Positions 1-32,306 of a stretch of 32,306 nucleotides of DNA are shown here, piece after piece. Below the pieces are notes generated by a model. That model worked only from the letters and a program-made list of their open reading frames with translations. It was not told the origin of the DNA and ran no database searches. The DNA is from Clostridium sp. Lineage in GTDB: Bacteria; Bacillota; Dethiobacteria; Dethiobacterales; Dethiobacteraceae. How positions within the stretch are numbered: position 1 is the stretch's first letter; each line of letters starts with the position of its first letter. The position numbers and the translations under genes are program-made. The DNA lies in NCBI GenBank assembly GCA_018335695.1, contig JAGXRV010000017.1:1-32306 (forward strand), read 5' to 3'.

Positions 1-509
1 CGAAGTATAGTAAGCAGAAAATTTTTGCCGCGCAACCCGTACACCCAACTGGTGCGCAAAATGAGGTAAGGCGTGCCTACAGCCTGAATAGCTTGTTCTC
101 CAAAGAACTTTGTACGACCATAAACGTTTATCGGGTTTGGCACATCTTCTTCAGTATAAGGTGTAGTTTTACTGCCGTCAAAGACATAGTCGGTAGAAAA
201 ATGAACAATTAAAGCATTTAATTTTTTGGCTTCCTCGGCTAATATGCCGGGTGCGATACCGTTAACGGCCATGGCCAGTTCTGCTTCTTCTTCAGCCTTA
301 TCCACAGCAGTGTAAGCGGCTGCGTTGACGATTAAGTCTGGTTTGATATCTCGAACACGTTTCCGAATCTGGTCGGGATTAGCCAAATCAAGTTGCTCGC
401 GGTCAAGCGCCACCACTTCCCCTAACGTGGTCAAGGCATGCCGCAACTCCCAACCGACCTGACCGTTTTTGCCGGTGAGCAGAATGCGCGGCCATAAATA
501 AGATTTCAT
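1..509 (-). CDS. rfbD: dTDP-4-dehydrorhamnose reductase, C-terminally cut by the window edge
   Basis: Last enzyme of dTDP-L-rhamnose synthesis: NAD(P)H reduction of dTDP-4-dehydro-L-rhamnose in the cytoplasm. About 169 residues are present, starting [19 protein letters not shown]. The N-terminal Rossmann fingerprint TGKNGQVG, the NAAAYTAVDKAE stretch, the FSTDYVFDG strand and the catalytic-type Y-x3-K (YGRTK) are all visible. The ATG overlaps the rfbC stop by 4 bases (ATGA), so it is the fourth gene of an rfbB-A-C-D operon and is translationally coupled. The C-terminal third lies beyond base 1. No frameshift is seen. Identification is firm because all four pathway genes are adjacent. Confidence 0.95.
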   Translation of the reverse strand, partial: MKSYLWPRILLTGKNGQVGWELRHALTTLGEVVALDREQLDLANPDQIRKRVRDIKPDLIVNAAAYTAVDKAEEEAELAMAVNGIAPGILAEEAKKLNALIVHFSTDYVFDGSKTTPYTEEDVPNPINVYGRTKFFGEQAIQAVGTPYLILRTSWVYGLRGKNFLLTIL

Positions 510-1072
510 TTACCCGCACCTTCGTATTGTGGTAATTGAGACGATGGTAGCTCTAGAAGCCTCGGATAATTCCGATCCTTGTCAGATAAAATTGGTTTGA
601 CGTCAGGCCAGGTAATGCTAAGATCCGGATCATCCCAAGCAATACCGCCCTCAGCCTCGGGATTGTAAAAGTCAGTACATTTATAGGCAAATAGCGCTGT
701 TTCACTGACAACAAAAAAGCCGTGGGCAAATCCTGCAGGAATATATAATTGGCGTTTATTGTCTGCGGAAAGGGTAGCGCCCACCCACTGGCCAAAGGTC
801 GGGGAACCAAACCGAATATCAACTGCTACGTCAAATACTTCACCTTGCAAAACAAAGACCAATTTACCCTGGGCGTTGGGATGTTGGAAGTGCAAACCAC
901 GCAAAGTACCCTGCCGCGAAAAAGAAAGGTTATCCTGTACAAAAGAAAGGGGCAGACCGGTTGCGGCGTAGCGCTTCTGATTCCAGGTTTCCATGAAGAA
1001 GCCGCGGGCATCACCGAACACTGTAGGCTCAACGATCATTACCCCCGGCAATTTAGTCTCAATTACTTTCAT
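506..1072 (-). CDS. rfbC: dTDP-4-dehydrorhamnose 3,5-epimerase
   Basis: Third step of dTDP-L-rhamnose synthesis: double epimerisation of dTDP-4-dehydro-6-deoxy-D-glucose at C3 and C5. The 188 residues are the normal length for this cupin-fold enzyme. The catalytic-histidine motif GTLRGLHFQ, the following [18 protein letters not shown] strands, PAGFAHGF and the [15 protein letters not shown] segment are all typical. It overlaps rfbA by 4 bases at its start and rfbD by 4 bases at its end, both in the ATGA arrangement, which implies translational coupling in one polycistronic message. Confidence 0.96.
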
Positions 1073-1950
1073 ACTGGCTTGTCCTTCCCGACTAGGTTCA
1101 GCAAATATTGGCCGTAGCCATTTTTCTTAAGCGGCTCGGCAAGTTTAAGCACCTGCTCAGCATCAATCAGTCCCTGATGATACGCAATCTCTTCGGGGCA
1201 AGAGATCTTCAGCCCTTGCCGCTGTTCAATCGTCTCAATAAAATTGGCAGCTTGCAACAAAGCTTCATGGGTACCTGTATCCAGCCAGGCGAAACCACGA
1301 CCAAGCTTTTCCACGCGTAGTTGATCTTGCTGCAAGTAAAGTTTGTTGATGTCAGTGATTTCGAGCTCTCCTCGGGCAGACGGTTTCAAGCTGGCAGCCA
1401 TGTCAACTACTTGGTTATCATAAAAATAAAGACCGGTAACAGCGTAATTAGACTTAGGGTTAGACGGTTTTTCCTCTAGGCTTAAAACATGATTATTTTC
1501 GTCAAACTCTGCTACTCCATAGTGCTGCGGATCGCGTACCCAGTAACCGAAGACAGTGGCACCTTGATCTTGAGCGGCTGCAGTTTTAAGTTTTGGGGTA
1601 AGACCATGTCCATAGAAAATATTATCTCCCAGGACGAGGGCACAACTATCATTGCCTATAAAGTCACGTCCAATAATAAAGGCTTGCGCGAGACCGTCCG
1701 GGCTGGGTTGCACCGCATAGCGAATATTAATCCCCCATTGACTCCCGTCATCTAGCAATGATTGAAACTGGTGCTGATCTTGTGGGGTATTAATGACTAA
1801 AATCTCAGTGATACCCGCAAGCATCAGGATGCTAAGCGGATAATAGATCATCGGCTTGTCGTAAACCGGCATCAGCTGTTTACTCACAACTCGGGTAAGC
1901 GGGTACAGGCGAGTGCCTGATCCTCCGGCAAGAATTATTCCCTTATGCAT
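1069..1950 (-). CDS. rfbA: glucose-1-phosphate thymidylyltransferase
   Basis: First step of dTDP-L-rhamnose synthesis: joins dTTP and glucose-1-phosphate to give dTDP-glucose. The 293 residues match the short RmlA form. The nucleotide-binding signature [16 protein letters not shown] and the [18 protein letters not shown] segment lie at the N terminus. [30 protein letters not shown] and the [19 protein letters not shown] stretch follow, then the Trp-Leu-Asp-Thr-Gly-Thr-His motif ([11 protein letters not shown]). The ATG overlaps the last 8 bases of rfbB. The product probably supplies rhamnose to a surface or spore-coat polysaccharide, but no glycosyltransferase is visible here to say which. 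Confidence 0.97.
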
Positions 1951-3010
1951 TGCTCACCAACCCCAATCTTTCTCCTCGGTAGCTTCCGTCTAGCACCCGT
2001 TGCCACCAATGACGATTTTCCAGATACCAAGTAATAGTTTTATGCAGTCCTGTTTCAAAAGTTTCTTGCGGCATCCAACCCAACTCGCGCTGGATTTTTG
2101 CGGCATCTATGGCGTAACGACGATCATGACCCGGGCGATCCTTGACATATGTTATAAGTGCAGCATGCGGAAGTACTGGAGAATCCGGCACAAGTTGATC
2201 TAGAATGGCACAAATAGTATTAACTACTTCCAGGTTTGTTTTTTCACAATGCCCACCAATATTATACGTTTGCCCTGGACTGCCTTTTTCAAGTACAGTT
2301 CTGATTGCCCGGCAGTGGTCTTCCACGTAAAGCCAGTCCCGCACATTCTGTCCATCACCATATACCGGAAGGGGCTCACCGGCCAATGCTTTCAGGATCA
2401 TCAGCGGGATCAGTTTTTCGGGAAATTGATAGGGACCATAGTTATTAGAACAATTCGTAATCAGCACCGGCAAACCATAGGTATGATTCCAGGCACGAAC
2501 CAAGTGGTCAGAGGCAGCCTTTGAGGCAGAATAAGGAGAAGACGGCTTATAAGAGGTTTCTTCGGTGAAATAACCCTCAGAGCCAAGCGATCCATAAACT
2601 TCATCAGTGGAAACATGCAGAAAACGAAAGTCTTGGCGCTTACCAGCATCCAGCCCCTCCCAATAAAACCGCGCCGCCTCCAACAGTTCAAAAGTTCCTA
2701 CTGTGTTTGTTTGGATGAAATCGGCCGGCCCATCAATGGAACGATCCACATGGGATTCTGCGGCAAAATTTATAATCGCATCAGGATTATATTCTGACAA
2801 CAATTTCTTGCTTAAACTTCGCTCTCTGATATCTCCATGAGTAAATATATAATTATGATAATCCGCATACTTAGCCAAAGACTCAATATTTCCCGCATAG
2901 GTAAGCTTATCCAGGTTTATAATCCGCAAGTCTTCTTCTGCGGCAAGGCACTGCCTGATGAAGTTGCTGCCGATAAAACCGGCACCGCCGGTAACTAACC
3001 AGGTTTTCAC
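1943..3010 (-). CDS. rfbB: dTDP-glucose 4,6-dehydratase
   Basis: Second step of dTDP-L-rhamnose synthesis, NAD-dependent oxidation/dehydration/reduction of dTDP-glucose to the 4-keto-6-deoxy sugar. The 355 residues are a full-length extended short-chain dehydrogenase. The NAD fingerprint [12 protein letters not shown] is at the N terminus, with [11 protein letters not shown], the catalytic STDEVYG segment and the Y-x3-K motif ([10 protein letters not shown]); the [17 protein letters not shown] motif is diagnostic. It is the first gene of the operon; a GAAGGGAGTG ribosome site precedes the ATG and a sigma-H-like promoter (3071-3099) lies about 60 bases upstream. Confidence 0.97.
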
Positions 3011-3070
3011 TTAAAAAAGCACTCCCTTCAACTGCTCTTTTTACAAATAAAGCCCTTATCTCTCGCGCAA

Positions 3071-3099
3071 GTATTCGACAGTAAATGTATATTTCCTGC
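3071..3099 (-). promoter_or_regulatory. Sigma-H-like promoter for the rfb operon
   Basis: Read on the minus strand: -35 GCAGGAAAT (3091-3099), 11-base spacer, -10 GTCGAATAC (3071-3079). This fits the Bacillus sigma-H consensus RNAGGAWWW, 11-12 bases, RNNGAAT. The -10 also contains TGTCGAA, a match to the Spo0A box. It is the best of the sigma-H-like sites in this window. It suggests transition-phase or sporulation control of rhamnose synthesis. Confidence 0.65.
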
Positions 3100-3137
3100 A
3101 GAACAAACAATAAATGTGGCAAGTACTCGGTTCCAAC

Positions 3138-3171
3138 AAAAAAATCAGGACAGCTCAGAAATCCGTCCTGA
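3138..3171 (-). terminator. Intrinsic terminator after the hepT-like gene
   Basis: On the minus strand a perfect 7-bp stem (TCAGGAC 3165-3171 with GTCCTGA 3145-3151) is followed at once by seven T residues (3138-3144). It lies 4 bases past the hepT-like stop and insulates the rfb operon from the toxin-antitoxin pair. Confidence 0.88.
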
Positions 3172-3174
3172 CTC

Positions 3175-3633
3175 TTAAGAAGTATAACCTTTCAAAAAGA
3201 CTTCCACGTCCGCAGTATACAGCTCACGCAACTTTGTCGCATCTGCTAAGACAAGCCGCACCTTTCTCTCATCCAGTTCATATGAATAAGCGTGCCTGAA
3301 GAAATGTCTGAAAGAATGCAGATTATTCAACAAGACAAAACTCTCCTCAGATAATAAGGCAGGTCTTACGCCTTCAATCGTGAGAAGCATCCTCTTTAGT
3401 AGTTCTGCGTGATAGCGAGTCTTGTCCTCTATGTTATTCTCAAAGAAATCAGCTATTACTTTAAAAAGGTCTTCAAACGCGCAATAAAGATTATGGAGCT
3501 GATAAGCAAGGCTTTCTGTGGCTATTCTGCCCCTTTTACCCTTTCTATCATCCAGTTTTGCATAAATGCTGTCAATCTCTTTTACACGTGCATATATCTC
3601 AGCCTTCAGAAGCGCTAATCTTTCCTTTTCCAT
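3175..3633 (-). CDS. hepT: HepT-like HEPN toxin of a type VII toxin-antitoxin pair
   Basis: An all-helical protein of 152 residues in the DUF86/HepT family of HEPN RNases. The catalytic motif R-x4-H-x-Y is present as R109-H-F-F-R-H114-A-Y116; in characterised HepT the tyrosine is the residue the partner nucleotidyltransferase adenylylates to silence the toxin. The gene overlaps its upstream partner by 19 bases, the usual close coupling. The ATG has an AAGGAAGGG ribosome site inside the partner gene, and a terminator follows the stop. Substrate RNA and the trigger cannot be read from sequence. An ordinary HEPN protein without toxic activity is possible. Confidence 0.85.
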   Translation of the reverse strand: MEKERLALLKAEIYARVKEIDSIYAKLDDRKGKRGRIATESLAYQLHNLYCAFEDLFKVIADFFENNIEDKTRYHAELLKRMLLTIEGVRPALLSEESFVLLNNLHSFRHFFRHAYSYELDERKVRLVLADATKLRELYTADVEVFLKGYTS

Positions 3634-3965
3634 GGTATCCCTTCCTTGATTATCTTTTCAGCCCAGCGGTGTTCTTCCAACTGCACCACATCTACGTCAT
3701 CCTTGCCGACTTCTCCCGAGATGAACGCCATGGCTTTGAAAAAATCTTCATCCTTTAGTCCTATAAAAGCTATATCCAAATCAGAATGTTCATTGAAGCA
3801 ATGCGGCCTTGACACCGAACCAAAGACATAAGCCTGCTCAAAGTAGATTTCCTCTGCCAATTTATCCAGAACTTGCATCGCATCGGCTAATAGCTGTTTG
3901 CGGTGCTGCTCCCGCTTTAGTTTTTTCTTGGCGAGAGCACTATCTAGAAGATCGGTATTCCACAC
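3615..3965 (-). CDS. mntA: MntA-like minimal nucleotidyltransferase antitoxin
   Basis: A 116-residue minimal nucleotidyltransferase of the polymerase-beta superfamily. Motif: FGS at the start of the NTase strand, then VSRPHCFNEHS, then DLD, giving the GS...DxD active site with a metal-binding aspartate pair; the third acidic residue is probably in DVDVVQLE. Known relatives (MntA of the HepT/MntA systems) transfer AMP to the HepT tyrosine and so neutralise it. The start is GTG at 3965, 7 bases after AAGGAGGCG. An N-terminal basic helix (KKKLKREQHRK) precedes the domain. The antitoxin-first order and 19-base overlap with the hepT-like gene support the pairing. Confidence 0.85.
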   Translation of the reverse strand: MWNTDLLDSALAKKKLKREQHRKQLLADAMQVLDKLAEEIYFEQAYVFGSVSRPHCFNEHSDLDIAFIGLKDEDFFKAMAFISGEVGKDDVDVVQLEEHRWAEKIIKEGIPWKRKD

Positions 3966-4080
3966 AGCAACCCGCCTCCTTCATCATTACACAAGCAAAA
4001 ATGTCACGGGCATTCTGACGATTAAGCAAAGTAGTCGCCTGATTTAATTGTACCGGGCGCAATAAAGTTTCTACTTCTGT
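3940..4080 (-). other. Stop-free tail in the PIN gene frame after its UGA
   Basis: Directly after the UGA of the PIN gene the same frame stays open for 46 codons to a TAG at 3940-3942. It reads plausibly protein-like (TEVETLLRPVQLNQ..., then RQNARDIFACVMMKEAG). It overlaps the ribosome site and start of the mntA-like gene. It may be the remnant of another gene's C terminus or chance; a run of this length is not statistically strong. No bacterial SECIS-like hairpin is evident after the UGA, so selenocysteine readthrough is not supported. The stretch otherwise holds only the mntA ribosome site. Confidence 0.2.
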
Positions 4081-4677
4081 TCATTCTAATGGCCATATTT
4101 CTCCATCAAACTGCTCTTTACGTTGTTTAAGGTTTTCTACTTCCCCACTTACTAACCATATTATTCTACAAAGTTTTCTCTGGGATCCGGCAGCTTTCAT
4201 CCATTCAATAAAATCTTTTATCTTCACAACCCGTATGTCGTTAGCATCCTCAAGATTTAGGTGTTCATCAATTATATCTTGCAGATCGCTCTCATCAGAT
4301 AAAAAGACAGTTACCCCATCTGTTTTTGCAAACGCTAACGACACTATCTCTCCCCAGTTTTTTCTAGGTTTTTTTGAATCCCAAAACTTAGTTTTAAGTA
4401 GGCTTATAACCTGATCATATATTAGTTCTTTACTCCCATCTTGTGCAGATATAAATTGCCTATCGACAATAATTGCCCTTTTTTGCCTGACTAAACTATC
4501 AACCTGCTTTTTTACAGCAGCTGGTGTCAGAATTTCATTTTCATAAACATGTCTGTGAATATAAAGCAATTCAACAAATTCTGGAATAATATCTTCGATA
4601 ATATTTTGACTTTCTACTCTACCAAGCTTTATTGCAAAATCCGCATCTAATAAGGCAATCTTACACTTTAAAGGCAT
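4081..4677 (-). CDS. PIN-domain nuclease-like protein, probable toxin or effector
   Basis: A 198-residue protein with a PIN-like acidic pattern: D11 and D13 in ALLDADFAIKLG at the end of strand 1, E110 in WGEIVSLAFAKTDG, and D128/E129/D131 in VFLSDESDL. This is the arrangement of Mg-dependent PIN ribonucleases, whose usual targets are mRNA or tRNA. It is longer than VapC-type toxins (about 130-140) and carries a basic C-terminal segment. The gene follows the ImmA/IrrE-like protease by 33 bases with a GGAG site 7 bases before the ATG, so it is the last gene of an XRE-protease-PIN operon. It has no VapB-like partner; control by the XRE repressor and its proteolysis is an inference from context. 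Confidence 0.7.
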   Translation of the reverse strand: MPLKCKIALLDADFAIKLGRVESQNIIEDIIPEFVELLYIHRHVYENEILTPAAVKKQVDSLVRQKRAIIVDRQFISAQDGSKELIYDQVISLLKTKFWDSKKPRKNWGEIVSLAFAKTDGVTVFLSDESDLQDIIDEHLNLEDANDIRVVKIKDFIEWMKAAGSQRKLCRIIWLVSGEVENLKQRKEQFDGEIWPLE

Positions 4678-4710
4678 ATTGAAACTCCAGTCTTAAGAAT
4701 AATTAATTTA

Positions 4711-5559
4711 TTAATCATTCTCCAAGAATTCCAATATATCCTTTTCGTTCATTGCTTTTCGAGAAATTCCAAATTCTTCAGGGCCTTTACGAGCTAGTGA
4801 TAGTAAGTATTTAAGCTTATCTTCAGTAATTTTCTTTTCTTCAAATGCATATAAAGCTGCATCCAGCAAACCATCAAATCGTATTGTATTAGTTCTCCGC
4901 TGTTGTTCAACTCCTAGTTGTAACCTTTTCTGTGCGATACGAACTGGCGAGTCTTCCTCTTTGTCAGATAAGTTCATTAACTCAAGACATTTGTCAAGAG
5001 ATATAAAATCAATTTCATAAAGACGACGCACAATTGCTTTATAGGGAACCCCAAAAACATCCATTAATCGTATAACATCAAAAAGTTTAAGATTATTGGG
5101 TCTTAAGTCTAGTTCATCTAGTTCATTTCTTAATACTCTTTTTGGTACTAAAAGCATAGCAGCAAATCTATTAGCCATGTTTTCTTTGAGACTTAATTTA
5201 TTGTCTCCATTTAAATTAAGTGTAGATAGACTAATAAAATCTCCATGTTTTAAAACATCTTCATCATACCAAATATGGTACAATTCATGAGCTGCCGCAA
5301 ATATTTGTTTATCAAACTGAATATATGAATTTACAAAAGAAAATAGTTTGCCCCCTTTGGGACAAACAAAACCACATAATTCATCATCTTCAATTGGGTA
5401 TTGTAAAAAAATTGAGTTCTTCGCTATAATACCGAAAATCTCTTCTTTAATTATTCGCAAGGATTTTCCTAACTCTGAAATTTTTGTGTTTGCTTTAAAC
5501 TCCAATTCTTTTACTATTTCCTGACTTAATTCCAAATGGCTAACCACATTCGCAGACAT
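4711..5559 (-). CDS. ImmA/IrrE-family zinc metallopeptidase
   Basis: A 282-residue protein of the COG2856 family. The zinc motif HELYH (H91-E-L-Y-H95) follows a run of alanines (AAAHELYHIWY), and the third ligand is the Glu of ENMANRFAAMLLVP (E126), the family's second signature. Relatives (ImmA of ICEBs1, IrrE/PprI) cleave an XRE-type repressor to induce its regulon. A paired XRE gene lies 5 bases upstream and a PIN protein follows. An in-frame GTG at 5568 overlaps the XRE stop, but ATG 5559 has GGAG at good spacing and is preferred. The C-terminal 90 residues (after about 190) are an added helical domain of unknown role. Confidence 0.88.
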   Translation of the reverse strand: MSANVVSHLELSQEIVKELEFKANTKISELGKSLRIIKEEIFGIIAKNSIFLQYPIEDDELCGFVCPKGGKLFSFVNSYIQFDKQIFAAAHELYHIWYDEDVLKHGDFISLSTLNLNGDNKLSLKENMANRFAAMLLVPKRVLRNELDELDLRPNNLKLFDVIRLMDVFGVPYKAIVRRLYEIDFISLDKCLELMNLSDKEEDSPVRIAQKRLQLGVEQQRRTNTIRFDGLLDAALYAFEEKKITEDKLKYLLSLARKGPEEFGISRKAMNEKDILEFLEND

Positions 5560-5564
5560 ATTAT

Positions 5565-5915
5565 TCACTCCACTTGATTCTGCAATAAATTAGTCAATTC
5601 TACCATTTCATCCATTACATGATCAAGAAATCTTAAATCATCCTTAGTATTTGGTTTGCTAACAGAACCCATCATTACAAAGACTGGATTGATTATCTGG
5701 TGCTCCTCATATTTCATTAAATAATCAAAAGAAACATTCATTATTGAAGCTAATTTGGATACTTCTATTACATTAATAGCTTTTTTGCCATGAACTATTT
5801 TACTCATAACTTGTTTAGAAACACCAAACTTTTCAGCTAACTCTGTTTGACTCATCTTATTTTCTTCTAAATACAACTGGATTTTATCTCCAATCTGTTC
5901 AAACAGATCTTTCAT
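5565..5915 (-). CDS. XRE-family repressor paired with the ImmA-like protease
   Basis: A 116-residue protein with an N-terminal Cro/CI helix-turn-helix at about residues 15-65: MSQTELAEKFGVSKQVMSKI, then HGKKAINVIEVSKLASIM. A C-terminal helical extension of about 50 residues may bind the protease or dimerise. ATG 5915 is chosen because GGGAGG lies 8 bases upstream; a longer frame to 5993 would cover the promoter. It is the first gene of the three-gene operon and probably represses its own promoter, in the manner of ImmR/ImmA pairs; this last point is inference. Confidence 0.85.
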   Translation of the reverse strand: MKDLFEQIGDKIQLYLEENKMSQTELAEKFGVSKQVMSKIVHGKKAINVIEVSKLASIMNVSFDYLMKYEEHQIINPVFVMMGSVSKPNTKDDLRFLDHVMDEMVELTNLLQNQVE

Positions 5916-5944
5916 TAGATAACCTCCCTTTTCCCCTCGTCTAT

Positions 5945-5974
5945 AAAATATCATAGTATACAAGCTATCGTCAA
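5945..5974 (-). promoter_or_regulatory. Sigma-A-type promoter of the XRE-ImmA-PIN operon
   Basis: Minus strand: -35 TTGACG (5969-5974), 18-base spacer, -10 TATTTT (5945-5950). The spacer contains ATAG...CTAT arms around GTATAC, a possible operator for the XRE protein. It is 30 bases upstream of the XRE ATG. Confidence 0.6.
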
Positions 5975-6150
5975 CAATATGTTTACCTATCATTTAAAAC
6001 GATACAGTTTTGGGCAATTATTATATGAAAAATCAAATAATCTTATACATATTTTCAACATATTATTTACGAAGTTTGCATCATGTAGTCAGCTAATGAA
6101 CCATTCTTCGCTTTCAATCCATTCATCATCGATTAAATCACGAAGGCTGT

Positions 6151-6247
6151 TGGCGGGAGTAGGTGGGAATCGAACCCACCACGGACGGGTCAACGCCCGC
6201 CACCGGATTTGAAGTCCGGGGCCCTCACCAGGCAGACATCTACTCCC
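6151..6247 (-). tRNA. selC: Selenocysteine tRNA, anticodon TCA
   Basis: A 97-base tRNA including an encoded CCA. The acceptor stem is 8 bp (GGGAGTAG with CTACTCCC), the anticodon arm is CCGGA-CTTCAAA-TCCGG with anticodon TCA, the variable arm is long (around GGCGGGCGTTGACCCGTCC), and the T arm is GTGGG-TTCGATT-CCCAC. The 8-bp acceptor, long variable arm, TCA anticodon and G discriminator base are the features of bacterial tRNA-Sec. The organism should therefore have selA, selB, selD and UGA-decoding selenoproteins elsewhere; none is in this window. The tRNA stands alone, and a defence-like gene block begins just past its 3' end. Confidence 0.96.
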
Positions 6248-6315
6248 ATTATTAAACTTACCAATAAAATTGAAACCTTCGCAACTTAACCAAAGTGAAT
6301 TTCAGGCACAAGGAT

Positions 6316-6344
6316 ATTATAGCACCTGATTCCAGCCGCTTCAA
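6316..6344 (-). promoter_or_regulatory. Sigma-A promoter of tRNA-Sec
   Basis: Minus strand: -35 TTGAAG (6339-6344), exact 17-base spacer, -10 TATAAT (6316-6321, perfect). Predicted start near 6309 leaves a leader of about 60 bases before the mature 5' end at 6247. The spacing and perfect -10 make this one of the clearest promoters in the window. Confidence 0.8.
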
Positions 6345-6357
6345 TAGTTATGCTCGC

Positions 6358-6394
6358 ATATTAAACCGGCGGGAGGTATAAAGCCTCCCGCCGG
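6358..6394 (-). terminator. Terminator of the TasA-like operon
   Basis: A perfect 11-bp G+C-rich stem (CCGGCGGGAGG 6384-6394 on the minus strand with its complement 6366-6376) and a 7-base loop, followed by TTTAATAT on the minus strand. It is 39 bases past the stop of the last tasA-like gene. The T tract is short, so efficiency is uncertain. Confidence 0.7.
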
Positions 6395-6432
6395 CAGTTC
6401 ATACTGCATATTTTGTTTAAGTTGATTTAGGT

Positions 6433-7089
6433 CTAGGGATTATTTTTGGTCTGCTCGGCATGGACATAGAAGCTGACCACCGGCACAATCCCTTGCAGGT
6501 CATTGCCTGCATCACTATCCATAGTTACCTCATAGACCAGCTGCACCATGGGCGGCCAAAACCCTGTATATGGAGCGATAGCCGGCTTGTAGATGCAATT
6601 CTGCGGACCGGCAAGCAACGTGGTTAGTGAACCGTTAAACAACACCTTGTTTGTAGGATGCCCGGCCACATAGATCTTGACATTCATGTTGTCGGCAAAA
6701 TAGTCTGCCAAGCTCTGATTTTCCGTTGGATCCTCGCCATTGATCGAAGTAATCGCCGCCGAGACCTGGTTCAGCCGTACCCGCAGTGAACCAAGGTTGC
6801 GTACATCTAAGTTGCGAGCCACTGTCCGCCCGGGCCACCAGACGTCTGTGACATTTTCCAGCAACTCCTCCTGCCCTGGCTCGACCGCTCCTTCAGCAAT
6901 CGTGGTGTAAAACATCGGACCGGGAATCGGGTCTCCAAGGTCGCGGTCGGCAGCAATATCCACCGTGCCGGCCGTGAAGATGTTCCCGTCATTGTCAGCC
7001 GTATCGGTGAAGATGGCCACGGTAGCGCCGCCTGCCAGCCCCGCTACGAGTAGCACCGCCAGTACCAGTACAAATAGTTTTGTTTTCAT
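6433..7089 (-). CDS. TasA/camelysin-like matrix protein with SipW-type signal peptide (second copy)
   Basis: A secreted protein of 218 residues. The N terminus MKTKLFVLVLAVLLVAGLAG followed by GATVAIFTDTADNDGNIFTAGTVDI is the SipW-dependent signal peptide plus the conserved start of the mature TasA/CalY family, with cleavage expected near A-x-FTD. The rest is a beta-sandwich-like domain (VRNLGSLRVRLNQVSA) ending in EQTKNNP, an ending shared with the gene upstream. A GGAGG site precedes the ATG. It is 65 bases downstream of its shorter paralogue, with a hairpin between. Probably a fibre or surface subunit; camelysin-type protease activity cannot be excluded. Confidence 0.87.
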   Translation of the reverse strand: MKTKLFVLVLAVLLVAGLAGGATVAIFTDTADNDGNIFTAGTVDIAADRDLGDPIPGPMFYTTIAEGAVEPGQEELLENVTDVWWPGRTVARNLDVRNLGSLRVRLNQVSAAITSINGEDPTENQSLADYFADNMNVKIYVAGHPTNKVLFNGSLTTLLAGPQNCIYKPAIAPYTGFWPPMVQLVYEVTMDSDAGNDLQGIVPVVSFYVHAEQTKNNP

Positions 7090-7104
7090 GCAGTTCCTCC
7101 TTTC

Positions 7105-7124
7105 CCTGCCGTCTTAACGGCAGG
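7105..7124 (-). promoter_or_regulatory. Perfect hairpin between the two tasA-like genes
   Basis: CCTGCCGT and ACGGCAGG (8-bp stem, 4-base loop) in the 65-base gap. No T run follows on the minus strand; the ribosome site of the next gene begins a few bases later. It could stabilise the 3' end of the upstream message or modulate translation of the second copy. Confidence 0.5.
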
Positions 7125-7154
7125 AATAAAGTCTGCCTTTGACGTCAGGCTGTG

Positions 7155-7625
7155 CTATTCGACGGGATTGTTGGCGGTCTGCTCGGCCTCGATGGTGAAG
7201 TCAACAGTACCGGTTGCACCCTGGTAATCGTTGTTGGCACCAATTGGCAGTTCTACAGTGAATGACACAATGGCAGATTCACCAGGCTCCAGCACTACAT
7301 CTTGGTCATCTTCAAGCCCGCCGACCGTTGCGGGGGTGTCGCCAAGGAACAGAGCACCGCTACCTTCGGCCGACACATCAAACCGCAGTTCCAGTGTGCC
7401 GTCATTTTCCACGGTAAAGCTGCCGGTAACGGTATCTCCAGGCGCCATGTTGCCGGCGGCTAACGGTAACGTTGTAGCTCCGACGGTGTTAATGTCAATC
7501 GTGCCTGCGGTAAAGGTATTGCCCTCGTTAACAGCTTCATCGGTGAAGATAGCCATGGTGGCACCGCCTACCAAAGCGGCCGCCAGAGCGATAACCAGCA
7601 TACTTGTAAACATTTTCGTTTTCAT
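7155..7625 (-). CDS. TasA/camelysin-like matrix protein with SipW-type signal peptide (first copy)
   Basis: A secreted protein of 156 residues. The N terminus MKTKMFTSMLVIALAAALVG leads into GATMAIFTDEAVNEGNTFTA and GTIDI, the hallmark of SipW substrates. The mature part has VTGSFTVENDGTLELRFDVS, LEPGESAIVSFTVELP and a final TIEAEQTANNP; this is a compact Ig-like/TasA fold without obvious catalytic residues. A GGAGG site is 9 bases before the ATG. The 183-base gap upstream holds a c-di-GMP-I riboswitch, so expression of this gene and its paralogue should follow c-di-GMP level. SipW is encoded immediately upstream. Confidence 0.9.
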   Translation of the reverse strand: MKTKMFTSMLVIALAAALVGGATMAIFTDEAVNEGNTFTAGTIDINTVGATTLPLAAGNMAPGDTVTGSFTVENDGTLELRFDVSAEGSGALFLGDTPATVGGLEDDQDVVLEPGESAIVSFTVELPIGANNDYQGATGTVDFTIEAEQTANNPVE

Positions 7626-7684
7626 TTTTCAAAACCTCCGGTTAGATTATTTTTTGGCGCACAAGCGGTACGCCGCGCCCGCTT

Positions 7685-7764
7685 CCGGGCAGCCTGGCAA
7701 CCTTAACAATTTTAAGGCCCAACGGCTTTGCGTCACTGCCTCACAACAGCTTTGCCCCTACCGG
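7685..7764 (-). promoter_or_regulatory. Cyclic di-GMP-I (GEMM) riboswitch aptamer
   Basis: Minus strand from 7764: CCGGTAG opens P1, GGGCAAAG is the conserved junction, CTGTT-GTGA-GGCAG is P2 capped by a GNRA tetraloop, GTGACGCAAAGCC is the near-invariant GACGCAAAGCC block, GGGCCTTAA...TTAAGG is P3, and GGTTGCCAGG-CTGCC carries the conserved 3' strand that closes P1 with GGTAG. These are the class I c-di-GMP aptamer elements in order. Downstream GCCCG-GAAG-CGGGC can compete with P1 (expression platform), but no T run follows, so the output mode is unclear. It lies in the leader of the first tasA-like gene. Confidence 0.9.
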
Positions 7765-7808
7765 TTTTTGCCGTCACCGACAGACTTTGAATCATGCTAA
7801 ATCCCCCG

Positions 7809-8414
7809 CTAGCTTCCCCCCTTCAATTGTTTTTCTCTTTCCAAAGCCTGCGCGTAGCCCATAAGCTTGCGTAGCTCTGTAGCGATAATCAGAACCGCCG
7901 GCACAATGACGAGCAGAACAATTCCCATTCTGGTCCTAACAAAACTGAAGAGAAAACCAAGATAAGGTATGTTGAAGTCCACACGCCCGATCAGGTTAGC
8001 GGCAGGGAGCGGTAGCGGGTCGTTAGCGTCGTTGGCGTCACCGCGGGTGATAAAGCTGACGGGATCAGTGGGTTTTACAGTTATGATTCGGTGAGTAACG
8101 ATTGTTTCGGCTCTTTCCGGATCGGGGTCGCGGTAGGTGATGATGTCTCCAACCTGTGCTGCGGCTGCTTCGATGGGCCGTACCAGCACTACGCTTCCAG
8201 CCTCAAAGGCGGGACTCATGCTGCCTCCCTCAACAATATACAACTGGTACCCTGCCACGGCGCTAACGCCACCAGTCATCCTGTTCTGCAAGAGAAAATA
8301 GACAAACACAGCCATCAGCAGCAATATGCAGGCAAACAGGAGTTGACCGACAAGGCGTACAATTTTACGCACAGTGGTTAATGCTCCGGACTGCTTTGCG
8401 ACTGCTGTTTCCAT
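7809..8414 (-). CDS. sipW: SipW-type signal peptidase I
   Basis: Membrane serine protease of the ER/archaeal-like S26B group, 201 residues. One transmembrane segment near residues 20-42 (LLFACILLLMAVFVYFLLQN), the catalytic Ser in VEGGSMSPAFEAGSVV, and the His in VTHRIITV instead of the Lys of ordinary bacterial signal peptidases. The ITRGDANDANDPLPLP box and a second hydrophobic segment near the C terminus (IVLLVIVPAVLII) follow. It should process the neighbouring TapA- and TasA-like proteins. ATG 8414 forms TGATG with the upstream stop; a TTG at 8417 is a possible alternative with the same GAGGTG site. Confidence 0.93.
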   Translation of the reverse strand: METAVAKQSGALTTVRKIVRLVGQLLFACILLLMAVFVYFLLQNRMTGGVSAVAGYQLYIVEGGSMSPAFEAGSVVLVRPIEAAAAQVGDIITYRDPDPERAETIVTHRIITVKPTDPVSFITRGDANDANDPLPLPAANLIGRVDFNIPYLGFLFSFVRTRMGIVLLVIVPAVLIIATELRKLMGYAQALEREKQLKGGS

Positions 8415-9313
8415 CAATTTTCACCTCGTTGTTTTCCTGCCTTGGTCTCTTTATTCTTGGTTTGGCCTGCAGCTTTTTCCGGTTCCCAGAAATCGTTAAC
8501 ATTTTTACTGTCACCGTTTATAACATTGTCAACACTCATGCACTGGTAAACGCTTTCAGTAACTCCCTGAGGCTTGTAAATTGCTTCGCTGGCAGTTTGC
8601 TGACAAATGTTCTGCTGCTTTATGTCCTTACCGTTTTTCTTGTCATCATCATCATCGTCTTTGTCTTTGTCTTTATCTTTTTCTTTGCCATCATCGTCTT
8701 TATCATCTTTATCATCTTTGCCCGTTTCCGCCAAACGCAGGCGAGCGGGCAACTCTCTGATTATAAAGCCGTTTAATGCTGAAAGATGCAGAGAGCCAAA
8801 ATACTCGCCGGGCGCATCCGAAGAGGCATCCAGTTTGAAGCCCAATTCAATTTTGTCACCCGGTTCCAAGATAACTTCCTCATTCTGGGTTTCGAAATGC
8901 TGTGCCAGCGATTCGGAAAAATACCAGTTCAGAGTCAAGATGCGGTCGCCAATATTTTTAACGGTAAGCACATGAGGAAAGTTCCTGTTGTTACCGGAGG
9001 GGTAGGTGCCAAAATTAAGGTAAATCTGCTCATTGACGCTTTTTGCTACCTTAAAGGCCGGGCCTGGATTACCTGGGCTGTCGTTCGTTTTACTCTTCCC
9101 AGGGGAAATTGTCAGGTTTTCGGCAAATGATGTGGCACGAAAAGCAGCTTGCGTCTCCTCCCGATCGGTAAAGTAAGCTATTGTAACCGGCAACTGCCAC
9201 ACGAAATAGAACAAGAGAATTATGGCGGCAACCCAACAAGCTTGACAGAAATCCTTTAATGCCTTTCGTCTGGCTTCCAAGCGACGCCTGCGGCGCTGCT
9301 GCAACCTGCTCAT
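8414..9313 (-). CDS. TapA-like matrix assembly protein with acidic low-complexity tail
   Basis: A 299-residue protein. It has an Arg-rich N terminus (RRRRRLEARRK), a membrane segment at about 28-46, and a SipW-type junction IAYFTDREETQAAF. A beta-sandwich region (about 88-195) contains LTVKNIGDRILTLNWYFSES and VILEPGDKIELGF. A Lys/Asp run at 199-227 and a polar C terminus with C237 and C258 complete it. Basic start, TM, Ig-like domain, charged tail and the position just before sipW match Bacillus TapA, the anchor/nucleator of TasA fibres; direct similarity is not claimed. ATG 9313 is chosen for GGAGGG 9 bases upstream; a frame to 9388 lacks a site. Confidence 0.75.
   Translation of the reverse strand: MSRLQQRRRRRLEARRKALKDFCQACWVAAIILLFYFVWQLPVTIAYFTDREETQAAFRATSFAENLTISPGKSKTNDSPGNPGPAFKVAKSVNEQIYLNFGTYPSGNNRNFPHVLTVKNIGDRILTLNWYFSESLAQHFETQNEEVILEPGDKIELGFKLDASSDAPGEYFGSLHLSALNGFIIRELPARLRLAETGKDDKDDKDDDGKEKDKDKDKDDDDDDKKNGKDIKQQNICQQTASEAIYKPQGVTESVYQCMSVDNVINGDSKNVNDFWEPEKAAGQTKNKETKAGKQRGEN
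8633..8719 (-). repeat. Lys/Asp codon repeat in the TapA-like gene
   Basis: Residues 199-227 are almost only Asp and Lys (blocks such as KDDKDDKDDD and KDKDKDKDDDDDD), encoded by slipped GAT/GAC-AAA units. The run is in frame throughout. Such tracts change length by replication slippage in multiples of three. Confidence 0.9.
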
Positions 9314-9424
9314 TAGTTGCCCTCCTGTTTTTTTGCGTGATTCGTGCCCGAAGCAAAACCCAAGCCTAATACCTAAATACCTAGACAACTTTTCCCGGCA
9401 AGAAATTCTTCACTTCAGTAAAGC

Positions 9425-9769
9425 CTACGGCTCCTTCTCCCAGCAGCGTATTTCCTGCTTGTCCTCAGGAGATGCCGTTGCCCTCAGTGCTTCGTCCATT
9501 AAACTAAGCATTTCTAACAGGCTGCGGAACGAACAAGATTTTTGACCTTCCAGCCACTGAATGGTGCCCTGCCAGCAGTTGTTTTGTTGAAACTTAACCT
9601 GGATCAAGAAAGACTGACCCTTGGCGTATCGTTTATGGTTTACTGCCTGGCTATGCGCCACTCTTTCTCCCCCTAACCCGGAAAAAAACACTTCTTCATT
9701 GAGATTCGCCGCACCCTTTGAACTGCTGTCACTTTTAAGGGCAATCGAAGCACGCTGCCGGAACAACAC
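9425..9769 (-). CDS. Conserved small protein of unknown function
   Basis: 114 residues, no signal peptide or membrane segment. The C-terminal half (FLIQVKFQQNNCWQGTIQWL, then FRSLLEMLSLMDEAL) has the W-Q-G-T-I-x-W-L and F-R-S-x-L-E-x-x-x-L patterns that I associate from memory with small conserved clostridial proteins near regulatory or matrix genes. No function is known to me. The start is GTG 9769, with no strong ribosome site; a shorter form is possible. It lies 111 bases upstream of the TapA-like gene and 170 bases downstream of the BTAD regulator, so it may begin the matrix operon. Confidence 0.6.
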   Translation of the reverse strand: MLFRQRASIALKSDSSSKGAANLNEEVFFSGLGGERVAHSQAVNHKRYAKGQSFLIQVKFQQNNCWQGTIQWLEGQKSCSFRSLLEMLSLMDEALRATASPEDKQEIRCWEKEP

Positions 9770-9888
9770 TCGCTAGTCATTTGCTGAACACAGCATATCA
9801 GCGGGCAGTTTCAAGCCGGAAACATGACGGTGGCAAGAAAATTACCATTCTGTGACAAACAAATTACGAATAAATATTCGTTTAATTA

Positions 9889-9922
9889 CAAAACCGCTGG
9901 CCTTTAGGGACCAACGGTTTTG
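9889..9922 (-). terminator. Terminator-like hairpin after the BTAD regulator
   Basis: Minus strand: CAAAACCGTTGG pairs with CCAGCGGTTTTG (12 bp with one G-T pair), loop TCCCTAAAGG; the descending arm ends TTTTG and is followed by TAATT. It is 17 bases past the stop of the BTAD gene and separates it from the matrix locus. The rest of the 170-base gap shows no clear promoter. Confidence 0.65.
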
Positions 9923-9939
9923 GCGATACTGCTATGTAG

Positions 9940-11157
9940 TTAGGTCTTGTCAGGCGGGGTTAAAGACTGCAACCTGCTTCTCAGCAGCAGCTCACGTTCT
10001 TTGAGGCCGGCGGCCAGACGCTGCAGAATACGCTGCCCCTGCTCCGGGGTGGTGTTTGGCAACAGAACCATAAACTGCTGCTGGCCAAAGCGGCAAAGCA
10101 CATCGCTTTTGCGCAGGGCGTCCTGCAGAACCTCCTGCAAAGCAGCCATGTCCTCCTGCCATGTTCTGGCTGTTTCAGTGCCAAGTTCTGAGGAGGTTGC
10201 AGCCAACAAGGCCAACAATCCTTGCCCACCGTTTCTTTCCGCTCGACGAATTTCCAGGTTGCAGATAACATTAAAAAATTCCGGCTCGCAAAAGAAAGCC
10301 TCATTAGTCTGCTGCCTACTTTGCATGGCCTCCCGAAAAGCGGAAAAATCCAGGACTTTGCCGCTATCGCTGTCACGTTCCTGAATGAGGCGGAGCATTC
10401 GTTTCATGGCCGGGGAAGGCTTCAGTCCCATTTCCCGGTAAAAAACGGATGTGACATTTTCATAATGCCATTTTGATTGCGCTACCTTTCCATCATCCAG
10501 CAGCGCCTCGAGCAAAATCAAGTGCAGCTCTTCCTCAAAATAGTCAATCAGCAGCGCCCTGGTTATCTCTTCAACTATTTCCGTATAAGCATGTGACTCT
10601 CTAAGCAGCAGAGCCAGTTCCACTACACTTTGCAAATACAAGCGACGGTAATGGCTTCTGAGGGGTATCAACCAGTCACTGTAAGGACACTCAGGCAACA
10701 AGTCTCCTTTATAAAGTGACAGCCCCTGTCTGTACAGATTTATGGCTTCCTGTATCAAACCCTGTTGTGCAGCAAGACGAGCCTGGCGGCAACAGGATTC
10801 AAAAACGTTTACATCTACCCATAAGTCCTGGTGACGATTAAAGGTATAGCCCCCTTGGGTAAATCTAATTAAATCCACTCCTTCACCAAGCAGGCTGCGC
10901 AGGCGGTGGATTAGCGTACGGACAGCGCTTTTTGCATTATCGTAGGGCTGGTTCGGCCATAACTGTTCTACGATAACATCCGGGAGCAGAACGCGGTCTT
11001 GGTTAACCAGCAAATATTTAAACAGATCCCATACCTTGCGTGAACGCCCACGCGTTTCAGAAAGGAATTTATCCCCGTCTTTTACCACAAAATGTCCCAA
11101 AGTAAAAACTTTAAGCTGTTTGCTTTCCGTCTCCGTCAAGATATCCTTTTCACCCAT
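9940..11157 (-). CDS. SARP/BTAD-type regulator with degenerate GGDEF domain
   Basis: A 405-residue cytoplasmic regulator. Residues about 15-105 are an OmpR-like winged helix (FTLGHFVVKDGDKFL, then WDLFKYLLVN...AVRTLIHRLRSLLG). Residues about 110-255 are a bacterial transcriptional activation domain of TPR-like helices (VDVNVFESCCRQARLAAQQG, YSDWLIPLRSHYRRLYLQSV). The C-terminal 130 residues resemble a nucleotidyl-cyclase fold: ALRKSDVLCRFGQQQFMVLL occupies the position of the GGDEF motif but reads GQQQF, so it is probably inactive and may bind a nucleotide. ATG 11157 follows GGAGG. It may control the adjacent matrix or LuxR genes. Domain order is seen; target is inferred. Confidence 0.85.
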   Translation of the reverse strand: MGEKDILTETESKQLKVFTLGHFVVKDGDKFLSETRGRSRKVWDLFKYLLVNQDRVLLPDVIVEQLWPNQPYDNAKSAVRTLIHRLRSLLGEGVDLIRFTQGGYTFNRHQDLWVDVNVFESCCRQARLAAQQGLIQEAINLYRQGLSLYKGDLLPECPYSDWLIPLRSHYRRLYLQSVVELALLLRESHAYTEIVEEITRALLIDYFEEELHLILLEALLDDGKVAQSKWHYENVTSVFYREMGLKPSPAMKRMLRLIQERDSDSGKVLDFSAFREAMQSRQQTNEAFFCEPEFFNVICNLEIRRAERNGGQGLLALLAATSSELGTETARTWQEDMAALQEVLQDALRKSDVLCRFGQQQFMVLLPNTTPEQGQRILQRLAAGLKERELLLRSRLQSLTPPDKT

Positions 11158-11179
11158 ACATGATCCTCCAAATCGACAA

Positions 11180-11204
11180 AAAAGCTTATTTATCTTAAGC
11201 TTTT
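11180..11204 (-). promoter_or_regulatory. Terminator-like leader hairpin of the BTAD gene
   Basis: Between promoter and ribosome site the minus strand reads AAAAGCTTA, 7-base loop, TAAGCTTTT, then TT: a 9-bp stem ending in six T residues. In this position it looks like an attenuator. The GGAGG site follows about 10 bases later. Nothing shows what would relieve it. Confidence 0.5.
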
Positions 11205-11237
11205 GGGACTATGCTACGTTTTACTTATTCATTGTTA

Positions 11238-11266
11238 ATAATACCAGAAAAATACTAATTATGCAA
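11238..11266 (-). promoter_or_regulatory. Sigma-A promoter of the BTAD regulator
   Basis: Minus strand: -35 TTGCAT (11261-11266), 17-base spacer, -10 TATTAT (11238-11243). It lies 80 bases upstream of the ATG with the leader hairpin between. Confidence 0.7.
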
Positions 11267-11383
11267 AACTTTCTTGAGATTCTTTTGCTCTACCGGTAAG
11301 CGTAAGAGCGCCTCCTTACTTTATCAGCCAAGAATAGCCTGGATATTTTTATTCAAGTCTAATGGAAAACATTATCGAAATCT

Positions 11384-11436
11384 ATCACCCCTAAGGGGTG
11401 ATATTTGCCGACAATAAAAAAGCCCCTAAAGGGCTT
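11384..11436 (-). terminator. Terminator of the LuxR-type gene plus adjacent palindrome
   Basis: Minus strand: AAGCCC (11431-11436), loop, GGGCTT (11420-11425), then TTTTTATTG: an intrinsic terminator 34 bases past the LuxR-type stop. Just beyond it (11384-11402) is a second perfect hairpin, ATCACCCC-TAA-GGGGTGAT, lacking a T run. The remaining part of the 312-base gap (11158-11469) holds the BTAD promoter and leader. Confidence 0.8.
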
Positions 11437-11469
11437 CATATTTTACTACGTTTTATAATTTTACAGATC

Positions 11470-12957
11470 TTACATATGGCAATGGGTCATCATATGCTTA
11501 CCATCACCAAACACACGACAGAGAAGCTCTTTTTTCTGGGCAACACCAAATTTCGGGTAGATTTTACGCAGATGGGTCTTCAGCGTATTTTCGCTGATAT
11601 GAAGCTGAGCTGCTATTTCTCCGTTTGCCAAGCCTTGCAGCAGCAGAGCAACGATTTCTGTTTCCCGGGGCGTCAGCTTTTGTTCCGGAAGAAGTAATTC
11701 TATAGCACGACCAAAAGGACTTTGCCCCAAACAGTCTTCCATGGATGCATTTTCATCTTCCTGAGGACCTTCACTATATTTATTATAACTACTAAAAAAG
11801 CAGTACAAATCTTTTTGCATCCGCTCATTAAGCCAGGGAACCACTGTATATGTTAAAAATATTGCTGCGGCAGCAAATAATGATGTATATAGGTGAGGGT
11901 AACCGACGACCTGAAGTAGATTCACACTGATTAGTCCCCCAACAAAAATACTACTAAGCTTGGCAGCTAATACCAGCCCAAAAAACTTAAAGGATGAGCC
12001 GTATATAAAAGCCAAATCACCAAGGGTGGTCCAAATAAAAAGATCAAGGCAAGCAAAAGCTGCCTCTATCAGCACAGTCGTTAAGAACATGCCGGCCGTG
12101 CTTCGATAAATCAAGGCAAAAGAAACAAAAGCCAAACCAAGCAGAGAGACACCTAAATAAACCAAAAAGTAGCGTTGCAGCCTTTCCCCGAAATGCCATA
12201 CAATCAGCAGAACAACAATGTAAGGCAGGTACCTATAATCGATTAACAGTGGGCTAGCCGTGCCAATGTAAGGCTTTATAATTTTATACAAAAAACCAGC
12301 GCACAAGTATAGCCCCGCAACAAACAGGCTAATAATCAGCATAACGGGGACAGGGAAAACAGTCCTCTTATTGGCCGGATCCGGCAAAATTACTTTTAGT
12401 TCACCGTAGGCGGGGAAATAAAGCATCGTCAGCAGAGCAAACCAAAGGGGTATGCCGCTCAGGACGAGCAGCAGCGACGGAGAGATGCGGGTGGAAAGGA
12501 GATTAAAGATAATAAAAACAATATTTGCGCCGATAATAACGGAGGCCATTAACCTTAAGCGACTACCGAGAGAAACATACGCTGAATAGGGAAAAGCCCA
12601 ACCAATGACATACACAGCAGCTGAAACCCCGAGGATTGCCATGGCCCCCGGCCACAATGGAAAAGGGGAGAAAGGCAGCGCTGTGACGATGACAATAGTT
12701 ATCCCGAGACTCGAGAACATGAGCATCTTCCACAGCTTAATATCCTTGAGCAACAATCCTGCAAGCAGATACGTAAGTGCATGGAAAAAAACAAAGACAT
12801 TAGAGATGGGAAGCCCCAAATGTTCTAATGACGGTGCTACAGTAGACAATACAGGTCCGAAAAAGGGGAAGGAGAGGAGCCAACCAAAATAGAGAGACAG
12901 TGTCAAAATTATGCTGCGATTTGCCCTGGAAATACTCAGAATGTCACCACTCAACAC
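11470..12957 (-). CDS. Membrane-bound LuxR-family regulator
   Basis: A 495-residue protein. The first about 395 residues contain roughly twelve hydrophobic segments resembling a major-facilitator-type membrane domain (for example LYFGWLLSFPFFGPVL, FVFFHALTYLLAGLLL). The last 70 residues are a LuxR/GerE helix-turn-helix: LTPRETEIVALLLQGLANGE, then IAAQLHISENTLKTHLRKIY. Such fusions occur in anaerobic Firmicutes and Actinobacteria and are thought to sense a membrane or extracellular cue. The GTG start 12957 has a GGGGGG site 6 bases upstream. A sigma-H-like promoter is at 13074-13102 and a terminator follows the stop. The C terminus is His/Met-rich (DGKHMMTHCHM), perhaps metal-binding. Confidence 0.85.
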   Translation of the reverse strand: MLSGDILSISRANRSIILTLSLYFGWLLSFPFFGPVLSTVAPSLEHLGLPISNVFVFFHALTYLLAGLLLKDIKLWKMLMFSSLGITIVIVTALPFSPFPLWPGAMAILGVSAAVYVIGWAFPYSAYVSLGSRLRLMASVIIGANIVFIIFNLLSTRISPSLLLVLSGIPLWFALLTMLYFPAYGELKVILPDPANKRTVFPVPVMLIISLFVAGLYLCAGFLYKIIKPYIGTASPLLIDYRYLPYIVVLLIVWHFGERLQRYFLVYLGVSLLGLAFVSFALIYRSTAGMFLTTVLIEAAFACLDLFIWTTLGDLAFIYGSSFKFFGLVLAAKLSSIFVGGLISVNLLQVVGYPHLYTSLFAAAAIFLTYTVVPWLNERMQKDLYCFFSSYNKYSEGPQEDENASMEDCLGQSPFGRAIELLLPEQKLTPRETEIVALLLQGLANGEIAAQLHISENTLKTHLRKIYPKFGVAQKKELLCRVFGDGKHMMTHCHM

Positions 12958-13073
12958 TCGTCACCCCCCCTCTGCCGGATCAACACATATCCGATAGCTC
13001 AAAGAACTAAGACAACATCGCTTCGAACAAGTAGTGCCTGTTATATTTTGTAGAAAAGATCTCCCGGAAGTGC

Positions 13074-13102
13074 ATTTTCTGCGTGAAAATAGAAATTCCT
13101 GC
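13074..13102 (-). promoter_or_regulatory. Sigma-H-like promoter of the LuxR-type gene
   Basis: Minus strand: -35 GCAGGAATT (13094-13102), 11-base spacer, -10 GCAGAAAAT (13074-13082). Same layout as at 3071-3099, with GAAAA in place of GAAT. It lies 117 bases upstream of the GTG. Confidence 0.45.
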
Positions 13103-13192
13103 CACATTTCCAAGAAATAACGTATAAGCGGTCTGTTCTAAATATAGAAAATATCAAGAAGAAAAACTTATAGCAAGTCTACTCTCTGCGAA

Positions 13193-13221
13193 GCAGGAAT
13201 TTTTAACATTATGCAAAAATT
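13193..13221 (+). promoter_or_regulatory. Weak sigma-H-like site before the molybdate regulator
   Basis: Plus strand: GCAGGAATT (13193-13201), 11 bases, GCAAAAATT (13213-13221). The -35 block and spacing match the other sites, but the -10 lacks the G of GAAT. The repeat block 13240-13425 separates it from the GTG at 13462. Confidence 0.25.
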
Positions 13222-13239
13222 CTTTACATGAGACTAATT

Positions 13240-13425
13240 CCCTCACCCTCGCTGCGCTCCACCCTCTCCCAGAGGGAGAGGGAATTTGTGAAAGAGAGGG
13301 CCAGGGTGAGGGTGCAATCCCTCTCACTCTGAGTGAAGGCTAGGGTGAGGGGGGCAAGGGTATCTCTGACCTCTGACCTCTGACTTCTGACTTCTGCCAA
13401 TGGGAGAGGGTTAGGGTGAGGGTGC
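13240..13425. repeat. GA/CT-rich palindromic repeat cluster
   Basis: The first element, 13240-13312, begins CCCTCACCCT and ends AGGGTGAGGG (terminal inverted repeat) and holds the perfect palindrome CCCTCTCCC-AGA-GGGAGAGGG at 13262-13282. A degenerate partial copy follows (13319-13353), then a right half-element (13402-13424: GGGAGAGGG, TTAGGGTGAGGG). This fills most of the 504-base gap 12958-13461; the rest holds the promoters already listed. Confidence 0.85.
13364..13398. repeat. Heptamer tandem repeat
   Basis: Five consecutive 7-base units: CTCTGAC three times, TTCTGAC, then TTCTGCC. It sits inside the palindromic repeat cluster, between the partial element and the right half-element. Confidence 0.85.
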
Positions 13426-13461
13426 TATGCTAAGAACAACGGCAAGAAAGGCGGGGCGCAA

Positions 13462-14592
13462 GTGAGTGAGAAGGATTTTTTTCAGGAGACAGCAACCAAG
13501 AACAAATTGCGGGAAATACGACTGTCTCAAGGCCTTTCTCAGGGAGAACTGGCGGACAAAGCCGGAGTTTCCCGGCAAACGGTGGGCGGCATCGAAGCAG
13601 AGCTATATGGTCCTTCCTTGGCGGTAGCACTGCGTTTGGCAAAGGTGTTAGGGAAAAGACTGGAAGAGATTTTTTGGTTGGAAAAAGAACCGATTACGGA
13701 AGTCTTTAGCCAATGGTCATGCATCGGACCGATGCCGGAGGACGGAGCGCATATCCAACTGATTCGTTCAGCGACAGGATATACTGCTTACCCGGCAAGC
13801 AGGGAACTGCTCGGGCTGGAAGCAAACGCGATCGTGCTGCAAAAAGCAGGGGAGCGGATAAAATCGAAAGTTTTGGCACAGGAAACCCTCGAGCAATCAC
13901 CCATAATTCTGGCTGGATGCAGTCCGGTGCTAGGCTTGCTGCGGCAGCGTCTGCACAATATTTGCCGGGATGTTTCGCTGCTTTGGGTCAATACTAACAG
14001 CGCCCGCGCTCTAGCTGCCTTAAAAAACGGTACGGCACACGTGGCAGGTATCCACATTTTTGACGAGCAGACCGGCAGATATAATCTGCCTGCCGTGCAA
14101 AAGACTTTAGGGGATCGCCCGCATGTGGTAATTAATCTCTATCACGGAGAACAAGGTTTGCTGCTACAAAAAGGCAATCGCAAGGGAATCAGAGATTTCA
14201 GTGATTTAGCGCGCGATGGTGTAAAAGTAGTGAACAGAGAAGAAGGCGCGGAATCCCGCCGCATTCTTGACGCAGGCCTGCAAGCTTCTAAACTCAATCC
14301 ATGGCAGATAGCAGGCTATGACTTTCCGGTAGCAACGCATCAAGAAGTAGCTCAAGCTGTAGCATTCGGCGGTGCAGACTGCGGCGTTGCCTTGCGTCCG
14401 CTGGCTCGAGTTTATGGACTAGACTTTATGCCGCTTACCCGGGAACGTTTCGACCTCGTAATTTTGCGTGAATACCTTCATGAGCCGGGAATTCAAGCTG
14501 TTTTGGATTTTCTGCAAAAACAGGCCATCAGATTAGAAATGGAGGCATGCGGCTACGAACCGGAAGCTACCGGTAGTGAAATTACATGCTAA
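13462..14592 (+). CDS. XRE helix-turn-helix regulator with molybdate-type substrate-binding domain
   Basis: 376 residues. The N-terminal helix-turn-helix (about 15-70: REIRLSQGLSQGELADKAGV, SRQTVGGIEAELYGPSLAVA) is followed by a periplasmic-binding-protein-like domain used in the cytoplasm as ligand sensor (about 150-350: IILAGCSPVLGLLRQRL, HVAGIHIFDEQTGRYN, DCGVALRPLARVYGLDF), of the PBP_like family seen in molybdate regulators. It lies 13 bases upstream of modA in the same orientation, so it probably controls modABC in response to molybdate or tungstate. The start is GTG 13462 after a GGCGGGG stretch. Ligand identity is inferred from context. Confidence 0.88.
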   Translation: MSEKDFFQETATKNKLREIRLSQGLSQGELADKAGVSRQTVGGIEAELYGPSLAVALRLAKVLGKRLEEIFWLEKEPITEVFSQWSCIGPMPEDGAHIQLIRSATGYTAYPASRELLGLEANAIVLQKAGERIKSKVLAQETLEQSPIILAGCSPVLGLLRQRLHNICRDVSLLWVNTNSARALAALKNGTAHVAGIHIFDEQTGRYNLPAVQKTLGDRPHVVINLYHGEQGLLLQKGNRKGIRDFSDLARDGVKVVNREEGAESRRILDAGLQASKLNPWQIAGYDFPVATHQEVAQAVAFGGADCGVALRPLARVYGLDFMPLTRERFDLVILREYLHEPGIQAVLDFLQKQAIRLEMEACGYEPEATGSEITC

Positions 14593-14605
14593 GGAGTGAA
14601 GACGA

Positions 14606-15418
14606 ATGCACAAAAAAAATTTATGTCTATGGTTTGTTTTTATTGTCTTTTTACTGTTGACACTGACCGGATGCCCCGGACGCGAGACGGCTCCGCCGCC
14701 CTCGCCTGCACCACAGCCGGCTCCTGTTTCATTAACCGTTTCGGCAGCAGCCAGCTTAACCGATGCGCTAAATGAACTGATAGCCATTTACCAAGAAAAA
14801 AATCCTCATGTTACCATCACAACAAACTATGCGGGCTCCGGAGCACTGCAGAGGCAGATTGAGGAAGGAGCACCGGTAGACTTATTTATCTCCGCTGCGC
14901 CAAGGCATATGGACACTCTGGAGGAAGGCAATTTGCTCTTGGCAGGGACAAGGGTTGACATCCTTGGCAATACCATGGTACTGATTGCACGCGAAGGCTT
15001 GGAGTTAGCAGAAGGCTTTGTTTCACTGAAGGAGGATACCGTCAGGAAAATAGCTCTCGGCGAACCTGAGAGCGTGCCTGCCGGCCGCTACGGCAAAGAA
15101 GCGCTTACCTATCTGGGTCTCTGGGATCAACTTGAGCATAAGTTTGTATTTGGCAAAGATGTACGCCAAGTTTTAACTTGGGTGGAAGGCGGCGACGCGG
15201 ATGTAGGTCTGGTATATCTAACCGATGCTAAAACGGCAGCAAACATCGCTGTTCTGGCAACAGCGCCCGAAGGTTCTCACAAGCCGATCCTCTACCCGGC
15301 TGCAGTTATTAAAAACAGCCAAGTGCCGGAAGCGGCGCAAGACTTTCTGACTTTCCTCTCCGGCGCGGAAGCCGACGCCGTTTTTGCAGAATATGGCTTT
15401 ACAGTACCGGCTAACTAA
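14606..15418 (+). CDS. modA: Molybdate/tungstate-binding lipoprotein ModA
   Basis: Substrate-binding protein of the molybdate ABC importer, 270 residues. Signal peptide with lipobox LTLTGC, so lipid-anchored outside the membrane, then a Pro-rich linker (PPPSPAPQPAPV). The binding domain starts LTVSAAASLTDALNELIAIY with the oxyanion-contacting Ser of AASL, then NYAGSGALQRQIEEGAPVDL and FISAAPRHMDTLEEG. C-terminal GDADVGLVYLTDAK is also typical. AAGGAGTG precedes the ATG. It follows the regulator by 13 bases and precedes modB by 18. Molybdate and tungstate cannot be told apart by eye. Confidence 0.95.
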   Translation: MHKKNLCLWFVFIVFLLLTLTGCPGRETAPPPSPAPQPAPVSLTVSAAASLTDALNELIAIYQEKNPHVTITTNYAGSGALQRQIEEGAPVDLFISAAPRHMDTLEEGNLLLAGTRVDILGNTMVLIAREGLELAEGFVSLKEDTVRKIALGEPESVPAGRYGKEALTYLGLWDQLEHKFVFGKDVRQVLTWVEGGDADVGLVYLTDAKTAANIAVLATAPEGSHKPILYPAAVIKNSQVPEAAQDFLTFLSGAEADAVFAEYGFTVPAN

Positions 15419-15436
15419 CGTGAAAGGGGTATTCTT

Positions 15437-16120
15437 TTGGAGCTTTCACCTCTTTTTATCTCACTGCAGACGGCGGCCGCTGCCACAGCGGCTGCCTTTT
15501 TCCCCGGCATTCTCGCGGCGCGCTGGCTTGCCCATACCCCGCCCGGCAAAGGAAAAGCACTGGCAGACGGGCTGTTGATTATGCCGCTGCTTTTGCCGCC
15601 AACTGTAATCGGCTTCCTTCTTCTGCTTATTTTTGGCAATAGAGGTCTGCTTGGACGAACTTTATCCGAGTGGGGGCTGCCGATAGTCTTCACTTGGCCC
15701 GGTGCGGTTATCGCGGCCGCCGTAGTTACTTTCCCGCTGATGTATAGGACGGCTCGTGGTGCTTTTGAACAGGTCGACCCAGACATGCTTGATGCCGCGC
15801 GCACCATGGGCGATACGGAATGGCGCTTGTTTTGGCGGATCTTGCTGCCACTTTCCTGGCCGGGAATTACCTCCGGGATTATTTTGTCCTTCGCACGCGC
15901 ACTGGGCGAATTTGGCGCTACACTGATGCTCGCAGGCAACATTCCGGGCAAAACGCAAACGATGCCCATCGCTATCTATTTTGCCGTGGAGGGCGGCAAA
16001 CGCGATGTAGCACTCGTCTGGACACTGATTATGATTGCTGTTGCCACAACGATTGTTTTGTCACTAAACTACTGGTCTGATCGCCGGCAAAATTTTGCCG
16101 GGCGGCACAAGGGGAAATGA
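15437..16120 (+). CDS. modB: Molybdate ABC transporter permease ModB
   Basis: Inner-membrane permease of 227 residues with five to six hydrophobic segments. The EAA cytoplasmic loop that contacts the ATPase is DAARTMGDTEWRLFWRILLP, followed by SFARALGEFGATLMLAGNIP, both diagnostic of ModB. The TTG start at 15437 is preceded by AAAGGGGT at 6 bases, and no upstream ATG fits. It is separated from modC by a single base, implying coupled translation. Confidence 0.94.
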   Translation: MELSPLFISLQTAAAATAAAFFPGILAARWLAHTPPGKGKALADGLLIMPLLLPPTVIGFLLLLIFGNRGLLGRTLSEWGLPIVFTWPGAVIAAAVVTFPLMYRTARGAFEQVDPDMLDAARTMGDTEWRLFWRILLPLSWPGITSGIILSFARALGEFGATLMLAGNIPGKTQTMPIAIYFAVEGGKRDVALVWTLIMIAVATTIVLSLNYWSDRRQNFAGRHKGK

Positions 16121-16121
16121 G

Positions 16122-17246
16122 ATGGCACTTTATGTAGATATTGAAAAGAATCTGCCCGGGTTTAAACTGAGCGTTTCTTTTACAGCCGCTAAAAATACGT
16201 TAGGCCTGCTAGGCTCAAGCGGCTCGGGCAAAACAATGACCCTGCGCTGTATTGCAGGCCTACTCACGCCAGATCGCGGCAAAATTGTGCTAAACGACAA
16301 AGTGTTTTTCGATGCGAAGAAGGGCATTAACCTGCCAAGCCGCGAACGCAAAGTCGGCTATCTCTTTCAAAATTACGCTCTTTTTCCGCATCTAAATGTG
16401 GAGCAAAATATTTCATTTGGCTTGCGTCATTGCCCCAGACAAGAGCAAAGCAGGCGCGTAGCGGAAATGCTGGAGATGATGAACTTAAAGGGACTAAAAA
16501 ACAGGTATCCACGTCAACTTTCCGGCGGGCAACAGCAACGGGTGGCTCTTGCACGGTCGCTGGTGCTGGAACCGGAAGTTTTGCTGTTGGACGAGCCCTT
16601 TTCTGCGCTGGACGACTGTTTGCGCGACCAATTAGAGGAGCAACTGCGGGAAACGCTGGGAAAATATCATGGCCACTCTCTCTATATCACCCACAATATA
16701 GAGGAAGCTTACCGCATCTGTTCAGAGCTGCTGCTGTTGGAAGAAGGCCGGATTGCTGCTTCAGGTCCTAAAGAAGAATTATTTAGTCGGCCGCCAAACA
16801 CACTAGCCGCCAGACTGACAGGCTGCAAAAATCTTTCACGCGTCCGCCATATTGCCCACGATACGGTGGAAGCACTAGATTGGGGCTGCAGATTGCTATT
16901 GCCCTCTATCAACTCCCCTCTCCCCTCTATCAATTCCCCTCTCCCCACTAAGGGGGGAGAGGGGAAGGGTGAGGGGGGAGATTACTGGATAGGCATCAGA
17001 GAGCACCTGCTATCATTTGTGAACGACAAAACACTTACAAATACCTTTCCCTGTCGTGCGATGAGTGTAAGCGAATCTCCCCATAGCGTCACGCTTACCC
17101 TCCGCCTTGATGGTGCCCACAATCCTCCCGGAGGCAACCTGCAAGCGTTCTTATATAAAGATGCTTGGGAAGTACTGCGCAAGCAACCTTATCCCTGGTT
17201 AGTCCGCTTTGAGCCTGCCAAATTGTTTCTGACAAAGGAAAAGTAA
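16122..17246 (+). CDS. modC: Molybdate ABC transporter ATPase ModC with a repeat-derived insert
   Basis: 374 residues. Walker A GSSGSGKT (31-38), Q loop LFQNYALFPH, signature LSGGQQQR (133-140), Walker B VLLLDEPFSALDD (153-165) and H loop YITHN are intact, so it should hydrolyse ATP for ModB. The C-terminal regulatory part begins near 245 (VEALDWGCRLLL) and resumes after residue 286 (DYWIGIREHLLSF). Between them, 261-286 is a Pro/Gly/Lys-rich run encoded by an in-frame palindromic repeat. ATG 16122 has AAGGGG upstream; an earlier in-frame ATG at 16095 is inside modB. The 3' end overlaps the convergent DUF4198 gene by 58 bases. Confidence 0.94.
   Translation: MALYVDIEKNLPGFKLSVSFTAAKNTLGLLGSSGSGKTMTLRCIAGLLTPDRGKIVLNDKVFFDAKKGINLPSRERKVGYLFQNYALFPHLNVEQNISFGLRHCPRQEQSRRVAEMLEMMNLKGLKNRYPRQLSGGQQQRVALARSLVLEPEVLLLDEPFSALDDCLRDQLEEQLRETLGKYHGHSLYITHNIEEAYRICSELLLLEEGRIAASGPKEELFSRPPNTLAARLTGCKNLSRVRHIAHDTVEALDWGCRLLLPSINSPLPSINSPLPTKGGEGKGEGGDYWIGIREHLLSFVNDKTLTNTFPCRAMSVSESPHSVTLTLRLDGAHNPPGGNLQAFLYKDAWEVLRKQPYPWLVRFEPAKLFLTKEK
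16902..16979. repeat. In-frame palindromic repeat inside modC
   Basis: A 78-base stretch of exactly 26 codons. It has two copies of CCCCTCTATCAAYT followed by CCCCTCTCCCC-ACTAA-GGGGGGAGAGGGG and GGGTGAGGGGG, related to the intergenic elements at 13240, 21760, 26374 and 31356. It encodes LPSINSPLPSINSPLPTKGG and a Gly/Glu/Lys tail in a TOBE-like domain and keeps the frame open. Confidence 0.85.
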
Positions 17247-18094
17247 AAGAAAACTGCTGCTGCTCCAAACAGTAAGCCGACGAAAAAACTCAGGATCGTC
17301 AAAGTATTAACACCGTTTGCTTCGTCAGCGGCTGCCTCAACGACCGCAGGGGCAGGCGCGGCTGAAGGAACAATGGCTGCTTCTTCGGTTGACGTAAACA
17401 ATAAAGTACTCGTGCGTGAAATCCTCGCGTAATCAACCTCTCCCAATCTTCCCTCTTCATCAACCAAGAAATTGGCTTTGACAAGCCACTTGCCGCCGGA
17501 GGGAAGGTTTAACTTAAAGTTGCCGTCTGCAGAAGTCTCCCCGCTCACACCAGCCTCATCCGGACCGTATGCCACAACGACAGCGCCTGGCAGCGGCTCT
17601 CCCTCAAACAATACTTTGCCGCTAAAATATCCGGGAGATATTGTGCCGATATCAGCGGAAGGGATTATTTCAAACGGCAAATCTGTCTTCTGGCTTGATG
17701 TTGCCGGGCCATCGCCAAGAGTATAAACCGTTTTTGCCGAATGGATACTTAGCCTGGTAATCCCGTCGCCAGGGGTGAATGTGCCGGGTTCGCGCTTTGC
17801 CCAGAAAAGATATTCTCCCTCGCCTCTCGGAGTCACAAATGCCCTGCCCTGAACGCCAGCTTCTTCTAGCGGCAATTCCGCCACTTGACCGTCGGGATAC
17901 CTGACAAACAAGCTCAGGTTTTCAATTTTTACGGGATCAAAATAATCTCGCAGATGTCCCCAGGATACATCTACTCTCAGTTGCTTTGCAGTCTCTTTGT
18001 ACTCCACTTCAATCCATAATTCATGAGCTGCGGCTGGGGTAACAAGAAATAAAGATAGCAGGCAGACAGTCATCAGAAAAACCATTCTCTTCAT
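17189..18094 (-). CDS. DUF4198-like exported, membrane-anchored protein
   Basis: 301 residues. The signal peptide (MKRMVFLMTVCLLSLFLVTP, AAA) ends so that the mature protein begins HELWIEVEY, the start expected for DUF4198/periplasmic metal-handling proteins in which the first His may bind metal. Two beta-rich parts follow, the second a carboxypeptidase-regulatory-like domain (YFSGKVLFEGEPLPGAVVVA, GETSADGNFKLNLPSGG). A C-terminal membrane helix (TILSFFVGLLFGAAAVFFYF) and RNN basic tail anchor it. It may assist metal uptake beside the mod genes, but this is inference. It converges on modC and overlaps it by 58 bases. A sigma-H-like site is upstream. Confidence 0.78.
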   Translation of the reverse strand: MKRMVFLMTVCLLSLFLVTPAAAHELWIEVEYKETAKQLRVDVSWGHLRDYFDPVKIENLSLFVRYPDGQVAELPLEEAGVQGRAFVTPRGEGEYLFWAKREPGTFTPGDGITRLSIHSAKTVYTLGDGPATSSQKTDLPFEIIPSADIGTISPGYFSGKVLFEGEPLPGAVVVAYGPDEAGVSGETSADGNFKLNLPSGGKWLVKANFLVDEEGRLGEVDYARISRTSTLLFTSTEEAAIVPSAAPAPAVVEAAADEANGVNTLTILSFFVGLLFGAAAVFFYFSFVRNNLAGSKRTNQG

Positions 18095-18154
18095 TATTCA
18101 GCTCTCCTTATTTAAGTTTAATAACACGTTTTTTCATTTTTGTGACACTGTATT

Positions 18155-18183
18155 ATCTTCTCCTGCTATTCTCTAATTCCTGC
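18155..18183 (-). promoter_or_regulatory. Sigma-H-like promoter of the DUF4198 gene
   Basis: Minus strand: -35 GCAGGAATT (18175-18183), 11-base spacer, -10 GGAGAAGAT (18155-18163). The -10 keeps the GAA but has G in place of T. The site is 61 bases upstream of the ATG. Confidence 0.4.
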
Positions 18184-18202
18184 TTTCAAATTTTAATTTC
18201 TT

Positions 18203-18250
18203 AAAAAAAATTCCCCTCCCTTGGAGGGGTGCCTGTTAGGGCGGGGTGGT
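18203..18250 (-). repeat. 48-bp repeat unit 1 with terminator signature
   Basis: Nearly identical to the unit at 18318-18365 (one mismatch). On the minus strand it ends CCCCTCC-AAG-GGAGGGG-AA followed by eight T, an intrinsic terminator shape. It lies between the spoVA operon and the DUF4198 gene; the 67 bases between the units show nothing else. Confidence 0.85.
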
Positions 18251-18317
18251 ATGCCAGGGGCAGACTGCTCAACACCATTTTCATGAAAGGTGCACATCAA
18301 CGTCTGCCCTAACTGCC

Positions 18318-18365
18318 AAAAAAAATTCCCCTCCTTTGGAGGGGTGCCTGTTAGGGCGGGGTGGT
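18318..18365 (-). terminator. 48-bp repeat unit 2 acting as terminator of the spoVA operon
   Basis: Minus strand: CCCCTCC-AAA-GGAGGGG (18328-18344), then AA and a run of eight T (18318-18325). It starts 7 bases past the stop of the last operon gene, the position of a true terminator, while also being one of two copies of a repeat whose other half reads GGGGTGCCTG, TTAGGGCGGGGTGGT on the plus strand. Confidence 0.75.
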
Positions 18366-18371
18366 TCCTAA

Positions 18372-18572
18372 TTAATTATATTGCGGTTCCTGGTTCTGCA
18401 CATATTGCTGACGCTCCTTTAGAGTCGCCACCGCCCCGTCCAACGTTTGGGCTAACTGCTCAAATGTTTGCTTTGCTTGCTGGTCCTGGGTTTCCAAAGC
18501 AAACATTTTTAAGCTGCTTGCGGCGCTTTCTACTCCGGCAATTACTTGCTGTAGTTGTGTCCCTACCGTCAA
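18372..18572 (-). CDS. DUF1657 protein, distal copy
   Basis: 66 residues, all helical: MTVGTQLQQVIAGVESAASS, then FALETQDQQAKQTFEQLAQT and a final QNQEPQYN. This is the typical length and pattern of DUF1657 proteins, which occur in spore formers in operons with spoVA genes; their role is unknown. TTG start at 18572, 5 bases after a strong GGAGGTG, is the only good site. It is the last gene of the operon; its paralogue is the first gene (21418-21624). Confidence 0.88.
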   Translation of the reverse strand: MTVGTQLQQVIAGVESAASSLKMFALETQDQQAKQTFEQLAQTLDGAVATLKERQQYVQNQEPQYN

Positions 18573-18640
18573 GCTCTCACCTCCTTTGCCTGTTTAGTCA
18601 CTTGCTTGATAACAAGATTTAAGATTTATATATTGCTCTT

Positions 18641-18994
18641 TTAGCCTTTTGGCTTAAAGATAAGGGAAGCCAGAAAACCAAAAATAATGGCTGCGGAAAT
18701 TCCGGCGCTCGTCACTTCAAAAATACCTGTGAGTACTCCAATCATACCGCTATTTTTTGCCTCAGAGAGAGCGCCGCTGACAAGAGCATTGCCAAAACTG
18801 CTGATAGGCATTGTGGCGCCGGCACCGGCAAATTTAATCAACGGGTCGTAAAGGCCAAGGCCTCCCAAAACGGAGCCGGCCACGACCATAGTGACTGTAG
18901 TATGTGCCGGAGTCAGACGGAAATAGTCAAGCATTATTTGCCCGATGACGCAAATCCCGCCGCCCACCAAAAACGCTACTAAAAACTGCTGCAT
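18641..18994 (-). CDS. spoVAE: Stage V sporulation protein AE (SpoVAEb type)
   Basis: A 117-residue integral membrane protein with four hydrophobic segments (FLVAFLVGGGICVIGQIML, VTMVVAGSVLGGLGLYDPL, ISAAIIFGFLASLIF). The FAGAGATMPISSFGNALVSG motif is shared by SpoVAC and SpoVAE. It is part of the inner-membrane channel through which Ca-dipicolinate enters the forespore and leaves at germination. ATG 18994 with GGAGG 8 bases upstream is preferred to a TTG at 19009. It follows spoVAD by 57 bases. Confidence 0.94.
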   Translation of the reverse strand: MQQFLVAFLVGGGICVIGQIMLDYFRLTPAHTTVTMVVAGSVLGGLGLYDPLIKFAGAGATMPISSFGNALVSGALSEAKNSGMIGVLTGIFEVTSAGISAAIIFGFLASLIFKPKG

Positions 18995-19051
18995 AGAATC
19001 AGCCTCCAAGCTGTGAATTACCTCTCGCCATCAATTCCTCTCTTCCGCCCC

Positions 19052-20053
19052 TCACCCTTCTATTGCTACGGCGTGCGCGATGCAGGGGATACTTTCCTTC
19101 TGTTGGTAAGAAAGGGGCGAAAGCAGCGCTCCTGTAGCTACTACCAATATTTTTTTCAGCTCTCCCCTTTTTAATCGGTTCATAAAATGGCCGTAGGTAA
19201 CGGTGGCGGAACAGGCGGCTCCGCTGGCTCCGGAAAACACATTCTGTTCCTCCTTGTAAATGATTAAACCGCAGTCCGTTAATTTTTCCGGCGGAATAAC
19301 AATGCCCTTTTCTGCCAGCATTTCGGCGGCAATAACATGCCCTACTTTCCCCAAATCTCCGGTGGCAATCAAGTCATATTCTGAGGCATCCACGCCAAAG
19401 TCACGGAAATGGCTTAAGATAGTTTCAACCGCAGCAGGAGCCATGGCGGCACCCATATTAAAAGGGTCGGTTATCCCCAAATCAACCACCTTACCGATTG
19501 TGGCTGCCACAACCCGGGAACCTTCTCCTGCCGCAGCGACCAGCGCAACGCCTGCTCCGGTAACTGTCCACTGTGCGGTAGGAGGCAGTTGAGCGCCGTA
19601 TTCAGTCGGATAACGGTACTGCTTATTGACTGCTCCGTTATGGCTGGCGGCAGCAGCCATCACGTAACGGGCGCCGCCGGCGTTAACGATAAACGACGAG
19701 AGAGCCAGCCCTTCCATTGAGCTGGAGCAAGCGCCAAATAAGCCGAAATATGGAATTCCCAGCGTGCGGGCAGCAAAGCTCGAGGTAACAATCTGGTTCG
19801 TCAAATCACCGGAAAAGAAAAACTGAATATCTTCTTTCTTGAGCTTGGCTTTTGTAATAACTCTCTCACAAGCTTCTTCCAGCAGTTTCTTCTCCGCTTT
19901 TTCCAAGCTCTCCTGTCCCATCCAGATGTCATCGTGCAAAATATCGAAGTCTTCCGCTACTGCGCCGTTAGCCTCAAAAGGACCGCCGACAGCGGCAGAG
20001 GCAATAATAACCGGAGCATTGCTAAAGAGCCAGCTCTGATGACCTACAAGCAT
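19052..20053 (-). CDS. spoVAD: Stage V sporulation protein AD
   Basis: A 333-residue soluble protein with a thiolase-like fold (EKKLLEEACERVITKAKLKK, FGACSSSMEGLALSSFIVNA, SGASGAACSATVTYGHFMNR). Characterised SpoVAD binds dipicolinic acid and works with SpoVAC and SpoVAE in its uptake into the developing spore. The start ATG directly follows the spoVAC stop codon (no gap), indicating coupled translation. Length and motifs are as expected, without truncation. Confidence 0.96.
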   Translation of the reverse strand: MLVGHQSWLFSNAPVIIASAAVGGPFEANGAVAEDFDILHDDIWMGQESLEKAEKKLLEEACERVITKAKLKKEDIQFFFSGDLTNQIVTSSFAARTLGIPYFGLFGACSSSMEGLALSSFIVNAGGARYVMAAAASHNGAVNKQYRYPTEYGAQLPPTAQWTVTGAGVALVAAAGEGSRVVAATIGKVVDLGITDPFNMGAAMAPAAVETILSHFRDFGVDASEYDLIATGDLGKVGHVIAAEMLAEKGIVIPPEKLTDCGLIIYKEEQNVFSGASGAACSATVTYGHFMNRLKRGELKKILVVATGALLSPLSYQQKESIPCIAHAVAIEG

Positions 20054-20533
20054 TTACATCCCACCCAGCCAGTCCACTTTAATGCGGATGACGGCAACAA
20101 CAAAGGCTGAAAACACACCGAAAGTAATTACCGGTCCGGCAATTTTAAACATATTGCCGCCCACACCAAGCACATATCCCTCACTGCGATGGTCAATGGC
20201 GGCGGAGGCAACTGTGTTGGCAAAGCCGGTCACCGGGATAATAGTGCCAGCTCCGGCATATTGGGCAAGATGATCGTAAATCCCCAGCCCAGTCAGCAGG
20301 GTGGCGAGAATAATCATTGTTGCCACAGTAGGATTGCCGGCTGTTAGCTCGGTAAAACCAAAATATTTAATATAGAGCCACTGAAAAAACTGGCCGACGA
20401 CACTGATGATGCCGCCTACAAGAAAGGCGCGAAAACAATTAAGCAGGAGGGGTCTTTTCGGTTCCCGCTCTTGCGCGAAGTTTTGGTACGCCTGTTGTTT
20501 GGGTGTCTGCTTTTTTAGTTTTTTGTTTGCCAT
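20054..20533 (-). CDS. spoVAC: Stage V sporulation protein AC
   Basis: A 159-residue membrane protein with four to five hydrophobic segments. It has a basic N terminus (MANKKLKKQTPKQQAYQNFA), the FRAFLVGGIISVVGQFFQWL segment, and the signature YAGAGTIIPVTGFANTVASA. SpoVAC of Bacillus is reported to act as a mechanosensitive channel in dipicolinate release. GGGAGG precedes the ATG. The gene follows the DUF421 gene by 11 bases and abuts spoVAD. Confidence 0.96.
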   Translation of the reverse strand: MANKKLKKQTPKQQAYQNFAQEREPKRPLLLNCFRAFLVGGIISVVGQFFQWLYIKYFGFTELTAGNPTVATMIILATLLTGLGIYDHLAQYAGAGTIIPVTGFANTVASAAIDHRSEGYVLGVGGNMFKIAGPVITFGVFSAFVVAVIRIKVDWLGGM

Positions 20534-20544
20534 CTTCTTCCTCC

Positions 20545-21405
20545 CTAACGTAACAAATGGGGTCGCAACTTTTCCAGAACTTGCTGCAATTTTGCGGAAT
20601 CGTCTGCAAACTGCTTTTTACTCTTTACATCTTCTGTTGCCAAAGAATATTTTGTAAGCTCAGCTTGAGCTTGTTGTAAAGTGGCAAACAGCATTTCCCG
20701 CACAGATGGATTAGGCAGTTGAATCAAATCGTCAAACAAATCCAAGTACAGCTCACCGGCTGAATTTACTTGACCGAGAAAAACATTTTCGAGCGAAACG
20801 CCGCTGCTTTCAAGTTGTGCTTGCAGCCACTGCAGCGTTAAACCCAGCCTTCTCAGCGCATCATGCAAAATTTTACCGTCAAGAATCACTGTCTGCGTTT
20901 CAATCTGCGGCATCACCTTCCATTCCAAGTCGTGAGGCGCTACAGGGCGTTTATCCGCTTTCAGCAACAAACTCAGCTCTCCTGATGTCTCCAGTACGGC
21001 AAATTCCACATCGGCAACACTAAAGACATTTTTTGCTCTTAATCCTTTGAGCAATCCTTCGCCGCTTAATCTCGCCTGCTTTAGATTTTCTTCCATTACT
21101 TTCCCCTGTTTAATAATGATTGCTTCCTTACCATGCAGTATCTGATAGAGCGCCTTACTGTGCAAAGAGAGATAATCTAAAAGCAACGGCAACAACACCC
21201 AGACTGCAAGGGCGGCTAGGGCGAAAGCCATGTTTGGGATAAAATTCGCGGCCAAGAGTGCAGTTATCACAGCAACCACGCTGTAAACCACAAAGTGAAA
21301 CGGGGAAGTTTCAACCGGATGTTTTTTCCCGAGTATGCGGATCGCTACAAACACTAACAGAAAGAGTCCCAATGAGCGTAATAAGCCGTCTACCCAAACT
21401 GGCAT
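20545..21405 (-). CDS. DUF421/YetF-family membrane protein
   Basis: 286 residues. Three N-terminal transmembrane segments (LGLFLLVFVAIRILG, VVYSVVAVITALLAANFIPN, ALAALAVWVLLPLLLDYLSL) precede a cytoplasmic part with the DUF421 core (LHGKEAIIIKQGKVMEENLK, EVKFAVLE-like DVEFAVLETSGELSLLLK). A C-terminal coiled or helical extension (about 215-286) is added. DUF421 proteins accompany spoVA genes in the heat-resistance-linked spoVA-2mob operons of bacilli; the molecular role is unknown. GAGGTG precedes the ATG. It lies 12 bases from the upstream DUF1657 gene and 11 from spoVAC. Confidence 0.87.
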   Translation of the reverse strand: MPVWVDGLLRSLGLFLLVFVAIRILGKKHPVETSPFHFVVYSVVAVITALLAANFIPNMAFALAALAVWVLLPLLLDYLSLHSKALYQILHGKEAIIIKQGKVMEENLKQARLSGEGLLKGLRAKNVFSVADVEFAVLETSGELSLLLKADKRPVAPHDLEWKVMPQIETQTVILDGKILHDALRRLGLTLQWLQAQLESSGVSLENVFLGQVNSAGELYLDLFDDLIQLPNPSVREMLFATLQQAQAELTKYSLATEDVKSKKQFADDSAKLQQVLEKLRPHLLR

Positions 21406-21417
21406 CTCGTCACCTCG

Positions 21418-21624
21418 CTAAAGACTTTTGTATTGAGGTTCGGCTAACTCTATCTCCTGCAGCCGACCTGCCAAATTTTCCACTACTTCCGAAAGGGTGA
21501 CCAACCCTTCCTGAAAGGCGACCTTACTCTGCTCATGGCGCGCTTGTTCAGCATAGAGCCTGATAGTTGCCTCTGCGCCTTTTAACCCGGCTAACGTATT
21601 TTTTAGCTGTGAAGCAATCGTCAT
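21418..21624 (-). CDS. DUF1657 protein, promoter-proximal copy
   Basis: 68 residues: MTIASQLKNTLAGLKGAEAT, then LYAEQARHEQSKVAFQEGLV and a final LAEPQYKSL. It resembles the distal copy in its MTxxxQL start and EPQY end. A GGAGG site precedes the ATG. It opens the operon DUF1657-DUF421-spoVAC-spoVAD-spoVAE-DUF1657. No convincing forespore sigma-G or sigma-F promoter was found in the 63 bases upstream, though one would be expected. Confidence 0.87.
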   Translation of the reverse strand: MTIASQLKNTLAGLKGAEATIRLYAEQARHEQSKVAFQEGLVTLSEVVENLAGRLQEIELAEPQYKSL

Positions 21625-21686
21625 GATACTTTCCTCCCGTGGCTTATTTTTCTCTATTTGAGCCTAAACATACAGAGTAAGAGCAC

Positions 21687-21722
21687 AATAAAAAAGAAAC
21701 TAACTATCTGGCAGTTAGTTTC
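21687..21722 (-). terminator. Intrinsic terminator downstream of the TPR gene
   Basis: Minus strand: GAAACTAACT (21713-21722) pairs perfectly with AGTTAGTTTC (21696-21705), 7-base loop, followed by TTTTTTATT. The repeat block 21760-21835 lies between the TPR stop and this terminator, that is, in the 3' untranslated region. Confidence 0.9.
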
Positions 21723-21759
21723 GTATCTGTGAATATCCCTTACCCTTAAACCTTTTTCC

Positions 21760-21835
21760 CTCACCCTGCCCTCTCCCAAAGGGAGAGGGAGCTTTGTCTC
21801 ACCCTGCCCTCTACCAAAGGAAGAGGGAGCCTTGT
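21760..21835. repeat. Two tandem 38-bp GA/CT palindromic repeats
   Basis: Unit 1 (21760-21797) and unit 2 (21798-21835) both begin CTCACCCTGCCCTCT and end in GGGAGCYTTGT. Unit 1 contains CCCTCTCCC-AAA-GGGAGAGGG; unit 2 has three changes that weaken the palindrome. They are related to the elements at 13240, 26374 and 31356. Confidence 0.88.
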
Positions 21836-21867
21836 TGGCAGGGGAAGAGGAGAATGGTATGCAAAAG

Positions 21868-22554
21868 TTAATTATTTTGCTCGTTCAAATTAAACTGGTT
21901 AGGGTCGCCGCGTAATGTGTCGCTGTCTGATTGAACTTGGGCGATAAACCCGCGGGCTTGCGTCACCAGTTCTTGAGCATCGGCAGGATTTAATTCAATC
22001 ACTCTATTCCAACTTGCAATAGCTTCCGTTGGGTTATTCCTGCCAAAGTAAAGGAAAATAGCACGGTTGTAATGAGCCTTAGCATGGTTTGGATTAAGGG
22101 CAATAGCCTTCTCAAATTCTTCTTCCGCCAAATCTAATTTTTCTGACCAAAAAGCCATAATCGCACGATTAACACGAACGTCTACATCGTCGGGATTAAT
22201 TTGCAATGCCCTGCCATACACTTCCACAGCCTGCAGATAAGTCTCGATAGCTTTTTCATTGCCGCTCACACGGGCATGTACTCTGCCCAGATCGAAATAA
22301 GCATGACCTAAGTTAGACAACAGATAAAAATTATCAGGTGACTGCTCTAAATTACTCTTAAACTGAGCAATGCGCTGTTCCAAACCGGCAATGTAACTTT
22401 CATCGCTTTGCACCGGTAGATTGCTGCTGCCCACCATGTTGCCCGGTAAAAAAGCGGCAAGAATAGAGGATAGCACTAAACCTCCGCCTGCGAAAGCAAT
22501 CACAATGTAAACCATAATCTTATTCTTTTTACCTCTGGACATCTTTTTTACCAC
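21868..22554 (-). CDS. Membrane-anchored tetratricopeptide protein
   Basis: 228 residues. A basic N terminus (RGKKNK) and one membrane helix (IMVYIVIAFAGGGLVLSSIL) are followed by about four TPR units (NFYLLSNLGHAYFDLGRV, AIETYLQAVEVYGRALQINP, DLAEEEFEKAIALNPNHAKA, HYNRAIFLYFGRNNPTEA). The repeats should face the outside if the basic start stays inside. A protein-interaction role is all that can be said. The GTG start has GGAGG 8 bases upstream. It lies 122 bases from the NADH-oxidase-family gene. Confidence 0.85.
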   Translation of the reverse strand: MVKKMSRGKKNKIMVYIVIAFAGGGLVLSSILAAFLPGNMVGSSNLPVQSDESYIAGLEQRIAQFKSNLEQSPDNFYLLSNLGHAYFDLGRVHARVSGNEKAIETYLQAVEVYGRALQINPDDVDVRVNRAIMAFWSEKLDLAEEEFEKAIALNPNHAKAHYNRAIFLYFGRNNPTEAIASWNRVIELNPADAQELVTQARGFIAQVQSDSDTLRGDPNQFNLNEQNN

Positions 22555-22676
22555 AAGGCTAACCTCCCGCGCAAGCTAAAAAACCCGCCAGCTACATTTG
22601 ATTATAACAAAAAGCTTTGAAAAGTATTTGAACTTTTTGTGAACTTTATTACTTATTTGAATTTACGATGCTTATT

Positions 22677-24050
22677 CTAACTTTGGTTCTCTCTGTTTTC
22701 TTCCCATTCGCTCTCTGCCACATTGGCCGCCACCACCACAGCCTCCCAGACTCCTTTATAGGGCGGCGCGTAACACATATCAACCTCTCCCAGCTCCGCC
22801 AAAGTCATTCCGGCGGTAATGGCGCATGCCAGGATATCAGCACGGTGAGCCACACCCTCATACCCGATGATCTGCCCGCCTAGCAGCCGGGAAGTTTTGC
22901 GTTCATAAACAAGTTTAATCATTATTTTGCGAGGATTGGGATAATAGATAGCGTGGTCTAAAGTGGTGACTACTGTCGCCATAGCAGCAAGCCCCTCGTC
23001 TTTTGCGGCTTGTTCGGTTAAACCGGTAAGAGCCACAGCCAAGTCAAAAATTTTAGCTGTAGCCGTCCCCAGTACGCCGGGGAAATCTTCCGACTGACCG
23101 CAGGCAGCCTGCCCTGCCAAACGACCCTGCCGGTTGGCAGTAGTGCCTAGAGGGATATAGACATTCTTCTCGAGCAGTCTGTGGTAAGTCTCTGCGCAGT
23201 CGCCGGCGGCATAAATATCAGGAATATTAGTACGCATCTGCCGGTCTACTACTACCGCTCCTTTAAAGCCTGTTTTTATCCCGGCAGCGGCAGCCAATTC
23301 GCAGTTTGGCCGCACACCTACAGAAAGTACCGCCAAATCACATGGATATTCACCTTGGTTAGTGCGTACGGCTGACAGCCGTTCTTCTCCCAAAAAAGCT
23401 GTGACCGGTTCCTTGGTGTGCACCAAAACGCCTTGCCGCAATAATTCCTGATGAACAATAGCGGAAAAATCAGCATCAAAATTAATAAGCACTCGTTCAG
23501 CTTGCTCCAGAATGCGCACCTCTTTACCTAAAAGGCGCAGGTTTTCCGCCACTTCCAAACCGATATAACCGCCGCCCATAATGACAATTCGCTTGACATC
23601 CGGGTTTTCCAGCGCACACTTTAAAGCTAAACCATCTTCCATAGTGCGGAGCGTATGGACGCCCGGCAGAGAAATTCCAGGCAAATCAGGCACAATCGGG
23701 CGGGCGCCTGTCGCATAGACCAGTTTAGCATACGGCTGAAAAAACATTTCGCCGCTAGCCAAATCTTTCACATGAACCTGCTTGGCATTGACATCAATAG
23801 CCAGCACCTCATGGCCGATGCGTACGGTAATATCCATTTTCTGCCGATATTTTTCCGGTGTGCGAATAACCATTTTATTATGGTCGGGAATTACTCCGGA
23901 TAAGTAATAAGGCATCCCGCAAGCCCCGTAAGAAACAAAGCCGCTTTTCTCAAAGACGATAATCGGCAAGTCCGGCTGCAGACGACGCGCTTTAGACGCC
24001 GCACTCATGCCGGCGGCAACACCGCCAATCACTACCAGTGGCTGCTGCAA
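22677..24050 (-). CDS. CoA-disulfide reductase / NADH oxidase family flavoprotein
   Basis: 457 residues. FAD-binding GGVAAG (9-14), redox-active Cys C44 in SYGACGMPYYLSG, NAD-binding GGGYIGLEVAENL, second FAD motif DIYAAGDCAE and a C-terminal dimerisation domain (DYxxPN-type YYPNPRKIMIKLVYERKTSR). With one Cys at this site, relatives reduce CoA disulfide, persulfides or O2/H2O2 with NAD(P)H; the substrate cannot be fixed here. No rhodanese domain is fused. The start is TTG 24050 with GGAGGGG 7 bases upstream; the frame could extend to GTG 24068 but that would bury this site. A sigma-H-like promoter is at 24113-24141. Confidence 0.9.
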   Translation of the reverse strand: MQQPLVVIGGVAAGMSAASKARRLQPDLPIIVFEKSGFVSYGACGMPYYLSGVIPDHNKMVIRTPEKYRQKMDITVRIGHEVLAIDVNAKQVHVKDLASGEMFFQPYAKLVYATGARPIVPDLPGISLPGVHTLRTMEDGLALKCALENPDVKRIVIMGGGYIGLEVAENLRLLGKEVRILEQAERVLINFDADFSAIVHQELLRQGVLVHTKEPVTAFLGEERLSAVRTNQGEYPCDLAVLSVGVRPNCELAAAAGIKTGFKGAVVVDRQMRTNIPDIYAAGDCAETYHRLLEKNVYIPLGTTANRQGRLAGQAACGQSEDFPGVLGTATAKIFDLAVALTGLTEQAAKDEGLAAMATVVTTLDHAIYYPNPRKIMIKLVYERKTSRLLGGQIIGYEGVAHRADILACAITAGMTLAELGEVDMCYAPPYKGVWEAVVVAANVAESEWEENRENQS

Positions 24051-24112
24051 TATCAGTCCCCTCCGCACATTTACAAATTTTGTTTTTTATTCTGTCTTTG
24101 TATTCTCTCTTT

Positions 24113-24141
24113 TTATTCTGCTTTTCTCGCTTTCTTCCTGC
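24113..24141 (-). promoter_or_regulatory. Sigma-H-like promoter of the NADH-oxidase-family gene
   Basis: Minus strand: -35 GCAGGAAGA (24133-24141), 11-base spacer, -10 GCAGAATAA (24113-24121). The -10 matches RNNGAAT fully. It lies 63 bases upstream of the TTG start. Confidence 0.55.
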
Positions 24142-24240
24142 CGGACAACCCTGATTGTTTGCAGATTTTGCGGCACCGGAATAGTTTGCGGCAGTTTCGG
24201 TGAGGCTAACCGTATTCCAAAAACTACAGGTGATGATCTT

Positions 24241-25215
24241 TTGACCGTTTATCAGATGCCCGTTTGGGAGTTGCAATCTCTGCCCGGGTTAGCGCAGGTA
24301 GAAACTCGCCTTAAAGAATTTAGCCAAGCGAATGATAGGCTGACAGCGCACTTTTCCGCGACTGTCACAGTCGGCGGCAAGCGCCTGCGTCCTGCGCTCG
24401 TTCTGCTTTGCGGCGCCTTTTACCGCGCCAGACAAAACCAGTTGATCGACATAGCCACAGCCGTTGAATTAATTCATACCGCCTCCCTGGTGCATGATGA
24501 TATTATTGACAACGCCGCAACCCGGCGAGGCAAACCTACACTTTCGGCGGAATGGGGGGTGCAAAAGGCCGTCCTTTATGGCGATTTCCTTTTTGCACGC
24601 GCATTTTCACTTTTAAGCAAACACGGACTTAACGGAACTCTGGGAAATATGACTCAAGCTATCAGTTTGATGTGCGAGGGAGAGATTGAGCAGTCGGCAC
24701 TACTCTTTAATTGCGATGTCACCGAAGCCGATTATTTTTCCTATATCCACAAAAAGACAGCCTATTTTCTATCTGCCTGTTGTCTGGCCGGGGCTGAAGC
24801 CTGCGGGATGCCGGTGGCTGAAAAAAGACTGCTTGCTGCATTTGGGCTGCAGCTTGGTTATGCTTTTCAACTGACTGATGATCTGCTAGACATTAGCGGA
24901 AGCGCAACCGGCATGGGAAAAGCAGTAATGCAAGACATTAAAGAAGGTAATCTCACCCTGCCGCTAATCAAACTGTTGCAAGACAAACGGCATGGCTGTG
25001 CCGTAAGGCAGCTTATTGCGGAAAAAGACTTTTCTGCGGCAAATTTACAATTCATCCGGCAGACACTGCTCCGGTGCGGTATTCTCGCGGAAACAAACGA
25101 AAAAGCCGGTTTGCTGCTCAAACGTGCCAAACAAAATCTCGAAAAACTGCCGCTTAAACCGCCTCGACTGTTATTAACCCGCCTTGCCGATTATGTAGCT
25201 CACAGAACATCCTAG
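24241..25215 (+). CDS. Trans-polyprenyl diphosphate synthase
   Basis: 324 residues of the all-helical prenyltransferase family that condenses isopentenyl diphosphate onto allylic diphosphates. GGKRLRPALVLL precedes the first Asp-rich motif DDIID (86-90) in SLVHDDIIDNAATRRGKPT; the second is DDLLD in YAFQLTDDLLDISGSATGMG. It resembles the heptaprenyl/octaprenyl synthase catalytic subunit and may supply menaquinone side chains or substrate for the adjacent YtpB-like cyclase. The TTG start at 24241 has AGGTGA at 7 bases; ATG 24256 is an alternative without a site. It converges on the YtpB-like gene with 3 bases between stops. Confidence 0.9.
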   Translation: MTVYQMPVWELQSLPGLAQVETRLKEFSQANDRLTAHFSATVTVGGKRLRPALVLLCGAFYRARQNQLIDIATAVELIHTASLVHDDIIDNAATRRGKPTLSAEWGVQKAVLYGDFLFARAFSLLSKHGLNGTLGNMTQAISLMCEGEIEQSALLFNCDVTEADYFSYIHKKTAYFLSACCLAGAEACGMPVAEKRLLAAFGLQLGYAFQLTDDLLDISGSATGMGKAVMQDIKEGNLTLPLIKLLQDKRHGCAVRQLIAEKDFSAANLQFIRQTLLRCGILAETNEKAGLLLKRAKQNLEKLPLKPPRLLLTRLADYVAHRTS

Positions 25216-25218
25216 ACG

Positions 25219-26286
25219 CTAGATAATTCCCGTACTGCGCAAAGCAAGACACAGTTTATGCAGCAAGCGTGCCTCCATACCCGCTTCTCGCAGTAGTTGC
25301 TGCGAGATTTTGTTGCGTCCGGAACAAAATGTTTTTGGATCGGAGAGATATAATGCTAGCAGACCATGCACAACCGTATGGTGAAAAGCTGCATGCGGCA
25401 GCGATTCCGTCCTTTGCAGCGACTCTCGCAGAAACCGCGCTAAACCCGCCGTCATTGCTTTTTCATCCGGATAAAATGAGACAAAGTTCAGCTCATCATG
25501 CCGCAGATCTTCATCAATATCTATAAAGTAATCAAGCAATATATGCAAACCGCAAAGCCATGGGAAATAGCATGCCTGCAGCTTGTCAATCTCCAAGCTG
25601 CTTAAAGGAGCGATTGATGCCATAGCTGTCAAGGCAAAAATGCCAAGCGTGGAGCCGGCGGCAGCTGAAAACTCCCACCAGTAAAGGTTTGGTGCCAGCT
25701 CAGCATGACGAGAAAACCAACGAGTCAGCAGTTCCGTGCGCAATCCTCTATCCTGATGTTTATAGACTTGAAGATCACTATAGAGACTCACCAAATGGAT
25801 AAGCTCCTGCCGGATATGATTATAGCCTGGAAAAACGGCAATCTTTTCCCTGCATTCCTGTACAAGCGAAGTGAGATATCCACCGTCCTGATTATAGGGA
25901 AAGCCTGCATACCAATCTGCGAGCGGAGCGTCAAGGTCTATCGCCGCGTTCAGCGCATAATGCAGCCGGCGAAAGGCTCCTTCGTTTGCTGCCTCTGTCC
26001 GGTCGCATAAATTGTCAAGGTAGTCACTGATTGTCTGCAACGCCACAACAAAGCCGATTATTTGCGACGTCTTCGCCCCTGGATAAAGAGCATAGATACT
26101 GCCGCCTTGACAATGAAACCTTTTCTTGTCAAGACTATCTAAAGCTTGCCGCTTTAGCTCCGGATGCGGAATATTATGCGCTCTGCTGCGCCAAATTGTA
26201 AGTTCCCGCTCCACAGCAGGCAGAATGCGAAATAGATAGGACAGAATCACTGCCTGACTTTTTGCTCTCTCTAACAAGAGATTCAT
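25219..26286 (-). CDS. ytpB: YtpB-like (DUF2600) terpene cyclase
   Basis: 355 residues. DUF2600 features: SQIIGFVVALQTISDYLDNL with the Asp-rich DYLDNLCDR, WWEFSAAAGSTLGIFALTAM, and LCGLHILLDYFIDIDEDLRH. In Bacillus, YtpB makes tetraprenyl-beta-curcumene from heptaprenyl diphosphate, the precursor of sesquarterpenes such as baciterpenol linked to spore resistance. A polyprenyl synthase is its convergent neighbour, and the genome sporulates, so the same role is likely. AGGAGG precedes the ATG. Length agrees with the family; no squalene-hopene-cyclase partner is in the window. Confidence 0.88.
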   Translation of the reverse strand: MNLLLERAKSQAVILSYLFRILPAVERELTIWRSRAHNIPHPELKRQALDSLDKKRFHCQGGSIYALYPGAKTSQIIGFVVALQTISDYLDNLCDRTEAANEGAFRRLHYALNAAIDLDAPLADWYAGFPYNQDGGYLTSLVQECREKIAVFPGYNHIRQELIHLVSLYSDLQVYKHQDRGLRTELLTRWFSRHAELAPNLYWWEFSAAAGSTLGIFALTAMASIAPLSSLEIDKLQACYFPWLCGLHILLDYFIDIDEDLRHDELNFVSFYPDEKAMTAGLARFLRESLQRTESLPHAAFHHTVVHGLLALYLSDPKTFCSGRNKISQQLLREAGMEARLLHKLCLALRSTGII

Positions 26287-26373
26287 CCTTTGCCTCCTAA
26301 AATCATGCCTTTATAAAATATAGTCTGTCATATGTTATTATTCCTCAAAGGCACTGAAACTAAAAGCACTGCT

Positions 26374-26584
26374 CCCTCACCCTACCCTCTCCCAAAGGGA
26401 GAGGGGATTAGAGAAGGAGAGCACTCCCCTCTCCACCCCCCCGAGGGAGGGTGTAACGCTGCCTGTGACGCCGCTTTGTCACATTTCCCTCTCCACCCCC
26501 TGGGGGAGGGTGTAACGCTGCCTGTGACGCCGCTTTGTCACATTTCCCTCTCCACCCCCTGGGGGGAGAGGGTTAGGGTGAGGG
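26374..26584. repeat. Composite palindromic repeat with 59-bp tandem core
   Basis: Left arm 26374-26393 (CCCTCACCCTACCCTCTCCC) and right arm 26564-26584 (GGGAGAGGG, TTAGGGTGAGGG) are inverted copies. Between them a 59-base unit (GTGTAACGCTGCCTGTGACG, CCGCTTTGTCACATT and a CCCTCTCCACCCCC segment) is repeated twice (about 26426-26544) with a partial third copy. It occupies most of the 373-base gap 26287-26659; the rest holds the ribosome sites of the flanking genes. Confidence 0.88.
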
Positions 26585-26659
26585 GGCCGCAGGGTTTTTG
26601 CATCATATGGCGAACAGCTTAACTAAAGGCAGCAAAACTTTAAGAGGGAGGCGACAGCA

Positions 26660-27337
26660 TTGGAAAAATTAGCGTTTAACTTTCAAGCGATTCTTGCTTC
26701 TATACTTGATAAACCGGCAGAAATGACTGATTATGCCGGAAAACAGATGGATCATATCAAAAGGATATTACATGCCATGCCGGCCTATAGCTGCCCCTTG
26801 TCGTGCAATCTCTGCTGTCACGGCTCCATCCTGATGTCGTATGTCGAATATATCCATATTCTGCACCGCCTGCAGGAAAAATACGGCGCCGAAAAACTTT
26901 CGGCGCTCTTTAGCGAGCGCCTAGGGGTTTTAGAAGAAGAAGGCAAATTGCTCTGTCCATTTATTGATACAAACAAAAAAGCGGAACACTGTGCCATATA
27001 TGATGACCGTCCGCTTATTTGCCGTGTTTACGGCACTACCGCCGCACCTTGTGCGACTGAAATTGACCAGCCTCATTTTCCTTCGGCAAGCTTTCATCAG
27101 GCCTACAACCTGCTTTACTATCTGGCAGACGGCAGCTTTATCGGCTTGCCGCTCCCGGATGGGCTGGCTTTATTTGAGGCGCCTTTTTCTATTTGGGCTG
27201 CCGCCGACAGCGGAAAAACGGAAGAAGTGCTGAATATTTTTGCCGAACATGGCAGCATGCGCGCCGTGATTTGCGACTTGCCGGCAAACCGTTTTTTCAC
27301 CATCCTTCCGGGCGGAGAACGCCAATATATAACCTGA
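26660..27337 (+). CDS. YkgJ-family cysteine-cluster protein
   Basis: 225 residues. The N-terminal Cys cluster CPLSCNLCC and later LCPFID, CAIYDDRPLICRVYGTTAAP form the zinc- or iron-sulfur-binding site of the YkgJ (UPF0153-like) family. Eight or so cysteines fall in the usual spacing. The function of the family is unknown. The TTG start 26660 follows GGGAGG at a good distance. No promoter is visible because the repeat block 26374-26584 lies directly upstream. The stop is 8 bases from the convergent antitoxin gene. Confidence 0.82.
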   Translation: MEKLAFNFQAILASILDKPAEMTDYAGKQMDHIKRILHAMPAYSCPLSCNLCCHGSILMSYVEYIHILHRLQEKYGAEKLSALFSERLGVLEEEGKLLCPFIDTNKKAEHCAIYDDRPLICRVYGTTAAPCATEIDQPHFPSASFHQAYNLLYYLADGSFIGLPLPDGLALFEAPFSIWAAADSGKTEEVLNIFAEHGSMRAVICDLPANRFFTILPGGERQYIT

Positions 27338-27345
27338 TTGCGCTT

Positions 27346-27630
27346 TCAGTTAATAGTAATATGGATTTCCTTGCCAAGACTGCGTGCAATTTTAATGATA
27401 AAATCCAACGAAGGGTTATAAGCGCCGCTTTCAAAACGGGATATGTTGGATTTTTGTGTCCCGACACGCAAGGCAAGTTCTTCCTGGGTAATATTCAACT
27501 GATTCCTAGCATCAATAATTTGTGCAATCAACTCATAGCGGGGTTTCAATTTTTCATATTCTGTCTTAAATTCCTCGTCCTTCATCAATCTTGCCTTAAT
27601 ATCCTCAAATTTCACGCCTGCTCTACTCAT
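27346..27630 (-). CDS. higA: HigA-like XRE antitoxin
   Basis: 94 residues. A helix-turn-helix at about 38-90: LNITQEELALRVGTQKSNIS, RFESGAYNPSLDFIIKIARS. It should neutralise the HigB-like toxin encoded just upstream and repress the operon by binding the palindrome at 28033-28052. ATG 27630 is chosen for GAAGGTG 5 bases upstream; a frame from 27654 lacks one. It overlaps the toxin gene by 8 bases. Toxin-first order is typical of HigBA. Confidence 0.88.
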   Translation of the reverse strand: MSRAGVKFEDIKARLMKDEEFKTEYEKLKPRYELIAQIIDARNQLNITQEELALRVGTQKSNISRFESGAYNPSLDFIIKIARSLGKEIHITIN

Positions 27631-27988
27631 CTTGACACCTTCTTTCATAATCAAACTTATAGCTTAATGCTTTTTCAAGCTCTTTTATTGGTGTTTTATT
27701 GGTTTTCTTTACAAAACCATGAAGCAGTATAAAGGTATTCTTTTTATAAAGAAAGTAAAATATTCTCGTAACATCAGATGAAAACTTTACCCGTAGCTCA
27801 AACAGTCCTTTATAGCGTACTCCCTTGATCGCAGTTGAAAAGGGCTCGCGGATATTAATACCTAACTTCTTAAGCAGCAATATGTCGCTGTACGCTTTAG
27901 CGCGTAGCTTTGAATTCAACGACAGCAAAAAATCTTCAACCGGAATTTCACCGTTTTCCTTTTGGTAAAATTCTACTTCCCAATCCAA
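27623..27988 (-). CDS. higB: HigB-like RelE-superfamily toxin
   Basis: 121 residues of the phage Gp49-like/HigB group: VEFYQKENGEIPVEDFLLSL, LLLKKLGINIREPFSTAIKG, the strand GVRYKGLFELRVKFSSDVTR and the C-terminal IFYFLYKKNTFILLHGFVKK followed by TNKTPIKELEKA. These are the features of ribosome-dependent mRNA interferases. TTG start 27988 with GGGAGG about 10 bases upstream. The -35/-10 with operator (28032-28060) is 44 bases upstream. Confidence 0.9.
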   Translation of the reverse strand: MDWEVEFYQKENGEIPVEDFLLSLNSKLRAKAYSDILLLKKLGINIREPFSTAIKGVRYKGLFELRVKFSSDVTRIFYFLYKKNTFILLHGFVKKTNKTPIKELEKALSYKFDYERRCQDE

Positions 27989-28031
27989 ACCGCTGCCTCC
28001 CTCGTAATATTATATGCATGTTATGATTATT

Positions 28032-28060
28032 ATGTTATCATATATGATAACATTTGTCAA
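28032..28060 (-). promoter_or_regulatory. HigBA promoter with operator palindrome
   Basis: Minus strand: -35 TTGACA (28055-28060, perfect), 17-base spacer, -10 TAACAT (28032-28037). The perfect 20-base palindrome TGTTATCATATATGATAACA (28033-28052) covers the spacer and -10, where a bound repressor would block polymerase. HigA is the likely ligand. Confidence 0.82.
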
Positions 28061-28102
28061 GGAATATTCACTATCTAGGCATATTAAAAGCCTTTATCTA
28101 CG

Positions 28103-28137
28103 CAAAAAAGGCGCTATCCCATTGCGGGATAATGCCT
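28103..28137 (-). terminator. Intrinsic terminator of the ferredoxin gene
   Basis: Minus strand: GGCATTATCCC, loop GCAAT, GGGATAGCGCC (one mismatch, one G-T pair), then TTTTTT. It is about 100 bases past the ferredoxin stop; nothing else is seen between (28138-28235). Confidence 0.75.
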
Positions 28138-28235
28138 AACTTTGCTTTGCCGTATCTGTTAATGGGTTCAATTAGTTTTTATACTAAACCACGCCTCAGT
28201 AAAAAGGATACTGTAGTAGTTCCTTTCTGCTCAAA

Positions 28236-28964
28236 CTAAAAGTCTAGCTGCTTGCGTTCGATTATTTTGCCCTCAAGCGAAATCCGTATCGCAGTAAACG
28301 GAACGTTAACTCCGGAGCGCCGGATCGCTTCACGCACGACACTAATTAAACCGGTGCAGCAGGGAACTTCCATATGAACCACGGTTATCCCTTTAAGATC
28401 ATTAACCCTGATGATTTCCGCCAATTTCTCCACAGCCGGCACTGTTTCGTCCAGCTTTGGGCAACTGATCACCAGCGCATGTCCGCGCAACAAATTTTGG
28501 TGAAAATTGGCGAAAGCGAAGGGAACACAATCGGCAGCTACCAATAATTCAGCATTCTTAAAATAAGCCGCCGCCGGGTTAACCAATTTTAGTTTGACAG
28601 GCCACTGTCCAAGCTCTGAGTCGGCTTCTCCCTGCTCCGGTACGGGTGCGGCATCACCTTTTCGCGACGCCAAGGTTCGCGCCATTGTACCGGGGCAAGC
28701 GCATGCCGCCGGTTCCGTTTTTTTCGCTTTTTGCAGATGAGCGTGGACAGCCTGTTCATCAAATGCCTCCGCTTCCCGCTCTTCAATCATTAGCGCACCT
28801 TGCGGACATTCACCAAGGCAAGCGCCTAAACCGTCGCAAAGATTATCTGCAATTAGCCGGGCTTTACCGTTGACAATCTGCAGAGAACCTTCCGCGCAAG
28901 AAGGGACACACAATCCGCAACCGTTGCATTTATCTTCATCAATCCTGATAATTTGTCTTTTCAT
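28236..28964 (-). CDS. Two-cluster ferredoxin-domain protein with atypical second cluster
   Basis: 242 residues. Cluster I: C13-xx-C16-xx-C19-xxx-C23 (DKCNGCGLCVPSC). Cluster II: C43-x5-C49-x3-C53-P (LCDGLGACLGECPQG), lacking the middle Cys of CxxCxxC. After a linker with CACPG, a second part of about 120 residues has hydrophobic strands (LLVAADCVPFAFANFHQNLL, ISCPKLDE) and HMEVPCCTGLISVVREAIRR, a Cys-Cys pair. An electron-transfer role in anaerobic metabolism is likely; the partner is unknown. AGGAGG precedes the ATG; a terminator follows. Confidence 0.85.
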   Translation of the reverse strand: MKRQIIRIDEDKCNGCGLCVPSCAEGSLQIVNGKARLIADNLCDGLGACLGECPQGALMIEEREAEAFDEQAVHAHLQKAKKTEPAACACPGTMARTLASRKGDAAPVPEQGEADSELGQWPVKLKLVNPAAAYFKNAELLVAADCVPFAFANFHQNLLRGHALVISCPKLDETVPAVEKLAEIIRVNDLKGITVVHMEVPCCTGLISVVREAIRRSGVNVPFTAIRISLEGKIIERKQLDF

Positions 28965-29102
28965 AACTGTTTCCTCCTTGTGCTAACTTGTTACCAGCCA
29001 AGTATAGCACGCTTCCGCTGTCGCTGCTGTGACATAAATCATCGTATACAAAAACGCAGGTGTTTTTGAGTGGATTCTATTATAGCGTTTTTTGAGGAAA
29101 AA

Positions 29103-29131
29103 GAAGGAATCCTCACTAAAGAGCAGAATAC
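29103..29131 (+). promoter_or_regulatory. Sigma-H-like promoter of the Rossmann-MCP gene
   Basis: Plus strand: -35 GAAGGAATC (29103-29111), 11-base spacer, -10 GCAGAATAC (29123-29131). It lies 37 bases before the ATG, a natural distance, and matches RNNGAAT fully. Confidence 0.55.
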
Positions 29132-29168
29132 ATGCCGTAAGAAAATCCGCAGATTGAGGTGGCATGTA

Positions 29169-30023
29169 ATGAATATAGGCATTATCGGCGGAGGACGGGG
29201 CGGCTTGGCGGTTATGGAGCTTCTGCTTACTATCCCCGGCATAAACATAATTTGGGTTTCCGATTTGCAAACAGACGCGCCCGCCTTACTAAAAGCCCGC
29301 AAACTCGGCATCGAGACGATTACCGACTTTGTGTTCCGGCTCTCCGATCTAAGCCTGCAAATGGTTATTGAGGTGACAGGGGTAGAAAAAGTAGGACAAC
29401 GGCTTAAAGAAAATGTGGGTCCACATACCACGGTGATGAGTGCCGCCGCTGCCAAACTGCTTATTACTATTGTGGAAAGTCGGGCAGCGCTATTTAAAAA
29501 GATTTATGCCAACGCGGAAGAACTGGCTAGTTATACCGAACAATTAAACGACTCGGCAGACCAGATCAGGCTGAGTATGGAACACTTAGCAGGTGAAGCC
29601 GAAAAGCTTGCCAATTACGGAGAAACGCTGACGGCTACCTCACAAACCGCCACGGCTGAAGCAGAAAAAACGCAACAAATTTTAAAAATAATTGATGATA
29701 TCGCCAAACAGACTAATATCATCGGGCTAAATGCCGCGATTGAAGCGGCTAGAGTGGGCAAAGCAGGTGGTGGCTTTTCAGTCGTTGCCACAGAAATCCG
29801 CAAACTGGCTGTAAGCACCAGTACCTCGACCAAAGAAATCGGCTCAATCACAAACAGTGTAAAAAGCTATATGCAAACCATCAACCATGGCATTAAAGAA
29901 TCCGGGCTGATTGCTCAAAGCCAGGCGGCTGCCTCAGAAGAAGTGCTGGCAGCGCTGGAATCACTCGCGGACGTTTCAAAACGCCTCCATCAGCTTGCAG
30001 ACGACCTCTTGAAATTGCAGTAA
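29169..30023 (+). CDS. Soluble chemoreceptor with N-terminal Rossmann-like domain
   Basis: 284 residues without a transmembrane segment. Residues 1 to about 110: [20 protein letters not shown] has the GxGxxG dinucleotide fingerprint (G7, G9, G12), followed by [20 protein letters not shown] and [12 protein letters not shown], like an NAD(P)-binding or CoA-binding domain. Residues about 150-284 are the methyl-accepting signalling hairpin with [20 protein letters not shown] and [20 protein letters not shown], the tip that contacts CheA/CheW. It may sense redox or a nucleotide in the cytoplasm. ATG 29169 has GAGGTG 7 bases upstream; a frame to 29070 would cover the promoter. Confidence 0.87.
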
Positions 30024-30065
30024 GGATTATTGTAAAGACTAAGTAATTTTCTTTCGCCAACAAGA

Positions 30066-30100
30066 AACGAGGCAGGGGCTCTCCGCCCGCCTCGTTCTTT
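30066..30100. terminator. Bidirectional terminator
   Basis: AACGAGGC (30066-30073) and GCCTCGTT (30089-30096) form an 8-bp stem, extended inside by GGGC/GCCC pairs; CTTT ATT follows on the plus strand and TCTTG on the minus strand. It sits between the converging MCP and rubrerythrin-like genes. Confidence 0.75.
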
Positions 30101-30101
30101 A

Positions 30102-30620
30102 TTAGCGGTAAATATTTGAGATTTTGAGATGTTCCGCCTCAATATCAGCCAAAGCACGGAAAACATCCTGAACCCGTTTCTCCGGCGCGCGGTCGGCAAA
30201 CTGCAAATAGAGGCGAATCGCACGCTGTTCCCGGGTATGGGCGTCAGCCAAGTTCTGGGCATCATTGTTTGCGGCACAATTTGCCGTTGGCAAAGCCGGC
30301 TCTTCCACGCCTGCCATCTCAGCAAGCAACTCCGCATGCTCCATTTCTTGCTTATGCAAGCGCTTGAAGATAGCTTCTGTTACTTGCGTTTCGGCGTTCT
30401 GCTGGGCACATTTATAAAAAGCTGCATTATTAACTTCCAAATCTATGGCTTGCAAACAGTCCTCATAACTTTGCTGACACATCTCGATTTTGCCTGTTTT
30501 CGCCCACTCTGCTGCACCTATCATCCAGCGGCCATGCGCTCCGCAAAAAGGACAACGATCTGGTGCAGCGCTTCCTAAGTATGTCTCACCGCAAATCTGA
30601 CAACGATATGGATTAAACAT
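30102..30620 (-). CDS. Rubrerythrin-like protein with N-terminal rubredoxin-type site
   Basis: 172 residues. C7-xx-C10 and C23-xx-C26 near the N terminus (YRCQICGETY, DRCPFCG) form a rubredoxin-like iron site; the rest is a ferritin-like four-helix domain with diiron ligands in IDLEVNNAAFY, HKQEMEHAELL and LADIEAEHLKI (two E-x-x-H motifs). This is the reverse order of classical rubrerythrin. Such proteins reduce peroxide in anaerobes. ATG 30620 has GGAGGTG 7 bases upstream. A sigma-H-like promoter is upstream and a terminator downstream. Confidence 0.9.
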   Translation of the reverse strand: MFNPYRCQICGETYLGSAAPDRCPFCGAHGRWMIGAAEWAKTGKIEMCQQSYEDCLQAIDLEVNNAAFYKCAQQNAETQVTEAIFKRLHKQEMEHAELLAEMAGVEEPALPTANCAANNDAQNLADAHTREQRAIRLYLQFADRAPEKRVQDVFRALADIEAEHLKISNIYR

Positions 30621-30642
30621 CTTCCCCACCTCCATCGCTTAG

Positions 30643-30672
30643 TTGACGATATATTTTTCCATACTGCATATT
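30643..30672 (+). promoter_or_regulatory. Possible sigma-A promoter of the methyltransferase gene
   Basis: Plus strand: TTGACG (30643-30648), 18-base spacer, CATATT (30667-30672). The -35 is good and the -10 weak. It overlaps the divergent sigma-H-like site, so the two promoters could compete. Confidence 0.35.
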
Positions 30673-30697
30673 TCTATGCACCGAAGAAATTTCCTGC
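30669..30697 (-). promoter_or_regulatory. Sigma-H-like promoter of the rubrerythrin-like gene
   Basis: Minus strand: -35 GCAGGAAAT (30689-30697), 11-base spacer, -10 ATAGAAATA (30669-30677). It is 49 bases upstream of the ATG. The -35 is identical to that of the rfb operon. Confidence 0.5.
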
Positions 30698-30761
30698 AAA
30701 TCCCAAGACGCCTCAGCCTTAATAAGTGATAAAACATCTCTTCATCATTAGGAGGTTACCC

Positions 30762-31340
30762 GTGAATTTGTTTTCACTGCTTGCACCCTTTTACGACTAC
30801 TTTATGGCGCCGCTGCATAAAAAACAGAGCAAAATACTGCTTGCCAGGCTGGCACCCTTAAAGCACCGTAAAGTGCTTGACTTGGGGGGTGGCACAGGCA
30901 AACTGGCTGCCCAGTTAGAAAAGGCCGGCGCCAATGTTTGGCTCCTGGATTCTTCCGCCGCCATGCTAAAGCGGGCGCGCTGCGTATTGCCAGAAAACCG
31001 TGCCGTTTTGGGCGATGCGGCTTCTCTTCCTTTTGCGGAAAACAGTTTTGATGTTGTCATGATTATCGATGCGCTCCATCATTTCCGCAATCAAGAAGTT
31101 GTGCTTCAGGAAGCATTACGCGTCTTAATGCCGGGCGGTAAGCTGGCTATTCTTGATTTTAACCGAAAGAATATAGCCGTAAAAGCCCTGGCAATCTTTG
31201 AGCGCATACTGTTGGAACCGGCTTTGCTGCTTACAGCCGAGCAACTTGAGAAAATACTGGCAGAAAAAGGTTTCGTTTATTTAGAAACAGAGATAATTTC
31301 TGCGCATCAGTATCTGATTTTAGGCAGCAAGGCAGAATAA
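30762..31340 (+). CDS. Class I SAM-dependent methyltransferase
   Basis: 192 residues. Motif I VLDLGGGTGKLAAQL binds S-adenosylmethionine; acidic strand VWLLDSSAAML, LGDAASLPFAENSFDVVMII and the post-II LRVLMPGGKLAILDF follow, as in UbiE/Methyltransf_11 proteins. The N-terminal FSLLAPFYDYFM resembles small-molecule (quinone/lipid) methyltransferases. Substrate unknown. GTG 30762 with AGGAGGT 5 bases upstream is chosen; the open frame begins earlier at 30726 without a site. Confidence 0.88.
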   Translation: MNLFSLLAPFYDYFMAPLHKKQSKILLARLAPLKHRKVLDLGGGTGKLAAQLEKAGANVWLLDSSAAMLKRARCVLPENRAVLGDAASLPFAENSFDVVMIIDALHHFRNQEVVLQEALRVLMPGGKLAILDFNRKNIAVKALAIFERILLEPALLLTAEQLEKILAEKGFVYLETEIISAHQYLILGSKAE

Positions 31341-31355
31341 GGACCTAAAACTCTC

Positions 31356-31441
31356 CCCTCACCCTAACCCTCTCCCAGAGGGAGAGGGGAATTGCCGGCC
31401 CTCACCCTAACCCTCTCCCAGAGGGAGAGGGAATTAAAGGA
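31356..31441. repeat. Two tandem 43-bp GA/CT palindromic repeats
   Basis: Units 31356-31398 and 31399-31441 both begin CCCTCACCCTAACCCTCTCC and contain CCCTCTCCC-AGA-GGGAGAGGG. They fill the gap between the methyltransferase stop and the aconitase 3' end, where the palindromes could act as a bidirectional barrier. Confidence 0.9.
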
Positions 31442-31457
31442 GAAGGGTCGGATGCGA

Positions 31458-32306
31458 TTATTGGTTGTGCTCTTTTGTATAGTTTAACAGCCCGCCCGCT
31501 AAAATAATGTCAATCTGTCGCTTTGTTAAGCCGTGCAGCACTAAGCATGACTCGCCGCTGTTAAAATTAATTACAGTGAGCTCATCACCCTGCAGCAACT
31601 GCGCAGCCACATCTTTTATCTCTAAAGTGTCTCCTTCGCAAATTCTGGCATAATCATTTTCGTCCCTAAAGATGAGCGGCAAAATGCCAAAATTGATTAA
31701 ATTTGCACGGTGAATGCGCGCAAACGATTTGGCAAGCACCGCCTTGACGCCCAAATACATAGGTGCCAGAGCGGCATGTTCACGACTGGAGCCCTGACCG
31801 TAATTATGCCCCCCTAAAACAATACCGCTGCCTGCAGCTTTGGCCCTCTCGGAAAATTCGGGGTCGAGAGCAGAAAAGACATAGCGGCTAATGGCAGGAA
31901 TATTAGAGCGCAACGGCAAAATTTTTGCGCCGGCCGGCATAATATGATCGGTTGTTATATTGTCCGCCACTTTCAGGAGCACGCTGACAGTCAAATTCTC
32001 CGGCAGTGCCGTATTGACAGGCAGCGGCTTGATATTAGGACCGCGCACTACTACCACCTTGGCAGGCTCCGCGGCAGGCGGAATAATCAAACTATCGTCC
32101 AACAAAAATTTTCCCGGCTGCTCAATCTGCCTGTATTCACCTAGTTGACGCGGGTCAACCAGCTTACCTGCCAAAGCGGCGGCGGCGGCTGTTTCCGGAC
32201 TAACGAGATAGACTCCGGCATCAGCAGTTCCGGAACGTCCGGGAAAATTGCGGTTAAAAGTGCGCACAGATACTGACGCAGACGGCGGTGCTTGACCCAT
32301 GCCGAT
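31458..32306 (-). CDS. Aconitate hydratase, C-terminal part (5' end beyond the window)
   Basis: About 282 residues, open to the right edge (IGMGQAPPS...). [20 protein letters not shown] is the end of the core aconitase domain, with the Arg that contacts substrate. A linker and swivel domain follow: [20 protein letters not shown], then [20 protein letters not shown] with the Ser-Arg catalytic segment, and [16 protein letters not shown]. The fusion of core and swivel parts excludes separate LeuC/LeuD. It is of the single-chain type of about 640 residues found in anaerobes; it isomerises citrate and isocitrate using a [4Fe-4S] cluster. The cluster cysteines are outside the window. Confidence 0.93.

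Follow-up and report, generated by a model that had tools for sequence, protein, structure and literature searches.

A c-di-GMP-I riboswitch aptamer between sipW and tasA-like genes in the Dethiobacteria and its probable role in fibre synthesis

In Bacillus biofilms, TasA-type fibres form the principal protein scaffold; their control is by SinR, as is that of the tapA-sipW-tasA operon of Bacillus subtilis. In the window studied here (the whole analysed stretch of 32,306 nucleotides, from a Clostridium sp. of the family Dethiobacteraceae), an operon of similar layout is interrupted, after sipW and ahead of the first tasA-like gene, by an apparent c-di-GMP riboswitch. This arrangement raises the question of whether c-di-GMP governs the fibre subunits apart from the machinery that exports them and, if so, at which level and in which direction.

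The aptamer and its neighbouring genes

When the window was scanned with cmscan against all 4227 Rfam families, RF01051 (c-di-GMP-I, also GEMM-I) was matched on the minus strand at 7685–7766, over the full length of the model (positions 1–87), with 54.4 bits and an E-value of 3.6e-8, the gathering score of the family being 35 bits. The covariance model thus confirms the class I aptamer that had been proposed in a sequence-only reading of this DNA, and the conserved blocks GGGGCAAA, a GUGA-capped P2, GACGCAAAGCC and GCCAGG are all present. One other family was matched, tRNA-Sec, and this selenocysteine tRNA gene (6155–6247, minus strand) lies just downstream of the tasA genes. In a whole-genome RF01051 search the window aptamer was the sole c-di-GMP-I aptamer found, and a whole-genome search for c-di-GMP-II aptamers, which was also silent in every control genome, found none. 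The elements of the aptamer are as follows, with contact bases numbered after the Vc2 structure.

7685–7766, minus strand: c-di-GMP-I riboswitch aptamer of a short-P3 type, without the 11-nt tetraloop receptor (RF01051)
7735–7750, minus strand: P2 hairpin with GUGA tetraloop (cmscan alignment; double changes in five of six P2 pairs among relatives)
7692–7726, minus strand: P3 helix without the CUAA/UAUGA receptor (cmscan alignment; double changes in four pairs)
7755, minus strand: predicted ligand contact G20 (alignment to the Vc2 aptamer; G in 18 of 19 tasA leaders)
7728, minus strand: predicted ligand contact A47 (A in 19 of 19 tasA leaders; RF03167 has G here)
7689, minus strand: predicted ligand contact C92 (C in 19 of 19 tasA leaders)

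The aptamer differs from the textbook c-di-GMP-I fold in one respect: the GUGA loop is present and, in the cmscan alignment, the internal loop of P3 that makes up the 11-nt receptor (CUAA...UAUGA) is deleted, which accounts for the lower score of 54.4 bits. Docking of a GNRA tetraloop into this receptor is common to many c-di-GMP-I members, not to all, and is not strictly required. Because the family model still passes, we take the loss as the mark of a subtype and not as exclusion from RF01051.

Profile matches bear out the location of the aptamer, downstream of sipW and ahead of tasA-like gene 1. The order on the minus strand is a BTAD/SARP regulator, a membrane-anchored protein, sipW, 183 nt containing the aptamer, and tasA-like genes 1 and 2.

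9940–11157, minus strand: BTAD/SARP-type regulator with a C-terminal degenerate GGDEF, RFGQQQF (PF03704, 69.4 bits; PF00990, 31.6 bits)
8414–9388, minus strand: membrane-anchored 324-aa protein in the tapA position, overlapping the sipW start (homologues in the genus and in genome G006)
7809–8417, minus strand: sipW-type signal peptidase I, 202 aa (TIGR02228, 122 bits)
7155–7625, minus strand: tasA-like gene 1, 156 aa, SipW-dependent signal, camelysin/TasA family (PF12389, 60.5 bits; TIGR04088, 28.6 bits)
6433–7089, minus strand: tasA-like gene 2, 218 aa, SipW-dependent signal (PF12389, 34.9 bits; TIGR04088, 23 bits)

Both tasA-like genes are above the cut-offs of PF12389 and TIGR04088 and below that of the TasA equivalog NF046066; a PDB search gave weak support for likeness of gene 1 to the solved TasA chains 5of1/8aur (E 0.0024). 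The peptidase likewise matches NF046067 at 119 bits, under the 190 cut-off of that model. The label "TapA-like", earlier applied to the 324-aa protein, found no backing, as no TapA match was obtained in Pfam, NCBIfam or the PDB and its sole Pfam signal is a weak Ig-like match below cut-off; the label therefore describes position and a SipW-substrate-like N-terminus. Only 43 nt separate sipW from the aptamer, and a search for a promoter there turned up no promoter-like site close upstream on the minus strand. The genome has nine GGDEF matches, six of them strong, so that c-di-GMP is probably made there.

The truncated GGDEF of the BTAD/SARP regulator is apparently inactive, and homologues of this regulator occur near tasA loci in many genera. 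Downstream of the operon lie a HepT-like/nucleotidyltransferase pair (MNT-HepT type toxin-antitoxin) and an HTH/ImmA-IrrE-type pair (3175–3965 and 4711–5993, minus strand).

Recurrence before TasA-like genes and level of control

PF12389 is matched in 36 of 98 genomes of the class, and the neighbourhoods of these matches were annotated and scanned with Rfam. An aptamer of c-di-GMP-I type lies 19–68 nt before a TasA-like start codon in 19 genomes, which represent four families of the class: nine in the window's own family (G000, G001, G003, G004, G005, G006, G008, G009, G013), seven in family f3 (G030, G046, G062, G067, G074, G079, G084), two in f5 (G092, G097) and one in f6 (G055). One of them, G097, has no PF12389 match, its gene having a TasA-like signal and N-terminus; it was the one further tasA leader among the top matches when a model built from the tasA leaders was run on the 98 genomes. 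In a twentieth genome, G010, the contig ends within the gene that follows the aptamer. The relatives with a name are Dethiobacter MAGs, and both close ones (L033, L034) share the sipW-aptamer-tasA junction. In about 17 PF12389-positive genomes no aptamer was found at a tasA gene within the stretches searched.

Typically the regulator and the membrane protein come first, followed by sipW, in many cases by a long TasA-like protein, and then by the aptamer, the main TasA-like protein and more subunits; in G079 and G084 the aptamer stands at the head of tasA with no sipW upstream. It had been suggested that c-di-GMP gates the fibre subunits apart from SipW. This is upheld in so far as the aptamer directly precedes a TasA-like gene in 19 genomes, mostly after sipW, and c-di-GMP probably acts directly on fibre synthesis, independently of the export machinery. 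The suggestion does not hold for all fibre subunits, as in most other genera the first long TasA-like gene is upstream of the aptamer; gene order there supports a gated set that would start with the main TasA-like gene and include the genes that follow. In G008, directly downstream of the riboswitch-tasA operon, a PAS-GGDEF-HD protein with an intact GGDEF motif is encoded (L133:2060–3820, minus strand), a c-di-GMP enzyme adjoining its presumed target.

The tasA leaders were compared with 39 other c-di-GMP-I aptamers of the same class, in which pattern matching is rough. The UAUGA half of the receptor occurs in none of the 19 tasA leaders and in 31 of the 39 controls. P2 loops of the tasA set are mostly GUGA, GCGA or GCAA, the commonest loop recovered in the controls being GAAA. 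A run of at least five U residues between aptamer and start is present in 25 of 39 controls and in 0 of 19 tasA leaders, and no intrinsic terminator was found between the window aptamer and tasA. Since there is no U-tract and the spacers are short, control is probably exerted at translation.

Another short-P3 subtype of c-di-GMP-I, several of its members with a GUAA loop, was seen at L216 (G035), L207, L210, L214 and L218; the L216 aptamer is followed by a primase-polymerase-like gene that may belong to a mobile element.

Switching strands, covariation and rival explanations

Three copies of CCGG in the window leader, two of which could form P1 and one of which overlaps the Shine-Dalgarno sequence, can form pairings that are mutually exclusive.

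7761–7764, minus strand: CCGG, candidate 5' strand of P1, just inside the aptamer 5' end (sequence; MFE folds)
7685–7688, minus strand: CCGG, candidate 3' strand of P1 and switching strand, next to C92 (sequence; duplex analysis)
7677–7690, minus strand: GCCCG-GAAG-CGGGC hairpin that would sequester C92 and compete with the ligand-bound fold (MFE folds)
7635–7641, minus strand: CCGGAGG, Shine-Dalgarno sequence overlapping the third CCGG at 7638–7641 (sequence; 9 nt before the ATG at 7625)

The MFE fold without ligand retains P2 and P3, holds C92 in the hairpin and has the 5' CCGG paired to the Shine-Dalgarno region; the C92-sequestering hairpin is also possible in the leaders of G003 and G006. 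We favour, as a reading that is on balance probable, an internal translational c-di-GMP-I riboswitch acting as an ON switch for the tasA-like genes. The upstream part of the mRNA would give the tapA-position protein and SipW at any c-di-GMP level, and the intergenic aptamer would govern ribosome access to tasA-like gene 1 and, probably by coupling, to gene 2. In the ligand-free state a complementary CCGG strand would hold the Shine-Dalgarno sequence, with C92 held in the GCCCG/CGGGC hairpin. Ligand binding, which would require a free C92, would favour pairing between the aptamer ends, so that with c-di-GMP bound at G20, A47 and C92 these would pair as P1, the Shine-Dalgarno sequence would be freed, and at high c-di-GMP the fibre subunits would be made.

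The clearest counterpart is the leader of G097, in which CCGGUUUG, starting at C92 and containing C92-C93, pairs with CAAACCGG-AGG in an 8-bp Shine-Dalgarno hairpin and can alternatively pair as P1 with CAAACGG 5' of the aptamer. By duplex analysis G009 and G013 have the same three-strand logic with different sequences. Across the set, P1 strands match their own leader more closely than other leaders (permutation p 0.024–0.042), and the fit of the Shine-Dalgarno strands to their own leader is less clear (p 0.03–0.09). With the core and the best-scoring, automatically chosen P1 enforced, the Shine-Dalgarno sequence becomes more accessible, by over 0.1, in 11 of 20 leaders and less accessible in four, and without P1 enforced the counts vary with the flank used. 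The window itself changes little (0.29 to 0.42 with core and P1 enforced), and the family f3 leaders have hardly any P1 pairing. The window pairings and the clearer examples (G097, G009, G013) favour an ON switch, towards which the folding statistics only lean, the secondary-structure energies leaving out tertiary fold and ligand.

The same riboswitch could conceivably work in the opposite sense, c-di-GMP binding hiding the Shine-Dalgarno sequence and repressing fibre synthesis. Accessibility is indeed lost in the bound model for G004 and G013 in one folding set and for G005 and G055 with core and P1 enforced, and the direction of c-di-GMP-I riboswitches varies from gene to gene. We nevertheless consider an OFF switch unlikely, because the clearest leaders free the Shine-Dalgarno sequence when bound (by their pairings in G097, G009 and G013, by folding in G030) and because c-di-GMP usually promotes matrix formation.

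Two further candidate pairings were dropped. Matches suggesting covariation of the base after C93 with the base before GGAGG equalled chance in a hand test, and the 5' strand of P3 (CCUUC), considered as an anti-Shine-Dalgarno strand, prevails in the free fold in just two leaders, G030 and G067, and is not general. In families f1, f5 and f6 a TTGTCGG(T/C)G-like motif precedes the aptamer by 10–25 nt (7770–7785, minus strand, in the window); in G009 and G013 it can form a long P1 with GCCGAGGGG.

Covariation was assessed on 18 aligned aptamers, with the structure transferred from the cmscan alignment, against 500 shuffles and slid controls. Of the cells, 92.1% are paired; nine pairs have double changes, and the 24 double-change cells were reached in none of the 500 shuffles. 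Four of five covariation measures beat every shuffle, the fifth exceeded all but five of them, and the slid controls were far lower. The contacts G20/A47/C92 are kept together in 18 of 19 tasA leaders (the window and 17 others), the exception being the degenerate 37.6-bit aptamer of G084. These data bear on a second alternative, in which the structure is mainly an intercistronic processing or stability element that raises tasA mRNA over sipW, the ligand response being minor or lost. The position between machinery genes and those for abundant subunits and the stability of the stems would suit such an element, and operons with selective RNA processing exist (PMC8219983). Conservation nevertheless extends beyond the stems to the ligand-contact bases and the entire core, and a stability stem would have no need of G20, A47 and C92; we regard this alternative as improbable.

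From the contact bases c-di-GMP is the expected ligand, and we infer that it is the one bound. Recognition of another nucleotide, such as c-AMP-GMP or the ligand of the c-di-GMP-I-GGC variant (RF03167), seems slightly less probable still. RF03167 is the best match for many of the relatives' tasA leaders, and the weak G084 leader has A20, the c-AMP-GMP-type base; the leaders nonetheless keep A47 in 19 of 19 cases where the RF03167 consensus has G47 (GACGCGAA), and the window is matched best by RF01051 and has G20, not the A20 of the c-AMP-GMP (GEMM-Ib) type. The better RF03167 scores are explained by the shared short P3 without receptor and not by the contact bases, and with A47 kept we rejected them as a sign of a different ligand.

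That the aptamer is a chance or decayed, functionless riboswitch beside tasA is very improbable: its 54.4 bits fall below the 70–94 bits of many aptamers of the class, yet it recurs with covariation at the same place in four families, and by our own estimate coincidence within 200 nt of tasA would be expected about 0.02 times in 60 genomes at about four aptamers per genome.

Known systems and other tasA loci

With c-di-GMP-I (RF01051) the tasA aptamers share the core, the P2/P3 layout and the contacts G20/A47/C92; they differ in the missing 11-nt receptor, in GUGA or GCGA mostly replacing GAAA, in the lack of a terminator, in lying inside operons and in their TasA-type targets. The short P3 without receptor is shared with c-di-GMP-I-GGC (RF03167), from which they differ in keeping A47, the defining G47 being absent. 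As in the B. subtilis tapA-sipW-tasA operon, a membrane protein comes first and a SipW-type peptidase is followed by TasA-family subunits, but the window operon is split by a c-di-GMP riboswitch and its first gene has no TapA homology. Among Firmicutes leaders, the Bacillus thuringiensis Bc1 c-di-GMP-I riboswitch is reported to have two rho-independent terminators (PMC11218506) and Bc3-5 to occupy a 5'-UTR (PMC4759541), whereas the window aptamer has no terminator and is operon-internal. The c-di-GMP riboswitches of Clostridioides difficile also tie surface structures to the signal, with different genes that are apparently not TasA or SipW (PMC6200980). A search of the open-access literature did not turn up any account of TasA/SipW genes under a c-di-GMP riboswitch. 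The riboswitch class is known; the conserved TasA target and the mostly operon-internal placement are apparently unreported, a novelty that is provisional, the search having covered open-access papers.

A further 19 PF12389 loci outside the class were scanned with Rfam. At one, a c-di-GMP-II aptamer follows a sipW-like gene and precedes a TasA-like one at a distance of about 570 nt (L175:2352–2436, minus strand); at another, a c-di-GMP-I + c-di-GMP-II tandem heads a sipW-tasA-tasA operon (L187:2682–2968, minus strand). Within the class, a c-di-GMP-II aptamer heads the sipW-tasA operon of G022 (L139:10652–10735, minus strand). The placement at L175, L187 and L139 suggests that c-di-GMP riboswitches may have been recruited repeatedly at tasA loci. 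In G005 a c-di-GMP-II aptamer lies about 670 nt upstream of the tasA-locus SARP regulator (L127:11757–11839, minus strand). Of L164–L168, the five loci whose PF12389 matches are longest, two have aptamer matches, which lie on the strand opposite the TasA-like gene and are therefore not its leader.

At tasA loci of family f3 and G022 the SipW signal peptidase is fused C-terminally in proteins of 589–762 aa (L143:9376–11382, L150:318–2606, L151:3128–5206, L139:8228–9997), preceded by a response-regulator receiver domain and a long charged linker, an unusual cytoplasmic-sensor/membrane-peptidase architecture. Response_reg (Pfam) is matched in three of the four, one of them just below cut-off, and L139 only resembles a receiver.

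Taken as a whole, it seems rather likely that RNA-level c-di-GMP control of TasA fibres is an old rule of the class, effected by an internal translational ON switch that would uncouple the subunits from the export and anchoring machinery, with independent recruitment elsewhere in the phylum (class II at L175, tandem I + II at L187) and, within the class, at L139. As the window aptamer is the sole c-di-GMP-I aptamer found in its genome and no class II aptamer was found there, fibre synthesis may be the one process of this organism that is controlled by a c-di-GMP riboswitch. If the reading is true, a widespread signal for sessility would be linked directly to the TasA-type matrix in another class, and a second regulatory logic would stand beside that of Bacillus, in which the machinery is made first and the fibres on signal.
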